Part shown: positions 1-64,000 of the stretch, in pieces | How positions within the stretch are numbered: position 1 is the first letter of the stretch | Layout of the letters: the number at the start of each line of letters is the position of its first letter | NCBI RefSeq assembly: GCF_020103725.1 | Contig: NZ_JAHXBG010000001.1 | Coordinates: 496,001-560,000 of the forward strand | Source: Hyalangium gracile | Lineage (GTDB): Bacteria > Myxococcota > Myxococcia > Myxococcales > Myxococcaceae | DNA length: 64,000 nucleotides | Direction of reading: 5' to 3' | Notes under the pieces: model-generated | Databases searched by the model: none | What the model saw: the letters and a program-made list of their open reading frames with translations, nothing else | What the model was told of the DNA's origin: nothing | Translations under genes and position numbers: made by a program

Positions 1-1643
1 CGGAGCTGCTGGGCTCGGGCCTGGCGGACACGATGATGTACGCCGCCGCGACGCTGGAGAAGCGCAACCCGCGCGAGCTGGGGGCGGACTTCCTGGGGCG
101 GCTGCTGGCCTTCAAGGCCACCAACGGCTTCGCCGCGAAGGCGCTGGAGCAGGCGTTCGACAGGGCGGAGCTGTCCCACCGCTTCCTGATCGACATGTTC
201 TACGGGAGCAACGAGCAGCTCTCGTGGGTGAAGGGCTACATCGACTCGAAGTACGCCGCCGCCGAGCTGCCCGCCTCCTTCTATAAGGAGCTGCTGGCGG
301 ACGCGCGGCACAGCAAGTTCCCCACGTACTACGCCAGCCCGGTGGAGCAGTTCGCGCTCAAGGCGCTGGGGGCGTACTCGCCGGCGGCCATCGGCGCGGA
401 CTGGCTCCTGGACAACGCCATCCACCCGCGCCTGGGCAGCACGGTGCAGAAGTGGCTGATGCGCGCCGAGGCGCTGCCGGGGCTGGACGTGGAGCGGGTG
501 AAGGGGCTGGTGTTCAACGCGAAGTACCGCGAGGTGGCGCTGGCGCTGCTGGGCAACCGGAAGCTCTTCAGCGCGCGGCAGCTCACCGTGCCCTGGCTGC
601 TGGCGCTGGCGCGGCGGGCGGACCCGGCGCTGCACGGGTTTGCCCACCGCTACCTGCTGGAGAACCTCTCGCCGGGGGACTTCAGCGAGTCCGAGGACGC
701 CGCGGCGGGCCTGGAGCGCCTCTTCGAGCTGGCGCTGGGAGCGAAGCAGCCGGTGCCGGTGCGGCAGTTCGCGCAGACGTACCTGCGCGTGCACCACCCC
801 GTCATCGGCCCCGAGCAGCCCGAGTCCAAGTCCTACCAGCTCAAGCCCAAGGCGCCGCGCAAGGCGTACACGGCCGAGCGGCTGTGGCCGGCGCTGTTCG
901 ACGCGAGGGATGACGTGCGGCGCTTCGCGCTGGCCATCACCCGGGCGGAGCTGCGCGCGTGGGGCTACCACCCGCGCGTGTACGAGCTGGCCGAGGCGGA
1001 GGCCAAGGAGGTGCGCAACCTGGCCTACGACGCGCTGCTGCAGGCCGGCGAGGCGGGGGCGGACGAGCGCTGCACGCTCAAGCCCGAGGAGCTGGACGCG
1101 GTGAAGGTGTTCACCCTCACCGAGAGCACCAAGCGCAGCACGCGCGAGGTGGCGGTGGAGCTCATCCGCCGGCACTACGCGCGGCTGGGCGGGGCCGAGC
1201 GGCTGGCGTGGCTGATGGAGAGCGCGGACCGCGAGGTGGGCCTGTTCGCCGTGCGCCTGCTCTGGGAGAAGCACCGCCCCACGCACCTGCCGGCGGGGTG
1301 GAAGCCCGCCGGGGCGACGGAGGCTCCGGCCGTCAGCGGCATGGAGCGCTTCGCCAACGTGGACGCGCTGCGCACCTTCGTGCGGCGGATGCTCTTCGGC
1401 CTGCCGCCGGGGCGCTCGAAGGAGGGCCGCGAGGGGATGGTGCAGCGGCGGCTGTCGGCGAGCACCGCCAAGCGGCGCATCATCGAGCTGGTGAGGGACC
1501 TGGGGCTGGAGGACCAGGCCTTCGCGCGGGTGGTGGCGCCGGTGCTCAACGAGTTCACTGGCTCGCTGGCCAAGGGAGAGTGGCAGAGCTGCCTGGCCTC
1601 CCTGGTGCAGCTGCGGGCGGCACACCCGGGCGTCTCCCTGTGA
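1..1643 (+). CDS. HEAT/ARM-like repeat protein, 5' end outside window
   Basis: The reading frame is open to the left edge, so the ATG pair at 33 is probably internal and the gene starts upstream. The visible ~545 residues are almost entirely amphipathic helical repeats rich in Ala, Leu, Arg and Glu, of the kind found in HEAT/ARM solenoids (for example the stretch around 900-1060, with DARDDVRRFALAI and then AEAKEVRNLAYDALL). No catalytic motif, signal peptide or membrane segment is visible. The C-terminal ~90 residues are more basic and compact (RRLSASTAKRRIIEL), possibly a separate domain. A TAXI-type gene follows after 25 bp. Solenoids like this usually act as protein-binding scaffolds. Another HEAT protein lies 4.4 kb downstream in the retron block, so a functional link is possible but not shown. 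Confidence 0.7.
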   Translation, partial: ELLGSGLADTMMYAAATLEKRNPRELGADFLGRLLAFKATNGFAAKALEQAFDRAELSHRFLIDMFYGSNEQLSWVKGYIDSKYAAAELPASFYKELLADARHSKFPTYYASPVEQFALKALGAYSPAAIGADWLLDNAIHPRLGSTVQKWLMRAEALPGLDVERVKGLVFNAKYREVALALLGNRKLFSARQLTVPWLLALARRADPALHGFAHRYLLENLSPGDFSESEDAAAGLERLFELALGAKQPVPVRQFAQTYLRVHHPVIGPEQPESKSYQLKPKAPRKAYTAERLWPALFDARDDVRRFALAITRAELRAWGYHPRVYELAEAEAKEVRNLAYDALLQAGEAGADERCTLKPEELDAVKVFTLTESTKRSTREVAVELIRRHYARLGGAERLAWLMESADREVGLFAVRLLWEKHRPTHLPAGWKPAGATEAPAVSGMERFANVDALRTFVRRMLFGLPPGRSKEGREGMVQRRLSASTAKRRIIELVRDLGLEDQAFARVVAPVLNEFTGSLAKGEWQSCLASLVQLRAAHPGVSL

Positions 1644-1668
1644 GGCGCCGTCTATACTCCGCACCTAC

Positions 1669-3033
1669 ATGAAGATTCCTCTGAAGGAGCAGCTCCGGCG
1701 CACGCTGCGGCGCGACCTGTGGATCGCGATCGCGCCCGCGACGGTGCTCATCAGCATCGCGTTCGCGGTGACGTTCTACTTCGTCAAGCCGGCGCCGCCG
1801 AAGAAGCTCGTCATCGCGATGGCGCCAGACGAGGGTGGGTTCCGGTACTTCGCGCGGAAGTACCAGGAGGCCCTGGCGCGCGACGGCATCACGCTGGAGC
1901 TGAAGCAGACGCAGGGCTCGGTGAGCAGCGTGAAGCTCCTCACCGAGGAGAGCGGGGCGGTGGACGTCGCGTTCGTGCAGAGCGGCACGGTGGGCGCGGA
2001 CAAGGCGGAGGGAGTCGTCTCACTGGGGAGCCTGTCCTATATCCCGCTGTGGGTCTTCTACCGGGGCGAGCCGCTGGAGGATGTGCGAGGGCTTCAGGGA
2101 AAGCGCATCGCGGTGGGGCCCGAGGAGAGCGGGACGCGCGCGCTGGCGATGACGCTCCTGGGGGCCAACGCGGTGGACAAGGCGCCGACGGAGCTCCTGC
2201 CGTTCGGGCGTGATGAGGCCATCGAGCAGCTGAAGCAGGGGAAGATCGACGCGGTGTTCCTGGTGGCTCCGGCGGAGTCTCCGGCGATCAAGAAGCTGGC
2301 GGCGGTGCCCGAGGTGCGGCTGCTCAGCTTCGGGCGGGCGGATGCGTATACGCGCCGGTTCCCGTACCTGTCGAAGCACGTGCTGCCGCGCGGGGTGTTC
2401 GATCTGGCCGCGGACGTGCCGGAGCGGGACGTGGTGCTGCTGGCGCCGACGGCGAACCTGGTGGCGCGAGACAGCCTGCACCCGGCGCTCGCGTACCTGC
2501 TGATGCGCACGGCGAGCTCGGTGCATGGGAGCGCGGGGCTGCTGGATCGCTCGGGCGAGTTCCCGGCGCCGCTGGAGGCGGGCTTTCCGCTGAGCAGCGA
2601 GGCGCGCCGCTACTACGAGGCGGGGGTGCCGTTCCTGCAGCGCTACCTGCCGTTCTGGGCGGCGAACCTGGTGGATCGGCTCTGGGTGATGCTGGTGCCG
2701 ATCATCGCGGTGGTGGTGCCGCTGGGCCGAGCGGTGCCGGCGTTCTTCCTGTGGCGGGTGCGCTCGCGCATCTTCCGCTGGTACGCGCGGCTGAAGGAGA
2801 TCGAGATCCAGCTCGAGGAGAACCCCGGGCAGGAGATGTTGTTGGACATGGTGAAGCGGCTCGAGGAGGCCGAGCGCGAGGTGAACCGCATCCCGGTGCC
2901 GCTGGCGTACGCGGAGAACCTCTACTTCTTCCGGGAGCACGTCGACGTCGTCCGGCGGCGGCTGCTCCGTCGCCTCTCGGGCGCGTCCGACAACAAGGAC
3001 GTGAAGGAAGTGGTGGCGCAGCAGGCCAGCTGA
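1669..3033 (+). CDS. TAXI-family TRAP-type solute-binding protein, membrane-anchored
   Basis: The 454-aa protein has an N-terminal membrane segment (about residues 18-39), then a periplasmic-binding-protein-like region typical of the TAXI group: a KKLVIAMAPDEG start, a region detecting SVKLLTEESGAVDVAFVQSG, and GKRIAVGPEESGTRALA, which matches the ligand-pocket region. A second hydrophobic segment lies near residues 336-362 and is followed by a charged helical tail. Secreted TAXI proteins normally lack that C-terminal anchor. No TRAP membrane subunits are visible nearby, so this may be an orphan sensor or binding protein rather than part of a complete transporter. The ATG at 1669 starts just before the membrane segment and is the only sensible start. 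Confidence 0.8.
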   Translation: MKIPLKEQLRRTLRRDLWIAIAPATVLISIAFAVTFYFVKPAPPKKLVIAMAPDEGGFRYFARKYQEALARDGITLELKQTQGSVSSVKLLTEESGAVDVAFVQSGTVGADKAEGVVSLGSLSYIPLWVFYRGEPLEDVRGLQGKRIAVGPEESGTRALAMTLLGANAVDKAPTELLPFGRDEAIEQLKQGKIDAVFLVAPAESPAIKKLAAVPEVRLLSFGRADAYTRRFPYLSKHVLPRGVFDLAADVPERDVVLLAPTANLVARDSLHPALAYLLMRTASSVHGSAGLLDRSGEFPAPLEAGFPLSSEARRYYEAGVPFLQRYLPFWAANLVDRLWVMLVPIIAVVVPLGRAVPAFFLWRVRSRIFRWYARLKEIEIQLEENPGQEMLLDMVKRLEEAEREVNRIPVPLAYAENLYFFREHVDVVRRRLLRRLSGASDNKDVKEVVAQQAS

Positions 3034-3411
3034 GCGGCGGAGCAGACGCTGCGGCGAAGCAATAACGGGCCGTAAACCACCGTCATTGGCGACCACCCGC
3101 AGAGAGCGAAACGATAGAGAACAACGGAGTGTTCCTGCTCGAAGGAGGACACGCGTTGGCGCTCCCCTCCTCGTGGACCGGGCCCCACCTGTCGGCCCGA
3201 CTTGTTGCGAACTGGTATGACAAGCATACCAGTCGGTGGCGCACTCGCCCGACACGGGCACCTCCCCTGGTCGAGCCCTACAGCCGAGGTCCCATCGCGA
3301 AGAAGATCCTGTCCGCTCCCGTCGGAACCCGGCTCGCGCCGTCGCGCTCCCCCAGACACTTGGCGCGGGACGGCCGAAGACAGGGCTCTTTTGGCGTGCT
3401 TTCCTGCCGCC
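3034..3411. other. Intergenic region with a dispersed palindromic repeat
   Basis: This 378-bp gap shows no convincing gene. Short frames crossing it give Arg/Pro-rich translations without motifs. It holds one copy of a dispersed palindrome (listed separately), which recurs at about 44833-44863. The promoter of the secreted-protein gene at 3412 should lie in the second half, but no clear -35/-10 pair can be named. Confidence 0.5.
3208..3233. repeat. Dispersed palindrome, family A, copy 1
   Basis: ACTGGTATG at 3211-3219 and CATACCAGT at 3225-3233 form a perfect 9-bp inverted repeat around a 5-base loop. The 20 bases GCGAACTGGTATGACAAGCA (3208-3227) recur exactly, on the opposite strand, within 44833-44863. 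Flanking short matches (TGTCGGC on the left, CGCCCGACA on the right) suggest an element of about 70 bp. It could act as a hairpin terminator, a REP-like element or a protein-binding site. It lies downstream of the TAXI gene. Confidence 0.75.
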
Positions 3412-4284
3412 ATGTCTCGCGGCTCCTCCGTCTTCCTCGCGCTGCTCCTGCTCACCTCCAGCGCCGCGCCCGCCAGGGACAAGGCTCCTCCCAAGCCCGA
3501 TGTCTCCTCGGACATGCCCGCGGACTTCCAGCTCATCGGCTGGTCCAAGGACGAAAAGCGGTTCGCCGTCCGCCGCTACGACCTGTCCGACTCGGAAGAC
3601 GACCTGAGCGAGCCTCCTCCGTACTGCCCCGGCTACGTGAACCACCTGGGCAAGAAGTTCCGGGGCGGACTCCTGCTCCAGCTCTACGAGGGCACCACGG
3701 CCACGAAGACGTGGGGAATCCAGGACTCGGAGCCCTGCACTCCGCCCGAGACCGCGCGCGAGCGGCTCACCCAGGCGAAGGCGGCCCTGGCGGAGCAGGG
3801 TGTCGATCTGCTGGCCGTCGGCGCCGTGGTGATGCCCCGGAAGGGCGCTCGGAAGGCCACCCCGCGCGGCAACAGCAAGCTCGCCGTCGGCACGGCCACG
3901 ACGACGCTGGTGCTGCCCTCGGGCCCCTGGGCCCGGCAGACCGTGGACGTCACCTGCCGCGTCGAGCGGCGCGATAGCGGCAAGAGCGAGGAAGACGGGA
4001 TTGGCACCTATCTGTCTCGAGCGACGTTCACGGTGCGGCTCCGCACTGGCAAGAAGCCCGTTGCGCTCGGCGAGTTCACCCTGGGCCCCACCGAGTGGTC
4101 TCCGGTCATGGCCGGGCGCTGGGACCCCACCTTCGATCGCCTCTTCCTGTCCCCCAGCGGAAAGAGCTTCGTGCTGCTCGCTCGCCTGGACGAGGGCAAC
4201 ATGCACGACAGCTCCGTCTCCAGCGTGGTCCTCGGACTCGTCGCACTCCCCGAGCGTCCCGGGTCCGCCTCTCCGGCTCGCTGA
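3412..4284 (+). CDS. Secreted protein of unknown function (DUF2259-like?)
   Basis: The start was placed at ATG 3412 because it begins directly with a signal peptide (MSRGSSVFLALLLLTSSAAPA). The open frame reaches back to 3202, but that part is Arg/Pro-rich and unlike a protein. The mature part of about 270 residues contains LIGWSKDEKRFAVRRYD followed by a region with two cysteines, and ends with GKSFVLLARLDEG near residue 260. The pattern of a secreted protein describing a state as 'ALGEF..GPTEWSPVMAGRWDPTFDRLFLSP' resembles predicted secreted DUF2259-type proteins, but I cannot confirm the family. No catalytic residues are recognisable. It stands alone between a TAXI gene and an MFS exporter. 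Confidence 0.7.
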   Translation: MSRGSSVFLALLLLTSSAAPARDKAPPKPDVSSDMPADFQLIGWSKDEKRFAVRRYDLSDSEDDLSEPPPYCPGYVNHLGKKFRGGLLLQLYEGTTATKTWGIQDSEPCTPPETARERLTQAKAALAEQGVDLLAVGAVVMPRKGARKATPRGNSKLAVGTATTTLVLPSGPWARQTVDVTCRVERRDSGKSEEDGIGTYLSRATFTVRLRTGKKPVALGEFTLGPTEWSPVMAGRWDPTFDRLFLSPSGKSFVLLARLDEGNMHDSSVSSVVLGLVALPERPGSASPAR

Positions 4285-4389
4285 GCCACGAGCTCGCGGG
4301 GCCTGCTTGGAGGCGGGCGGAGACACTCGCGTGTCAACCGCTTGCTCCTCGGACTCCGGTGTGAGCTATTGCGCGAGCCTCACCCGGCC

Positions 4390-5850
4390 ATGCGCAAGAC
4401 CCACCGCCCGCTCACCACCGCCGCACTCGCCCTGAGCCTCTTCATGGCGGCCCTGGAGATGACCGTCGTCTCCACCGCCATGCCCACCGTCGTCAGCGAT
4501 CTGGGCGGCATCGAGCACTACGCGTGGGTCTTCACCGCGTACATGCTGGCCTCCACCGTCACCGTCCCCATCTTCGGGAAGCTGACGGACCTGTACGGGC
4601 GCAAGCCCATCATCCTGTTCGGCATCACCCTGTTCCTGGCGGGCTCGGTGGCCAGCGGCCTGTCCCCGTCCATGCAGTGGCTCATCGTCTTCCGCACGGT
4701 GCAGGGGCTGGGCGCGGGCGCCATCCAGCCCACCACGCTGACCATCATCGGCGACCTCTACAGCCTGGAGGAGCGCGGCCGGGTGCAGGGGCTGTTCAGC
4801 GCGGTGTGGGCCGTCTCGGGCCTGGTGGGGCCGCTGGCCGGTGGCCTCATCGTCCGGTGGCTGTCGTGGCACTGGATCTTCTACATCAACGTGCCGGTGG
4901 GCCTGGGCACGATGGTGCTGCTCTTCATCTTCTTCCACGAGCACATCGAGAAGCAGAAGCGTCCGCTCGACATCGTCGGCGCCGTGCTGCTCTCGCTGGG
5001 GGTGGTGGCGCTCCTGCTGGGAGCTCAGGGCCACGACAACCGGCTGGTGCCGCTCGTGGTGGCGGCGGTGCTGCTGGGGGCCTTCGTCCTCGTCGAGCGC
5101 AAGGTAAAGGAGCCCATCATGCCTCCGAGCGTCCTGGTGCGCCCGACCATCGCCATCGCCTCGGTGACGTCGGCGTTGTTCTCGGCGGCGATGTTCGGCG
5201 CCAGCACCTACGTGCCGCTCTTCGTCCAGGGCGTGCTGGGTGGCACGGCCACACAGGCCGGCGCGATGCTCACGCCCATGCTGGTGGCCTGGCCCGTCTG
5301 CGCCCTCATCTGTGGGCGCGTGATGGTGAAGGTGGGGTTCCGGCCGCTCATCATGGGAGGCCTGGGGCTGTCGGCCCTGTCGACGGTGGTGCTGGCGCTG
5401 GTGCTCAGGCCGGGCGCCCCGCTGCTGCTCCCCGAGCTGGCCATGGGGTTGTTCGGCGCGGGCCTGGGCTTCGCGGCTACCGCGCTGCTCATCGCCGTCC
5501 AGACGAGCGTCGGTTGGGAGATGCGAGGGGTGGCCACGGCGAGCAACATGTTCTTCCGCACCATCGGCGGGGCGCTCGGCGTGGGCGCCATGGGCGGGGT
5601 GCTGGTGGAGCGGCTGACGGCGGACCCGCGCATCCCCGTGAGCGCGGCCAACGAGCTGCTCGGGCCCGAGCACGGACGCGGGCTGGGCGAAGAGGTGCTG
5701 CGCCAGCTGAGCGGCTCGCTGGCCGACGGGCTCGCCACCAACTTCTGGATCATGGCCGCCATGTCGGTGCTCGCCTTCGCTTTCAGCTTCTTCTTTCCCC
5801 GGGTGAAGACCGGCGCCAAGGCGGAAGCGGGCGAGGCGGCGATGCACTGA
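4390..5850 (+). CDS. MFS multidrug exporter, DHA2 (EmrB/QacA) family
   Basis: A 486-aa integral membrane protein with about 14 hydrophobic segments. Family landmarks are the N-terminal ALEMTVVSTAMPTV (motif D1-like, as in LDxTIVNVALP), GKLTDLYGRKP (motif A, loop 2-3), and GLVGPLAGGLIVRWLSWHWIFYINVPVG (motif C plus the WRWIFYINVP signature). These identify a drug:H+ antiporter of the 14-helix type. The open frame starts at 4342, but ATG 4390 (MRKTHRPLTT) immediately precedes the first membrane helix and is the better start. The substrate cannot be told. A second DHA2 exporter sits at 49894. Confidence 0.93.
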   Translation: MRKTHRPLTTAALALSLFMAALEMTVVSTAMPTVVSDLGGIEHYAWVFTAYMLASTVTVPIFGKLTDLYGRKPIILFGITLFLAGSVASGLSPSMQWLIVFRTVQGLGAGAIQPTTLTIIGDLYSLEERGRVQGLFSAVWAVSGLVGPLAGGLIVRWLSWHWIFYINVPVGLGTMVLLFIFFHEHIEKQKRPLDIVGAVLLSLGVVALLLGAQGHDNRLVPLVVAAVLLGAFVLVERKVKEPIMPPSVLVRPTIAIASVTSALFSAAMFGASTYVPLFVQGVLGGTATQAGAMLTPMLVAWPVCALICGRVMVKVGFRPLIMGGLGLSALSTVVLALVLRPGAPLLLPELAMGLFGAGLGFAATALLIAVQTSVGWEMRGVATASNMFFRTIGGALGVGAMGGVLVERLTADPRIPVSAANELLGPEHGRGLGEEVLRQLSGSLADGLATNFWIMAAMSVLAFAFSFFFPRVKTGAKAEAGEAAMH

Positions 5851-6050
5851 GCGCTGGCCCTCGCCCCCGCGAGACAGGTGGCTTCCGCCGTTACTGCCCG
5901 GATGACCCTCCGGCAGGTGCCCGGATCCTTTCGATGGGACGCCTGTCGAAGCGAGGCTTGTGCTAAACCCAGCGGCGGGCAGTCGGCAGCCAGCAGGTGC
6001 GGCCTCTCGTGGCGCACCCCAGGGTCCGACTCGGAGGGTTCAAGAGCGTC

Positions 6051-9000
6051 ATGGCCAACCTTGCCATCGGCAACATCGAGAAGGTACGCGCCCTCGCGGC
6101 CAACGGCCGCGTGCTCCTGGTCGGCGGTGCCCGCGTCGCCCCCGCCAGCCGGCTCACCGCGTACGACTTCACCGCCAACAAGGTCCTCTGGAGCGTGGAG
6201 CTCCCCTCCGCCGTGCAGGCCCTGGCGCTCGCCGGCGAGCGGTGGGTCGCCGCTGGCGCTGATGGCACCGTGCGCGTGGGCTCGCTGGGCGAGGGCAAGC
6301 TCGAGCGCGAGCTGACGGGCGCCCACCCCGGTGGCTGCACCGCCGTGGCGCTCAGCCCGGACTCACAGCGCCTCTATACGGTGGGCGTGGATGGCTTCCT
6401 GCGCGGCTGGGCGCTGGACTCGGGCAAGAAGGTGCACGAGTGGCAGGCCTCCCCGCAGCCCCTGCGCGCCGTCGCCGTGGACCCCGGCCACACCTTCGTC
6501 GCCTGCGCGGGCGATGACGCCGTGGTGCGCTCCTTCACCGTGGCCTCCGGCGCTCGCCGGGACATGGCCGGCCACGAGGGCCCCGTGCGCGCCCTCGCCT
6601 TCACCCCTCGCGACGGGCGCCTGGCCTCCGCGGGCGATGATGGCCGCATCCGCCTCTGGTACCTCGTCGGCGCTGTCGAGTTCGAGGTGCGCGGCGACAA
6701 GGACTCCGGCCACGCCGGCCCCGTGCTCGCGCTGGTCTTCCCTCCCACGCCCACCGCCGAGCCCGGCCAGGAGCCCAGCGATCGGTTCTGGACCGCCGGC
6801 GCCGACGGCAAGCTCAAGGTGTGGCGCCTGGACGAGCGCCGCAAGCCGCGCACCTTCGACTGCGGCAGCAAGCCGCTGACGGCCCTCGCCTTCGCCCCGC
6901 CGCCCAACGCCCGGCAGGCCAAGACGACGCTGGGCCACGTCTTCACCGGCGGCGACGACCGCCGCGTGCACCGCTTCACCCTGGAGCCGGACGGCAAGCC
7001 CACCGACGAGCAGCTCCACTACGCCCACGGCTTCGAGGCGCTCACCGAGTCCCTCGGCGGCGGCCGACCCAAGCGCGAGGCCGCCGTGCGCGAGGCCTCG
7101 GCGCTCGAGGAGCCGGAGGCGCTCGACTTCCTCCTCAAGGTGCTCTCCTCCGACAAGGAGGCCGAGGTCCGCAAGCTGGTCGCCTCCGAGCTGGCCGCCC
7201 GAGGCCGCACCGCCGCTCGCCCCAAGCTGCGCGAGCGCCTGGATGACGACCACCCCGCCGTCCGCACCGCCGCGCTCGAGGCGCTGACCACGCTGGAGGA
7301 GTCTCCGCTGGCCGCCCCCCGCGCCGCGCTCGACTCGCGCTTCGCGGACGTGCGCATCCTGGGCCTGCGGCGGCTGGCCAGGCTCGCGGGCACCTCGCCG
7401 CTGGTGCCGGGCCTCATCTCCGGCAAGCTCACCGACGGCGACGCCAACGTGGGCCTGGCCGCCCTGGACGCCCTCACCGAGGCCTCCCCCGCCGGCAGCA
7501 CCGAGCCGCTGAAGACGGCCTTCGAGCGGGGCCCCGCCCACATCAAGGCCGAGGTGCTCATCCGCGCCGCCAGCGCGGGACAGCTCGGCGCCGCGCAGCT
7601 CCAGCCGCTGGTCGCCCGCGCCCTGGATGACGCGGATGCGGACGTGCGCCGCGTCGCCTTCACCGTGCGCGTGCTGGAGCGTCGGCCCCTGGCCCAGGTG
7701 CTCGATCAGAAGGACGAGGACTTCCGCCTCGCCGTGCGCGACGTGGCCCGCCGCATGGTGTTCTCGGCACGGCGCCTGTCTCCGGAGGGACAGACCGGCA
7801 AGTTCTCCACCGAGGGCGAAGTCACCGCCGCCCGCGACAAGCTCCTCGAGAAGCTCATCGGCTCGGGCAAGCCCGACGCCGCGCTCCCGGAGACGGACCT
7901 GGAGCCCCTGCTCGCCGCCATGGCCTGCCGCACGCCCGACACCGCCGTGCGCGGGGCCCGGGGACTGGCTCAGCTCGGCGACACGCGCGCCCTGGGTGCC
8001 CTGCTCCAGCTCTCTCGCGAGCCCGAGGCCTCCATCCGCCGGCAGGCGGCCATCGCGCTCCAGGCGCTGAAGGATCCGCGCGCCCGCGAGCGGCTGGTGT
8101 GGATGATGGATGACGCGGACGCGGACGTGCGCTCCTCCGCGCTCGACGCCGTCGTCGCGCTGGATGCGGACGTGCCGCTGTCCAGCGCCGAGGCCGCGCT
8201 CCGCTCGGGCTTCGAGGATGTGCGCGTCCGTGGCCTGGACCGGCTGGTGAAGCTGGGCGCGCAGGGCCAGCGTCCCGAGGGCGCGGAGCTGCTGCTCGGC
8301 AACGCCCTGGAGGATGAGGGCGCGAAGGTGCGCGGCGAGGCCTTCCGCACCCTCTGGGCCTGGAACGAGAAGCAGCCCCAGAAGGCGCTGGACCGCGCCC
8401 TGACGGGCCGCTTCCCGGACCTGCGCCTGCGCGCCGTGGAGGAGCTCGCCTCGCGCGCCAAGGAGGACTGGGCGCTCGAGCGACTGAAGAAGACGGTGCA
8501 GGACCGCGACGCGGGCGTGGCCACCGCCGCGTACGAGGCCTGGGTGAAGCTCGCCGGCAAGGAGAAGGCCGAGCCCCACCTCGCGGCGCTGGAGACGGCG
8601 CACGCCTCGCTGCGCACGCTCGCGGCGAAGAACGCCGTGCACGCCCCGGCCGAGGCGCTGCGCTCGCCGCTGCTCAAGCTCATCCAGGACGAGGAGGCCT
8701 CCGTCCACCTCCAGGCGCTGGAGTCGCTGGACAAGCTCGTCCCCAACGAGAACGGACCGCTGCTCGCCGGCCTGCTCTCCGCCGCCCTGCCGCTGAAGGT
8801 GCGCGCCGCGGAGCTGCTCGCCGCGCGCGGCGCCGAGGACATCATCGAGCCGATGCGCGTCCTCATCACCGACAAGGAGCTGGAGCGCCGCTACCCGCCC
8901 GCGTTCCTCAACCCGCTCCGCGCCCGCGCCTCGAGCGCGCTGGCCACGCTGGGCTCGCGCCGGCTGCTCTCCTTCCACGCCACCACGCTGCTCAAGCATG

Positions 9001-12000
9001 AGCTGGCGGAGGTGCGCGAGCAGGGCGCCCGGGGCCTGGCCACCGCCTCCCGCCGCGGGGACGAGGGCTACCTGCTGGACGCGCTCGGCCACGCGGATGT
9101 GGCGGTGCGCTCGTGGGCCGCGGATGGCCTCTCGCGGCTCGGGGACGCGCGCGCCCTGCCCGTGCTCACCGGCACGCTGCGCCATGAGCATCTGCCCATC
9201 CGCCTGGGCGCCATCCTCTCCTTCGCCGCGCTCGGCGTCGAGGGTGAGGGCGGCATGCTCCACGGCCTGGAGGATCGCGCCCGCGAGGTGCAGGAGATGG
9301 TGTTCGCCATCATCCTCGCCAGGGACTTGCGCGCCTCTCGCCGGGGCGAGCCGCCGGACCTGCTCACCAGCGCGCTCTCCAGCGCCCGGCCCGAGGTGCG
9401 CTACGCCGCCGCCCGCGCGCTGGAACTGCGCGCCGATCCGGAGGCCTACCAGGCCCACCTGGTGGAGGCGCTGCTGCCTCCCAAGCCGGAGAAGGCCGGC
9501 GACATGAAGGAGTGGCCCGCCGAGGACGAGCGAGGCCGCCGCATGGTGGGGCTGGCCGAGGCGCTCGCCAGCGACGTCTCCGAGCAGCGCTACGCCGCCG
9601 CCCAGGTGCTCAACCTGCGCCACAAGCCGCTGGACTACTTCCGCGAGGCCCAGAAGGTGGCGCGCCCGCGCTCGCTGGAGCAGCCGTGGAAGCCGGAGAC
9701 GACGCCCAAGCCCCGGCCCGAGCAGGAGAAGCCCGCGAAGAACTGGCTGCGGCGCCTGTTCACCTCCGGCACCTCCGGCAAGGAGGCCACGCCCTCTCCC
9801 GACGCGCTCGCCTCCGCCGAGCGCCAGCACCTGCGCCGGCTGGCCTTTGGCGCCTACGTCGGCCTGCTGCGGCAGGTGTCCGCCGGGGACGACGAGGGCC
9901 ACCGCGTCCGCCGCGACGCCGTGGACCGCGTGGTGAAGCTCACCCAGGAGGGCTTCGCCGGACAGCCCGCCGCCGTGGCCGCGCTCCTGCGCGCGCTGGA
10001 GGATCCGCACCAGCTCGTGCGCAAGGCGGCCCTGGCGGGCCTCAAGGAGCTGTACCCCGCCGGCTCGGACGAGCCGCTGGCCCTGGCCCTGGCCTCGCTC
10101 TCGCAGGATGTGGCCCGCGCCGCGCTGGACGAGCTGGCCTCGCGGGGTGAGGCGGCCCGGCCTCGCGTCACCGCCGCGCTGAACTCGCCGCTGCCGGACG
10201 TGCGCAAGTACGCCTTCGAGCTGCTGGAGAAGCTCAGCCCCGCCGGCAGCCTCGAGCCGCTGCTGGCCGCGCTCTCCAGCGAGCACTCGGACCTGCGCAT
10301 CGGCGTCATCGAGCGGCTGTCCGGCGCCAACGACTCGCGCGTCACCGAGGCGCTCGGGCGCGCCATGGCCAGCGAGCACGAGGACCTGCGGCTGCGCGCC
10401 TCGGAGCTGCTCGCCTGGCGCAAGGATGACCGCTCCGTGGAGGTGCTCGGCACCTTCCTGCGCTCGGAGAACGCCGCCAGCGCGAAGCGCGCCATGGAGG
10501 CCCTGGCCCGGCTGGCCACTCCCGCCGCGGTGGTCGCGCTCGCCGGCCGGCTGCGCACCGCGACGAGCCTGGACGAGCGCAACCACCTGGTGAATGCCCT
10601 GGGCCGCACCCTCCACCCGGACGCAGTGGACGTGCTGGCGCGCCAGGTGCTCGAGGATGAGGCGCCGAGCGTGCGCCTGGCCTGCATCTCCGCCGCCATG
10701 GCGGTGGCGGACCGGAGCGTGAAGCTGCTGCCCGATGGCACCCGCGACATGACGCTGCGGGACGCGGCCCTGGCGGTGCGCTTCCTGGGCTCGGCGGCGC
10801 GCTCCTCGGACGTGGCGGTGCGGCAGGCCGTCCCGCGCGAGCTGGAGCACGGCGCCGACGCGGGCCAGGATGCGCTGCTCCTGAGCCTCTTCAATGACCG
10901 GGATGTGACGGTGCGCCGCGAGGCGGTGGCTCGCTACGCCCAGCGCGTGGTGCACCAGGGCGCCAAGGTGGAGCCCATCGAGGAGGTGCTGCGCGCCGGG
11001 GCTCGCGAGCTGATGCTGCCCGCCGCCGAGGCCGCGGCCTTCAAGAAGCTCCCGAGCGCCCTGCGCCCGCTGCTGCTCTACGCGCGGGCCGGTGAGACGG
11101 GAGAGCGGGAGCGGGCGCTGCTGGCGCTCGGCACGCTGGGAGACTCGCGCGCCCTGGCCGAGCTGGAGACGGTGGCCGCGGGTGGAACCCCCGAGGCTCC
11201 CGCCGAGCCGAGCATGGTGGTGGCCGCCATCGAGGGCCTGGGCCGGCTGGCCGCGAAGCTCCCCGAGGCCGAGGAGCGCAGGCGCGTCGAGGACAAGGTG
11301 GAGGCCGAGGCGATGGAGGCCGACTCCTTCGAGCAGCAGCAGGCCGGCATCCGGGGCCTGCGCTACATCGGCGGCGAGCGGGCCCGGGTGAAGATCGAGG
11401 CCCTGCTCACCGACGAGGGCACCTCTAGCCCGGTGCGCATCACCGCCGCGGCGGAGCTGGGCAAGCTGGGAGACGTGGCCTCCGAGCCCGCCCTGGCCAC
11501 GGTGCTCGACTCGAATGACTTCACGCTGCGCAAGGAGGCGCGCAAGGCGCTCGACGTGCTCTTCCCGAAGGAGCGGGTGCGCGTGGAGTTCCTCGCCGTG
11601 GCGAGCCGCTACTCGGACATCTCCCAGCCCGCCGCCACGTACCTGGCCGAGGAGGCCGAGCCCGCGCTGCTCATCCCCCGCCTGGCCACGCTCAAGGACG
11701 AGCCGCTGCGCAAGCGTCTCCGCCGAGGCCTCGCGCGCCGGGGCGCCCTGCCCGTCCCCGAGCTGGCCGCGCTGCTCGCGCACGAGCAATCACAGGCCCG
11801 CGAGGAGGCGGCCCTCGTCATCGGCACGTGGACGGGCGAGCCGCGCGCCCCGCTGCCAGCCGCGGACGCGGCCACGCTCTCCGGGGCGGTGGTGAAGGCC
11901 GAGCGGCGCACCTCCTCCGAGTGGGCCTCGGCGACCGGCCCGAAGCGCCCTCCGCTGGCTCGCGCGTGGCAGCGGCTGCTCTGGGCAGGCTCCCGGCTGG

Positions 12001-12614
12001 GCGCCGCGGAGCTGGCGACGGGGGCTCGCGCCATCCTCCAGGGTGGTGAGGCCGGAGCTCCAGCCGAGGTGCGTCAGGAAGCGGCTCGCGTGCTGGGACA
12101 CCTGGGCACGGCGGAGGCGGGAGCGAAGCCCGTCCTCTCCGCGCCGAAGGAGCTCAGCGCCGCGGCCGAGGCCCTCCGCGCCGCGCTCGCGGATCCGGAC
12201 TCCCGGGTGCGCGAGGCCGCCGCGACCTCCCTGGCCCGGCTGGCTCCCGAGCGCGCCGAGTGGGCGCTGGCGGTGAAGCCGTTCGACCCGGTGGCCGTGG
12301 GCCCCATGGGCGCGGGACTGAAGGACGCGAAGTCGCTCGCCTCTTCCGAGGGGCGCCGGGTGGCGCTGCCGACGGTGATCGCCTCGCGCCAGCTCGAGCC
12401 CCTGCGCCCGCTGGCCACCACCGCCGCGCCCGAGGTGAAGCAGGACGCCTGGGCCGCGCTGGGACGCCTGGGCGGAGACGCCGCCGCGGAGTTGCTGCGC
12501 GGCCAGGCCTTCGACAAGGGCCAGTCGGTGGAGCTGCGCAAGGCAGCCTACCGCGCCCATAAACGTGCACGCCGGGCCGCCGAGCGCGCCCGGAAGGGAG
12601 GGAGCCCGTCGTGA
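6051..12614 (+). CDS. Giant WD40 + HEAT/PBS-lyase repeat protein of the retron block
   Basis: A 2187-aa protein with no signal peptide or membrane segment. Residues ~1-330 form a WD40-like beta-propeller, with repeat ends such as SAGDDGRIRLWYL (near 193), TAGADGKLKVWRL (near 248) and TGGDDRRVHRF (near 299). From ~330 to the end there are dozens of ~30-residue HEAT/PBS-lyase repeats with recurring D-x-DVR-x-xA cores. A charged, Pro-rich linker lies near residues 1200-1250. ATG 6051 was chosen (MANLAIGNIEKV): GGAGGG lies 12-13 bases upstream, and the longer frame from 5997 adds an Arg-rich stretch. The stop overlaps the GTG of the next gene, so the two are translationally coupled. WD40/HEAT solenoids are common scaffolds in bacterial conflict systems; a sensor or scaffold role with the retron is inference. 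Confidence 0.88.
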   Translation: MANLAIGNIEKVRALAANGRVLLVGGARVAPASRLTAYDFTANKVLWSVELPSAVQALALAGERWVAAGADGTVRVGSLGEGKLERELTGAHPGGCTAVALSPDSQRLYTVGVDGFLRGWALDSGKKVHEWQASPQPLRAVAVDPGHTFVACAGDDAVVRSFTVASGARRDMAGHEGPVRALAFTPRDGRLASAGDDGRIRLWYLVGAVEFEVRGDKDSGHAGPVLALVFPPTPTAEPGQEPSDRFWTAGADGKLKVWRLDERRKPRTFDCGSKPLTALAFAPPPNARQAKTTLGHVFTGGDDRRVHRFTLEPDGKPTDEQLHYAHGFEALTESLGGGRPKREAAVREASALEEPEALDFLLKVLSSDKEAEVRKLVASELAARGRTAARPKLRERLDDDHPAVRTAALEALTTLEESPLAAPRAALDSRFADVRILGLRRLARLAGTSPLVPGLISGKLTDGDANVGLAALDALTEASPAGSTEPLKTAFERGPAHIKAEVLIRAASAGQLGAAQLQPLVARALDDADADVRRVAFTVRVLERRPLAQVLDQKDEDFRLAVRDVARRMVFSARRLSPEGQTGKFSTEGEVTAARDKLLEKLIGSGKPDAALPETDLEPLLAAMACRTPDTAVRGARGLAQLGDTRALGALLQLSREPEASIRRQAAIALQALKDPRARERLVWMMDDADADVRSSALDAVVALDADVPLSSAEAALRSGFEDVRVRGLDRLVKLGAQGQRPEGAELLLGNALEDEGAKVRGEAFRTLWAWNEKQPQKALDRALTGRFPDLRLRAVEELASRAKEDWALERLKKTVQDRDAGVATAAYEAWVKLAGKEKAEPHLAALETAHASLRTLAAKNAVHAPAEALRSPLLKLIQDEEASVHLQALESLDKLVPNENGPLLAGLLSAALPLKVRAAELLAARGAEDIIEPMRVLITDKELERRYPPAFLNPLRARASSALATLGSRRLLSFHATTLLKHELAEVREQGARGLATASRRGDEGYLLDALGHADVAVRSWAADGLSRLGDARALPVLTGTLRHEHLPIRLGAILSFAALGVEGEGGMLHGLEDRAREVQEMVFAIILARDLRASRRGEPPDLLTSALSSARPEVRYAAARALELRADPEAYQAHLVEALLPPKPEKAGDMKEWPAEDERGRRMVGLAEALASDVSEQRYAAAQVLNLRHKPLDYFREAQKVARPRSLEQPWKPETTPKPRPEQEKPAKNWLRRLFTSGTSGKEATPSPDALASAERQHLRRLAFGAYVGLLRQVSAGDDEGHRVRRDAVDRVVKLTQEGFAGQPAAVAALLRALEDPHQLVRKAALAGLKELYPAGSDEPLALALASLSQDVARAALDELASRGEAARPRVTAALNSPLPDVRKYAFELLEKLSPAGSLEPLLAALSSEHSDLRIGVIERLSGANDSRVTEALGRAMASEHEDLRLRASELLAWRKDDRSVEVLGTFLRSENAASAKRAMEALARLATPAAVVALAGRLRTATSLDERNHLVNALGRTLHPDAVDVLARQVLEDEAPSVRLACISAAMAVADRSVKLLPDGTRDMTLRDAALAVRFLGSAARSSDVAVRQAVPRELEHGADAGQDALLLSLFNDRDVTVRREAVARYAQRVVHQGAKVEPIEEVLRAGARELMLPAAEAAAFKKLPSALRPLLLYARAGETGERERALLALGTLGDSRALAELETVAAGGTPEAPAEPSMVVAAIEGLGRLAAKLPEAEERRRVEDKVEAEAMEADSFEQQQAGIRGLRYIGGERARVKIEALLTDEGTSSPVRITAAAELGKLGDVASEPALATVLDSNDFTLRKEARKALDVLFPKERVRVEFLAVASRYSDISQPAATYLAEEAEPALLIPRLATLKDEPLRKRLRRGLARRGALPVPELAALLAHEQSQAREEAALVIGTWTGEPRAPLPAADAATLSGAVVKAERRTSSEWASATGPKRPPLARAWQRLLWAGSRLGAAELATGARAILQGGEAGAPAEVRQEAARVLGHLGTAEAGAKPVLSAPKELSAAAEALRAALADPDSRVREAAATSLARLAPERAEWALAVKPFDPVAVGPMGAGLKDAKSLASSEGRRVALPTVIASRQLEPLRPLATTAAPEVKQDAWAALGRLGGDAAAELLRGQAFDKGQSVELRKAAYRAHKRARRAAERARKGGSPS

Positions 12615-14449
12615 CGACCGCAACCCGCCACCCCGTCGAGCTACGCTACGCCACCGCGAGCGACGTGGAGGCCCGCCCCGAGACGTCCCGCGTGCTACTG
12701 GCCCTGGAGGGCTCTCGCGGCACCGTGGGCCTCCGAGGCCGGGTGCGCGAGCCCGCCCTCTTCCGAGACGCGCTGGCCGCCACGCTCGGCGTGCTCGCCA
12801 GTGACTTGCGCTACCGCGGCAAGGACCGCACCGCGTACCTCGCCTACCTCATGAAGCAGGGCAAGCGCGCCACCGCGCAAATCTGGGAGGCGCAGAAGGC
12901 CTTCCTGGACGCCTCGCTCCAGACCGAGGAGCAGAAGGACACGGTGCTCGACCCCGTGCTCACGGTGGATCCGGATCAGGTGTCCCTGGAGGTGTTCTCC
13001 CGCGACGAGAGCGCCTACGCGCGCCTGGCCTTCGACAACACGCTCTTCGACGGACGCGAGGCGGCGCACGGCTCCACCTTCCTGGACGTGCCGACCGAGC
13101 TGATGACCAAGGTGGATCGCCTGCGCACCTACGTGCCGCTCTCGCTGGAGGCCCACGTGGCGCTGCCCGCGCGCGAGGCTCGGGCCCCCCGCAACGTGGA
13201 GGTGCCTCACGCGTGGCTGCGCGGCTTCCTCCAGGTGCAGTCGGCCGCCACGCTGCCGGCGAACACGTGCACGCTGGCGCCCATCGACCTGTACAACCTG
13301 CTCTTCGCGCTGCGCACCCGGAAGGCGAAGAAGGCGCCGCGCGCGCTGCGCTTCGAGCTGGTGCCCGGCGCTCCGCCCCGGCTGGTGCTGGAGCCGTGGG
13401 AGCTGGTGCTGGAGTGCCACGCCTCCGTGTACACGGGCTCGGCGCCGGCGGTGGTGCGGACGTTCGGACGGCAGCGCCTGGCGGCCCTGGCGCGGCTGCT
13501 GCCTCACGCGCAGAGCGTGCGGGTGCAGCTGCTCGGCCCGGGCCTGCCGGTGTTCTGGGTGGTGGACATGGGCCCGGCCACGCTGACGCTGGCGCTCACC
13601 GGCTGGACGGAGAGCGGCTGGTCCAGCGCGGCGGCCTTCGACGTGCTCATGCCGCGCGCGGTGCCGGAGGGGCTCTCGGAGAAGCTGCGCCAGCGGCTGC
13701 GCTCGGAGGGCCCGCTCTCCTTCGAGACGCTGGTGACGGGCGCGGGCGCTCCCAAGGACGCGGTGCGCGCGGCGCTGCAGCTCGAGTGTCTGCGCGGGCG
13801 CATCCTCTATGACGTCGCCAAGGGCACCTACCGGCCGCGCGAGCTGATGCCCACCCCCGTGGACGAGGCCACCATCCGCTTCGGCAGCGAGCGCGAGGCG
13901 CGGGCCCACCGGCTGCTGGGCGACGGCGGCCCGGGCGCGGGCGAAGTCAAAGTCACCAAGGTGCACGAGGTGGTGGGCGAGGGCACCCGCATCCACGGCG
14001 AGGTGGTGGACCGCGAGGCCGTGCGCAGCTTCTTCCCCGCCTTCACGCTGGACCTCGAGGGCCGGGTGAAGGAGGCGAGCTGCGGCTGTCCGCACTTCCG
14101 GCGCTCCGGGGTGCGCGAGGGCCCGTGCGAGCACATGATGGCGCTGCGGCTGGCCTACGCCCGGCAGCGCACGGCCGAGGAGGCCCTGCGGCAGACGCCG
14201 GAGGGGCGCAAGCACATCCGCGCCGAGACGCGCTCGTACGTGCGGCGCGAGACCTCCGGGCAGGAGCAGGTGTACCGCGTCTCACTGGACGGCAAGGTGG
14301 TGGCGGTGGAGTGGGGCCCGCGCCTGGGCGAGCCGCGCCGGCAGAAGCTGTGGTTCGATACGGATGCCGAGGCCCGCGCCGCCTACTTCGCGCGCCTGGA
14401 GACGCTGGCCTCCGAGGGCTACATCGATGCGGCCTCGGCGATGGTGTAG
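12611..14449 (+). CDS. SWIM zinc-finger and WGR-domain protein, retron-associated
   Basis: A 612-aa protein starting at GTG 12611, overlapping the upstream stop by four bases (GTGA). The C-terminal part carries a SWIM zinc finger, C-x-C-x12-C-x-H, with Cys491, Cys493, Cys506 and His508 (CGCPHF...GPCEHMM). It is followed at ~550-605 by a WGR-like segment (VAVEWGPRLGEP, then KLWFDTDAEARAAYF and EGY). A helical segment near 350-400 (SEKLRQRLRSEGPLSFETLV) looks like a winged helix. SWIM and WGR domains usually bind nucleic acid, and WGR often senses DNA ends or nicks. As I recall, a published class of retrons is linked to WH-SWIM and HEAT-repeat proteins; this protein plus its upstream neighbour fit that pattern. 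The msr-msd units begin 72 bp downstream. Confidence 0.87.
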   Translation: MTTATRHPVELRYATASDVEARPETSRVLLALEGSRGTVGLRGRVREPALFRDALAATLGVLASDLRYRGKDRTAYLAYLMKQGKRATAQIWEAQKAFLDASLQTEEQKDTVLDPVLTVDPDQVSLEVFSRDESAYARLAFDNTLFDGREAAHGSTFLDVPTELMTKVDRLRTYVPLSLEAHVALPAREARAPRNVEVPHAWLRGFLQVQSAATLPANTCTLAPIDLYNLLFALRTRKAKKAPRALRFELVPGAPPRLVLEPWELVLECHASVYTGSAPAVVRTFGRQRLAALARLLPHAQSVRVQLLGPGLPVFWVVDMGPATLTLALTGWTESGWSSAAAFDVLMPRAVPEGLSEKLRQRLRSEGPLSFETLVTGAGAPKDAVRAALQLECLRGRILYDVAKGTYRPRELMPTPVDEATIRFGSEREARAHRLLGDGGPGAGEVKVTKVHEVVGEGTRIHGEVVDREAVRSFFPAFTLDLEGRVKEASCGCPHFRRSGVREGPCEHMMALRLAYARQRTAEEALRQTPEGRKHIRAETRSYVRRETSGQEQVYRVSLDGKVVAVEWGPRLGEPRRQKLWFDTDAEARAAYFARLETLASEGYIDAASAMV

Positions 14450-14521
14450 CCACTGACGACACGCAACGGGCCGCCACCGCGCGGCCGGAAAGGGAGGTGG
14501 GACGAGACGACAGACTCTTCA

Positions 14522-14803
14522 GCGCGAGCGACCGGGAGAGGTCCCAAAGCCATCAGCCTCAGCGCCTCGAGCGCGGGAGCGGCGTTGCGCCGCTCTGGAT
14601 GCAATGCAGGACACTCTCCGCAAGGTAGCCTGTTCTTGGCTCTCTTCCCTCGATCAGTACTATGACGGGGTGTAGAGCTGAGCCAACGACGCAACCGCCG
14701 TTTCTCCACCCCGTCATAGTACTGATCGAGGGGAGAGCCGGTGAGGCTACCGTGCCCCAGGTGAGCAGGTGGTGCCTTGGGGGCCTCCCTCGATTGCTCG
14801 CGC
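14522..14803 (+). ncRNA. Retron msr-msd unit 1
   Basis: Closing repeats a1 (14522-14541) and a2 (14784-14803) pair over about 18 of 20 positions, counting two G-U pairs. Inside, the msr has a perfect 8-bp hairpin (GAGCGGCG/CGCCGCTC near 14577-14595). The msd forms one long hairpin: GGTAGCC pairs with GGCTACC, GGCTCTC with GAGAGCC, and then 14647-14672 pairs perfectly with 14707-14732 (26 bp). The tip loop is 14677-14703. AGC triplets at 14548-14550 and 14555-14557 are candidates for the branching G. Layout (a1, msr, msd, a2, then the RT gene on the same strand) and size fit msDNA of the Mx162/Sa163 kind (about 160 nt of DNA). Boundaries and branch point are inferred from sequence only. Confidence 0.9.
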
Positions 14804-14932
14804 CCGTCGCACCCTCCCGCCAGTGGCCTCGGACACATCGACGGGGCCTCACGGGTGGTGTAGAAAACCGGACTGTCTGGCTGATTACCCCACGGCCAGC
14901 AGGGCGGGTACGACAGAGCAAGAGTCCTCACA
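14804..14932. other. Spacer between the two msr-msd units
   Basis: This 129-bp stretch separates the two units. It starts with CGTCGC and a C-rich run similar to what follows unit 2, so the duplication probably extended a little past a2. The rest does not resemble the sequence between unit 2 and the RT gene. No open frame or clear promoter is visible. Confidence 0.45.
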
Positions 14933-15214
14933 ACGCGAACGATCGAGAGAGGTCCCAAAGCCATCAGCCTCAGCGCCTCGAGCGCGGGAGCGGCGCTGCG
15001 CCGCTCTGGATGCAATGCAGGACACTCTCCGCAAGGTAGCCTGTTCTTGGCTCTCTTCCCTGCGCGGGCCCTCTAGCTCGCCGGGGAGCTGAACCAACGA
15101 CGCAACCGCCGTTTCCCCAGCGAGCTAGAGGGCCCGCGCAGGGGAGAGCCGGTGAGGCTACCGTGCCCCAGGTGAGCAGGTGGTGCCTTGGGGGCCTCCC
15201 TCGATCGTTCGCGT
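14933..15214 (+). ncRNA. Retron msr-msd unit 2
   Basis: This is a second unit exactly 411 bp after the first, with the same 242-nt distance between a1 and a2. a1 (14933-14952) and a2 (15195-15214) pair over 19 of 20 positions. The msr and the outer msd (14953-15061) match unit 1 with a single change (C for T in the msr hairpin loop). The tip loop (15088-15114) differs by one base. The 3' msd flank from 15140 to the start of a2 is identical. The msd stem, however, is a different sequence: 15058-15081 pairs perfectly with 15120-15143 (24 bp), with GGGG/CCCC above it, and shares only the basal CCCT/AGGG with unit 1. The RT start codon is 43 bp after a2. Confidence 0.9.
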
Positions 15215-15257
15215 CCGTCGCGCCCGCCCACCGCCGCCCCGCAGTCAGGAGCTGCCC

Positions 15258-16703
15258 ATGACGTCCAAGCTGGAGTCGTACGTCCCCGCCGCGCCGCCGC
15301 AGCCCGCCACCGCTCCAGCGCCGGGCTCGCCCTCGCCGGCCACGCTCGCGCAGCGCGAGGCCCGCCGCCAGCAGCACGAGGCGCTGCTGACGCGGTGGAA
15401 GGCCATCCAGGAGGCGGGCGGCGCGGACGAGTGGGTGCGCGCGCAGCTGGTGGCCAAGGGCGCCGCGGCCGAGGAGGTGGACTTCGAGGAGCTCTCCGAG
15501 AAGCAGAAGTCCGCCTGGAAGGAGAAGAAGAAGGCGGAGGCCGTCGAGCGCCGCGCGCTGGAGCGCCAGGCCTGGGAGGCGTGGAAGGCCACGCACATCA
15601 ATCACCTGGGCACGGGGGTGCACTGGGACGAGCAGGGCGGCCCGGACAAGTTCGACGTGCCCAACCGCGAGGAGCGGGCGAAGGCCAACGGGATGCCGGA
15701 GCTGGACTCGCCCGAGGCGCTGGCGAAGGCGCTCGGGGTGACGGTGTCGCGGCTGCGCTGGTTCGCCTTCCACCGCGAGGTGGACACGGGCACCCACTAC
15801 CAGAGCTGGCGGATTCCGAAGCGGGACGGCGGGCAGCGGACCATCACCGCGCCGAAGAAGGAGCTCAAGGCGGCGCAGCGCTGGGTGCTGGCCAACGTGG
15901 TGGAGCGGCTGCCGGTGCACGGGGCGGCGCACGGCTTCGTGGCGGGGCGCTCCATCCTCACCAACGCGCTGGCGCACCGGGGCGCGGAGGTGCTGGTGAA
16001 GGTGGACGTGAAGGACTTCTTCCCCTCGGTGACGTGGCAGCGGGTGAAGGGGCTCTTGCGCAAGGGCGGGCTGCCGGAGGGCGCGGCGACGCTGCTGTCC
16101 ATGCTGTCCACCGAGGCCCCGCGCGAGGTGATGGAGTTCCGCGGCAAGACGCTCTACGTGGCCAAGGGGCCGCGAGCGCTGCCGCAGGGCGCGCCCACCT
16201 CTCCGGCGCTGACGAACGCGCTGTGCCTGAAGCTGGACAAGCGGGTGTCGGCGATGGCGAAGCGGCTGGGCTTCACCTACACGCGCTACGCGGATGACCT
16301 GACGTTCTCGTGGCGGCGGGCGAAGGGCGCCAAGGGCAAGGCGCAGGCGGACGCGCCGGTGGCGGTGCTGCTGGCGCGGGTGAAGAGCATCCTGGAGGCC
16401 GAGGGCTTCACGATGCACCCGGAGAAGACGCGGGTGCTGCGCAAGGGCACGCAGCAGCGCGTGACGGGGCTGGTGGTGAACGAGGCCCCGGACGGAGTGC
16501 CCGCGGCGCGAGTGCCCCGGGACGTGGTGCGGCGGCTGCGCGCGGCCATCCACAACCGGGAGAAGGGCAAGCCGGGCAAGGAAGGCGAGACGCTGGAGCA
16601 GCTCAAGGGGATGGCGGCCTTCATCCACATGACGGATCCGGCCAAGGGCCGTGCCTTCCTGCAGCGGCTCGAGGCGCTGGAGAAGCTCGAGCCGCCGAAA
16701 TGA
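15258..16703 (+). CDS. ret: Retron reverse transcriptase (Mx162/Sa163-like)
   Basis: The 481-aa protein copies the msd RNA into msDNA branched from the msr. The RT core starts near residue 165. Signatures: KRDGGQRTITAPK (RT1), VDVKDFFPSV (RT3; first catalytic Asp at 250), the retron-specific NAxxH motif as NALAH at 236-240, LPQGAPTSPALTN (RT4), YADD at 344-347 (catalytic Asp pair) and VTG at 402-404. About 150 residues of Lys/Glu/Ala-rich helix precede the core, as in myxobacterial retron RTs of about 485 aa. ATG 15258 was chosen for CAGGAG 7 bases upstream; the longer frame reaches into the a2 repeat. It lies directly downstream of both msr-msd units, and its stop overlaps the next start (ATGA). 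Confidence 0.97.
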   Translation: MTSKLESYVPAAPPQPATAPAPGSPSPATLAQREARRQQHEALLTRWKAIQEAGGADEWVRAQLVAKGAAAEEVDFEELSEKQKSAWKEKKKAEAVERRALERQAWEAWKATHINHLGTGVHWDEQGGPDKFDVPNREERAKANGMPELDSPEALAKALGVTVSRLRWFAFHREVDTGTHYQSWRIPKRDGGQRTITAPKKELKAAQRWVLANVVERLPVHGAAHGFVAGRSILTNALAHRGAEVLVKVDVKDFFPSVTWQRVKGLLRKGGLPEGAATLLSMLSTEAPREVMEFRGKTLYVAKGPRALPQGAPTSPALTNALCLKLDKRVSAMAKRLGFTYTRYADDLTFSWRRAKGAKGKAQADAPVAVLLARVKSILEAEGFTMHPEKTRVLRKGTQQRVTGLVVNEAPDGVPAARVPRDVVRRLRAAIHNREKGKPGKEGETLEQLKGMAAFIHMTDPAKGRAFLQRLEALEKLEPPK

Positions 16704-17182
16704 CGGACGTCCGCCCGTGGCTCGAGGAGCTGTTTCCCATCGAGTCCGACTTCTTCCGCCTGGAGTGGGTGCCGGACTCGGACTACCGCCCGCCGCACGC
16801 CGCGCCGGACGACCTCTACGTGCTGGTCCGACTGGTCTGCTGGTACCTCAACGGCGCCGAGATGCACATCCGGGACGTGAAGGAGCAGCCCGTGCTGCTG
16901 GTCTCGGCCGGGCGTCGCCAGGACCCGCGCATCGAGGCCTACCTGCGAGGCTGGAGCGCCGCGCTCACCACGGTGATGGAGAGCCAGGATCTCTCGGTGG
17001 GCCGGGATGACACCGAGGCCATGTACGCCGACAACGCCCTGGCCTGCCTGATGCCCATGGACCTGGTGCACGCGGACGCCCTCGAGCTCACGCGCCCCCA
17101 GACGGCGGAGGACTTCTCCCGGGCGCTGCTCGACTCGAGGAAGCGACTCGGGCGTTTCGTCTTCCCTCCTCCGAAGCCCTGA
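16700..17182 (+). CDS. 160-aa unknown protein coupled to the retron RT
   Basis: ATG 16700 overlaps the RT stop codon (ATGA), which strongly suggests co-translation with the RT. The 160-aa product is acidic at its start (MTDVRPWLEELFPIESDFF), has no membrane segment or signal peptide and carries no motif I recognise. A central Trp/Tyr-rich part (VRLVCWYLNGAEMHI) is followed by LRGWSAALTTVMESQDLSVG. Because it is the last gene of the block it could be a further retron component, such as an accessory or effector, but this rests only on position. Alternatively it could be an unrelated small cytosolic protein. Confidence 0.75.
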   Translation: MTDVRPWLEELFPIESDFFRLEWVPDSDYRPPHAAPDDLYVLVRLVCWYLNGAEMHIRDVKEQPVLLVSAGRRQDPRIEAYLRGWSAALTTVMESQDLSVGRDDTEAMYADNALACLMPMDLVHADALELTRPQTAEDFSRALLDSRKRLGRFVFPPPKP

Positions 17183-17269
17183 GGGTCAGTAAGCCCCGGT
17201 GCGGGCGAACCGACCTGACAGGGTGGCCTCGCGACGCCCAATGTCAGAGGTTGGATGTACGCTCCATCC

Positions 17270-17833
17270 ATGACCAGAGACAAGAGCCGAGAAGCCTCTT
17301 TCGAGGACTTGGAGGGCATCCCGCCTCACCGCGTTGGCGAGATCGTCGACGGTGAGCTGTACGTGAGTCCGCGTCCAGCAGTGCTACACGCCCGAGCCAA
17401 AGGCCAGCTGTTCCATGCGCTGGAGCCCTTTGACAAGCCTCCGGGAACCAGAGGGCTCGGGGGGTGGGTGATCCTCATCGAGCCGGAATTGCACCTGGGC
17501 AAGGACGCACTCGTGCCAGACCTCGCGGGGTGGAGGCGGGAGCGCCTTCCGAAGATTCCAGATGAGGCCGCTTTCACGATCGCACCCGATTGGGTCTGCG
17601 AAGTGCTGTCACCCTCGACGGAGGGGCTGGATCGTGCACGGAAGATGGGGGCGTACGCACGGGAGGGAGTGAAACACCTGTGGCTCGTGGACCCACGACC
17701 TCAAATGCTGGAAGCGTACCGGCTCCAGGAGGGCCGCTGGGTGCACCTGGGTGCGTATCTGGGTGATACCTCCGTACGCGCCGAGCCCTTCGAGGCGCTC
17801 GAGCTGAAACTGGGCCTCCTCTGGGAGCGCTGA
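17270..17833 (+). CDS. Uma2-family (DUF820) putative PD-(D/E)XK nuclease
   Basis: The 187-aa protein has the standard Uma2 order: a start like ASFEDLEGIPPHRVGEIVDGELYVSPRPAVLHA, then WVILIEPELHLGKDALVPDLAGWRRERLP, where the Glu and Asp of the restriction-endonuclease-like core appear, then PDWVCEVLSPSTEGLDRARKMGAYAREGVKHLWLVDP, which holds the E-x-L-S-x-S-T and the YAREGV-x-HLWLVDP signatures. The family is abundant in multicellular bacteria and its physiological role is unclear. The frame could start at ATG 17255 (five residues longer); both starts have weak ribosome-binding sites. It is separated from the retron block by about 90 bp. Confidence 0.9.
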   Translation: MTRDKSREASFEDLEGIPPHRVGEIVDGELYVSPRPAVLHARAKGQLFHALEPFDKPPGTRGLGGWVILIEPELHLGKDALVPDLAGWRRERLPKIPDEAAFTIAPDWVCEVLSPSTEGLDRARKMGAYAREGVKHLWLVDPRPQMLEAYRLQEGRWVHLGAYLGDTSVRAEPFEALELKLGLLWER

Positions 17834-17847
17834 TCTAGCCTGCGCTC

Positions 17848-18597
17848 ATGACGAAGGACTCCGCATTCGACGAGCTCTGGAACGACCCCATCGCCCCGGG
17901 CGCTCCTTTCGATCCGAAGGATGTGGCGGGGCTACCCTCCTCGGCGCGCCGCTACCTGGAGCACGCCATCGCTCCGGGGACACCCCTGGCCTCGGCGGTC
18001 CGTCTGCGCATGACGGGCACGATCAAGCTCAAGGACCAGTGGCACCCCTTCGCAGCGGACCAGGTCATCCGCTGGAACCGTGGCTTCGTATGGCGCGCGA
18101 AGGTGAAGATGAACGGACTCCCGGTCACCGGCTCGGACCGCTGGATCGACGGCGAGGGAGCGATGCGCTGGAAGCTGCTGGGCCTCGTGCCCATCGTCAC
18201 TGCGTCCGGGCCCGACATCTCGCGCTCCGCGGCGGACCGGGTGCAGATCGAGTCGCTCTGGCTCCCTTCCGTGCTGGTCGCTCCCAGCGTCTCGTGGACC
18301 GAGCATGACGCCACGCACGTGGGCCTGAACGTGAGCCTGCGCGATCGGCATGCGCACTGCGAGTACTCCCTGGACGAGCAGGGCCGCCTGCGCACGGTGT
18401 CGATGCTCCGGTGGGGAGACCCTCAGGGCCAGGGCTTTGGCTCGCTGCCTTTCGGCGGAGTGGCCGAGGAGGAGCGCACCTTCGGCGGCTTCACCATTCC
18501 CTCGAAGCTGCGGATCGGCTGGTACTTCGGCACCGAGCGCTTCGAGCCGGAGGGCGAGTTCTTCCGCTGCACCGTCGAAGAGGCCGTCTATCGCTGA
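17848..18597 (+). CDS. DUF6544/DUF6920-like protein
   Basis: A 249-aa soluble-looking protein. Sequence features that suggest the DUF6544/6920 group are LPSSARRYLEHAIAPGTPLASAVRLRMTG near the start, WHPFAADQVIRWNRGFVWRAKVKM in the middle, and SVSWTEHDATHVGLNVSL followed by the end pattern GTERFEPEGEFFRCTVEEAVYR. The function of that family is unknown. Start ATG 17848 follows the Uma2 stop by 14 bases, so the two genes may be co-transcribed. I see no membrane segments. Confidence 0.75.
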   Translation: MTKDSAFDELWNDPIAPGAPFDPKDVAGLPSSARRYLEHAIAPGTPLASAVRLRMTGTIKLKDQWHPFAADQVIRWNRGFVWRAKVKMNGLPVTGSDRWIDGEGAMRWKLLGLVPIVTASGPDISRSAADRVQIESLWLPSVLVAPSVSWTEHDATHVGLNVSLRDRHAHCEYSLDEQGRLRTVSMLRWGDPQGQGFGSLPFGGVAEEERTFGGFTIPSKLRIGWYFGTERFEPEGEFFRCTVEEAVYR

Positions 18598-18610
18598 AGC
18601 CTCCGGCTGG

Positions 18611-20068
18611 TCACTGCGCGACCAGGCCGTGGCACCGGCCTCCCGGACGGAACGGCAGCGCCCACAGCTCCTCGCCATGCTCGGCATCCGTGGCGATGAA
18701 GAAGACGTCCCAGCCCGCCCGGACGAACGTGCCGGGGTTCGAGGACGCCGCGCCCGGAGCAAGCTCCGTCAGCGGCACCGTGCCAGCCGCCGTGCCGTCG
18801 CTCATCCAGGGCTCGCGCCCGCTCCCCGGTGTCTCCGCGGAGAAGAACAGCAGGCCGAAGTGCGTCGTCAGCCCCTCGGGCGAAGAGCCCTGAGCCCCTG
18901 GCACCAGCTCCCGGAACAGGGAGGTGCCCCCAGGCGTCCCATCGCTGCGCCACAGCTCTCGCCCACGGGAGCCATCGTCCGCGGCGAAGTAGAGCCACTC
19001 CCCCTGCACCGAGAGGGCTCCAGGCGCCGAGCTGCCCGAGCCCGGCCGGAGATCCTTCACCATCGTCGAGCCCCCAGCAGTGCCATCGCTGACCCACAGC
19101 TCCTCGCCGTGAGGATCGCCCGCGAGCTCCTCCTCCCCGCCTCCGGCGCTGAAGACGAGCCTTCCGCCGAGTGCCGTCAGGTCATGCGGATACAGGCCCG
19201 GGAAGCTGCGCAGGGCCTCCGAGGCCCCATGGCTGCTGCGCCACAGCTGAGTCTCGCCCGCCCCGTCGCTGGCGAGGAAGAAGACGCTCGAGTCCACCGA
19301 GGTGAGTGAGAGCACGAGGTGACTCTCGGGAGCGGCGAAGACGCTGGTGGCCCCAGGCACGCCCTGGCTGCGCCAGAGGTAGACGGTGCTGCCCACGTTG
19401 GCCGCGAAGTAGAGCGCGTCTCCCGCGCGAGCCAGTCGTCGAGGGCTGGAGCTGCCCCCCGGAGAGAGGTCCTCGACGAGGAAGGTCCCCTCCGGCGTGC
19501 CGTCGCTGCGCCACAGCTCGATGCCGCTCACCCCATCGTTCGCGGCGAAGTAGACGACGTCTCCGAAGGCGAGGAGCTGATCGGGCGTCGAGCCCACGGC
19601 CCCGGGCCAGATGTCCTTCACCATCACCGTGCCGGCGGCCGTGCCATCGCTGACCCACAGCTCGCGCCCATGCACGGCGTCATCCGCGGTGAAGAAGAGC
19701 CTGTCCCCCGCCACGGTGAGGCGGCGCGGGTTCGAGGTGGCCTTCCCCGGTCGGATGTCCTTCACCAGGGAGGTGCCCGGCACGCTGGTGCCGGTGCTCA
19801 CCCAGAGCTCGCGTCCGTGCGTCGCGTCCTCCGCGGTGAAGAAGAGCGCACCCGCGGCGTGGACGAGCTCGCGCGGCCTCGAGCCCACCGAGCCCGGGTT
19901 GATGTCCGCCAGCAGCCATGCGGAGGAGGTGCACGGCCTCCAGGCGGAGGCCTCTCGAGCGGCAGCGTCCTCCGAGACCGGGGCTGGCTCCACGAAGCCG
20001 TCTCCGGGAGGGAGTGAGCAGGCAGCCAAAAGGGTTCCCCACAGCGCGAACAGTCGCCGCTTCTCCAT
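18611..20068 (-). CDS. Lipoprotein built of ELWxxDGTxxGT repeats
   Basis: The 485-aa product begins with a lipoprotein-type signal peptide (MEKRRLFALWGTLLAACS; lipobox LAAC). The rest is about eight tandem ~45-residue repeats, each with a core like GRELWVSDGTAAGTVMVKDI followed by a short L/F-x-FAA or FTADD strand. Such ELWxxDGT repeats form beta-propeller-like surface domains and are common in myxobacteria. ATG 20068 was chosen because GGAGGG lies a few bases upstream and the signal peptide starts there; the longer frame to 20242 is Arg/Ser-rich. No enzyme motif is present. It runs towards the DUF6544-like gene, with stops 13 bp apart. Confidence 0.9.
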   Translation of the reverse strand: MEKRRLFALWGTLLAACSLPPGDGFVEPAPVSEDAAAREASAWRPCTSSAWLLADINPGSVGSRPRELVHAAGALFFTAEDATHGRELWVSTGTSVPGTSLVKDIRPGKATSNPRRLTVAGDRLFFTADDAVHGRELWVSDGTAAGTVMVKDIWPGAVGSTPDQLLAFGDVVYFAANDGVSGIELWRSDGTPEGTFLVEDLSPGGSSSPRRLARAGDALYFAANVGSTVYLWRSQGVPGATSVFAAPESHLVLSLTSVDSSVFFLASDGAGETQLWRSSHGASEALRSFPGLYPHDLTALGGRLVFSAGGGEEELAGDPHGEELWVSDGTAGGSTMVKDLRPGSGSSAPGALSVQGEWLYFAADDGSRGRELWRSDGTPGGTSLFRELVPGAQGSSPEGLTTHFGLLFFSAETPGSGREPWMSDGTAAGTVPLTELAPGAASSNPGTFVRAGWDVFFIATDAEHGEELWALPFRPGGRCHGLVAQ

Positions 20069-20262
20069 CACGCCCTCCGCCCTGGCCCCATCACAGCCGA
20101 GAGAGGAGGTGCACTCGGGGCCACCGAGATGGGAGCATCCCCGCGAGGGGGAGCGCCTGGAACTGGCGCTCACGCGACAGTCCGAGGGCTCGGAGCCATC
20201 CGAGATGTAGTGTTCTCGTCCAAGTCTTTCCCCGGGCGCCAACCCGTCTACACTCCGAGGCC

Positions 20263-21579
20263 GTGAACTTCTCCCGGAGTGCGCGCTCGCTGGCCCAGTG
20301 GCTCCTGCTCGGAGGCCTGGTCGGCGTGGTGTGTGGCGCGGCCTCGGCGCTCTTCCTGTTCCTGCTGGATGAGGCCACCGCCTTCCGCGAGCGCCACCCG
20401 GCCATCGTCTACACGCTGCCGGTGGCGGGGCTCGTCATCGGCGCGCTGTACGCGAAGTGGGGACAGCCCATCCGGGGTGGCAACAACCTGGTCATCGACA
20501 CGGTGCACGAGGGGGACCGACAGGTTCCGCTGCGCATGGCGCCCATGGTGCTGGTGGGCACCGTGCTCACCCACCTCTTCGGAGGCAGCGCGGGCCGCGA
20601 GGGCACCGCCGTGCAGATGGGTGGGAGCCTGGCGGACGCCATCGCCCACCGCCTCCGCGTCTCGGCGGACACGCGGCGCGAGCTGCTGGCGGCGGGCATC
20701 GCCGGAGGATTTGGCTCCGTGTTCGGCACGCCCATCGCGGGCACCGTGTTCGGCCTGGAGGTCGTCGTGGTGGGGCGCATGGGCTACGAGGCGCTGGTGC
20801 CGGCGCTGGTGGCCTCGGTGGTGGGGGATCTCGTCACCCGCTCGCTGGGCATCGTCCACACCGTGTACCCGACACCGGGCGCGCTGGGGCTCTCGGGGTG
20901 GGTGCTGGCGAAGTGGCTGGTGTTCGCCGTGGGGGTGGCGGCGGTGGCTGTCGTCTTCGTGGAGGGAACGCACCGGTTGAAGCGGCTGCTGGAGGGGCGA
21001 GTGCCCTGGCTGCCGGTGCGGATGGCGGTCGGAGGGCTCGCGGTGGTGGGGCTGTGGAAGCTGGCGGGGACGGATGCGTACCTGGGGCTGGGGGTGCCCA
21101 CCATCGTCCGGGCCTTCGTGGATCCGGCGCTGCCGGAGTCGGCGTTCGCGTGGAAGCTGCTCTTCACGGCCGTCACCCTGGGAGCGGGCTTCCTGGGCGG
21201 CGAGGTGACGCCGCTGTTCTTCATCGGCGCGGCGCTGGGGAACGTGCTGGCGCGGTTGCTCGGGCTGCCGGTGGACCTGGGAGCGGCGGTGGGCATGGCG
21301 GCGCTCTTCGCCGCGGCGGCCAACACACCGCTGGCGCTCTCCATCATGGCCGTGGAGCTGGTGGGCGCGAGCGTGCTGCCGCACGTGGCCATCGTCGCCA
21401 CGGTGGCGTACCTGCTCACGGGACAGCGGGGCATCTACCCGGCGCAGCGCATCGCCAGGCTCAAGCATGGTGGACCGCTGCTGGCCCGGCTCATGCCGCT
21501 GCGAGAGCTGCCCGGCGAGCCCTCCACGCCCCGGGAGCCCCCGAAGCCACGGGTGCCACCGGAGTCCTCGAAGCACTGA
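20263..21579 (+). CDS. CLC-F-type (fluoride/proton antiporter-like) CLC transporter
   Basis: A 438-aa membrane protein of the CLC superfamily, starting at GTG 20263. The pore-forming motifs are those of the fluoride branch rather than the chloride branch as I know them. GGNNLVID replaces the GSGIP loop, GSAGREGTAVQMG carries the gating Glu, and GGEVTPLFFIG replaces the GGIFAP loop. Proteins with these motifs export F- in exchange for H+. Ten or more hydrophobic helices follow the usual CLC pattern, and a Pro-rich ~30-residue tail closes the protein. No fluoride riboswitch is visible in the ~195 bp upstream. Assignment to the CLC superfamily is secure; fluoride specificity is inferred from motifs. 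Confidence 0.88.
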   Translation: MNFSRSARSLAQWLLLGGLVGVVCGAASALFLFLLDEATAFRERHPAIVYTLPVAGLVIGALYAKWGQPIRGGNNLVIDTVHEGDRQVPLRMAPMVLVGTVLTHLFGGSAGREGTAVQMGGSLADAIAHRLRVSADTRRELLAAGIAGGFGSVFGTPIAGTVFGLEVVVVGRMGYEALVPALVASVVGDLVTRSLGIVHTVYPTPGALGLSGWVLAKWLVFAVGVAAVAVVFVEGTHRLKRLLEGRVPWLPVRMAVGGLAVVGLWKLAGTDAYLGLGVPTIVRAFVDPALPESAFAWKLLFTAVTLGAGFLGGEVTPLFFIGAALGNVLARLLGLPVDLGAAVGMAALFAAAANTPLALSIMAVELVGASVLPHVAIVATVAYLLTGQRGIYPAQRIARLKHGGPLLARLMPLRELPGEPSTPREPPKPRVPPESSKH

Positions 21580-21603
21580 AGATGCCTGGCTGCCCGCTCC
21601 CCC

Positions 21604-22485
21604 TCAGTTCCCGGAGCGCAGCGAGAAGACGACGGGGATGACGAACGCGGCATGAGGTCGGGAGGCGCTCTCGGGCATGGGCTCGAAGGGAGCAGCGGCC
21701 TCGACCATGCGGAGCGCCTCGACGTCGAGCACCTCCTGACCGGCGGACCTGACGAGCCGTGGCGGCTCCAGGAGGGTGCCATCGCCGCGGACGCGGAGCT
21801 GGACATGGGCCGTTCCCTCCATGCCGAGCCGGACCGCGTTCGCAGGATAGCGGCGCTGAAGGGCCACCCGCGAGGCCAGGCGGCGCGCATAGTCCTTCAA
21901 GTCCCCGATGGCCTTACCGCCCCCTCCACCGTTCCCAGGAGCAGCGACGCTGCTCGAGGCCACGTCTCCCATAGACGAGCCGCTCTCCGTGGAGGCCGAC
22001 CCGACCGCCGAGGGCTCGGCAGCGGAGTCGCGAACCGCCGTCTCCGCGATGGAAGCGCCCGGAGCAGCCACCGCAGAGGGCGCATCCGCCTGAGCGGGAG
22101 GAACAGTCAGCGGCTCGACCGATGATGCGGCGACAGGAGCCTTGCGGCTAGCAGCCACCGGACGAGTCCGCTCGCGAGTGGCGCTGCGAGGAGCAGGTCG
22201 CAACTCCTTCTCCGGAACGGGAGGCTCCACGGGAGCTCGCGAGCCAGGAGCCCCACCGGTCCCCTCGAACCAGACCATCTCGGCTCGAGGAAGCGATGGC
22301 GCGGAGCTGGCAAGGCCCACCGGCGCACGAGGCGGGTCCGCATGTCCCAGCACCGCGGCGAGCAGCCCATGCAGCACCACGGACGCACCCAGGAAGCCCA
22401 TCACACGAGCAGAGCGACCCACCGTCCACGATGTGGCGAGCGCTCCTCCGGATCTGCCTGGAACCTCTCGCGCCATGGAACGCAT
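21604..22485 (-). CDS. TonB-family energy-transducer-like protein
   Basis: The product (about 293 aa) has one N-terminal membrane helix (VMGFLGASVVLHGLLAAVLG), a long Pro/Ala/Ser-rich periplasmic spacer and a C-terminal TonB-like domain (YPANAVRLGMEGTAHVQLRVRGDGTLLEPPRLVRSAG, then EALRMVEAAAPFEPMP). That order fits TonB: it couples the inner-membrane proton-motive force to outer-membrane transporters. ATG 22485 was chosen over the GTG at 22518, which has no ribosome-binding site; ATG 22476 is also possible. No ExbB/ExbD genes are in the window. It converges with the CLC gene. Confidence 0.83.
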   Translation of the reverse strand: MRSMAREVPGRSGGALATSWTVGRSARVMGFLGASVVLHGLLAAVLGHADPPRAPVGLASSAPSLPRAEMVWFEGTGGAPGSRAPVEPPVPEKELRPAPRSATRERTRPVAASRKAPVAASSVEPLTVPPAQADAPSAVAAPGASIAETAVRDSAAEPSAVGSASTESGSSMGDVASSSVAAPGNGGGGGKAIGDLKDYARRLASRVALQRRYPANAVRLGMEGTAHVQLRVRGDGTLLEPPRLVRSAGQEVLDVEALRMVEAAAPFEPMPESASRPHAAFVIPVVFSLRSGN

Positions 22486-22578
22486 AGCCCTCGACTCAGC
22501 GTGTAGTTGAAAGGCCACGCATCATCAACTCGCCCTCCAAGCGCGAGCCGGGGACCGCGAAGCGCCATCACTGAGGGC

Positions 22579-23280
22579 TCAAGAAGGCTCCCCACTGGGA
22601 TCCGTCACCCACTCCCACGCAAGCTCCGAGAGGGGCTTCTCGGAGGTCCTGGGCTTCAAGGCGGCCACCATTCGAGCATGCTCGGCAAGTGCCGCCCGGA
22701 CGTCGGCACCGCGACGTGCCATGAGCACCTCCAGGTAAGGTCTGACGGTCTGGGCAACACGGCAGATGGTCGCGAAATGGAGGATGTCCTCCGGCGAGCA
22801 GCGCCCCGCCAACAGGGCCACCCTGAGCGCGCGGACCGCTACCGGGTAGCCGAGCTTGTTCCGGTACTTGAAAAGGTCCGCCACCGTCTTCGCAAGGCTG
22901 TAGACACGCACGGGGACACCCCGGTCGGAATGAGCCTCGACCCCTTCGGAGAGAGCGGCCCCGGAAAAGCGGACGACGTGAAGGGGTGGCTGCTGCCGGC
23001 ACGGCCGTCGAGCCTTCTCACCGATGGCGAGGAAGACCTCAGAAGGCTCTTCGGGTATCAGCCCATGGAAGTAGAGCGCGGATGAGAGGCACACCACGGC
23101 GTGAGGAACGCACTTGGCGGCGATCGTCGTCTGGCTGAACGTCGAACTCCAATTCCCCCAGATTCCAGGTGCCACTTCCCGGAGTTCGAGCCGCAACCGT
23201 GGGCGCGGAACGCCATGGGCTTCCAGGTCACGCAAGCGTAGCAGCCCCATCTCCCTCACCAGCTCCGTCACTGAGCTCAC
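22579..23280 (-). CDS. AbiEi-like antitoxin/regulator without a visible toxin partner
   Basis: The 233-aa protein resembles the AbiEi antitoxins of type IV (AbiE) toxin-antitoxin systems. It has a winged-helix N terminus (LVREMGLLRLRDLEAHGVPRPRL), then CLSSALYFHGLIPEEPSEVFLAIGEKARRP, and a region ending in RVYSLAKTVADLFKYRNKLGYPVAVRAL, where LAKTVADLF..R...G is the family signature. In AbiE systems the antitoxin gene precedes a nucleotidyltransferase toxin (AbiEii); here the next gene on the same strand is a TonB-like gene, so no AbiEii is present downstream. A decayed ATPase gene lies upstream. Orphan AbiEi-like proteins exist, so it may act as a solo transcription regulator or be a remnant. 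Confidence 0.8.
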   Translation of the reverse strand: MSSVTELVREMGLLRLRDLEAHGVPRPRLRLELREVAPGIWGNWSSTFSQTTIAAKCVPHAVVCLSSALYFHGLIPEEPSEVFLAIGEKARRPCRQQPPLHVVRFSGAALSEGVEAHSDRGVPVRVYSLAKTVADLFKYRNKLGYPVAVRALRVALLAGRCSPEDILHFATICRVAQTVRPYLEVLMARRGADVRAALAEHARMVAALKPRTSEKPLSELAWEWVTDPSGEPS

Positions 23281-23384
23281 CGTCCTCCACCTCCACCCAT
23301 CCCAGCAGGAGCCCCTGCTCTACCTGCCTGGTCTGACATCCTCGACCGGCCCCACCAGGGTGGCTCCCGGACCGCATCCGCAGG

Positions 23385-23442
23385 TCACTGTTCGGAAACG
23401 TCGGGACTTTTCATCAAAACCCCCGACGTTTCCGAACAGTGA
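23385..23442. repeat. Dispersed palindrome, family B, copy 1
   Basis: A perfect 21-bp inverted repeat: TCACTGTTCGGAAACGTCGGG at 23385-23405 with its complement at 23422-23442, around a 16-base loop rich in A and C. A second copy lies in the opposite orientation at 62793-62849. The loops are also related (TTTTGATGAAAAGT here against TTTTGTGCCTCGAAAGT there when aligned in the same direction), so this is a family, not chance. It sits at the 3' end of a decayed ATPase gene and downstream of its remains. It could be a REP- or MITE-like element or a terminator. Confidence 0.85.
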
Positions 23443-23443
23443 G

Positions 23444-23820
23444 CCACGCAACCAGGCCCTCTGCCGATGAAGGATGATGCCCATCCCACGAGGACCAGCT
23501 CCCCCATGGACAGTTCCTCCGGAGCAAATCGGCATCCACGGAAGAGCGCAACGACCTCCCCCCCGTCACACTGAAACCCACCTCCGCAGCCAGCAATACC
23601 TGGAGAACGCGATTGAAAGCCTTCGCATCCTCCAGCGCCTCCCGAACGACTGGCCGTTCCATCAGCTGCGGGTTGTAGGCGTCGCAAGCCGCAGGTAGCG
23701 AGACTTGCCAGCACCATTGGGCCCCGCCAGGACCACCATCTGCTGAAGGCCACGCAGCCTCGCAGGCTGCAGCCCTAGCAGGTCCGTGAACACCTTCGGG
23801 AACTCGAATTCCGTGAACAT
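23444..23820 (-). pseudogene. Decayed AAA/ABC-type ATPase gene
   Basis: Reading from ATG 23820, the first 52 codons give an ATPase N terminus with FEFPKVFTDLLGL and a Walker A motif (VVLAGPNGAGKSRYLR), then stop at 23662. In the next frame the protein continues with AYNPQLMERPVVREALEDAK to about 23560, and in the third frame with ELSMGELVLVGWASSFI, which resembles the signature or Walker B region of OLD/SMC-like ATPases. At least two frameshifts and a large internal deletion are therefore needed. The gene ends at the palindromic repeat (23385-23442). ATPases of this type often pair with defence or toxin functions, and the neighbouring AbiEi-like gene may belong to the same former module. Confidence 0.7.
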
Positions 23821-23850
23821 GCGCCTGAAGCCATACCACTCGGCAGGCCT

Positions 23851-25191
23851 TCAGGGGGCGGACTGGATCGCCACGCTCGCGGCGGACTCCACTCTCTGCC
23901 GCAGCTCCGGCGAGGCCACCTGATAGCCCTCCGGCAGCATCTTCAGGATGCGCTCGCGCCGGAACTTCTGCGTCGCCAGCCGCTGCTCCAGCACCGTCCG
24001 CTCCTTCTTCGCCTCCACCTTCTCCTTGCGGTCCGTCGGCTCGGGCCGCGCGTCCAGCAGCGACACCCGCTCGACGATGGCGTCCACCTCCCGGTCAATC
24101 AAGACCGGCTGGATGTTGCGCGCCTCCTTGCGCTTGCGCGTCCTCGCGTTGTTCTCGATCCACACCGGCAGCACCGACACCTCGTCCAGCTCCACCGCCC
24201 CGCCCTCCTCCCGCCGCACCCACGACACCCGCAGCAGCATCGAGTCCCGCGTGTCCCCCTGCTTGTCCGACCTGCCCGGCCGGTACGCGTAGAACCGCGA
24301 CTGGTTCGCCACCAGGTTCCCCAGCGAGTATGCGATGAGCCCCTTGCGCCCATCCGCCGTCGTGTACGACTCCAGCGGCTGCAGCACGTGCGGATGGTGG
24401 CCGATCACCGCTCCTGCCCCCGCGTCGATCAGCGCTCGCCCCAGCTTCTTCTCGGACGCGTTCGGCTGCCCCATGTACTCCGTCCCCCAGTGCACCAGGA
24501 CGATCAGCACGTCACACCGCGCCGACGCCATGCGCACCCGCTCCACCACATGGTCCTCCGTCACGCCCCGGTTCCTCACGTGCTCCGGGTACGGCACGTA
24601 GGCCACGTGCGCCTCCGCGGGGTCCTTCGGATTGCTGAAGCCGTTCAGCAGCCGCGTGAAGGACAGGAAGCCCAGCCGCACGCCCCGCACCTCCATCACC
24701 ACCGGCTCCCAGGCCGCCTCCAGCGAGGCCCCCGTGCCCACGTGGTGGATGCCCGTCGCATCCAGGTGCCGCAGCGTCTCCAGCATCCCCGGCAGGTGCT
24801 GATCCCTCGCGTGGTTGTTGCCCGTGGAGACCAGCTTCACCCCCGCCGCCGCCAGCGCACGCACCATCGCCGAGGGCGCGTTGAACAGGAGCTGCCGCGT
24901 GACGGCCTTCGGGTTGTCCGTAACGGGCGTCTCCAGGTTCACCACCGCCACGTCCGCCGTGCGCAGCACGTCCGCGATGGGCCCGAAGATGTGGTCCCAG
25001 CCCTCGTTGTTCAGCGAGCGCGGCAGCTCCCCCTGCTTCTCCGCAGGCGCCGTCCGCGCGTGCTCCTGTGCCGCCTTCTTCACCTCGCCGTGGGGAATCA
25101 CATCCCCACCGAAGACGAGCTCCACTCGCGTGGGAGCCACCGGAGTCGTGGCGAGCAGCAGCGGGGCAACCAGGAGGACGGACGCGAACAC
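23851..25191 (-). CDS. CapA-family poly-gamma-glutamate-type metallophosphatase
   Basis: The 446-aa protein starts at GTG 25191 with a signal-peptide-like leader (MFASVLLVAPLLLATTPVA), then the CapA domain: RVELVFGGDVIPHG (metal-binding Asp), ADVAVVNLETPVTD, LVSTGNNHARDQH (Asn-His), DVLIVLVHWGTEY and DAGAGAVIGHHPHVLQP (metal-binding His cluster). These are the hallmarks of PGA_cap proteins, which act in the envelope and resemble calcineurin-type phosphoesterases. The C-terminal ~120 residues are charged (TDRKEKVEAKKERTVLEQ) and specific to this protein. It stands alone here, without CapB/C/D genes. Confidence 0.9.
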   Translation of the reverse strand: MFASVLLVAPLLLATTPVAPTRVELVFGGDVIPHGEVKKAAQEHARTAPAEKQGELPRSLNNEGWDHIFGPIADVLRTADVAVVNLETPVTDNPKAVTRQLLFNAPSAMVRALAAAGVKLVSTGNNHARDQHLPGMLETLRHLDATGIHHVGTGASLEAAWEPVVMEVRGVRLGFLSFTRLLNGFSNPKDPAEAHVAYVPYPEHVRNRGVTEDHVVERVRMASARCDVLIVLVHWGTEYMGQPNASEKKLGRALIDAGAGAVIGHHPHVLQPLESYTTADGRKGLIAYSLGNLVANQSRFYAYRPGRSDKQGDTRDSMLLRVSWVRREEGGAVELDEVSVLPVWIENNARTRKRKEARNIQPVLIDREVDAIVERVSLLDARPEPTDRKEKVEAKKERTVLEQRLATQKFRRERILKMLPEGYQVASPELRQRVESAASVAIQSAP

Positions 25192-25245
25192 GCCCTCCAG
25201 CTTAGTCCACCCCCCGACACTCCCGGAAAGGTGGGAGACCCGCGC

Positions 25246-26730
25246 TCAGCTCATCCACGAGCCGTCGGTGCGCGCCGTCCACTTGCGCGTCACCTTCTTC
25301 TGGTAGCTCCAGAACTCGACGCCCGCCTGGCCGGTGATGTCCCCGTGGCCGAAGCGCGAGTCGTTGATGCCACCGAAGGAGAACGGCTCACGCGGCACGG
25401 GCACGCCCACGTTGATGCCCACCATGCCCGCCCGGGCGTTGTCCACCACGTGCTGGGCCACCGCGCCGTTGGTGGTGAACACCGAGGCCGCGTTGCCGTA
25501 CGGCGAGGCGTGCTGCAGCTCCAGCGCCGCCGTCAGCGTCGGCACCCGCACGATGGAGATGACCGGACCGAACAGTTCCTTCTGCGCCGCCTCCATCTCC
25601 GGACGCACGTTGTCGAGAATCGTCGGGCCCAGCCAGTTGCCACCCGCCCACGCCGCGCCCGCCGGCTTCTTGCCGCGCCCGTCGAGCAGCACCCTGGCGC
25701 CCTCGGACTCGGCCTTGGCGATGGCCGCCTCCAGGCGCTCCTGCGAGGCGCGGTCGATGAGGGCGCCCATGCCCGGGCCCACCTCCACCGCGGCGGCGCG
25801 ACGGACAATCTCATCGATGAGGTTCTGCACATCCCCCACCGCCACCATCACGCTGGCCGCCATGCAGCGCTGGCCCGCGCACCCGGTGAACGAGTCCATC
25901 ACCGCCTGCGGCGTGAACACGGGGTCCGCGTCCGGCACGACGATGAGGTGGTTCTTCGCGCCGCCCAGCGCCAGCACGCGCTTTCCGCGCGCCGTGCCCT
26001 CCGTGTACACGCGCTTCGCCACGGACGTGGAGCCCACGAAGCCCACCGCCTGGATGTCCGGGTGCGCGAGAATCCCCTCCACCGCCTCCTTGCCACCGTG
26101 CACGATGGAGAAGACGCCCGGGGGCACGCCCGCCTCGAGCAGCAGCTCACCCAGGATGAGCGAGGTGAGCGGCACCTTCTCCGACGGCTTGAGGATGAAG
26201 GCGTTGCCCACCGTCAGCGCGTTGGGAATCATCCACAGCGGCACCATGGCCGGGAAGTTGAACGGGGTGATGCCGGCCACCACGCCGAGCGGCTCGCGCT
26301 TGAACTCGCAGCTCACCCCGCGGCTGACTTCCATGGCCCCGCCCGTGTCCAGGTTCTGGATGGAGAGGGCGAAGTCACACACCTCGATGCCCTTGAGCAC
26401 CCCGGCGCGCGCCTCGGCGATCGTCTTGCCCGCCTCGCGCGCGGCCGAGTTCGCCAGCTTGTCCAGGTGCTGCTCGAGCAGCATGCGGAAGCGCAGCATG
26501 CGCGCCGTCCGGTCCCGCAGGCCCAGGGCCCGCCAGCCCTCGGCGGCCTTCTTGGCGGCCTCCACCGCTTGAGCCACATCCGCCGCGGTGGACTGGGGCA
26601 CGCGGCCGATGACGCCGCCCGTGTAGGGGCTGCGCACGTCGATCATCGCGGCGCCCGCGGGCATCACCCACTCTCCACCTACGAGGTTGCGGCCAATGAT
26701 CGGACTGTCAGGGAGCTGGACGTAAGACAC
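25246..26730 (-). CDS. mmsA: CoA-acylating methylmalonate-semialdehyde dehydrogenase
   Basis: The 494-aa enzyme belongs to the aldehyde dehydrogenase superfamily. It converts methylmalonate semialdehyde (and malonate semialdehyde) with NAD+ and CoA to propionyl-CoA (or acetyl-CoA) plus CO2, in valine and myo-inositol breakdown. Landmarks: REPLGVVAGITPFNFPAMVPLWM, PSEKVPLTS, the catalytic Cys in TGCAGQRCM (near residue 285) and the C-terminal PFSFGGINDSRFGHGDITGQAGVEFW, characteristic of this subgroup. GTG 26730 (VSYVQLPDSP) was chosen because GGAGGG sits just upstream; the longer frame to 27273 is Arg/Pro-rich and lacks a good start. The size matches the family (about 495-500 aa). Confidence 0.94.
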   Translation of the reverse strand: MSYVQLPDSPIIGRNLVGGEWVMPAGAAMIDVRSPYTGGVIGRVPQSTAADVAQAVEAAKKAAEGWRALGLRDRTARMLRFRMLLEQHLDKLANSAAREAGKTIAEARAGVLKGIEVCDFALSIQNLDTGGAMEVSRGVSCEFKREPLGVVAGITPFNFPAMVPLWMIPNALTVGNAFILKPSEKVPLTSLILGELLLEAGVPPGVFSIVHGGKEAVEGILAHPDIQAVGFVGSTSVAKRVYTEGTARGKRVLALGGAKNHLIVVPDADPVFTPQAVMDSFTGCAGQRCMAASVMVAVGDVQNLIDEIVRRAAAVEVGPGMGALIDRASQERLEAAIAKAESEGARVLLDGRGKKPAGAAWAGGNWLGPTILDNVRPEMEAAQKELFGPVISIVRVPTLTAALELQHASPYGNAASVFTTNGAVAQHVVDNARAGMVGINVGVPVPREPFSFGGINDSRFGHGDITGQAGVEFWSYQKKVTRKWTARTDGSWMS

Positions 26731-27073
26731 GGACCCTCCAGGGGCACGGCACGGAGAATCCGTCGATCCTAACAGGGGCGCGCGGCTGATCCGCAACCGC
26801 TCCCCACCAGGAGGCCCCCGGAGGCCTGTCCGCCACCCAACCCGGCGCCCCGTGGCGAGCCGACCTCGACGCAGCGCGCCGTGCGCCTGCGCTGGCGGTC
26901 CACTCCAACATCCCCCTCGCCTCTCCCAGCGAGCCCATCCAGAGAGGGGAGGAGGGCGGAGAGAAACTTCCCCTGTCCTTTCAGGGGCTTGCGCAACCAT
27001 TCCTTCGCCGCGGTCACCCGCCTGTAGCTGGCGGGGATGAGCCAGGGACTGAACAAGAGGGCGTTGGCTTCGC
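26731..27073. other. Intergenic region, no gene seen
   Basis: A 343-bp gap on the upstream side of mmsA. The short frames crossing it have high-Arg translations without motifs. It should contain the mmsA promoter and the 3' end of the protease transcript. I see no repeat, tRNA or clear hairpin. Confidence 0.4.
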
Positions 27074-28033
27074 TCAATCCGTCCCGCGCCGCTCAATGTC
27101 TGCGATGGCCTGGAGCAGCCACGCCCGGTAGAAGAGCGTACTGGTGTACTCCGAGAACTGGACGAGGGCTCCGCCGCCGTAGTGCGTCTTGGCGATGCCG
27201 ACCAGCTCCATGGCCCCATTGCTCTCGCGCAGGCAAGGGCCTCCGCTGTCACCCCCGAGGCTGTACGAGGCATCCTGCCTCACCAGGACGATCTCCTTGG
27301 GCTTGTACGGCCGACGCACTTCGATGGGCTTGCCTACCAGGAACGTGGCCCCATCTTCCGCGATGGTCGCCACCTCATTGACGCCGTACCGCCGCTCTTT
27401 CTTTTCTGGTTCCGCGAGCCTGCTCGCGCCGAAGCCCACGAGCGTGACCGCCTCGGCGTAGCGGACGTCCGCGCTGGCCAGCCGGATGGGCGTAATACCC
27501 TGGGGAGCCTTATCCAATGCAATCACCGCGAGGTCCGCCTGGCTGGCCAGTTCCTTCCCGTCATCGCCATAGAGGACCCTGAGCTTCTCATGCGGCCGGA
27601 TGGCGCCTGTGAAGAACTCAGGGCGGGGCTTCTCCTTCGGCCGATAGGTGACCACCGTGATGGTCGCAGTCCGTGCACAGGTGCTCTTGTCGATGAGGGC
27701 TCTGGCTGGCGCGTCCGCAGGCGTCGCCTCGAGTGGGGAGCAGACGCAGTGGCCCGCCGTCACCACCACGCGAGGAGCCACCAGCACGCCACTGCAAGTG
27801 CCCCTGCCGCCGTCCACCAGCACCGTCGCCTTGTATCGGTTGCTCGTGTCGAGCGAGCCCTGGGAGATGATGGACTCCCCCAGCTCGGGCTGTATCTCCG
27901 CCGGCACGTAGGCAGGCGCAGTCTGTCTCTCTGATGGAGCACTCGCGCCACACGCGCAGCCCAGCAGCAGCGCCACGCGCCCCAGCCAGCGGATGAGAAC
28001 AGCCAGGGGCCTGCATGACACCGTAGCGCTCAC
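27074..28033 (-). CDS. Trypsin-like (S1) serine protease 2, probable lipoprotein
   Basis: The 319-aa protein starts at GTG 28033, overlapping the upstream stop (GTGA), so it is coupled to the first protease. An N-terminal hydrophobic segment ends with LLGCACG, a possible lipobox. The S1 triad is complete: His in VVVTAGHC, Asp in ADLAVIAL, Ser in GGDSGGPC. Extra inserts with several Cys lie around residues 95-130. It likely acts in the periplasm or at the surface. It appears to be a tandem paralogue of 28030-28983, but the two are quite diverged. Confidence 0.9.
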   Translation of the reverse strand: MSATVSCRPLAVLIRWLGRVALLLGCACGASAPSERQTAPAYVPAEIQPELGESIISQGSLDTSNRYKATVLVDGGRGTCSGVLVAPRVVVTAGHCVCSPLEATPADAPARALIDKSTCARTATITVVTYRPKEKPRPEFFTGAIRPHEKLRVLYGDDGKELASQADLAVIALDKAPQGITPIRLASADVRYAEAVTLVGFGASRLAEPEKKERRYGVNEVATIAEDGATFLVGKPIEVRRPYKPKEIVLVRQDASYSLGGDSGGPCLRESNGAMELVGIAKTHYGGGALVQFSEYTSTLFYRAWLLQAIADIERRGTD

Positions 28034-28983
28034 CGGGGCTCCTTCCTTGGGCGGGCCACCGCTTCAGCACGCCGCACCTCGTCGCGCAGCCAGCGGCGGT
28101 AGCCGTAGGTGCTCGTGCAGGCCGCACCTTCACCGAGCCAGCGGCTGGAGATCCCCACCAGCTCGGGGCCGTGCTGCCCCTGGCGCAGACAGGGGCCGCC
28201 GCTGTCCTGCCTGTAGCGGTGTCCCCCGGGCTGCCGGATGAGGACGCGCTCGTCCCCGGGCGTCCCAAGCCGGGTCACCGTGTTCATGCTGAAGCGCCTC
28301 TCGGAGCCAAACCAATCGACGGTCTCATCGTAGCCGTACCCCACGATGACAACCTTGTCGCCCACTCGAACCTCCTCGTTGGACAGGGGCAAGCCAGCAA
28401 CCTCGAGCGGCTCGTCCAGCACGATGAGGGCGAGATCCGCATGGCTCTCCTTGACATGACGCTCCCCATCCACCACCACCTTCAGCTCGGGGTGCGGTCG
28501 CACCGTGCCGGGGGAGAACGGCCGCCTCGCTCCTTCGACTCTGCCATTGTCCTTGGAGGGGGGATCATAGTGCATCAGCGCCGCATCCACGGAGGTGGCG
28601 CAGGACGACGCATCGCTGATCTCCTGGCCCTGCTCGGCGCCAGGGACGGCCTGCCGCAGAGGGCACACGCAATGGCCCGCCGTCAGCACGACGCGTCGGC
28701 TGAGGGCCGCACCGCTGCAGATCATCACCTTCCGCTCTCCGGAGAACACGTTGACTTCGACCGCCGCGAGGTAGCGGTTGCTGTCATCTACCTCCCCAGA
28801 CAGCAGCACGCGCCGGTCGTCCAACAGCAGGGACTCGGGTTGCTGTAAAGGCAGGACCGCCACCACTTCTTCCCGCACCGGCTCTTCGGTCTCAGGAGGG
28901 GCGACACGCTCCGCGCAGTCGCCGCAGCTCGCGAACACCCCGGCCCACACCGTGAGGCAGAGGGATACGTGGAGGCGCTTCAT
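28030..28983 (-). CDS. Trypsin-like (S1) serine protease 1, lipoprotein-like
   Basis: The 317-aa protein begins with MKRLHVSLCLTVWAGVFASCGDC, a signal peptide with a lipobox-like end. S1 family landmarks are VVLTAGHC (His), ADLALIVLD (Asp) and RYRQDSGGPC (Ser). The Ser motif reads QDSGGP where most S1 proteases have GDSGGP; the catalytic Ser and following GG are kept, so activity is still likely. It is the upstream member of a tandem pair (GTGA overlap at 28030). Substrate unknown; a secreted or anchored digestive or signalling protease is the general expectation for this family. Confidence 0.9.
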   Translation of the reverse strand: MKRLHVSLCLTVWAGVFASCGDCAERVAPPETEEPVREEVVAVLPLQQPESLLLDDRRVLLSGEVDDSNRYLAAVEVNVFSGERKVMICSGAALSRRVVLTAGHCVCPLRQAVPGAEQGQEISDASSCATSVDAALMHYDPPSKDNGRVEGARRPFSPGTVRPHPELKVVVDGERHVKESHADLALIVLDEPLEVAGLPLSNEEVRVGDKVVIVGYGYDETVDWFGSERRFSMNTVTRLGTPGDERVLIRQPGGHRYRQDSGGPCLRQGQHGPELVGISSRWLGEGAACTSTYGYRRWLRDEVRRAEAVARPRKEPR

Positions 28984-29435
28984 CGGGTTGAGGCTACTTC
29001 GGCTTCTGCCGCCCGATCCAGGCGCGGGAGCGGAAGGCGCTCATGCACCATCTGGACAGCGGATGGTCAGTGACGAAGCCATGGGAGAACGCGCGGCGCA
29101 TGCTCGCTCGCTCATTCTGAACCGTGTAGCTACACGCACAGCTACATTGGCGGGTTGGCCTGCCGCTAGGCGCTTGAACTGGTGAGGAAAAGATCCAACT
29201 CACCCCCTAGCTATGAGGAAGGACATCAGCACGCGGACAGACTCAGCGGGGCTGCTAGCTGGTAAGTGAGCACCCGTGCCTTCTCTTGGAGGCAGGAGGA
29301 GCGCACTGCCAAACTGGAGGAGGACGCAAGGGGGCGTTGCGTCCGAGGCCTCCCGCGCGATGTCCCCACTCCACATGGAGCGGGTTGCCGTCTGGGTGAT
29401 CCTGAACGGTGGCTACTCACCACCGAACAGGGCGC
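28984..29435. other. Start of a lower-GC accessory islet, no clear intact gene
   Basis: This ~450-bp stretch has lower GC and no convincing complete gene. On the + strand, a 42-codon frame (28992-29120) reads GYFGFCRPIQARERKALMHH..., ending RMLARSF, and looks like the C-terminal tail of a lost protein; I cannot name it. A small inverted repeat, GTAGCTACACGCACAGCTAC, lies near 29130. Similar TAGCT-rich sequence occurs near 31770-31795 at the other end of the islet, but I do not see a clean direct repeat. Confidence 0.4.
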
Positions 29436-29594
29436 TCACTTCCTCAAGAGCTGGCGATGCCATGCCTTCCAGATCATGGCGAGATGCACCGTCATCGTGA
29501 CCATCAGCATCAAGGCCATCATCTCGGTGAGGGTGAGTTTCTGGACTACCTGAACGGCGGTTTGGGTGAGTGTTACAGCAACGTCTGACTGCAT
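29436..29594 (-). CDS. 52-aa single-pass membrane peptide
   Basis: ATG 29594 is preceded by a good ribosome-binding site (GGAGAA, about 6 bases upstream). The peptide begins MQSDVAVTLTQTAVQVVQ. It then has an uninterrupted hydrophobic run, MMALMLMVTMTVHLAMIW, long enough to span a membrane, and ends in a basic tail (KAWHRQLLRK). It has no known domain that I recognise. Small peptides of this shape can be holin-like, toxin-like or membrane regulators. The surroundings (lower-GC islet) suggest acquired DNA. Confidence 0.55.
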   Translation of the reverse strand: MQSDVAVTLTQTAVQVVQKLTLTEMMALMLMVTMTVHLAMIWKAWHRQLLRK

Positions 29595-30183
29595 GTGTGT
29601 TCTCCGGGGTTGAGGTGATGACCGACTTCCGTCGAGTCTTCTCCCCGTAGCCGGAGAATCTAGGCGCGGGTTCCAACTACCGTACGAAGTAATTTCAATA
29701 GCTTAGGAGCACGTAGGTTCGTTCATTACCTCCCGAATTATTCCGGAGATTTTGCCGGATTTTTATGGCTGGCTGCGTCAGCATGTCGTTAAGCTGGAGC
29801 CTTTGTGGGAGTTCAGTTTCTCCATTCCAGGGTTGAAACCCGTGCTGTTGGATGTAGCTGATGGTCGTACCTATCAGGTCATGTACCCACCTGTTGCGCG
29901 ACTCCAGCCGGGCTGGCGGGTCCACTCGTGTCATCCGGCAACTGTGACCTGTTGGCTGGGGTCTTGGGTGCGGTGATCCTGTTGGCGGCCGGAGGGAGGC
30001 CGGGGTGTCGCCCCCAGGCGAACCACCCTGGCGGCGGCGGGGGACCCAAGCGAGCATCGAGCCTCAGAACGATTAAGCGACAATTCCCTGCGCCCCTCAC
30101 CGGCACTCAATAAGGGTGGCCGAAGGGGGCAGAGAATCACCAGCGCTCTCCCGCCCCATCGGTCCGTCCACACCGGGCACTTG
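29595..30183. other. Lower-GC islet region, uncertain short frames
   Basis: Two opposing frames overlap here and neither can be proven. On the + strand (29752-29976) the frame encodes FYGWLRQHVVKLEPLWEFSF and onwards; on the - strand (29695-29934) it encodes RWVHDLIGTTISYIQQHGF and onwards. Neither has a good ribosome-binding site. An AT-rich stretch at 29670-29770 may hold the promoter of the 52-aa peptide gene, which reads away from it. Confidence 0.3.
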
Positions 30184-30723
30184 CTAGTGAAGCAAGGGGT
30201 TCGCTTCCTTCGACTTGGGGGCCTTGGAGGCGGGCTTCTTGGACCTAGGAGCCTTGGGAGCGGGCTGCTTCGAGTTCGGCCGCTTCGACTTGGGGGCCTT
30301 GGAAGCGGGCTTCTTGGTCTTGGTCTTCTTGGGTCCTCCTAGGTTCTCCGCTCCATCGACACGGAACCCCCACATGACCAAGGGCACCCGCCCGGACTCC
30401 CGGGAGAACAGAACGATGTCCTCGGGGAACTCGCCAGTGATCGCAGGGTCCGCGACGGCGTTGTGAGGGGCCCAGATGTTGGCGGGGTCTTCCTCGTTAC
30501 GCACCACCCGCCTAAGCTGGTTTATGCGCTCTCGGACCAAAGCCAGGACGGAGTACACGCCCACAGGGGCATTCCGCTCCTGTTCCTCGTCCAGCTCCTT
30601 TCGGGACTGGAGGTCCGCGAGCATCTGGGCCCCCAGGGTTGCCCCCTAGAGGGTGAGTAACTCCAAGTCCAAGCTGACCACGGCGGGAGGAGGGATGAGG
30701 GTGAGCCGGTTCTCTTCGGGCAT
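30184..30723 (-). pseudogene. Lys/Pro/Ala-tailed protein interrupted by an amber codon
   Basis: From ATG 30723 (AAGGA eight bases upstream) the frame encodes MPEENRLTLIPPPAVVSLDL and ends at TAG 30646-30648. The same frame then continues without interruption through ATG 30624 for 146 codons (LQSRKELDEEQERNAPVGVY..., ending in a KKPASKAPKSK-type tail). The two halves therefore read as one ~180-aa protein with an in-frame stop; ATG 30624 has only a weak ribosome-binding site. The tail, about 45 residues of Lys/Pro/Ala/Ser repeats, looks like a histone-H1-like or nucleic-acid-binding tail. Alternatives: the stop is read through, or the part from 30624 is an independent gene. It is divergent from the XRE-type regulator and shares the operator array. 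Confidence 0.6.
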
Positions 30724-30764
30724 GTAGGCCGTCCTTTCGTCGATTAGGGCCTGCTCGCCATGGT

Positions 30765-30853
30765 AACTCATGAGTTGGGTAACTCAACAGTTTCCAGGCG
30801 CCGCTTCTTACCTCCAGGGTCGGCAACTCGTGAGTTGTGGTAACTTGAGAGTT
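30765..30853. promoter_or_regulatory. Four-site palindromic operator array between divergent genes
   Basis: Four 12-bp sites match AACTC-NN-GAGTT: AACTCATGAGTT (30765-30776, perfect), AACTCAACAGTT (30781-30792, one mismatch), AACTCGTGAGTT (30825-30836, arms perfect) and AACTTGAGAGTT (30842-30853, one mismatch). Centres are 16 and 17 bp apart within the pairs and about 60 bp between pairs, so each pair lies roughly on one or two helix faces. They lie between the start of the tailed gene (30723) and the XRE-type gene (30874). The XRE product is the obvious candidate to bind them and control both genes, as in phage-repressor-like switches. Confidence 0.75.
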
Positions 30854-30873
30854 GGGCTGGCCAAGGTCCACCC

Positions 30874-31179
30874 GTGGCCACACGCAAGTCACCCCACTCC
30901 CACGGGCGTTCCGAAGTCCGGACACGGAAGGATCTGGCACCTGCCATCAGGCGCGCGTTGAAGCGCCTTGGCAGCCGTCTCCGCGATCTCCGGGTAGAGC
31001 GGAGGCTCTCCCAGGAAGAGGCCGCAGAAGCCATGGGGATTCACCCCAAGTCCATGCCGCGACTGGAGGGAGGGACTACAAACCCCACCGTAGCCACGCT
31101 GGTAGCCGCATCCGTGGCCTACAAGGTGTCTCTCCGCGACCTGTTCCCGGACAGAGAGGAAGAGGAAGGAGCCAAGTGA
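30874..31179 (+). CDS. XRE-family (HTH_3) transcriptional regulator
   Basis: The 101-aa protein starts at GTG 30874 with AAGG seven bases upstream. After a basic N-terminal ~30 residues, the Cro/C1-type helix-turn-helix follows: IRRALKRLGSRLRDLRVERRLSQEEAAEAMGIHPKSMPRLEGGTTNPTVATLV. The pattern RLSQEEAAEAMG-h-x-x-x-SMPRLE-x-G-x-x-x-P is that of XRE repressors. The C terminus is acidic (FPDREEEEGAK). No dimerisation domain or peptidase domain is present. It probably binds the operator array directly upstream (30765-30853). Confidence 0.88.
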   Translation: MATRKSPHSHGRSEVRTRKDLAPAIRRALKRLGSRLRDLRVERRLSQEEAAEAMGIHPKSMPRLEGGTTNPTVATLVAASVAYKVSLRDLFPDREEEEGAK

Positions 31180-31232
31180 CGGGAGAGGCCCCTTGTTGCC
31201 GTCCGCCTCTGTCACGTGATTTCTAGCGGGCT

Positions 31233-31679
31233 ATGAACCGCGAGCAGTTCGATACCTACCTAAGGCACGCCATCGACGACGTGACCGAAGAGCCGGACCA
31301 TTCCCCAAGGTTGAGAACATTCATGGCGGAGTTCATGGAGTCTCTTGATGACAGGGCCCAGGACAGCATCATCGAGGACTACAAGAAACTAGCCCTGGAG
31401 AAGAGGGCCATCCTCCGTGATCGCGTTGAGACCATGGTGGCGCTCTGCCAACTCAGGGAGTTCGAACCGGAGCACTTCGTAGGAAAATCGAAGGCTCAAG
31501 GCGTGCTTGATTACCTTGGCCCCAGTCTTGAGGATGACGCCCAGAAGTACCTCAATGCCGAATATGTCGTGGGGGCGTTGATGGCCGCTTCCTCAGATAT
31601 CCAGGTCCGCCGGTACCGCGCCTCTCAGCAGGCAGCGAAGCATCCTGTACCGCCTAAGCGCGGGGACAAAGGCCGCTGA
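31233..31679 (+). CDS. Hypothetical protein of the accessory islet
   Basis: A 148-aa acidic, helical protein beginning MNREQFDTYLRHAIDDVTEEPDHSPRL and ending in a basic tail (KHPVPPKRGDKGR). No domain is recognised. It lies 53 bp after the XRE-type gene on the same strand, so the two may share a transcript. Codon use is less GC-biased than in flanking genes, consistent with acquired DNA. Confidence 0.6.
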   Translation: MNREQFDTYLRHAIDDVTEEPDHSPRLRTFMAEFMESLDDRAQDSIIEDYKKLALEKRAILRDRVETMVALCQLREFEPEHFVGKSKAQGVLDYLGPSLEDDAQKYLNAEYVVGALMAASSDIQVRRYRASQQAAKHPVPPKRGDKGR

Positions 31680-31900
31680 GTAGGCCGCTACGTGACACCG
31701 GGCCGTTCCAAGGGCGGGAAGCTGCGAACTCAGGAGAGCCATACCCCTTCCGGCTAGGTGCGCTAAGTTGCTGCTGTGTAGCTGGTCCTGTAGCTTGGGG
31801 GCTTAGAGCGAATCAAATCTTTCAGGAATTCCGATTTTTTAAATCCAGCCAAGCCATCGGAATCACTGAGGATATCAATTCGATGGCCCTAGGAGAGGGG
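31680..31900. other. AT-richer end of islet with probable promoter
   Basis: The stretch 31800-31860 is unusually AT-rich for this window (it includes GATTTTTTAAATCC) and probably contains the promoter of the sheath-protein gene. No gene is seen here. Confidence 0.4.
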
Positions 31901-33565
31901 ATGAGCCAGAGCGTCAGTCCAGAAGGAGCGCGGGTACGTTGGTTGGTGGCGGGGGCCTTCACCCCCGTGCCCTCGGGCCGCAGGTTCCTCCTCACCGGAG
32001 ACTCCTTCGCCTCGGAGCTGGCCAAGGCCGCCGCCGGCCTGCGCGTCACCGTCCCGGACCGTCTGGGCGGGGCCGAGCACCGCACCTTCGAGGTGTCCTT
32101 CGACAAGCTGCGCGCCTTCCAGGTGATGGACGTCATCGCCGCCGTGCCCGAGCTCAAGAAGCTCCAGGGCCTCACCGAGGGCTTCATGAAGGCGGACCCC
32201 TCCCGCCCCCTCACCCCGGAAGAAGGCGCCGCGCGCATCGCCGAGGTGGTGGGCGCCGGCAAGCTGTCCGCCGCCGTCTCCGCCGCCCTCGGCGGCAAGC
32301 CCGAGCCCACCGCTCCCGCCGCGCCGAGCACCCCGGCCCCGTCCTCCAGCAGCGGGGGAGATCTCGTCGGAGAGCTGCTCGCCTCGGCGGAGGCCTCCTC
32401 TCCCACCGCCACCGCCAAGGCCGGCGTGGACGCCTTCGTGAAGGCCATGGCCCCCAAGACGGCCGGCCCCGCCCGCATGAGCCCCGACGCGCGCCGCGCC
32501 GTGCGTGACGCCATCGAGCTCGCGCTCATCAACACCGCGAAGGACCTGCTCGCCGCCGAGCCCGTGGCCCGCATCGAGGCCGGCTGGCGCGGCCTGAAGT
32601 TCCTCCTGGAGCAGTGCCCCACCGCCTCCGGCATCGCCATCGAGGTGGTGGACGTGGCCCCCGAGCAGGTGCCCGACGCCCTGGAGCAGGCCGTGAACGC
32701 CGAGCCCTTCGAGCGTCCGGACGTGTGCTTCGTCGTCGATGACACCGATGACGTGGCCCGGCTGCGGAAGCTGGCCTCGGTGGGCGAGGAGGCCCAGGTG
32801 CCCGTGGTGGTGGCGGTCACGCCCGCGCTGCTGGGCACGAACCTGGCCGGCCTCTCCACCGCGCTGGATGACGCCGCCACCGGCACCCAGGGCGACTGGG
32901 CCGAGCTGCGCAAGGACGACGCCACCCGCTGGCTGTGCCCCGTGCTCAACCGCATGGTGGCCGCCAGCGAGAAGCGCGGCGTGCTCAACCGCGCCAGCTT
33001 CGCCAGCCCCACCTTCGCCGTGGCCGCCATGCTCTCGGCCAGCTTCGTGGCCACCAGCGGCTTCGCGCGCATCACCGGCCAGGGCGGCGGCCTGCGCGCC
33101 CCCGGGACGTGGGAGCCCTCCAGCGGCAAGGACTCGGGCTCGGCCTACCCCACCGAGGCCTTCCTCTCCATCCGCGTGCAGACGCGCCTGTCCGAGCTCG
33201 GTGTCCTCGGCGTGGGCAGCGGCCGCAACACGGACATGCTGCTGCTCTCGGTGGCTCCCATGGCGTGCGGCAACCCCCACGTCATGCCGCTGCCGGCGCA
33301 GATCCTCACCGGCCGCATCGTCCGCTTCGCGCTCTGGGTGCGAGACCAGCTCCCCGCCGGCTCCAGCGCCCAGGAGATGTCCGCCCTGTTCTCCCAGGCC
33401 GCCGAGGTGTTCCTCTTCGGTGGCTCGCCGGAGCTCGGCAAGCTGGAGGCGCAGCTCGTCCCCGGAGAGGGTGGCAAGCAGCTCATCAAGGTGGCCGCCG
33501 CGGTGAAGCCGGAGCAGGCCGGCACCCGCTTCCAGCTCGAGTTCTCCCTGCCCATGCGCCACTGA
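31901..33565 (+). CDS. Solitary TssB-TssC-like contractile sheath fusion
   Basis: A 554-aa protein. Residues ~10-90 resemble TssB (RFLLTGDSF, LRVTVPDRLGG, then FEVSFDKLRAFQVMDVIAAVPELKKL). After an Ala/Pro-rich linker (~130-160), residues ~200-420 resemble TssC, with AEPVARIEAGWRGLKFLLEQC (the 'AAWRGL' region), DDTDDVARLRKLASVGEEAQVPVVVAV and WAELRKDDATRWLCPVLNRM. In type VI secretion, TssB and TssC form the contractile sheath and are usually separate genes. ATG 31901 was chosen because AGGAG lies five bases upstream; an earlier ATG at 31883 lacks a site. No other tss genes are visible nearby, so this may work with a distant locus or in a derived contractile system. Confidence 0.78.
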   Translation: MSQSVSPEGARVRWLVAGAFTPVPSGRRFLLTGDSFASELAKAAAGLRVTVPDRLGGAEHRTFEVSFDKLRAFQVMDVIAAVPELKKLQGLTEGFMKADPSRPLTPEEGAARIAEVVGAGKLSAAVSAALGGKPEPTAPAAPSTPAPSSSSGGDLVGELLASAEASSPTATAKAGVDAFVKAMAPKTAGPARMSPDARRAVRDAIELALINTAKDLLAAEPVARIEAGWRGLKFLLEQCPTASGIAIEVVDVAPEQVPDALEQAVNAEPFERPDVCFVVDDTDDVARLRKLASVGEEAQVPVVVAVTPALLGTNLAGLSTALDDAATGTQGDWAELRKDDATRWLCPVLNRMVAASEKRGVLNRASFASPTFAVAAMLSASFVATSGFARITGQGGGLRAPGTWEPSSGKDSGSAYPTEAFLSIRVQTRLSELGVLGVGSGRNTDMLLLSVAPMACGNPHVMPLPAQILTGRIVRFALWVRDQLPAGSSAQEMSALFSQAAEVFLFGGSPELGKLEAQLVPGEGGKQLIKVAAAVKPEQAGTRFQLEFSLPMRH

Positions 33566-33617
33566 GGCGCCGGCCCCGCGCACCGCGCCCGTCCTGCCTG
33601 GCGCGGACGGGCGCGAG

Positions 33618-34082
33618 TCACCCGCCCGAGGAGCCCGAAGGCCCCGCCTGGGCCGCCAGCAACCTCTGGTGGCGCTCGGACAGGAGCGTGGGCTCCACCC
33701 TCCGCCGCAGCCCGTCGAACACCCGTGCGTCCTCCCCTTCGAGCCTGGCGCCCAGCACCTGGGCCTCGAGGAAGAGCTCCAGCGCCAGCCCCCACCGCAC
33801 CGAGGCGCGCGCGGGCTCTGCCTTCTGCTCGAACAGCTCGCCCTCCTCGGCCACCAGCCGCGCCAGCACCACCACCCGGAGCGGGTGTCCCAGCAGCCGG
33901 GCCGTCGACTCCGCGTCCGCCATCGTCAGCGTGCCGTACTCCATGCCCAGCAGGGACAGCGCCGTGTCGCGGATGAGCTGCTGGGCCTGCTCCGGCTTCC
34001 GCTCTCGCTTGAGCTTCAGGAGGGCCGCGAACGCGGCGGCGAACTGCTCGATGAGCCGCTCGATGTAGTCCTTGCGAATCAT
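33618..34082 (-). CDS. DUF6483-like helical protein
   Basis: A 154-aa protein beginning MIRKDYIERLIEQFAAAFAALLKLKRERKPEQAQQLI, which is the usual start of DUF6483-like proteins (RxDYIxRxIEQ). The remainder is alpha-helical with no membrane segment or catalytic motif. Its role is unknown. It ends in a low-complexity Gly/Ser tail. It lies just downstream of a DUF2378 gene on the same strand (24-bp separation), so they may be co-transcribed; both converge on the sheath-fusion gene. Confidence 0.75.
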   Translation of the reverse strand: MIRKDYIERLIEQFAAAFAALLKLKRERKPEQAQQLIRDTALSLLGMEYGTLTMADAESTARLLGHPLRVVVLARLVAEEGELFEQKAEPARASVRWGLALELFLEAQVLGARLEGEDARVFDGLRRRVEPTLLSERHQRLLAAQAGPSGSSGG

Positions 34083-34106
34083 GAACCCTCGCCCGCCCGG
34101 GCCTCG

Positions 34107-34652
34107 TCAGTCACGCCACGAGGCGCGGTAGGTGGTGCCCTGCTCATCCGCGTGGATGATGTCCACGGTGCAGCCCGGAGCCCCGCTCGCGCGCAGCGCC
34201 GCGAGGAATACTCCCTGCACGAAGTAACGCAGCATGCCCGGGTCGTTCATCCACAGCTCCATCACGGTGGGCGCCAGGTCCTTGACGCGGACCTCCGAGT
34301 AGTTGTTGCCCGAGCGGAAGCTCTTCTGGGCGCGGGCCAGCATCCGCCGAGGCCCCAGCGCCTTGAGCATCGCGAACATGGAGCCGCCCAGCACCGTCTC
34401 CTGGTAGCCCTCCACCAGCCGCTCGCCGAGCAGCCGCCACCCCTCCGTCTCGGGCCGGTCCGGGTACAGCTCCCGCGCCGCCACGCCGATGCACTCCGTC
34501 CATGTGTCGAAGGGATAGGCGGGCAGCAGCTTGTGCTCGAGGTCCACCCCCGCAAGCCGCAGCTTCTCCTTCAGTCGCGGAGTCATCTGCCCCGCGAGCC
34601 CTCGCACGAAGAGTCCCTCGATCGTGTGATCGAAGACGAGCCTGTCCGCCAT
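34107..34652 (-). CDS. DUF2378-family protein (myxobacterial)
   Basis: The 181-aa protein begins MADRLVFDHTIEGLFVRGLAG, then LRLAGVDLEHKLLPAYPFDTWTECIGVAA, which is the hallmark of the DUF2378/TIGR02265 family (VVFDxTVEGLFxRxL and LLPAYPxxxW). This family occurs in many copies in myxobacteria and its function is unknown. ATG 34652 was chosen over the GTG at 34673 because the family starts there. It is followed by a DUF6483-like gene. Confidence 0.9.
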   Translation of the reverse strand: MADRLVFDHTIEGLFVRGLAGQMTPRLKEKLRLAGVDLEHKLLPAYPFDTWTECIGVAARELYPDRPETEGWRLLGERLVEGYQETVLGGSMFAMLKALGPRRMLARAQKSFRSGNNYSEVRVKDLAPTVMELWMNDPGMLRYFVQGVFLAALRASGAPGCTVDIIHADEQGTTYRASWRD

Positions 34653-34784
34653 GGCGATCAGCGTCAGCGGCACGGGCGTCCCGGGTCAAGCCGCAAAGCG
34701 CCACGGCTCGCCACCCGAGGTGTCCATTTGCCTGGGATTCCAACCTGGGGTCTGCTGCACCCGCTTCCACTGAGGAGGGGTTCT

Positions 34785-35189
34785 GTGTCGGCACTCGGTC
34801 TGGTCTTCCTGATGGTCGGTGTGGGGTCGCTGATAGGCGGGCTCGTCGCGATGGGCCGCACCAAGAGCTTCCTCGCCCAGGCGCGAGAGGCTCGGGCCGA
34901 GGTGGTGGCCGTGCAGCAGCGCACCGGCAGCAACCGGCAGAAGTCGTACTACCCCGTGTTCCGCTACCGCACGGAGCAGGGCGCCACGAAGGACGTCGTC
35001 TCGTCCGTGGGCTCCAACCCGCCGCGCTACAAGGAGGGCGACAGCCTCGCCATCCTCTATGACCCGGCGAAGCCCGACAGCGTGCGCATCCACTCCTTCT
35101 TCAACGTGTGGGCCGGGGCGCTCATCCTCGGCGCCATCGGCGTCATCTTCCTCATCGTGGCCGGCATCACGATGGCCACCAGCGGCTGA
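34785..35189 (+). CDS. DUF3592 membrane protein
   Basis: A 134-aa protein starting at GTG 34785 with AGGAGGGG about four bases upstream. It has an N-terminal membrane helix (ALGLVFLMVGVGSLIGGLVAM), then a small soluble domain typical of DUF3592 (AQAREARAEVVAVQQRTGSNRQKSYYPVFRYRTEQG, then YKEGDSLAILYDPAKPDSVRI), then a second helix (WAGALILGAIGVIFLIVAGI). The domain lies outside the cytosol in most family members. Function unknown. Confidence 0.88.
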   Translation: MSALGLVFLMVGVGSLIGGLVAMGRTKSFLAQAREARAEVVAVQQRTGSNRQKSYYPVFRYRTEQGATKDVVSSVGSNPPRYKEGDSLAILYDPAKPDSVRIHSFFNVWAGALILGAIGVIFLIVAGITMATSG

Positions 35190-35222
35190 GCAGCCCGGAG
35201 CCTTGGAAGCGCACGGGCTCCC

Positions 35223-35810
35223 TCAAGGCTCCTGGCCCGCGGGAGCCGAGGCGGACGGCTTCAGCGGGGCGGCCACGGGCCAGGGCCAGTGGCCTCTCGG
35301 AAGCGCGAGCGCCGCGTAGACGTCCCTCACCCCCGAGCCGAGCACGCCCACCGCCATGAGGCTGAGCACCGCGCGCAGGGCCTCGGGAACGGGCGCGGGC
35401 TCCACGACGAGCCCGGTGGGCAGCCGCCAGGCCTCGAGCAGCACCGGCACGAGGTGCGCCAGCACCGCGCCATAGAGGATGGCCATCACCGTGTGCATGC
35501 AGCGCTCGCCCGGATACACGCCTCCGAGCGGCTGGCGCACCCTGTCCTCCACGACGAAGTCCGCCAGGGTGATGACGATCTCCGCCGCGATGACGAGCCC
35601 GAGCACTCCCGCCCACGCTCCGCGCCAGGCCACCCACGGCAAGCTCCCGAAGAGCAGCGCATAGAGGAAGTCCCGCGCGGCATGGAGCAGCAGTTCCGGG
35701 CGGGTGCCCGGGACACCCGCGGGCAGGCGCGCGCGCCACTCGTGGTAGTAGAGCGTGTCGAACGCGCCGAGCGCGCCCTGGATGGCGAGCAGCCACAGCG
35801 CGGTGCTCAT
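35223..35810 (-). CDS. Multi-pass membrane protein, unknown
   Basis: A 195-aa protein starting at ATG 35810, overlapping the upstream stop by four bases (ATGA). About four or five hydrophobic helices: ALWLLAIQGALGAFDTL, DFLYALLFGSLPWVAW, WAGVLGLVIAAEIVITLADF, MAILYGAVLAHLVPVLLEAW and a C-terminal one. The short motif TLYYHEWRARLP lies between the first two. The coupled upstream gene is a DUF4166-like protein, and myxobacterial DUF4166 proteins are often beside membrane proteins. No catalytic motif is evident. Confidence 0.78.
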   Translation of the reverse strand: MSTALWLLAIQGALGAFDTLYYHEWRARLPAGVPGTRPELLLHAARDFLYALLFGSLPWVAWRGAWAGVLGLVIAAEIVITLADFVVEDRVRQPLGGVYPGERCMHTVMAILYGAVLAHLVPVLLEAWRLPTGLVVEPAPVPEALRAVLSLMAVGVLGSGVRDVYAALALPRGHWPWPVAAPLKPSASAPAGQEP

Positions 35811-36439
35811 GGAGACGTCTCCTCCGGATTCACGAGGCCTTCGTAGGTGAGCAGCCAGCCCAGGACGGCGGCGCCAATCTTCACGTGCACGCGCATGCCC
35901 CTGGGAGCCTCGAGCGTCATCGCCTCGACGCGAGGCGCCAGCAGGCGCGGCAGCGGCAGGCGCCAGGAGCCCAGGCAGAGCAAGGCCCCCACCTGCTCGT
36001 AGGCGAGCCCTCCCTCCACGGGCCGCAGCCGGAAGACACACTCCACCGGACCGAACCGCTCGCCGAGCAGCTCCCGCGCGCACTCGCGCTGCCAGGTGAC
36101 GAGCCGGTGGCCGCCGAAGCTGCGCTCCCAGCGCTGGCCCTCGCCCTCCCGCTGCACTCGGAGCACGGTGGGCACCGCGTCGCCGGCGGCGGGGAAGCGG
36201 CAGAGCCAGCCAATCACCCGGGACAGCAGGCCTCCTCCCCGGCGGACGGTGAGGCGCCCCGTGGCGCTACCCTCCTCGTGCATGCGACGGACGACGGGAG
36301 GCAGCCCCGCCCAGTGGGCGCCGAGCATGCCCGCGTAGAGCGACGGAGCCGGCATCGGCGCGAGCGCGCGGGCGGTGGCCACCACGAACCTGGACCTCCT
36401 GAACACCTCGGGTGCCCGCGCAGCATACGCCGCAAACAC
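35807..36439 (-). CDS. DUF4166-like protein
   Basis: A ~210-aa protein. The core resembles DUF4166: SLYAGMLGAHWAGLPPVVRRMHEEGSATGRLTVRRGGGLLSRVIGWLCRFPAAGDAVPTVLRV, then ERSFGGHRLVTWQRE and ECVFRLRPVEGGLAYEQVG. The family has no known enzymatic role. The first ~28 residues upstream of MPAPSLYAGML are poorly supported; the true start could be ATG 36355. Its stop overlaps the start of the following membrane protein, so they are a two-gene unit. Confidence 0.75.
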   Translation of the reverse strand: MFAAYAARAPEVFRRSRFVVATARALAPMPAPSLYAGMLGAHWAGLPPVVRRMHEEGSATGRLTVRRGGGLLSRVIGWLCRFPAAGDAVPTVLRVQREGEGQRWERSFGGHRLVTWQRECARELLGERFGPVECVFRLRPVEGGLAYEQVGALLCLGSWRLPLPRLLAPRVEAMTLEAPRGMRVHVKIGAAVLGWLLTYEGLVNPEETSP

Positions 36440-36481
36440 TCCGCGCCGGGAGCGGGGGTGCTCGCTCGCCCGGTGCCAGGC

Positions 36482-37009
36482 TCAGGGCTTCAGGCGCAGC
36501 AGGTAGGCCTCGAGGTAGACGGTGGACGTGTCCAGGTCTCCCTCGGGAGTGCGCACATAGCCGCGCTGCTGGTACATGCGGGCGACGCCCTTCACGCCCC
36601 GGCGCACGTGCAGCGTGATGGCATCCACGCCCCACTGGCGAGCCGTCGCCTCCGCCGTGTCGAGCAGCGGGCGGGACAGGCCCTTCCCGTGGTAGCGCAC
36701 CGCCGTGGCGAGGTGCCGCAGGTCCGCGGCGTTTGGCAGCCAGGCCTCCGAGCCTGGAGCTCCCGGCGGGAAGAGCGCCACCGTGCCAGCCACCTCGCCG
36801 TCCACCTCGGCCACCCACACGCTGGCCACCGCGCGCTTGCTCGCCACATCGCGCAGGGCGCGCTTGCGCTCGTCGGTGTAGACGACCTCCGGCATCTTCA
36901 GGGCGTACTGCGTGACGTACGCGTCGACGAGGATCTCCCCGACGATGGAGTCGTCCTCGGGTCGGGCCTCCCGAATGATGGCCTGGCGCACCACATCCGT
37001 GTCGCTCAT
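36482..37009 (-). CDS. GNAT-family N-acetyltransferase
   Basis: The 175-aa protein contains a GNAT fold: IREARPEDDSIVGEILVDAYV at the start, VWVAEVDGEVAGTVALFPPG (beta-4) and LRHLATAVRYHGKGLSRPLLDTAEATARQWGVDAITLHV, where YHGKGLSRPLL is the acetyl-CoA-binding Q/R-x-x-G-x-G/A loop (here RYHGKGL). MYQQRGYVRT is the usual C-terminal strand. ATG 37009 was chosen because upstream codons are Pro/Arg-rich. Substrate unknown. Confidence 0.88.
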   Translation of the reverse strand: MSDTDVVRQAIIREARPEDDSIVGEILVDAYVTQYALKMPEVVYTDERKRALRDVASKRAVASVWVAEVDGEVAGTVALFPPGAPGSEAWLPNAADLRHLATAVRYHGKGLSRPLLDTAEATARQWGVDAITLHVRRGVKGVARMYQQRGYVRTPEGDLDTSTVYLEAYLLRLKP

Positions 37010-37050
37010 GGGCCGCGCTCTACCACGGCCCGAGCAGCCCGGCGCCACCT

Positions 37051-38298
37051 CTATAGGAAGCGGTCGATGAGCCGCGGGAAGTTCTCGGCCAGCTTGCGAA
37101 TCCACCCGCGCTGCCGCCACCCTCGCGCGTGAATCTGTCGCGAGTGGACCAGGTCCTTCTCGAAGGCCGCCGCCACGGCCGCCGCCAGCGTGGCGTCCTC
37201 CACCACCAGCGAGCCCTCCTCCACGTCGTTGAGGGAGAGCGGGTCCATGTTCGTCGAGCCGATGACGCTCAGCTGGTCGTCCACCAGGATGACCTTGGAG
37301 TGCATCATCGACAGCTCGTACTCCCAGATGCGCACGCCCCCCTCCAGCAGCTTCGCGTACGAGGCGCGCTGCCCCGCGTGCACCGGAGAGACGTCATGGT
37401 GCCGGCCGGGCACCAGCACCCGCACATCCACGCCCTGCTTCACCTTCAGGATGAGCATGTCGCGGATGTCGTCGGTCGGGATGAAGTAGGAGTTGGCGAT
37501 CCACAGCCGGTGCCGGGCCGCGGCGATCGCCACCAGCGTCATCCTCCGCCCGTCCGAGAGGAAGGACTCGCCCGTGCTGCCGATGAAGCCGGCTCGCGCC
37601 TCGCCCGCCGGAGCCAGCGCAGGGAAGCACTCGGAGGGCAGGAAGTCGCCGCCCGCCTCCTGCCAGTTCTCCGCGAAGGCCTGCTGGATCTGCCGCACCA
37701 CCGGCCCCCACACCCGCACGTTCGTGTCGCGCCACTCCTCGGCGTTGCGCGCGTCTCCCATCCAGCTCTTCCAGATGCCCCACCCGCCGGTGATGCCCAC
37801 CTCTCCGTCGCGCACCACCAGCTTGCGGTGCATGCGCGCCAGGATGCGCTTGAGGTTCAGCGAGGAGATGGAGCCCTGGATGGGGCGGAAGACGCGCGTC
37901 TCGCAGCCCACGGCCACCAGCCTCGAGGACACCGCCTCGAAGTTCACGCTGCCCAACGGATCCACGAGCACCCGGCAGGCCACGCCCGGCTGACGCTCGC
38001 TCAGGGCGCGGATGAGCCGATCCGAGGGCTCGCCCGGTCGCCAGATGTAGCTGAGGATGTGGATGCTGGAGCGCGCCGCGCGCACCTCCTCCTCGATGGC
38101 GTCGAAGATGCGGCCGTTGTTCACCAGCTCCACGCTGTGGCCGGGCTCGAGCGCCACGCCCGTGGACTGGAAGAAGGCCTGGGACACCCCATCCGGCCCC
38201 TCCGGCACGTTCCGGATGCGCAGATCATGCCGGTGGTTGCGGTAGGAACAGCCCACGCACGTCAGGAGGAGGATGAGGACGGGCCAGCAACGGATCAC
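37051..38298 (-). CDS. PLD-superfamily cardiolipin-synthase-like lipoprotein
   Basis: A 415-aa protein with a lipoprotein leader (MIRCWPVLILLLTCVGCS; Cys at the lipobox) and two phospholipase D HKD motifs: HRKLVVRDG near residue 155 and MHSKVILVDD near residue 330, each with the downstream Gly/Ser/Thr context (GITGGWG and GSTNMD). The arrangement matches bacterial cardiolipin synthases and other PLD-type phospholipid transferases. It lacks the usual N-terminal two-helix membrane domain of ClsA; the Cys anchor suggests an envelope location instead. It is followed by the GNAT gene on the same strand after 41 bp. Confidence 0.9.
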   Translation of the reverse strand: MIRCWPVLILLLTCVGCSYRNHRHDLRIRNVPEGPDGVSQAFFQSTGVALEPGHSVELVNNGRIFDAIEEEVRAARSSIHILSYIWRPGEPSDRLIRALSERQPGVACRVLVDPLGSVNFEAVSSRLVAVGCETRVFRPIQGSISSLNLKRILARMHRKLVVRDGEVGITGGWGIWKSWMGDARNAEEWRDTNVRVWGPVVRQIQQAFAENWQEAGGDFLPSECFPALAPAGEARAGFIGSTGESFLSDGRRMTLVAIAAARHRLWIANSYFIPTDDIRDMLILKVKQGVDVRVLVPGRHHDVSPVHAGQRASYAKLLEGGVRIWEYELSMMHSKVILVDDQLSVIGSTNMDPLSLNDVEEGSLVVEDATLAAAVAAAFEKDLVHSRQIHARGWRQRGWIRKLAENFPRLIDRFL

Positions 38299-38540
38299 CC
38301 CCGGAAGCTATGTCCCGGGCCTCCTCCTGGCGCGAGGAAGCGTGCAGCCAGGTGGGCTCTTCGAAGGACAGCTGACACTCCGGGGAGTACGGCAGGAGAC
38401 GACATCCCCCTCACGTCTGTCGGCTGGTCAGCCGCGGACTTCGGGGAGCCTTGGAAAGCCGGTGGCATCCGGCCCATACCGTGACCACCCCTTGAATCCC
38501 ATGGACGCCCGACCTGTGAGGGCGTGTGCCGCAGAGGCTT

Positions 38541-39194
38541 ATGCAAATCTCCCTGGTCGCTCTGGCGCGTGGCGCCATCCTGCTCTGGCTGCTGCTCTGC
38601 GCCTCCACGGCGTTGGCGCAAGCGGACGCTCCGCCTGTCCACTGGACGTCACCGGCGAGCAACGGGCCTTCCCAGCGAAGCCTCACCGATGCGCCGCTCT
38701 CCGCCGGGGCCTGGTGGGCCCATGGCACGCTGACGCTGGTGCCGCTGGGGGGTGTGTACGGGGCGAGCCGGGTGCGGGACGAGCGGCTCTGGGCCACCGG
38801 AGCCCAGGCGGGCGCGGGGATGCTGGCGGGGTGGTTACCGTCCCGGCTGCTCTTCTTCCGCGCCCAGGATGCGGGGCCGCGCTGGACGGAGTGGTCGGTG
38901 GCCACCTTCGGGGCGGGGCTGGTGCTCACACCGCCGCTGGCGGGGCTGGGCACCTGGGCCATGGGCGAGTGGGCCTTCCACGGCAGTCGGGACCGCGGCG
39001 CCGCGCTCCTCGGGGCGATGGGAGGCGCGGCGGTGGGCACGCTGCTCGGCGCGGCGGTCTTCGGGCTGCTGGAGTACGTCACCGGGCCGGGCCCGCGACT
39101 GCAGGCGTGGCGCCAGTCCATCGCGCTGGGCTTCGTGGGCGCGGGGGCCACCGCGGGCTACCAGTGGGCCGGCCGAGGCCCCCGGCCACGCTGA
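38541..39194 (+). CDS. Hypothetical membrane protein with signal peptide
   Basis: A 217-aa protein. ATG 38541 was chosen because AGAGG sits four bases upstream; GTG 38526 would add five residues. It begins with a signal peptide (MQISLVALARGAILLWLLLCASTALAQA). The rest is Gly/Ala-rich with three or four hydrophobic stretches (LVPLGGVYGASRV, ATFGAGLVLTPPLAGLGTW, LLGAMGGAAVGTLLGAAVFGLLEYV), probably membrane-embedded. No domain recognised. Confidence 0.72.
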   Translation: MQISLVALARGAILLWLLLCASTALAQADAPPVHWTSPASNGPSQRSLTDAPLSAGAWWAHGTLTLVPLGGVYGASRVRDERLWATGAQAGAGMLAGWLPSRLLFFRAQDAGPRWTEWSVATFGAGLVLTPPLAGLGTWAMGEWAFHGSRDRGAALLGAMGGAAVGTLLGAAVFGLLEYVTGPGPRLQAWRQSIALGFVGAGATAGYQWAGRGPRPR

Positions 39195-39207
39195 CCCGCG
39201 CGAGCCC

Positions 39208-39669
39208 TCAGCGCAGCAGCTTCAGGGTGGACAGGGAGCGCTCGACGCGTCCCGAGCGGGGCCCATAGTCGCGCTCGGGAGCAGTGAAGCGGATGAGCAG
39301 GAAGCGGTCCTTCCTGGGCAGGAAGTACACGAAGGTCCGCGCATCCCCCTGGAGGAACTCGTAGCGCGCCACGTCCCCGGCCGGGAGCGTCCCCTTCGCG
39401 GTGTTCATCACCCGTCCCGGCACCGGCACGCCCGCGGCGCCCAGCACCGCCTCCGGGGGCGCCTCCAGCGGGGGAGGCGTTCCCGGCACCGAGCGCATCT
39501 CCAGCCCACCCTCGAAGAGGGCCACCGCGGGCGGGCCCGGCTCCTCCGAGGCGAGCTTCACGCCCGAGGGCGGCTCGTACTCGAGCCCCAGGGCCTGCGA
39601 GGAGACGGGGCGCGAGCACCCCACGGCGAGCAGCAGCAGCGGCAGCAGCGATAGCGCGGAGCGACTCAT
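39208..39669 (-). CDS. Hypothetical lipoprotein
   Basis: A 153-aa protein with a clear lipoprotein leader (MSRSALSLLPLLLLAVGCS). The mature part is Pro-rich with a C-terminal beta-rich segment (GDVARYEFLQGDARTFVYFLPRKDRFLLIRFTAPERDYGPRSG). No domain is recognised; this segment resembles small lipoproteins that describe error or damage terms, but that is not enough for a family call. It lies between two convergent/divergent neighbours without a clear operon. Confidence 0.72.
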   Translation of the reverse strand: MSRSALSLLPLLLLAVGCSRPVSSQALGLEYEPPSGVKLASEEPGPPAVALFEGGLEMRSVPGTPPPLEAPPEAVLGAAGVPVPGRVMNTAKGTLPAGDVARYEFLQGDARTFVYFLPRKDRFLLIRFTAPERDYGPRSGRVERSLSTLKLLR

Positions 39670-39703
39670 CCGGAGGACTCTGCCACGAAAGCCCGAGGGC
39701 GCC

Positions 39704-40630
39704 TCACTCCGTCGTCTGGAATTCTCCTCGCTGGTCGGGGCGGACGGCCCAGTACAGCAACATGTTGCGGTTCTCCACCGCCAGCTTCTCGAAGGCGCGC
39801 TGCAGGTGCTTCTTCACGGTGGCTTCCGTGCACCCCAGCTGCTGACCGATGTCTCGGTTGTCGAAGTAATAGAGCGCAAGCTCGACGACTTCGGCCTCGC
39901 GCGGGGTCAGCACCTTGCGCCACCTGGCGGGCATGGGCACGCCATGCAGGAGCTCCTCGAGCAGCAGCACCCAGGAGGAGGGCCTTCCCTCCTCCTCCAG
40001 GGGGGTGAAGGTGACTTTCAGGCTCCGGTCCTTGCCCTGCCGCTTCCAGGTGCGCTGCTCCTGCGTTCCCCCGCCCTCGAGGGTCGCCAGCAATGACAGA
40101 CGTTCCCACAGCTCGGTGGGCAGGCCATGGGGGCCTCGCTCCTCCGGGGTGAACCATTTCTCCAGCATCGCCGAGGCGCACCTGGAGCGCGTCTGCTCGG
40201 CGGAAGGCAGCTTCACGATGAGGCTCCCCACTCTTTCATACAGGGAGAGGGCCTCCACGAGCTGGTGATTCCTTGCCAGCCTCTCCCTGAGTTCGACGGA
40301 CCTGCACACCGCGGAGGCCAGAAGAGGTGCGAGCAATGCCAGCACGTCCTGCGCTCCCTGCCAGGCTGGCCCGGAGCGCTCTGGATGATTCGCGATTCCC
40401 AAGTCCACATAGCGCCGGCCCCATACCTCTGGGGGATAGGCAATAATGTCCGCGGGTACTCGTGTCACCCTTCCATTGCCTTGCGCAATCCCCTCTGGCA
40501 GGAAGACCACCGGGTCAGTGCCGCCCCACCCGCCTTGTCTGTCAAAGGAGTCCAGGAGCATTCCTGGCATTCCCAGCGAGCGGTTCAGCGCGCTCATCAA
40601 GGAGAAGATGAGCTTCAAGCAATTGTCCAT
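39704..40630 (-). CDS. LuxR-type (GerE HTH) transcriptional regulator
   Basis: The 308-aa protein ends with a LuxR-type HTH: LTPREAEVVELALYYFDNRDIGQQLGCTEATVKKHLQRAFEKLAVENRNMLLY (TPREAEVV, IGQQL, TVKKHL pattern). The N-terminal ~200 residues have no recognised sensor domain but include VCRSVELRERLARNHQLVEALSLYERVG, which is helical. ATG 40630 was preferred over a TTG at 40642 because GGAAGAGG sits directly upstream. It diverges from the Ig-like lipoprotein/O-antigen-ligase pair across a 333-bp region with a hairpin. Confidence 0.87.
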   Translation of the reverse strand: MDNCLKLIFSLMSALNRSLGMPGMLLDSFDRQGGWGGTDPVVFLPEGIAQGNGRVTRVPADIIAYPPEVWGRRYVDLGIANHPERSGPAWQGAQDVLALLAPLLASAVCRSVELRERLARNHQLVEALSLYERVGSLIVKLPSAEQTRSRCASAMLEKWFTPEERGPHGLPTELWERLSLLATLEGGGTQEQRTWKRQGKDRSLKVTFTPLEEEGRPSSWVLLLEELLHGVPMPARWRKVLTPREAEVVELALYYFDNRDIGQQLGCTEATVKKHLQRAFEKLAVENRNMLLYWAVRPDQRGEFQTTE

Positions 40631-40963
40631 GGCCTCTTCCAAGGCGGATTTCCGCTACCTGGAGGCCGTCTCCAGGCACGTCATGCATGGACTGTGTTGA
40701 AGCAATGGCGTTGCACCGTACATACTCCAGGAGTGGTACGGACCTCTCCCTCCTCGGTGTGTAGTTTGAGCGACCGCCCCGGCGTATGGGGTTGAGCACA
40801 AGGCAGACACATTCGGGGAGCGGGCCGGGGCTGGGGATCCCGGCCCGCTGCCAGGTTCGAGCGCGGGATGGGGCCATGGCCAGGGGGCCGCCCGCTCTCC
40901 CGGCTACCCGTTCCGGGACTGCTTCCCTAGGATGGGCGCGCACCCGCTCCCCGAGCCCCGCCC
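40631..40963. other. Divergent intergenic region with GC hairpin
   Basis: The region separates the LuxR-type gene from the Ig-like lipoprotein gene. It holds a strong hairpin (40819-40849, listed separately). No gene seen. Promoters for both directions should lie here, but no convincing -35/-10 pair is evident. Confidence 0.45.
40819..40849. other. GC-rich perfect hairpin in the divergent region
   Basis: AGCGGGCCGGG (40819-40829) pairs perfectly with CCCGGCCCGCT (40839-40849), an 11-bp stem with a 9-base loop. No U-tract follows on either strand, and no gene ends here, so an ordinary intrinsic terminator is unlikely. It may be a protein-binding site or a 5'-leader hairpin for the lipoprotein mRNA. 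Confidence 0.5.
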
Positions 40964-42346
40964 ATGAACCCTGGTCAAGCGCTCCGCAGCCTCCTCGTCC
41001 CCTGGCTCCTGGTCACCGCCGTGGTCGTCGGCGGCTGCACCGATGAGGAGGTCCAGGTCTCCATCCTCCCCGCGTCCGCCACCGTCTCCGCGGGCGACAG
41101 CTTCCTGTTCACCACGGAGGTGAAGGGGGCGGACGATCCCTCCGTCACCTGGAGCGTGCCGGCGGGCGACGCGGCGGGCACCATCACCGACGCCGGCCTC
41201 TACACGGCTCCCATGACGGCGGGCACCTACGAGGTGAAGGCCACCAGCGTCGCCGACCCCACCCGGAGCGCCACCGCCACGGTGACGGTGCTCCCCCCCA
41301 CGAGCGTGGCCGTCACCGTCACGCCCGGCCCCGTCTCCGTGCGGAGGGATGGACGCCAGACCTTCTCCGCCACCGTCACCGGCACCGAGGACCGGCGCGT
41401 CACCTGGCGCGTCCAGGAGGGGGCGGCGGGCGGCACCATCAACTCGGATGGCACCTACAGCGCCCCGGCCAGCGCGGGCACCTTCCACGTGGAGGCCACC
41501 AGCGTGGCCGACCCGCGCGCGAAGGGCTCCGTGACGGTGACGGTGACGACGACCGGCGTGGCGTCCGTGACCCTGGCGCCCATCAACCCCACCGTCGTCT
41601 CGGGCCAGTTCCTGCCCTTCAGCGGCGTGGTGTATGGCGTCCAGTACACCACTCCCATCCAGTGGAGCGTTGTGGAGCCGCAGGGAGGTGGCATCACCTC
41701 GGGCGGGCTCTACCTCGCCCCGTTGCGCGAGGGCCTCTTCCACATCACCGCCGCCGCCCGGGGTGACACCGGCAAGCGCGCCCAGACGCTCGTCGACGTG
41801 CAGCAGCCCACGGGCATCTCCGTCTGGATTGCCCCGCGCAGCCCCTCGGTGCCGCCCGGCGGGCAGCAGAGCTTCACGGCCAGCGTCTCCGGCACACCGA
41901 ACCAGGGCGTCACCTGGAGCGTCCGTGAGACGGGGGGCGGCACCATCACGGACGGAGGCATCTACACCGCGCCGCAGCTCACGGGGACTGGCGCCTCCTA
42001 CACCATCGTCGCGACCAGCACCGCGGACCCGACGAAGCGCGCGGAGATCGCCGTGCAGGTGACGAGCCAGCTCGCCTTCTCGGTCGCCATCAACCCGAGC
42101 ACCATCACGCTGCGGCCCGGCGCCTCCACGGTCTTCTCCGCGTCCGTGTCGGCGGATGCCGGGAACGTCGGCTATACGCCCACGCTCATCTGGCGCGTGC
42201 TGGAGAGCGGAGGCGGCACCATCAACGCGAGTGGCAACTACACGGCGCCCTCCACCCCGGGCATCTACCACGTGGCCGCCGAGGCCTCGACCGCCTCGCA
42301 GCCCTCGAAGCTCAACGACACCTTCGCCACGGTCAAGGTGGAGTGA
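40964..42346 (+). CDS. Lipoprotein of tandem Ig-like (BIG-type) domains
   Basis: A 460-aa protein with lipoprotein leader (WLLVTAVVVGGCTDEE). The rest is five consecutive ~85-residue Ig-like domains, each with a core such as VTWSVPAGDAAGTITDAGLYTAPMTAGTYEVKATSVADPTRSATATVTV. This W-S/R-V-x-E-x-x-GG-T-I-x-x-x-G-x-Y-x-AP pattern is that of BIG-type surface domains. Its stop overlaps the start of the O-antigen-ligase/TPR gene (GTGA), so they are coupled. A role at the outer surface with polysaccharide is plausible but inferred. Confidence 0.88.
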   Translation: MNPGQALRSLLVPWLLVTAVVVGGCTDEEVQVSILPASATVSAGDSFLFTTEVKGADDPSVTWSVPAGDAAGTITDAGLYTAPMTAGTYEVKATSVADPTRSATATVTVLPPTSVAVTVTPGPVSVRRDGRQTFSATVTGTEDRRVTWRVQEGAAGGTINSDGTYSAPASAGTFHVEATSVADPRAKGSVTVTVTTTGVASVTLAPINPTVVSGQFLPFSGVVYGVQYTTPIQWSVVEPQGGGITSGGLYLAPLREGLFHITAAARGDTGKRAQTLVDVQQPTGISVWIAPRSPSVPPGGQQSFTASVSGTPNQGVTWSVRETGGGTITDGGIYTAPQLTGTGASYTIVATSTADPTKRAEIAVQVTSQLAFSVAINPSTITLRPGASTVFSASVSADAGNVGYTPTLIWRVLESGGGTINASGNYTAPSTPGIYHVAAEASTASQPSKLNDTFATVKVE

Positions 42347-44769
42347 GCCCACGGGCACTCCGTGTGCCGGGAGCGCGGGCCGCGGCGGGCTTCGTCCTGT
42401 TCGTCCACCTCGCGCTCTCGCCTCTCGTCTTCTCGCACGCGACCACCGAGCACTTCGAGCTCAACAAGGTCGCCCTGCTGCTGCTCGCGGTGCTCGTCCT
42501 CGCCGCGCTGGGCGCCGTGCAGGTCCCTGTCCGCGCGCTGGGGCGTGACTGGCTCTCGCTGGGCGTGGTCCTCTTTGCCGGCTCCGCGCTCGCCTCCACG
42601 CTGGGCTCGATCAGCCGGCGGACGTCGCTCTTGGGGTATCCGGACTGCTTTGCCGGCCTGCCCACCGTGCTGGCCTGCGCGGGGCTCTTCTTCGCGACCC
42701 GCGCCGCGAGCCGCCACCCGGACACCGCGCGGCGGCTCCTCCTGGCGCCCGTGTTCGGCGCCGCCCTCGCCGCCGCCTATGCCGTGCTGCAATTGCTGGG
42801 GCTGGACCCGATGCCGTGGACTCGTGCCGCCTCGTTCGCCGAGGCCGTGCGTCCCTTCTCGACACTCTCCCACCCGAACTTCCTGGGCGCGTACCTGGCG
42901 ATGACGCTGCCGCTCGGGGTCGTCCTCGGGGCGCGAGCCCGAGGCCTGGCTCGTGCACCTTTCGTCCTCACCGGTCTGCTCAGCGTGGTCGCCATCGCCG
43001 CGTCCCTCTCCCGTGCCGCCTGGGCCGCGCTGGCGGTCGCGCTGCTCGTCCTCGGCGTGGGCGCGCTCCGGCTCTGGGGACGAGGGACGGTGCTCCGGTG
43101 GGCAGTGGGACTGGGGACTCTCCTGGGAGGACTCGCCGCGCTGCTGCTCCTGCTGCCACGCCATGGAGAGCTGCCAGCCCTCGTCTCCGAGCGGGTCCGC
43201 CACATCAGCGATCCCGGCGCTCGACACTTCATCTGGCGCGCGGCCTGGAACATCTTCCTCGAGCATCCGCTGCTCGGCTGCGGGCTGGATGCCTTCGCGC
43301 TCGCCTTCCAACGCCACCGCGAGCCCGCGTACTGGCTCCTCGAGTGGGCCACCACGCCCTACCGGGCGCACTCGGATGTGCTCCACGTGCTCGCCACCCA
43401 AGGGCTGGTCGGGCTGGGCGCGGTGCTCGTCCTGGGCGTGGGGCTGGGGCGCTCGGCGATGCGGACCTGGCGCCAGGCGGCGCGCGAGGACCTGGCACTG
43501 GTGCTCGCCCTGCTCGCGGGCCTGGCGGCCTTCTTCGTCCAGGGGCTCGTCGGCTTCACCGTCACCGCGACCGGGGCCCTCTTCTTCACCTTCGCTGGCG
43601 TGCTCTCGGGGCTGGAGCCTCCTGGCGCGGAGGAGCAGACCTCCGTCTCCGTGGCGCCCGCCCCGTGGAGCTCAGCCGCCCTCGCGCTCGCGGTGTTCGC
43701 GTACAACTTCCTCGGAGGCCCCTGGAGCCGGAGGGAGACAGGGCCCGGTCCCTTCCCCGCGCTGCTCGTCCTGGTCGGCGTCATGGCCTGGATGCTCTTC
43801 GGCGTCCTGCGCGCGGCGCCGCCTCTCACCCACAGCACGGCGGCGTTCCCTCTGTCCCCATCGCGTCACCGTTGGATTCACGTGTCGGCGTGGGCGGTGG
43901 CCCTGGGAGCCGTATACCTCCTGGTGCTCCGCCCGTACCGGGCCAGCCTGGCTGCTCATGAGGGAGACCTCCTGCTGCCTGGTGCTCCAGAGCAGGCCGT
44001 GGCCGCCTACCAGCGGGCCGTGGCGTTGGACTCGCAGCGAGACCTCTACTTCGTGCGGCTGGGCACCGCGCTCCAGCACGCCGCCGTGCGCGCGAGCAAC
44101 CCGACCGAGCGCACGCGGTTGCTCTCCCGCGCGCTGGAGTCCTTCCAGCGTGCCGTCTCGCTCGTGCCCGCGGATGCACGACACCGGTCGGACCTCGGAG
44201 CCATGCTCACCGAGTTCGCGGCGCTGAAGCTGGCAACCCCTGCCCAGGCCTATGCCGCGTTCGACGAGGCGCTGGCGAGAGACCCTCACGACGCCACCCT
44301 CCACGTCCGCGCCGCCAACGCCGCGCTGCGCCTGGGAGACTTGCCCACCGCCCGGCGCCATGCGTCGCGCGCGGCCGAGCTCTACCCCCGCTTCGGGCCT
44401 CCGCGCGCCCAGCTCGGCTACCTCGCGCTCACCGAGGGACAGGCCGAGGAAGCCACCCGGCTCCTGCGCGAGGCGCTCGAGGGTGACTGGCATGGCGACA
44501 CGGCGGCCTGGGTCGCGGCGTCCGGCAACCTCGCCACGGCCCTGCTGGCGCTGGGACGCACCGAGGAGGCGCGTCAGGCGGCCTCGGCCACGGTGGTGGA
44601 GGCTCCCGAGAGCGTGGACGCCCGCCTCGTGCTCGGTCGGGTCCTCGAGCAGGTTGGAGCGCGGGAAGAGGCCCTCGAACAGTACCAGCGGATCCTCGCC
44701 CTCCAGCCGGAGCACGCCTCGGCTCGCGAGGCCCTGCGCAGGCTCGGCGTCAGTTCGGACCCACCCTGA
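42343..44769 (+). CDS. O-antigen-ligase (Wzy_C) protein with C-terminal TPRs
   Basis: An 808-aa protein starting at GTG 42343, overlapping the upstream stop. About twelve hydrophobic helices make up residues ~10-530, with the Wzy_C/O-antigen ligase core: STLSHPNFLGAYLAMTLPLG, IAASLSRAAWAALAVALLVL and EHPLLGCGLDAFALAF...RAHSDVLHVLATQGLVG (H-x-D/N-x-x-L motif). The C-terminal ~270 residues are TPR repeats (APEQAVAAYQRAVALDSQRD, AYAAFDEALARDPHDATLHV, GAREEALEQYQRILALQPEH). Ligases and polymerases of this family transfer or polymerise O-antigen or exopolysaccharide units; the TPR tail is common in myxobacterial members. Linkage to the Ig lipoprotein suggests a surface-polysaccharide function. Confidence 0.87.
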   Translation: MSPRALRVPGARAAAGFVLFVHLALSPLVFSHATTEHFELNKVALLLLAVLVLAALGAVQVPVRALGRDWLSLGVVLFAGSALASTLGSISRRTSLLGYPDCFAGLPTVLACAGLFFATRAASRHPDTARRLLLAPVFGAALAAAYAVLQLLGLDPMPWTRAASFAEAVRPFSTLSHPNFLGAYLAMTLPLGVVLGARARGLARAPFVLTGLLSVVAIAASLSRAAWAALAVALLVLGVGALRLWGRGTVLRWAVGLGTLLGGLAALLLLLPRHGELPALVSERVRHISDPGARHFIWRAAWNIFLEHPLLGCGLDAFALAFQRHREPAYWLLEWATTPYRAHSDVLHVLATQGLVGLGAVLVLGVGLGRSAMRTWRQAAREDLALVLALLAGLAAFFVQGLVGFTVTATGALFFTFAGVLSGLEPPGAEEQTSVSVAPAPWSSAALALAVFAYNFLGGPWSRRETGPGPFPALLVLVGVMAWMLFGVLRAAPPLTHSTAAFPLSPSRHRWIHVSAWAVALGAVYLLVLRPYRASLAAHEGDLLLPGAPEQAVAAYQRAVALDSQRDLYFVRLGTALQHAAVRASNPTERTRLLSRALESFQRAVSLVPADARHRSDLGAMLTEFAALKLATPAQAYAAFDEALARDPHDATLHVRAANAALRLGDLPTARRHASRAAELYPRFGPPRAQLGYLALTEGQAEEATRLLREALEGDWHGDTAAWVAASGNLATALLALGRTEEARQAASATVVEAPESVDARLVLGRVLEQVGAREEALEQYQRILALQPEHASAREALRRLGVSSDPP

Positions 44770-44832
44770 AACACACAGGGGACCCGCGCCCGCACCCGCG
44801 TCCAGTCAGCCCGCCTGTCGGGCGCGTTCGGT

Positions 44833-44863
44833 GCGAACTGGTCTGCTTGTCATACCAGTTCGC
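44833..44863. repeat. Dispersed palindrome, family A, copy 2
   Basis: GCGAACTGGT (44833-44842) and ACCAGTTCGC (44854-44863) form a perfect 10-bp inverted repeat with an 11-base loop. The complementary strand contains the same 20 bases as copy 1 at 3208-3227, so the two copies are inverted relative to each other. Outer short arms (TGTCGGGC upstream and GCCGACA downstream) extend the palindrome to about 70 bp. It lies between the O-antigen-ligase gene stop and the gene at 45039. Confidence 0.75.
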
Positions 44864-45038
44864 GACCGGTCCGCCGACAAGCCCCCCTGGTCCGCCTCGA
44901 GACACCCTGTCCTACAGGTAGACGGGTTCGGCCAGAGGGTTCCGTGGCCTTGCGCCCCTGTCACCCAGCAGGCTGTCAGGGGCCCTGCATGCCTCTCCGT
45001 TTCGGCTACGCTCCGGGCGACTACGGAGGATCGTCAGA

Positions 45039-46160
45039 ATGAGTCCGCTCAGTCCACGCATGCTGCTGTTGCTGGTGTTCACCTGGGGAATGGGCGTCCT
45101 GGCCGCGGAGGCGCCTGCTCCCGCGAAGCCAGCACCCACCCCTTCCGCGATCGACGATGTCGTCGCGAAGCTCCGCAAGGCAGGGAAGAACACCACCGCC
45201 ACCCGCCTCGTCGCCGCGGTCGAGGCCGCGAAGGCGGAGCGCCAGAAGGAGGGCCGTGGCCACGTCCTCATCGGCCACCTCAACCTCAAGGGAGGCACCG
45301 GCCGCCTGACGCAGCTCAACAGCCAGGTCACCCTCGTGGAGGACGGCTGGTTCGTGACGGTGGCGGAGGATCTGCGGCGTCCCATCCCCGTGCGCCTGCA
45401 CGGGTACGAGGCGGTGGACATCGCCCTGAGCAATCAGCCCAACAAGGAGCTGCTCCACCTGGGCGAGGTGTCCCTCAGCCCGGTGCCAGCCGACAAGCTC
45501 GGCACCGTGAAGGGCCGGGTGTCGAGCATGGATCCGAAGGCCCGCGTCCAGGTGACCGCCTTCATCAGCCAGGGGGACGTGAACACCCTCGGGAGCAAGG
45601 TGAAGGCCGACAACCCCGCCGCGAGGCTGGAGGTGAAGGTCGAGAAGGATGGCAGCTTCCAGCTCGCGGGGCTCTCGCCCTCGCCGGCCCGGTACGAGCT
45701 CTGGTTCAAGGCGCCGGGGCTCGTCACCCAGAGCCGGATCATCCTCGCGGACCCGGGCCAGACGGAGAACCTCGGGGAGGTGCGCCTCGAGAAGCCGAAC
45801 CGGCTGCGCGTCCGGTACATGGTGTCCCCCACGCCTCCACCCTTCCAGAACTCCCAGGTGCAGGAGGCCGTGGTGGAGGGTGGACAGGCCTTCAAGGCCA
45901 CGCCGACGCTGCAGGGCCCCACCTTCTCCTATCAGCAGCACCCGAAGGGAGGGCGGCTGCGCTTCCCCGTGCAGCCAGCCCGGCTCACGCAGCTCGGCAA
46001 GGGCCGGCTCGAGGACTACAGCTCCGTGGATCCCACCAAGGTGAAGTTCGTCTCCCTCTTCGAGGTGGGCTTCGAGCTCGGCCAGCTCTACCTGCTGGAT
46101 CACCGCGGCGCCAACCAGTGGGTGCTCTTCGTGCTCGAGCCCGACACCGGCAAGCCGTAG
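45039..46160 (+). CDS. Secreted carboxypeptidase-regulatory-like domain protein
   Basis: The 373-aa product has a signal peptide (MSPLSPRMLLLLVFTWGMGVLAAEA), then a region with two or three beta-sandwich domains of the carboxypeptidase-regulatory kind (GTVKGRVSSMDPKARVQVTAFI, VEKDGSFQLAGLSPSPARYELWFKAPG, then LGEVRLEKPNRLRVRY). No catalytic residues. Such domains are common in myxobacterial secreted proteins, whose roles are mostly unknown. Converges with the cysteine desulfurase gene. Confidence 0.78.
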   Translation: MSPLSPRMLLLLVFTWGMGVLAAEAPAPAKPAPTPSAIDDVVAKLRKAGKNTTATRLVAAVEAAKAERQKEGRGHVLIGHLNLKGGTGRLTQLNSQVTLVEDGWFVTVAEDLRRPIPVRLHGYEAVDIALSNQPNKELLHLGEVSLSPVPADKLGTVKGRVSSMDPKARVQVTAFISQGDVNTLGSKVKADNPAARLEVKVEKDGSFQLAGLSPSPARYELWFKAPGLVTQSRIILADPGQTENLGEVRLEKPNRLRVRYMVSPTPPPFQNSQVQEAVVEGGQAFKATPTLQGPTFSYQQHPKGGRLRFPVQPARLTQLGKGRLEDYSSVDPTKVKFVSLFEVGFELGQLYLLDHRGANQWVLFVLEPDTGKP

Positions 46161-46178
46161 TGCCGCCGAGGCGTGCGC

Positions 46179-47333
46179 TCAGCGCTCGCCTCCGCCCGTG
46201 GCCGCACGCCACGCCCGAGCCAGGGCCGAGGCCGCCACGTCCACCTCCTCCGACGTGGTGGCGTGGCCCAGCGTGAGCCGCACCGCGCCCAGCGCCTCCT
46301 CCGGCGCAATGCCCATGGCCAGCAGGATGGAGGAGGCCGTCTCTCCGCCCTCGTGGCACGCCGAGCCCGTGGAGGCCGCCACCTCCGGCGCTCCGGCCAG
46401 CACCGCGCTCCCTCGCGCTCCAGGGAACCGGACGTTGAGTGTGTTGGGCAGCCGCTGCGTGGGGTGCCCGGTGAGCCGCATGCCGGGCACCTCCGCCTGC
46501 AGCCGCCACCAGAGCCGCTCGCGCAGCTCCACCAGCCGCTCGGTGTCCTTGCCCAGCCGGCCGCGCGCCAGCTCGCACGCGGCGCCCAGGCCGACGATGT
46601 ACGGCACATTCTCCGTGCCCGGCCGCAGCCCGTGCTCCTGTCCGCCGCCGAGCGCGAGCGGCTCGAGCCGCGTCCCCTGTCGCACGTAGAGCGCGCCCAC
46701 GCCCTTGGGCGCGTACAGCTTGTGTCCCACCACCGTCAGCAGATCCACCCCGAGCCCATCCACGTCCACCGGCACCTTGCCCACCGACTGCGCCGCGTCC
46801 GTGTGCACCAGCGCCCCCTGCGCGCGCGCCAGGGCCGCCAGCTCCCTCACCGGCTGCAGCACTCCCGTCTCGTTGTTGGCGTGGATCAGCGTCACCAGCG
46901 CCGTGTCCTTGCGAAGCGCGGCGGTGGCCTCGTCCACGCGCACCCGGCCCTCGGCGTCCACGGCCGCGCGAGACACCGCCCAGCCCTGGCGCTCCAGGTG
47001 GCGACAGAGCCGCTCCGTGGCGGGGTGCTCGATGGTGGAGGTGAGCACGTGCCGGCGCTCGGGCCGCGCCTGCGCCACCCCGCGGATGGCCAGGTTGTTG
47101 GCCTCGGTGCCGCCGGAGGTGAAGAAGATCTCCTCCGCGCGCGCGCCCAGGAGTGCCGCCACCTGGGCCCGCGCCTGGTCCACCGCCTCCCTGGCGCGGC
47201 GGCCGTAGGGGTGGGTGCTGGACGGGTTGCCGAACTCGCCGCGCAGGTACGGCAGCATCGCCTCCAGCACCTCGGGCGCCACCGGCGTGGTGGCGTTGTA
47301 GTCCAGGTAGATGGGTTGCTCGGAGCTCGGCAT
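46179..47333 (-). CDS. Cysteine desulfurase (NifS/IscS-type, class V aminotransferase)
   Basis: A 384-aa PLP enzyme that removes sulfur from L-cysteine to give alanine and an enzyme-bound persulfide, for Fe-S cluster or thiol-cofactor synthesis. Landmarks: YLDYNATTPVAPEV at the start, FTSGGTEANNLAIRG (PLP phosphate contact), IEHPATERLC (His contacting the PLP ring), ALVHTDAAQSVGKVPVDV (Asp), VVGHKLYAPKGVGALYVR (PLP-binding Lys near residue 205) and ASTGSACHEGG (persulfide Cys near 325). No IscR/IscU genes are nearby, so it may be a specialised copy. Confidence 0.95.
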   Translation of the reverse strand: MPSSEQPIYLDYNATTPVAPEVLEAMLPYLRGEFGNPSSTHPYGRRAREAVDQARAQVAALLGARAEEIFFTSGGTEANNLAIRGVAQARPERRHVLTSTIEHPATERLCRHLERQGWAVSRAAVDAEGRVRVDEATAALRKDTALVTLIHANNETGVLQPVRELAALARAQGALVHTDAAQSVGKVPVDVDGLGVDLLTVVGHKLYAPKGVGALYVRQGTRLEPLALGGGQEHGLRPGTENVPYIVGLGAACELARGRLGKDTERLVELRERLWWRLQAEVPGMRLTGHPTQRLPNTLNVRFPGARGSAVLAGAPEVAASTGSACHEGGETASSILLAMGIAPEEALGAVRLTLGHATTSEEVDVAASALARAWRAATGGGER

Positions 47334-47356
47334 GGCGTGGGTGGACGGCGGAGCGG

Positions 47357-49282
47357 CTAGCGCTCCAGCGTCACTCTGTCTCCCTGAATGGTCAGCTTCA
47401 CGTCCGCGTGGTTGGGCAGCTTGTCTTCCTCATCGATGATGTTCTGGTTGTCCACCGACACGCGCAACGAGTACGTGCCATCCGCCACGTCCGTCACGTC
47501 CAGCCACTGGCATGGCAGGTCCGAGGTGTAGATGTCCGACCAGCCCGGAGAGATGACCAGGTCGTCGTCGAGGATCTCCGCGGGGGCCGCGGCGTCCATG
47601 CAGTAGGGGTGGAAGTCGATCAGGTAGAAGCCCTGCTTGCGCCCGGTGGCCGTCACGATGCCCAGCGAGTCGCGCAATTCGTAGCTGGCGAAGCCGATCA
47701 GGTGGTCATGCGCATGGCACGAGTCGTACTGGTACAGCGACGGGTCTCTCGACACGCCGGGGATGCGCACCTGCCCGGAGCCGAAGTTGGGAATGGAGAC
47801 GCTGAAGCGCAGCAGGCGCCGCTCGCCGGTGCCGCTCACGCAGCCCTCGAGCATCTCGCAGGACGTCTCGCTGAAGTGCTTCCGCTCCAGGTAGAGCGAG
47901 CGGCCCAGCACGTCGCCATCCACCGTGATGTCCGGCTTGCCGCTGGTGGCCGTGACGCAGTTGCGCTTCTCGGGCAGGAACGGCGCCGTCGTGTCCCTGG
48001 GCACCTTGCCTCCGTTGAAGACGACCACCCGCCCCGGCTCCGTGGACTGCGGAAGCGGAGGCATCCCGACGACCAGGTCCTCCAGCCCATCTCCGTCCAG
48101 GTCCCCGGCGCGCAGGGGGATGAAGCTCCTCAGGCCCTGCTGCTTCTCCTGGAAGCCGTCCGAAGCGGGCCACGCCCAGGTGGGACGGAGATCCGCGGAG
48201 ATGCCCTGCTCCGGGGTGTACAGGTACATGCGCCCCAGCGCGGTGATGAGAAACTCGGAGCCCTGGCCGTTCCCATCCAGGTCGCCCATGGGAATCACGT
48301 GGCGGCCGAAGCCCGGGAAGACCGGATCGCCGCCCACCGCCCAGGTCGCCACCGCTGACGGCGCCCCCGTGGCGCCCTCCGAGAAGTGCAGCCACATGCG
48401 CCCGTCCATGGCGTCACCGATGAAGTACTCCACATGGCCGTCCCCGTTCTGGTCCGGGAAGGTCGCCTGGATGGAGCGCGAGCTCTTCCAGACGGGCTCG
48501 GCCGACAGCGGCCCCTCGCAGGTCAGCGCGCTGCCCTGCTTGCAGCCCAGATAGAGGCTCGACTCGCCTTCGTACTCGATGACCAGGTCCGCCGCGCCAT
48601 CCCCGTTGGTGTCCCGCACCGCAATCGCGGTGAAGGCCGGGAGCGAGCGCGCCAGGGTGAACGGGCCCTCCGCGGCCTGGGGGGTGGAGAGATAGATGGA
48701 GGCCATGCCTCCCCGGAGGTTGACGATGTCATCGCGTCCATCGCCGTTCACATCGCTCAGGAAGGCGTTGCTGAAGATGCCGTTGCCCGGCACGCGGAAG
48801 GCAGGCTCGGCGAGCATCGCGCCCAGGTCCGCCTTGCCGGTGAAGAGCTGCGCGCCATACAGGCCTCGGACGAGCAGATCCGCGAAGCCGTCTCCGTCCA
48901 CGTTGCCGACGGCCACCGTCAAGCCGCGGCCGGAGGTGTTGGGGCTCGTGTTCTGCCAGCGAACCTCGGCGGACACGGCCTCCTGCGAGAAGAAGGACTC
49001 GGCGCCAGCGTGGATGCCCACGCGGCCCATGCTCCGCGCCGCCAGCGTGCCGCAGCCAGGCAGCGCGGCGACGAGGTCCTTGCGTCCGTCTCCGTTGAAG
49101 TCTCCGAGCCCGATGGAGGTGCCGAAGCAGGAGGCTCCGTTCTGGGTGTCCTTCTCCAGGGTCCAGAGCGGCTCCTGGGACAGGAAGGGCCCCTTCTCCT
49201 CGGGGGCCGGCGTTGGATCGTCGTCGTCGCAGCCTGTCATGGCCACCAGGGATACGAGGACGAGCGCGCGTCTGAGGTGCAT
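47357..49282 (-). CDS. Lipoprotein with FG-GAP repeats and a lysyl-oxidase domain
   Basis: A 641-aa lipoprotein (leader ALVLVSLVAMTGCDDDD). Residues ~55-400 are FG-GAP/VCBS propeller repeats (LGDFNGDGRKDLVAA, VGNVDGDGFADLLVR, LSDVNGDGRDDIVN, LDGDGLEDLVVGMP) with Ca-binding DxDxDG loops. Residues ~440-641 match lysyl oxidase: DSCHAHDHLIGFASYEL supplies the Cu-binding His cluster, GRKQGFYLIDF the Lys of the LTQ cofactor site, and SPGWSDIYTSDLPCQWLDVTDVADGTYSLRVSVDNQ the SPGxxDxYxxxxxCQWxDxTD-x-xxGxY signature. Lysyl oxidases are copper enzymes that oxidise peptidyl lysine; in a bacterium this is unusual and points to a secreted cross-linking or oxidising protein. Confidence 0.87.
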   Translation of the reverse strand: MHLRRALVLVSLVAMTGCDDDDPTPAPEEKGPFLSQEPLWTLEKDTQNGASCFGTSIGLGDFNGDGRKDLVAALPGCGTLAARSMGRVGIHAGAESFFSQEAVSAEVRWQNTSPNTSGRGLTVAVGNVDGDGFADLLVRGLYGAQLFTGKADLGAMLAEPAFRVPGNGIFSNAFLSDVNGDGRDDIVNLRGGMASIYLSTPQAAEGPFTLARSLPAFTAIAVRDTNGDGAADLVIEYEGESSLYLGCKQGSALTCEGPLSAEPVWKSSRSIQATFPDQNGDGHVEYFIGDAMDGRMWLHFSEGATGAPSAVATWAVGGDPVFPGFGRHVIPMGDLDGNGQGSEFLITALGRMYLYTPEQGISADLRPTWAWPASDGFQEKQQGLRSFIPLRAGDLDGDGLEDLVVGMPPLPQSTEPGRVVVFNGGKVPRDTTAPFLPEKRNCVTATSGKPDITVDGDVLGRSLYLERKHFSETSCEMLEGCVSGTGERRLLRFSVSIPNFGSGQVRIPGVSRDPSLYQYDSCHAHDHLIGFASYELRDSLGIVTATGRKQGFYLIDFHPYCMDAAAPAEILDDDLVISPGWSDIYTSDLPCQWLDVTDVADGTYSLRVSVDNQNIIDEEDKLPNHADVKLTIQGDRVTLER

Positions 49283-49296
49283 GCGGTGTCTCCGGT

Positions 49297-49761
49297 TCAG
49301 GACTCCGATGAGTCGAGTGCTTCGAAGGTGATCTTCTTCCCCTGGGGGCGGACGAAGTACTTGTGGACCTCGATGCCGGGGTGGGCCTTGCGCAGCTCCT
49401 CGGCGGCGGCCTCCAGGTCCTTGAGCTGCTGCTCCGCGACGAAGTCCGCGCCCAGGGCCCCGTGGCGGGACTGGTAGTAGCCACAGCCCGCATGGGCCAG
49501 CAGCAGCACCTCCACGATGTGGTGGCCCTGGATGAGGAAGTTCGCCGCGCGCGTCACCATGTCGCTCTCCAGGTAGTCGGCGGACCAGCGGTTGAGCAGC
49601 CCGGGGCCGCCCGGCAGGGTGAGCGTGTCGATGCGCTCATGCCCCAGGTGCTGCGCCAGCTCCTCCACGGCATCCGTGAAGCGCCCATCCGAGCAGTACA
49701 CGGCGAGCACGGTGGGGTGGGTGGCCTCGTAAGGCGTCTTCGCGACGAAGGGCTTGGACAT
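49297..49761 (-). CDS. Beta-carbonic-anhydrase-like protein
   Basis: A 154-aa protein with the zinc-ligand pattern of beta-carbonic anhydrases: Cys-x-Asp-x-Arg in AVYCSDGRF (near residue 23) and His-x2-Cys in LLAHAGCGYY (near residue 92). It is shorter than typical beta-CAs (about 200 aa) and the second half is unusual, so the hydratase activity is not assured; small CA-like proteins in myxobacteria are often annotated only as 'carbonic anhydrase family'. It follows the lysyl-oxidase protein on the same strand after 14 bp, so they may be transcribed together. Confidence 0.75.
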   Translation of the reverse strand: MSKPFVAKTPYEATHPTVLAVYCSDGRFTDAVEELAQHLGHERIDTLTLPGGPGLLNRWSADYLESDMVTRAANFLIQGHHIVEVLLLAHAGCGYYQSRHGALGADFVAEQQLKDLEAAAEELRKAHPGIEVHKYFVRPQGKKITFEALDSSES

Positions 49762-49893
49762 GGGAGGGCGAGCCTAGGCGCGAGTGCCGCTCCGCCCAAG
49801 AGGCTGGCTGCCCGCCAGCACGGCTGCCAGCCGGGTGCCGCTGGGTAGGTGCACCGAGCCCCCCTCCGTCTCCACCTTTCCTCCATCGCCTCT

Positions 49894-51633
49894 ATGGACG
49901 CCGCCGCCTCCAGCTCTCCCCTGGCCGAAGCCTCCTTCGCCTTCACTCGGGCCGAGAAGGTCTTCACCATGCTGGGCGCGCTGCTGGGGATGCTGCTGGC
50001 CGCGCTGGACCAGACCATCGTGGCCACCGCGGGGCCGGCCATCCAGACGGACCTGGCCATCCCCGCCTCGCTCTATCCGTGGCTCACCACCTCGTACCTG
50101 GTGGCCTCCACGGTGATGGTGCCGCTGTGGGGCAAGCTGTCGGACGTGTTCGGGCGCAGGACGGTGCTCGTCATCGGCATCCTCATCTTCCTCGCGGGCA
50201 GCTTCCTGTGCGGGGTGGCGTGGGGGACGGTGCCGCTCATCCTCTTCCGAGCGGTGCAGGGGCTGGGCAGCGCGGCGCTCTTCACCAGCGCCTTCGCCGT
50301 GGTGGCGGACCTGTTCCCACCCTCCGAGCGCGGCAAGTACCAGGGGCTCTTCGGCGGCGTGTTCGGCCTGTCCAGCGTGGTGGGCCCGCTGGTGGGCGGC
50401 TTCATCACGGATGGGTTCGGCTGGCACTGGGTCTTCTTCATCAACCTGCCGGTGGGCGTGGTAGCGCTGGCCGTCATCTTCCTGCGCATGCCGTCGCTGC
50501 GGCGGCCTCGCACGTCCCGGCCCCGACTGGACCTGGCCGGCGCCGCGTGCCTGGTGCTGGCGGTGGTGCCGCTGCTGCTGGCGCTGAGCCTGGGACGGGG
50601 CCACGTGGCGCCCGGCGAGGCGGGCTTCTCGTGGGGCTCGTGGCAGGTGCTGGGCCTGTTCGCCCTGTCCATCGCGGGCGGGGTGGCCTTCGTCATCGTG
50701 GAGGGGCGAGCGGATGAGCCCGTGCTCGACTTGCGGCTGTTCCAGGGCAAGACGTTCGCGCTGGGCAACGCGGCGGTGTTCGTCATCGGCTCGGCCTTCC
50801 TGTCGGCCGTCACCTTCCTGCCGCTCTTCATGGTGAACGTGGTGGGACTGTCCGCGACGCGCTCGGGGCTCACCATCATGCCGCTGACGCTGGGGGTGGT
50901 GGCCGGCAACGTGCTGTCCGGGCAGATCGCCTCGCGGGTGGGGCGCTACAAGGCGCTGATGTTGATATCGCTGGTGGTGCTCACCGCGGCGTTCGCGGTG
51001 ATGGGCTTCACGCTGTCACCGGACTCCACGCAGGCCTCGGTGACGGCGAAGATGGTGCTCATGGGCCTGGGGCTGGGGCCCTCCATCCCGCTGTACACCC
51101 TGGCCATCCAGAACGCGGTGCAGCCCCGGCAGATGGGCGTGGCCACCTCGACGGCGACCTTCTTCCGGCAGCTCGGCTCGACGGTGGGCGTGGCGCTGGC
51201 GGGCGTGGTCTTCGCCCACGTGCTCACCACGCAGATGCGCGAGCGCACGGAGCAGGCCTCGCACGGAATGGTCGCGGAGCTGCGCGAGTACCTGCCCGCG
51301 GGCGTGGAGGGCGCGGGCGGTGAAGGCATGGCGCCGGGTCAGGCCTTCCACGCCGCCGAGGTGAAGGCGCGGCTGCACGCCACGTTCGAGGCGCGGAGGC
51401 AGCAGGCCGGCGCGGAGCCGGAGGCGGTTGCGCGGGTGGACGCGCTGGAGCGCGAGGCGATGGCCGCCGTGGACCGCGTGGACCGCGCGATGAAGGAGGC
51501 GTTCACCGAGGCCACCGCGTGGGTGTACCGGCTGGCCATCGTGGTGGCCATCGTGGCGCTGCTGCTGACGGCCCGGCTGCCGGACCGTCCGCTGCGCAAG
51601 GGTCCCCTGCCCGCGCCACCGCCCGGGGAGTAG
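49894..51633 (+). CDS. MFS multidrug exporter, DHA2 family (second copy)
   Basis: A 579-aa protein with about 14 membrane helices and the DHA2 landmarks: LAALDQTIVATAGPAIQTDL (motif D1), GKLSDVFGRR (motif A), FGLSSVVGPLVGGFITDGFGWHWVFFINLPVG (motif C). It is longer than the exporter at 4390 because of an extra ~80-residue cytoplasmic segment before the last helix (LREYLPAGVEGAGGEGMAPGQAFHAAEVKARLHATFEARRQQAGAEPE). ATG 49894 was chosen over the upstream ATG at 49849, which lies in a Ser/Leu-rich poor context. Drug or toxin efflux is the family role. Confidence 0.93.
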   Translation: MDAAASSSPLAEASFAFTRAEKVFTMLGALLGMLLAALDQTIVATAGPAIQTDLAIPASLYPWLTTSYLVASTVMVPLWGKLSDVFGRRTVLVIGILIFLAGSFLCGVAWGTVPLILFRAVQGLGSAALFTSAFAVVADLFPPSERGKYQGLFGGVFGLSSVVGPLVGGFITDGFGWHWVFFINLPVGVVALAVIFLRMPSLRRPRTSRPRLDLAGAACLVLAVVPLLLALSLGRGHVAPGEAGFSWGSWQVLGLFALSIAGGVAFVIVEGRADEPVLDLRLFQGKTFALGNAAVFVIGSAFLSAVTFLPLFMVNVVGLSATRSGLTIMPLTLGVVAGNVLSGQIASRVGRYKALMLISLVVLTAAFAVMGFTLSPDSTQASVTAKMVLMGLGLGPSIPLYTLAIQNAVQPRQMGVATSTATFFRQLGSTVGVALAGVVFAHVLTTQMRERTEQASHGMVAELREYLPAGVEGAGGEGMAPGQAFHAAEVKARLHATFEARRQQAGAEPEAVARVDALEREAMAAVDRVDRAMKEAFTEATAWVYRLAIVVAIVALLLTARLPDRPLRKGPLPAPPPGE

Positions 51634-51642
51634 CGCTTCCGC

Positions 51643-53202
51643 TCAGTGGGTCGAGGACTTCGTGATGCCCGAGGCCGGAGCCTTCGGAGCGGACGGCGGA
51701 GCGCCCGGGGGCGGCGCGACCAGCGAGGGCGCCGTGGGCGGGGCAGTCGGCCGAGGCATCGCCGTGGGCATCTCGGCGAACACATAGGCCGCCCAGGCCA
51801 CCGCCGCCGTGCTCCTGGCCAGCGACTCCGGGTCCACCTTGTCCAAGGTGTCCGCGTGGGTGTGGTGCACGTCGAAGTAGCGGCTGCTGTCCACCTTCAC
51901 GCCGAAGAAGGGCACCTGCGCGGGCACCAGGGGCAGCAGATCCGCGCCGCCAGCCTCCGCCGACAGGAGCGTCCCGGCGCCCAGCGCCACCAGCGGACTC
52001 AGCCACGGCCGCACCAGCTCGGAGGCGCCCTCGCCGGCCCGGAGCGCCACGCCCAGCGGTCGCCCTCCGCCCGCGTCCATCTCCATCGCGGCCACGTGGC
52101 GGGGCAGCTCGGCGGCGTGCGCCGCGGCGTAGGCCCGGGCGCCGCGCAGCCCGTTCTCCTCGTTCATGAAGAGCACCACGCGCACCGTGCGCCGCGGCGC
52201 GGGCTTCTGCCGGGCAATCAGCCGCGCGGCCTCCATCACCATCACCACGCCGGCCCCGTCGTCGTGCGCGCCCGTGCCCACGTCCCACGAGTCCAGGTGC
52301 GCGCCGAGCAGGACGATCTCCTCGGGCTTCTCGCGGCCCTTCACCTCGGCCACGACATTGAAGGAGTCCGCGTCCGGCAGCGTCTTGCACCCGAGCACCA
52401 CGCGCACCCGGACCGGGCCGCCGCCGGCCAGCAGGCGGTGCAGCAGCTCGGCGCCCTCCACGGTGACGGAGGCCGCGGGGATGGGCGTGACGCCGTCATC
52501 GAAGCGGGTCGCCCCGGTGTGCGGCGTCTCCAGCGACGCGGTGGCCAGCGAGCGCACCAGCGCCGCCACGGCCCCGGCCTTGACCGCCTCGGAGGGCCCG
52601 CGCCCGCGCAGGCCGGCGAAGCGCCCGTAGTCCTCGGCCTCCTTCATGGAGTGGTTGAAGAAGACGATGCGGCCCTTCACGCGCTCACCCAGCGCGGCCA
52701 GCTCCTCGAGCGAGGACACCTCCAGCACCTCGCCGGTGACGCCCTCGGGAGGCGTGGCCCCGCTGGCGCCCAGCGCCATCACCGTGAGCGGGTGGCCGCG
52801 GAAGCGCTCGGAGGGGAGCACCTCGGCGCGCTCCTCGCCTCGCACCCAGTGCGGCACCTTCACGGGCTCCAGCCACGCCTTCACGCCATCGGCCTTGAAG
52901 GAGCGCAGGGCCCACTGCACCGCGGCCTCGGCGCCCTCGGAGCCGGCCAGCCGCGCGCCGATGCCATCGGTGAGCTCGGCGAGGCGGGCCCAGGCATGCC
53001 CCTCGGTGAGCGCCGGCCCCACGAGCCGCTCGGCCACCTGGAGCTGGGCGGCCGTGGGCCCCGCCGCCTTCGTCGTGGTGGGAGGGGCGCTCACCGCGCC
53101 GGACTTGGGGGCCGGAGGCGCGGCGAGGAGGCTGAGCATCAACGCGGGAGTGAGGACGAGAGTGGTCGCGGACAAGAGGAGGCTCCGAGAGAGGCGCCGC
53201 AC
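51643..53202 (-). CDS. M28-family zinc metallopeptidase with PA domain
   Basis: A 519-aa secreted protein starting at GTG 53202 with a signal peptide (LLLSATTLVLTPALMLSLLAAP). A PA-like insert (EELAALGERVKGRIVFFNH) precedes the catalytic M28 core: LLGAHLDSWDVGTGAHDDGAG (first His and Asp), MNEENGLRGARAYAA (Glu pair), AMEMDAGG (Asp) and FDVHHTHADTLDKVDP (last His). These bind two Zn ions, as in aminopeptidase Y/Ap1. The C-terminal ~60 residues are Pro/Ala-rich. It is an exopeptidase-type enzyme acting outside the cytosol. Confidence 0.92.
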   Translation of the reverse strand: MRRLSRSLLLSATTLVLTPALMLSLLAAPPAPKSGAVSAPPTTTKAAGPTAAQLQVAERLVGPALTEGHAWARLAELTDGIGARLAGSEGAEAAVQWALRSFKADGVKAWLEPVKVPHWVRGEERAEVLPSERFRGHPLTVMALGASGATPPEGVTGEVLEVSSLEELAALGERVKGRIVFFNHSMKEAEDYGRFAGLRGRGPSEAVKAGAVAALVRSLATASLETPHTGATRFDDGVTPIPAASVTVEGAELLHRLLAGGGPVRVRVVLGCKTLPDADSFNVVAEVKGREKPEEIVLLGAHLDSWDVGTGAHDDGAGVVMVMEAARLIARQKPAPRRTVRVVLFMNEENGLRGARAYAAAHAAELPRHVAAMEMDAGGGRPLGVALRAGEGASELVRPWLSPLVALGAGTLLSAEAGGADLLPLVPAQVPFFGVKVDSSRYFDVHHTHADTLDKVDPESLARSTAAVAWAAYVFAEMPTAMPRPTAPPTAPSLVAPPPGAPPSAPKAPASGITKSSTH

Positions 53203-53316
53203 TCTCCGGCCTCACCCGCGTCCTCGCAAGCGTTTCGATGAGGGGCCCCGCACTCCGAGCCAGCTGCCCGGCTGCCCGGAGTGCGGGGGTGGGGCCCTGG
53301 CCTGGCCCCGAGGCGC

Positions 53317-56685
<3,369 letters not shown>

Positions 56686-56813
56686 GGGCTGTTCCTGGGA
56701 GTTCGAGGCGCGCGGATACTAGCCAAAGGAAACCGGCCGCGGCGTCCACCATTCCCAACAACCCCTTGCGGTTCGCCATGATGGTCAAACCGTGGAGCAC
56801 CCTGGGATGCTCG

Positions 56814-58370
56814 ATGGCCACCGTGCTGCCCATGTCCTCCGAAGCTCCTGCCTCCCCACTGTCCCGGCGCGTGACATGGGTGCTTCCCGCGCTCGCGGTG
56901 GGCACTGGGGTCCTCCACCTGCTCTTCGCCGGGCGCTATGGCTACTTCCGCGATGAGCTGTACTTCATCGCCTGTGGCCAGCACCTCGCCTGGGGCTATG
57001 TGGACCAGCCGCCCCTCATCGCCCTGCTGGCCCGAATCACCACTGCCCTCTTTGGTGACTCCGTCACGGGCCTACGCGTGCTGCCCGCGCTCGCCGCGGG
57101 AGGGCTCGTGGCGCTCACCGGGTGGCTCGCGCGGCGGCTCGGGGGTGGCACCCATGCCGTGGTGCTCGCGAGCGTGGCCGCCGCGCTGGCCCCTGCCTTC
57201 CTCGTCTTCGGGCACATGCTCACGATGAACGCCTTCGAGCCCCTCTTCTGGACGGGCTGTGTGGCGCTCCTCGTGGAGATGATTCGCACCGACGACCGGC
57301 GGCTGTGGCTCGGCGTGGGGGCGCTCGTCGGCGTGGGCTTGCTCAACAAGCACTCCATGGGCTTCTTCGCCGTGTGTCTCGCGCTCGGGCTGCTGCTCAC
57401 GCCTCAGCGACGGTTGATGCGCAGCCGGTGGCTCGTGCTTGGTGGGGTGCTCGCCACGCTCATCGTCCTGCCCCACATGCTCTGGCAGTTCCAGCATGGC
57501 TGGCCCATGTTCGAGCTGCTCCGCAATGGCCAGCTCTACAAGAACGCGCCATTCGCTCTCGGGGAGTTCTTCTCCGGCCAGGTGCTCCTCCTCCACCCGC
57601 TCTTTGCTCCGCTGCACCTGGCGGGACTGGGCTTCCTGCTCTTCGCTCCGTCGGCGCGTCCGTACCGCGCGCTGGGGCTCGGCTTCGTGCTGCTGCTCGG
57701 GCTCTACATCGTCCTGAAGGCCAAGGCGTATTACATGGCGCCCGCCTACCCCATGCTGTTCGCCGCGGGCGCGGGTGTCATCGAGCGCGCCGTGCGCCGG
57801 ACCCTGCCGCGGGCCGCCATGCTCGCGGTGGCCGTGGCGGGCGGTGCGGCCCTTGCTCCCATGTCGCTGCCGGTGCTCCCGGTGGAGGCCTTCATCGCGT
57901 ACCAGCGCGCGCTGGGTCTCGAGCCCCCGCGCACCGAGCGTCACCGGATGGGCTCCCTGCCCCAGCACTACGCGGATCAGCACGGCTGGCGCGAGCTCGT
58001 CGCGGCGGTGGCGGACGTCTACCAGCGGCTTCCGCCGGAGGAACAGGCGCGGACGATGCTCTTCGCGCAGAACTATGGGCAGGCGGGCGCGCTCGACTGG
58101 CTGGGTCGCGCGTATGGGCTGCCGCCGGCCCGCTCCGGGCACAACAACTACTTCCTCTGGGGCTTTGGCGGCACGGAACCCTCCGTGTTGCTCATCCTCG
58201 GTGGCAAAGCCGAGGACCACTCCCAGGTGTGCGCGCGGCTCGAAGTAGCCGCGCGCCTCCCGCCCAACCCCTATGTCATGCCCTACGAGGACCAGCTGCC
58301 GATCTACGTCTGCCGAGGGCTCAAGGCGCCCATGGCCACGATCTGGCCGCGCGTGAAGCACTACGAGTGA
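56814..58370 (+). CDS. GT39/ArnT-like membrane glycosyltransferase
   Basis: A ~518-aa multi-pass protein of the PMT/ArnT (GT39/GT83) fold. Its N-terminal loop contains GYFRDELYFIACGQHLAWGYVDQPPLIALLARI, where the acidic DE pair and the D-Q-P-P motif match the catalytic loop of this family, and AFEPLFWTGCVALLVEMI and LLNKHSMGFFAVCLALG follow in the expected order. About ten membrane helices are visible. Such enzymes transfer sugars from polyprenyl-phosphate carriers to lipids or proteins. The frame starts at 56766, but ATG 56814 (MATVLPMSS) or 56832 is as likely; ribosome-binding sites are weak for all. It is divergent from the amidohydrolase gene. Confidence 0.85.
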   Translation: MATVLPMSSEAPASPLSRRVTWVLPALAVGTGVLHLLFAGRYGYFRDELYFIACGQHLAWGYVDQPPLIALLARITTALFGDSVTGLRVLPALAAGGLVALTGWLARRLGGGTHAVVLASVAAALAPAFLVFGHMLTMNAFEPLFWTGCVALLVEMIRTDDRRLWLGVGALVGVGLLNKHSMGFFAVCLALGLLLTPQRRLMRSRWLVLGGVLATLIVLPHMLWQFQHGWPMFELLRNGQLYKNAPFALGEFFSGQVLLLHPLFAPLHLAGLGFLLFAPSARPYRALGLGFVLLLGLYIVLKAKAYYMAPAYPMLFAAGAGVIERAVRRTLPRAAMLAVAVAGGAALAPMSLPVLPVEAFIAYQRALGLEPPRTERHRMGSLPQHYADQHGWRELVAAVADVYQRLPPEEQARTMLFAQNYGQAGALDWLGRAYGLPPARSGHNNYFLWGFGGTEPSVLLILGGKAEDHSQVCARLEVAARLPPNPYVMPYEDQLPIYVCRGLKAPMATIWPRVKHYE

Positions 58371-58371
58371 G

Positions 58372-59796
58372 CTACCGGCCCGGCGTGTCCCGCACGGCCT
58401 CGGTCGACCGCACGGTGATGAGGTACGCGGGACGCACGTAGTCGACCGTCCAGATGAGCAGCGTCACATCCCCGGCGGCCAGCGCGCGCACGTGCAGCTG
58501 GTCCTCCTCGAGCTCCACGTCCACGACGCCCTCCTGCCCCAGTGCCATCTTCACCACGCCGGGGATGTGAAGGGTGCGCGTCTCCCCCACGGCGAGCGTC
58601 AACGGCACCCGGTCGTCGATCGGCGTGGCCACGGCGCGCTCCCGCCATCCCCATCCTCCAATCCCCGCCAGGCCCAGGCCCACCGCCAGCCCCAGCGCCC
58701 ACCAGCGCCCCCGTGGAGCCGGTGCCCGGCTCAGCGCCTCGAGCAGCGCGTCCATGGAGGCAAACCGCTCTCCCGGCTCCAGCGCCAGGCCTCGGGCGAG
58801 CGCGGCCTTCACGGCTCTCGGCAGGCGCGGGCCCCGCTCCGGGCGCCGCAGCGTCCACCGGTGCTCGGCGGGCGCGTCCGCCGCGAAGGGCCGCAGCCCG
58901 TACAGCGCCTCGTACAGCGCGACGCAGAAGCTGAACTGGTCGCCTCGCGCATCCACGGGCCGCCCCGCGAGCTGCTCGGGAGACATATATGCGGGCGTCC
59001 CCGGCACTGCTCCGGCTCGGGTGAGCGAGGGCTCGGCGCCTGCCGCGAGCGCGAGCATCCCCGCGGGCTCCTCGGCGGCCTCCATGCGCACCAGTCCGAA
59101 GTCCGTCACGCGCGGCCGTCCGTCGGCGCCCACCAGCACGTTGGCTGGCTTGAAGTCCCGATGCACCAGCCCCGCCCGGTGCGCGGCGGCCAGCCCCCGG
59201 CCCGCCTCCAGGAAGAGGCCCAGCACCTGACGCCAGGGCCGCTGCCTGTCCCGCAACCACCCGGCCAGCGTGGGGCCCTCGACGAGCTCCATCGCCAGGA
59301 AGACCTGCCCACCCTCCGTGCCCAGATCGAAGACGGGCAGCACGTTGGGGTGAGAGAGGCTCGCCATGGCCTGGGCCTCGCGCAGCAGCCGCGCCTGTCG
59401 CTCGCCCGCGTCCGCCAGCGTCGAGCGCAGCAGCTTGAGCGCCACCTTCCGTCCCAGCCGCGGATCCTCCGCCGCGTACACCACGCCCATGCCGCCCACG
59501 CCCAGCACGCGGGAGATGACGTAGCGGCCCAGCACGGCCCCGGGCCGCAGCGGAGGCTCCTCCCGCGGCGTGGGCCAGGTCGCCGTGCCCGTGTCCAGCC
59601 GCGTCGGGAGGCTCCCCATGGAGGGGCCGGACTGCTCCGCCGCCACCGCCGCCACCAGCGCCCGGCAGTCCGCGCATGAATCCAGGTGGGCCTCCACGCC
59701 CGTGGCGCTCGGCCCGGCCAGGGCGCCACTCGCGAAGCTCGCGAGCGCGTTCTCGTCCGGGCAGCGCTCCGGCAGGGGGGACGGTAGAGCGGTCAT
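58372..59796 (-). CDS. Ser/Thr protein kinase with zinc-finger-like N terminus and secretin-N-like sensor
   Basis: A 474-aa protein with three parts. Residues ~10-50 hold an anti-sigma-type zinc-binding motif (HLDSCADC, H-x3-C-x2-C). Residues ~90-355 form a Hanks-type kinase (LGVGGMGVVYAAED, KVALKLL, HRDFKPANV, VTDFGLV, PGTPAYMSPEQLAG). A membrane helix (WWALGLAVGLGLAGIGGW) follows. An outside domain of about 70 residues (PLTLAVGETRTLHIPGVVKMALG, then HVRALAAGDVTLLIWT) matches the pilus/secretin N-terminal domain and closely resembles the small protein at 59871. The likely role is a membrane sensor kinase. Confidence 0.9.
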   Translation of the reverse strand: MTALPSPLPERCPDENALASFASGALAGPSATGVEAHLDSCADCRALVAAVAAEQSGPSMGSLPTRLDTGTATWPTPREEPPLRPGAVLGRYVISRVLGVGGMGVVYAAEDPRLGRKVALKLLRSTLADAGERQARLLREAQAMASLSHPNVLPVFDLGTEGGQVFLAMELVEGPTLAGWLRDRQRPWRQVLGLFLEAGRGLAAAHRAGLVHRDFKPANVLVGADGRPRVTDFGLVRMEAAEEPAGMLALAAGAEPSLTRAGAVPGTPAYMSPEQLAGRPVDARGDQFSFCVALYEALYGLRPFAADAPAEHRWTLRRPERGPRLPRAVKAALARGLALEPGERFASMDALLEALSRAPAPRGRWWALGLAVGLGLAGIGGWGWRERAVATPIDDRVPLTLAVGETRTLHIPGVVKMALGQEGVVDVELEEDQLHVRALAAGDVTLLIWTVDYVRPAYLITVRSTEAVRDTPGR

Positions 59797-59870
59797 GCGC
59801 GCGACATCTTCCCAGCCTCGGGCCTGCGCCGGAAAGCCACGGGGCTCCGGCGCGAGCCCTCACCGCTGGC

Positions 59871-60179
59871 TCAGGGCTGGACGACGATGCGGTACTCCTT
59901 GCGCTTACCGCTCCCGGTCCACACCAGGAGCGTCGTCTCTCCAGCCTTCAGGCCCTCGATGCGGATGAGGTTGCCCCCGGGCGTGGAGACTTCGGCGAAC
60001 TCGACATTGCCGAGCGCCAGCTTCGTCAGGCCCGGGACGTTCAGGCTCTTCGAGTTCCCCGCCCGCACGGTGACAGTCTCCACCTTGGCCTCGGGCGCGG
60101 GCTTCGCGTTCTCCTCGGCGAAGACGGGAACGGAGAACAGCGACACGGCCAGCAGGGTGCTGCGAATGAGCTTCTTCAT
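59871..60179 (-). CDS. Small secreted secretin-N/CpaC-like domain protein
   Basis: A 102-aa protein starting at ATG 60179 with GGAGGAAG about six bases upstream. It has a signal peptide (MKKLIRSTLLAVSLFSVPVFAEE) and then one domain (VETVTVRAGNSKSLNVPGLTKLALGNVEFAEVSTPGGNLIRIEGLKAGETTLLVWTGSGKRKEYRIVV), the N-terminal region found in pilus and secretin proteins (CpaC-type). The same domain lies at the C terminus of the neighbouring kinase, with the shared core VPG-h-x-K-h-ALG and AG-x-TTLL-h-WT. It sits between the kinase and the sigma-factor gene on the same strand. Confidence 0.85.
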   Translation of the reverse strand: MKKLIRSTLLAVSLFSVPVFAEENAKPAPEAKVETVTVRAGNSKSLNVPGLTKLALGNVEFAEVSTPGGNLIRIEGLKAGETTLLVWTGSGKRKEYRIVVQP

Positions 60180-60262
60180 GGTTTCTTCCTCCCTTTCACC
60201 CAGATGACACCGCTGCCCGCGGGCGTTGCACACGGGCGCGAAAAACCTCGTGGCGCACCGCA

Positions 60263-61159
60263 TCAATCCTCTCGGGGCAGGAGCGTGGAGAGGCTCGCAT
60301 CGAGCTGGCTGCGCACCACCCGGAGCAGGCTCTGCAGCTCGTCGGCGGAGAGCTGGAGCCGCTCGGCCAGCTTGCCCCGCACCTGGGAGAGCACCTCCTC
60401 CCGCGCCCGGGCGAGCCACCGGGACACCGTGGACTTGTGCGTCTGGTACATGGCGCCGATGCGCTCCAGGCTCAGGCCCTCCACGAAGTGCAGGCGCAGC
60501 AGGGTGCGCTCACGGGCCGGCAGCGACGCGAGCGCCTCGGAGAGCGCGGCCCGGAAGTCCGCCTGGTGCCGCCGCCGCAGGTAGTCCAGCTCCAGGTCGC
60601 CGCCCGTCACCGAGCCCTCGGCGATCGCCTCCTCCTCGGCGTGGGCGCGACGGTGGGCGGAGCGCCGCAGGTTGAGGGCCGTGCGAACGGCCGCCGCGCG
60701 CAGCCAGGCCATGAGCGGACCTGTGCCCTGGTAGTCGGCGATGCGCGGGGGCCGTCCCTCCTCCGGAGTGAGCAGCCGCTCGCGCAGGTGCTGGCGGACC
60801 TCGGCGGCCCCGTCACCCGAGCCCTCCACTCGAGCCACCGCCGTATCCACCTTCGGCAGGAAGCGGGTATCGAGCGCGACATGCGCGAGCGGGAGCCCCT
60901 GGACGCAGGCGCATGCCAGGTAGAGGTCCGTGGCATGCAGCCCTCGCAGGGCTTCCGGGAGCGAGCCCTCCGCGGGGAGCCGCTCGGCCAGGTAGCGCAG
61001 GAAGGTGGCCTCCGGCACGGCCAGCTCCGGCCACGCCGCGCGAGCAGAGGCCAACAGTTCCGCCAGGAGCGCCTCGATGCCGAGCTGCTCGCCGGCTCCA
61101 CGAGCTTCCGAGCGCAGGTGTGGGACGAAGAGTGAGGACAGAGAGGACTGTGCGGACAT
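60263..61159 (-). CDS. Sigma-70-family RNA polymerase sigma factor (ECF-like)
   Basis: A 298-aa protein. Region 2 lies near residues 140-175 (LMAWLRAAAVRTALNLRRSAHRRAH) and region 4 near 205-255 (LPARERTLLRLHFVEGLSLERIGAMYQTHKSTVSRWLARAREEVLSQV), with the HTH sequence typical of sigma factors. An N-terminal ~130-residue extension is not present in standard ECF factors. A family of this shape (TIGR03001, 'gmx1'-type) is described in myxobacteria. Downstream on the same strand come the secretin-N protein and the kinase, so the sigma factor probably shares regulation with them. Confidence 0.85.
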   Translation of the reverse strand: MSAQSSLSSLFVPHLRSEARGAGEQLGIEALLAELLASARAAWPELAVPEATFLRYLAERLPAEGSLPEALRGLHATDLYLACACVQGLPLAHVALDTRFLPKVDTAVARVEGSGDGAAEVRQHLRERLLTPEEGRPPRIADYQGTGPLMAWLRAAAVRTALNLRRSAHRRAHAEEEAIAEGSVTGGDLELDYLRRRHQADFRAALSEALASLPARERTLLRLHFVEGLSLERIGAMYQTHKSTVSRWLARAREEVLSQVRGKLAERLQLSADELQSLLRVVRSQLDASLSTLLPRED

Positions 61160-61516
61160 GCCGCTCCTCGAGACGGGGCCTCAGCCTACGCCGCCGGCAG
61201 AGGCGGTTGTCCATCCAACGCGCGGTGAAGCCGGGTTGGCGCCCGGAGCGCTCGGATCCACGAACCGCTTCCCTTTCCTTGTTACAGCGCCCGTTCGGAC
61301 GCTTCTACAGGGTGAAGCGCAGCTCCACGCCGGATCACACGCAGTCGCACACATCCAGCGGGGCCCCCGAGCCGATCGCTGGTGGACATCCACGCCTTCT
61401 CGCCGTGCTGGCTCCGCCCACCACTGAACCCTTCCTGATCGCGCGCTGCTCGGCACATCGAATGCTTGCACTGTCGAGGTGCGCATCCACGGAGGAGCGC
61501 CGGGGGTAGGGCGTTC
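61160..61516. other. Promoter region of the TPR gene with a sigma-54-like element
   Basis: No gene is convincing in this 357-bp gap. A sigma-54-like sequence CGGCACATCGAATGCT lies at 61451-61466, with GG and GC 10 bases apart, as required, and ten of twelve consensus positions matched (differences at the leading T and at the T before TGC). It would start transcription about 13 bases downstream, ahead of ATG 61517. Confidence 0.45.
61451..61466 (+). promoter_or_regulatory. Possible sigma-54 (-24/-12) promoter
   Basis: The sequence CGGCACATCGAATGCT fits TGGCAC-R-N4-TTGC-W with two mismatches and correct GG-N10-GC spacing. It lies about 50 bp upstream of the TPR-protein start. Sigma-54 promoters are common in myxobacterial developmental genes, but a single match in GC-rich DNA is weak evidence. 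Confidence 0.35.
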
Positions 61517-62686
61517 ATGGGGCTGAGGGAGCTGAAAGAGACGGCGCACCAGCAGTTCGTGCGAGGCAGGTTCGCGCAGTGTGCGCAGACGTATCACCAG
61601 ATCCTCCGTCTGGCGCCGAGAGACCCGAACATGCACGTGCGGCACGCGGAGGCGTGTCGGCGCGCGGGGGAGCGGCTGCAGGCCATCGCCTCGTACCGGA
61701 CGGCGGCGGAGCTGCTGCTCGAGCTGGGCTGCGAGTCTCGCGCGCGCGGGGCGCTGAAGGCCGCGCTCGAGCTGGATCCGAACGATCCGTTCCTGCAGGC
61801 GGACGTCGCGCGTCTGGGTCCGCAGCACGAGGAGACGTTCCTGCCGCCTTCCTCCCAGCCGGACGAGCTGCCCCTGCTGCCGCCCCTGGAGCCGGTCGGG
61901 AATCCGGCACCCCCGGCTCCGTCGGCGCCTCGGGCTCTGCGGGCGACACGGCCGGAGGTGCTGCTGCGGACACCCGCTCTGCCGCCCATCCACAGGGCGC
62001 TGCCTTCCGCGCCCTCGGTGCCGCCGCTCGTTCCGCCCGTGCTCCTGCCCGCGCCGAGAGTGCCCTCCGCAAGCTCGAAAGCGGCTCCCACGAGCTCCAA
62101 GTCATCGACGGAGAAGCTGGGCGCGGCGATGGCCAGCGCGGCCGGGGCCCTGGTGCCCTCGGCGCCTCGCTCGACCACCGCGGGCCATGCGGCGCCGACT
62201 CCGCGGCCCACTCCGGCTCCGCTGCCGCAGCAATCGGCGACAGCTCAGGCCCAGCCTCCGGTCCTCACACCGGCGGCGCTCCCCGCGCTCCCGGCTCGCT
62301 CGGCGACGGCTGGCAACGCGGTGCCCAGCATCCCGCCGCGCGTGGCTCCTCACGCACCGAGGAACGTGCTGACTCCGCCGCCTCCGCCTCGAGAGGCCCT
62401 GTTCGACACGAGCCGTGCGCTGCCCGTGGCGCCTCCGGCTCCCGAGGCCTCGACGCCCGCGCCCTCGAAGGAGGCGGCTCCTCGCCTGGAGGTCCGCCGA
62501 TTGTCGGCGACGGCGCTCGCGTTCCGCAGCTCGCCCCATGACAGCTGGGCGGTGATCCGTTCCCACTCGCCGCTCGAGATGCACCTGGTCGAGAGCCTGG
62601 ATCAGCTCCCGCCGATGATGCGCGACTTCACGGTCGACATCACCGTGGAGCCGTCGGCCGAGCCTGCGCCGAGCGCGGTGCACTGA
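61517..62686 (+). CDS. TPR protein with long Pro/Ala-rich linker
   Basis: A 389-aa protein. Residues ~1-115 hold three TPR-like repeats (LKETAHQQFVRGRFAQCAQTYHQILRLAPRDPN, HAEACRRAGERLQAIASYRTAAELLLELG, RARGALKAALELDPNDPF). Residues ~115-330 are a disordered Pro/Ala/Ser-rich linker. The last ~60 residues (RLEVRRLSATALAFRSSPHDSWAVIRSHSPLEMHLVESLDQLPPMMRDFTVDI) form a small conserved-looking domain. ATG 61517 (MGLRELKETAHQQ) was chosen; the frame to 61466 adds Arg-rich residues. TPR proteins bind other proteins; the partner is unknown. Confidence 0.8.
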   Translation: MGLRELKETAHQQFVRGRFAQCAQTYHQILRLAPRDPNMHVRHAEACRRAGERLQAIASYRTAAELLLELGCESRARGALKAALELDPNDPFLQADVARLGPQHEETFLPPSSQPDELPLLPPLEPVGNPAPPAPSAPRALRATRPEVLLRTPALPPIHRALPSAPSVPPLVPPVLLPAPRVPSASSKAAPTSSKSSTEKLGAAMASAAGALVPSAPRSTTAGHAAPTPRPTPAPLPQQSATAQAQPPVLTPAALPALPARSATAGNAVPSIPPRVAPHAPRNVLTPPPPPREALFDTSRALPVAPPAPEASTPAPSKEAAPRLEVRRLSATALAFRSSPHDSWAVIRSHSPLEMHLVESLDQLPPMMRDFTVDITVEPSAEPAPSAVH

Positions 62687-63039
62687 CGGCCGGACATCCT
62701 CCTCGCGGCAACGGCATGCTCGCCAGCTCCGGCGAGCACTCCGCCCTCGACACCGAACTCGCGAGCCGGGCATGTGACGCCCTGGGCGCATGACTGTTCG
62801 GAAACGTCGGGGGTTTTGTGCCTCGAAAGTCCCGACGTTTCCGCACAGTGATGGTGCAGTGTCCCTCGGGACGCTCTCCCAGGAGCCAGGGAGCGGGCGG
62901 CGACACCGCCTGCTCGCTCCGGCTGCAACCGGGATCCACTCCCAACGATGCGCGGGTGCCCTGCTCCCATCGGCCGTGAAGCCGCCAGCCCCTCGTCCGA
63001 GGGGCAGCCAACCAGAGGCAGGGCCTGGAGAGACAGCCA
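62687..63039. other. Intergenic region with dispersed palindrome
   Basis: This ~350-bp stretch has no clear gene. It contains copy 2 of the family-B palindrome (62793-62849), inverted relative to copy 1 at 23385. Frames crossing it give repeats of VRKRRGF-type peptides that are products of the palindrome, not proteins. Confidence 0.5.
62793..62849. repeat. Dispersed palindrome, family B, copy 2
   Basis: ACTGTTCGGAAACGTCGGG (62793-62811) pairs with 62831-62849 with one mismatch around a 19-base loop. Read in the same direction as copy 1's complement, the loop and arms match well, including GGGGTTTTG and AAAGTCCCGACG. This copy lies downstream of the TPR gene and 190 bp from the Cys-rich small secreted gene. 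Confidence 0.85.
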
Positions 63040-63276
63040 CTACATGGAGACGGGCTCGGTTTCCTTCTTCTCGGGAGCCGTGGCCTTCACGGGGGCCTCG
63101 CAGTGGTCGCTCTTGCGGTTGGGGTGGCAGTGCCGGAGGCCATACACGTGATGGCAGCCACACGCATCCACCCGCTTCTTCGCGCAGACGGACGGATTAG
63201 GAGTCTGGCCCGACAACTGGACCGGAGGAGCCGCATGCAACGCCATCGACAAGATCAACCCACCCAGAGACACCAT
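63040..63276 (-). CDS. Small secreted Cys/His-rich protein
   Basis: A 78-aa protein starting at ATG 63276. It has a signal-peptide-like leader (MVSLGGLILSMALHAAP) and then a compact Cys/His-rich segment, SVCAKKRVDACGCHHVYGL, followed by HCHPNRKSDHC. The five Cys and four His could form disulfides or a metal site. It ends in a Lys/Glu/Pro tail. No family recognised. It is divergent from the RtcB-like gene. Confidence 0.6.
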   Translation of the reverse strand: MVSLGGLILSMALHAAPPVQLSGQTPNPSVCAKKRVDACGCHHVYGLRHCHPNRKSDHCEAPVKATAPEKKETEPVSM

Positions 63277-63495
63277 CGCCCTACCCCCTGTTGCTATGGA
63301 GGATGAATGGGAATGCCGGCCGGCAGAGGCAAGCCCTCAGTCCCACCGAGCGGATCCAGATGTGCGCGAGCGAAACATCGCTCGCAGGGCACCCTGTCTC
63401 GTCCTCGAGGACAAGTCGCCTGTCCACCTACCGTCAGCCCTTCGCGGAGGGTACCGTCGCTGCCACGTGTTGAATGACCTCGGGAGGGCTTCACG

Positions 63496-64000
63496 ATGAG
63501 CTGGATTCAAAGGCTGGAGAAGGTCTCGGAAGGGCACTACGTGCTGCCGAAGACCAAGACGATGCGCGTCGACGCGGACCTGTTCCTCTCGGACAAGCTC
63601 CTCTACGGCGACGGCGGCGAGACTCCCGGCCTGGAGGAGGCCGTCTTCGACCAGGTCGTCAACGCCGCGTCCTTCCCGGGCGTCACCCGCGTCGCGGTGA
63701 CTCCGGACTGTCACGTGGGCTACGGCGTGCCCATCGGCACCGTGGTGGAGACCGACGGCATCCTGCTCCCCACCGCCGCGGGCTACGACATCGGCTGCGG
63801 CATGGTGCAGCTGAAGACGACGCTCACCGCCGAGGACGTGGCCGACAAGGAGAAGCGCCGGAAGTGGATCGACGAAGTCACCCAGCGCATCGCCGTGGGC
63901 GTGGGCGCCAGCCGGGTGCAGAAGCAGCGCCGCATCTCCCCCAGCACCTTCGCCGAGGTCGTCCGCCACGGCGCCAAGGCCCTGGGCCGCAACGCCTCCA
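63496..64000 (+). CDS. rtcB: RtcB-type RNA ligase, 3' end outside window
   Basis: The frame starts at ATG 63496 with GGGAGGG about 7 bases upstream and runs through the right edge. Its 168 visible residues match RtcB: the N-terminal LEKVSEGHYVLPKTKTMRVDADLFLSD, then TPDCHVGYGVPIGTVV and PTAAGYDIGCGMVQLK. The Asp and Cys in AGYDIGCGM and the Cys/His in DCHVGYG are the metal-binding residues of the family. RtcB joins RNA 2',3'-cyclic-phosphate (or 3'-phosphate) ends to 5'-OH ends using GTP and Mn2+, for RNA repair. The GTP-linking His lies further downstream and is not visible. Confidence 0.93.
   Translation, partial: MSWIQRLEKVSEGHYVLPKTKTMRVDADLFLSDKLLYGDGGETPGLEEAVFDQVVNAASFPGVTRVAVTPDCHVGYGVPIGTVVETDGILLPTAAGYDIGCGMVQLKTTLTAEDVADKEKRRKWIDEVTQRIAVGVGASRVQKQRRISPSTFAEVVRHGAKALGRNAS

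Follow-up and report, generated by a model that had tools for sequence, protein, structure and literature searches.

Tandem msr-msd units with paired but unlike stems in a type XIII retron of Hyalangium gracile and its relatives

The stretch of DNA analyzed here (the window; 64,000 nucleotides, with coordinates counted from its start) comprises positions 496,001-560,000 of the forward strand of contig NZ_JAHXBG010000001.1 from the Hyalangium gracile genome (GCF_020103725.1; 11.7 Mb in 81 contigs). It encodes a retron-type reverse transcriptase (RT) that is preceded, on the 5' side, by an msr-msd region with an a1/a2 inverted repeat and a long msd hairpin, and genes for HEAT-ARM and SWIM partner proteins lie beside the RT gene (Table 1). 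All three protein models of PADLOC type XIII (HEAT-ARM, SWIM, RT) are matched and, judging by this gene content, the system is a type XIII retron. The msr-msd unit is present in two tandem copies, both intact, in front of the one RT gene, as the first-pass annotation of this DNA had stated. No Rfam family reached its gathering score in the msr-msd region; the sub-threshold matches, which involved only microRNA-type hairpin models and one viral element, were taken as chance. A search of the host genome for more copies of the units returned solely the two units and their hairpins on the opposite strand. Elsewhere, this genome encodes two further retron-like RTs, L110 (G000:C9:112500-118500) and L111 (G000:C28:52000-58500), the former a type XIII-like paralogue with a SWIM homologue that is 34% identical and one long hairpin unit.

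Table 1 Genes and msr-msd features of the retron locus (window coordinates)
Feature	Position	Strand	Remarks
HEAT-repeat / WD40 protein (HEAT-ARM_XIII), 2205 aa	5997..12614	+	PADLOC HEAT-ARM_XIII E=0, 1591.7 bits; Pfam HEAT_2, WD40
SWIM_XIII protein, 612 aa	12611..14449	+	PADLOC SWIM_XIII 4.2e-161; Pfam SWIM at its cut-off; SWIM zinc finger at residues 480-512; predicted PCNA-like clamp fold at residues ~40-333
msr-msd unit 1 (a1 to a2)	14522..14803	+	
CAGC priming motif, unit 1	14554..14557	+	predicted priming guanosine 14556; alignment columns 33-36, 90% or more
Unit 1 variable stem, left arm (stem type A)	14648..14672	+	positions 28 to 4 from tip
Unit 1 conserved 26-nt tip	14677..14702	+	
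Unit 1 variable stem, right arm	14707..14731	+	
Linker with its own leader	14804..14932	+	resembles its counterpart in H. versicolor
Vestige resembling the SWIM gene 3' end	14834..14863	+	by eye; followed by a leader like that of the L005 and L049 single units
msr-msd unit 2 (a1 to a2)	14933..15214	+	
CAGC priming motif, unit 2	14965-14968	+	predicted priming guanosine 14967
Unit 2 variable stem, left arm (stem type B)	15059..15083	+	
Unit 2 conserved 26-nt tip	15088..15113	+	
Unit 2 variable stem, right arm	15118..15142	+	
Retron reverse transcriptase, type XIII, 481 aa	15258..16703	+	PADLOC RT_XIII 1e-158; Pfam RVT_1 2.5e-22

The closest described systems are Retron-Mxa1 (Mx162) and Retron-Sau1 (Sa163), both myxobacterial, for which passages of PMC6868368 report a CAGC priming motif, a precursor of ~241 nt, the order msr-msd-RT and an N-terminal extension of the RT; by analogy with this motif, one guanosine in each unit of the window is the predicted priming site. 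The window shares the CAGC motif, unit size and layout with these retrons but has two units where Mx162 and Sa163 have one. The Myxococcus xanthus locus L020, which we take to be Mx162 itself, encodes an RT 76% identical to that of the window and has the same unit layout with one unit. Engineered retron arrays ('multitrons'), in which several msr-msd units are served by one RT, resemble the window in the number of units per RT; unlike these constructs, the array described here is natural, and its tip and base are conserved while the middle stems have diverged. Our literature search found nothing on natural tandem msr-msd units, on type XIII retrons with SWIM or on a retron clamp, although some queries were narrow, so that absence from print is not implied.

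The first-pass annotation had noted an exact 411-bp distance between the units, a one-base difference over 14542-14650, another in the tip, an identical 3' flank and unrelated stem arms, and a base-by-base comparison bears out each of these points. At a distance of 411 bp, the msr together with the foot of the msd stem (14542-14650) is identical between the units at 108/109 positions, the loop (14675-14702) at 27/28 and the 3' part (14729-14785) at 57/57; the corresponding values are 7/24 for the left stem arm (14651-14674) and 11/26 for the right arm (14703-14728). The outer arms are moderately diverged (16/20 identical in a1, 14522-14541, and 15/18 in a2, 14786-14803).

Each stem had also been described as pairing perfectly with itself. 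Pairing is kept in both stems, but it is nearly perfect rather than perfect, with one internal mismatch each, a T.C three pairs from the tip in unit 1 and a C.A five pairs from the tip in unit 2. Within the 24 positions of the variable part, 24/24 pairs of unit 1 and 23/24 of unit 2 are Watson-Crick, and a repeat search independently recovered both hairpins (35-nt arms, 94% complementary, 26 nt between). When folded as single-stranded DNA, the msd strands score z -12.0 (unit 1) and -11.1 (unit 2), and neither score was reached by any of 200 shuffles; in both strands, a 139-nt stretch folds into a lower stem that is conserved, followed by the variable duplex and by a tip that forms a small hairpin of its own. 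In the minimum-energy fold of the joint 693-nt RNA, the msd stems stay local and 105 pairs form across the two units, between their outer arms. For each unit to form individually, it would have to be transcribed separately or to fold during transcription.

To place the pair among its relatives, RT matches were collected from 75/96 genomes in a family search (E 0.001; many of these represent other retron types) and from 69/195 genomes in a phylum search (E 1e-120), a scan of genome contigs gave 42 loci, and the stretches upstream of the RT matches were examined in all cases except G021. This yielded 48 non-redundant loci in which the RT reading frame is complete. Of these, 42 were usable, having one or more hairpin units and an upstream stretch of 600 nt or more. 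Most of the usable loci have one unit (37/42), in contrast to the tandem msr-msd of the window; two units are present in 5/42, and no locus has more. Thus, the search for tandem units in related myxobacteria that the first-pass annotation had proposed was productive, with four further loci where two complete units and one RT are kept: Hyalangium versicolor (L004 = L047), G010 (L103, L120), G095 (L107, L121) and a locus from a metagenome-assembled genome (MAG), L028. The nearest named relative is H. versicolor (RT 91% identical), and the two form sisters in the RT tree (support 95/91). The two units are not an assembly accident, since H. versicolor, whose genome was assembled separately, carries a homologous pair joined by a linker of similar sequence. 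Linkers are alike within the window/H. versicolor group and within G010/G095 and unlike between the two groups, and three separate origins of arrays are probable, with only 21 nt of the L028 linker entering this comparison.

Several loci fall outside the 42. L105 and L025 lie on contigs that start at and inside a unit, respectively, and in L027, L030, L031 and L032, whose RTs are related to type XIII, the SWIM gene abuts the RT gene and no such msd hairpin was found nearby in the stretches examined. L076-L100 and L102, with partial RTs and partly redundant with other loci, have one unit each (L088 by BLAST only), and L116, L118 and L119 have one hairpin each; in L117, where the RT is related to type XIII and the SWIM gene directly abuts it, the stretch examined contains no hairpin. 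Contigs of five other genomes (L104, L105, L106, L101 and L025, the last a MAG) end within or near an msr-msd unit, as contigs do at repeats, and may hide more arrays.

The paired but unlike stems had been regarded as peculiar to the pair in the window. The survey does not support this view as stated: stems of single-unit relatives are likewise hypervariable and paired, quite apart from the four additional arrays. Among 48 units from 43 loci (37 distinct stems; positions counted from the tip), the 26-nt tip spacing is constant and the tip core is conserved, and in the middle stem nearly every position has all four Watson-Crick pairs. At positions 4-27 of the 37 distinct stems, 98.4% of the cells are Watson-Crick, with 90 pair types, compared to 27.7-35.9% and 42-62 pair types when the arms are slid by 1-3, and 50.5% (largest value, 53.8%) when partners are shuffled. 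Since the stem is hypervariable yet paired in all relatives examined, a paired stem of free sequence is a trait of the retron type and not of the pair. The type XIII stems analyzed here hold very few mismatched or wobble pairs, in contrast to retron msd stems in general, which are described as containing such pairs in passages of PMC6868368.

The pace of this turnover can be gauged against the RT gene. In rising bins of RT divergence at fourfold-degenerate sites, the mean stem difference is 0.06, 0.15, 0.24, 0.27, 0.34, 0.47 and 0.64 (0.06 at a fourfold divergence of 0.05-0.1 and 0.47 at 0.3-0.4), with the pairwise counts between loci being non-independent through shared ancestry. The stem thus seems to diverge about as fast as fourfold-degenerate sites, a rough estimate inasmuch as these sites are biased at 70% G+C, and the msr diverges about five times slower than the stem. 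The stem of L110 is identical to its H. versicolor counterpart, so such turnover is not seen in every retron of these two genomes.

The few non-Watson-Crick cells (48 units, positions 0-28) consist of 22 C.A in the RNA sense (G.T in msDNA), 1 G.U and 4 other; in the 37 distinct stems, these classes count 14, 1 and 4. The excess of C.A would suit selection on the DNA hairpin and is, at best, a lead: the C.A cells are confined to three positions in a few clades, and at position 30, the foot of the stem, 40/48 units have a T.G pair (G.U in RNA), which speaks against a simple rule of selection on DNA.

In all five arrays, the two stems are unrelated, as alike as shuffled sequences, and all five upstream units keep a paired stem, tip and msr. 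Like-msr pairs were counted at limits of 1, 2 and 3%. Among single-unit loci, 122 pairs have an msr difference of 3% or less, and their largest stem difference is 0.43; in the 4/5 arrays within the same limit, the units differ in the stem by 0.61-0.74. The fifth array, L028, has an msr difference of 0.23 and a stem difference of 0.78, and between the two Hyalangium-group arrays, three unit comparisons exceed a stem difference of 0.5. Judging by these distances, the array units share their msr as if recently split and differ in the stem as if long split. With the msr in four arrays far more alike than the stems predict, it follows that exchange between units occurs. One further asymmetry involves GATC, which is present in stem A and absent from stem B: of the 48 units, only three have it in the stem, all of them upstream units (window, G010 and G095; 3/5 upstream and 0/5 downstream).

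Traces of exchange were found by comparing the window with H. versicolor; the two linkers resemble each other (p=0.003, the lower limit attainable with 300 shuffles). At six sites (alignment columns 1, 7, 11, 14, 64 and 274), each unit groups with its positional counterpart in the other species; two msr sites (columns 79 and 87) group by species; and columns 130, 143, 147, 153, 184, 190, 194 and 207, which make up four stem base pairs, group crosswise, so that each window unit joins the non-corresponding unit of H. versicolor (unit 1 with unit 2, unit 2 with unit 1). No two-by-two stem site groups otherwise, and the 52 other variable columns are not two-by-two. The stem of window unit 2 matches that of H. 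versicolor unit 1 at 17/26 positions (p=0.002); between window unit 1 and H. versicolor unit 2, the ungapped match is weak (10/26) and the gapped one has p=0.002, so that this match leans on the gapped alignment and on the single-unit locus L005, which resembles stem A (20/26), as a link. Another single-unit locus, L049, resembles stem B (15/26 and 19/26). Same-position comparisons give 6/26 and 12/26 (p=0.29 and 0.16), and the summed stem score is 12 crosswise vs 0 parallel, with the crosswise score reached by 0/20000 shuffles and an excess p=0.002. As judged from this comparison, in which only four stem base pairs are informative and species-wise sharing amounts to two sites, the stems have traded places between the units in the two sister species.

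A double crossover in the identical flanks would, in principle, be enough as a route for the swap. The earlier proposal that the stem was replaced as a unit survives in one respect, namely that the stems behave as exchangeable blocks; replacement from outside the array is not supported, with no donor found in IMG/VR or the family genomes. By eye, the leader before unit 2 resembles those of the L005 and L049 single units, the leader before unit 1 rather resembles those of L050-L053, and the linker seems to hold the end of a SWIM gene. These features suit an origin of the array by joining two diverged copies of the locus, with exchange afterwards.

Because both units are intact, the single RT most likely makes two different msDNAs, which would have the msr, base and tip in common and differ in the duplex. 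We consider it probable that the locus is a natural two-unit type XIII retron array of this kind, with two msDNAs from one RT and stems that are exchangeable blocks. Each msd hairpin would then consist of a constant base, a constant tip and, between them, a variable middle of ~25 bp that needs only to pair. Purifying selection and exchange between the units would keep them alike outside the stem; the stems stay different and, as the two sister species show, can move between units as blocks. We would expect the RT and the partner proteins to recognize the constant parts while holding the duplex regardless of its sequence. A model for a constant tip combined with a free stem is Retron-Kva2 (type IX), where, according to passages of a preprint (PMC13405049), a partner protein reads the conserved msDNA tip and touches the stem at the backbone; from the same passages, this retron has other partners (HEPN, WH) and apparently a single unit. 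The constant tip and base of the type XIII hairpins would be the natural protein sites.

Compatible with the array reading itself, and given by us a slightly less than even chance, is the possibility that the stem is unconstrained beyond pairing, that the second unit contributes dosage at most and that the two stems split long ago and drifted. Single-unit stems do diverge freely, with pairing, at about the rate of fourfold sites, and array stems are no less alike than shuffled ones, showing no avoidance of likeness beyond randomness. However, the msr of four arrays has diverged far less than their stems would lead one to expect and, despite exchange, the stems have been made alike in 0/5 arrays, few as these are. 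The same 5/5 arrays with unlike stems could instead reflect selection for diversity, whereby two duplexes would widen the range of a sensor, for example, of phage enzymes that modify, cut or bind particular DNA. Phage triggers of retrons are described elsewhere, in passages on a phage N6-adenine methyltransferase acting on GATC in the msd (PMC12548924) and on a phage DNA-binding protein (PMC13405049). The distribution of GATC between upstream and downstream units and the enrichment of short palindromes in the stem arms (see below) point in the same direction, but the GATC numbers are tiny and drift explains unlike stems as well. Also to its disadvantage, we know of no phage-defence test of type XIII retrons, and on balance we regard selected diversity as possible but somewhat unlikely. 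An extension of this idea, in which type XIII retrons in general are variable-stem systems, with a constant base and tip around a duplex of free sequence that is shuffled between tandem units, and whose RT presents a small, clamp-held repertoire of duplexes selected for difference, similar to antigenic or bait diversification, is more doubtful still.

Unlike stems could also result from survival, if identical long hairpins mispaired in the RNA or recombined away, such that only arrays with unlike stems persisted. The joint RNA fold is in line with this, as cross-unit pairing there involves the near-identical outer arms and leaves the msd stems local, but the msr and 3' parts, identical between units, already offer enough length for recombination and mispairing, and we consider this explanation quite unlikely. 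Pairing of the outer arms is less perfect in unit 1 than in unit 2, as might be expected of a decaying, silent copy; against this, unit 1 has an intact stem, tip, msr and priming motif and the upstream units of 5/5 arrays keep paired stems, which makes a silent unit 1 very unlikely. The sharp borders of the variable part would also fit spacer-like capture of stems as blocks from foreign or host DNA. IMG/VR contains no exact 20-mer of either stem, an 18-mer of stem A (one mismatch allowed) occurs in 1/92 family genomes, its own, and one-mismatch matches of stem B in the family genomes are no commoner than those of a reversed control. With no donor in IMG/VR or the family genomes and with divergence that is gradual with species distance, the probability of capture appears close to negligible.

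In the reading that we prefer, an array of two msDNA-producing units with exchangeable stems, the duplex would be held irrespective of its sequence, and the SWIM protein is of interest in this respect. Its AlphaFold2 model (26 homologues, pLDDT 83.6) is predicted, as a single chain, to have a PCNA-like sliding-clamp fold: residues 40-333 align with PCNA (2ix2_B) over the whole PCNA chain (VIA-align; Z 15.9, rmsd 2.7, 212/245 residues, 11% identity), and the best Foldseek match of the model has an E of 3.6e-7. Sequence searches up to E 1 retrieved no PCNA or beta-clamp family in Pfam with 26 SWIM members and no clamp among PDB sequences, where the only match was Cas6 at E 0.66. A clamp-like fold would suit sequence-independent holding of the duplex: if such a clamp held the stem but did not read it, the freedom of the stem sequence would be explained. 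If confirmed, this fold would be a first structural hint as to how type XIII retrons hold msDNA.

The natural two-unit arrays in several lineages are natural experiments in which host, RT, msr and tip are the same and the duplex is different. They offer a way to test if retron sensing depends on the sequence of the duplex, if a single RT naturally serves two msDNAs and by what route long hairpins acquire new sequence with both arms still matched.

With regard to composition, short palindromes are enriched in the stem arms (14648-14731, 15059-15142 and 22 representative stem arms, which are not fully independent): 4-mer palindromes number 73 vs 48.7 in dinucleotide shuffles (0/500), and 6-mer palindromes, 24 vs 13.4 (p=0.002). 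CTAG occurs 10 times in the arms, vs 0.17 expected at the window's rate and 1.2 from arm composition, and GTAC 7 times, vs 1.0 and 1.2, respectively. In the window as a whole, CTAG is depleted (22 vs 96 expected), and 12/22 of these sites are located in the segment 29000-32000, where the G+C content is lower (about 0.59-0.64).
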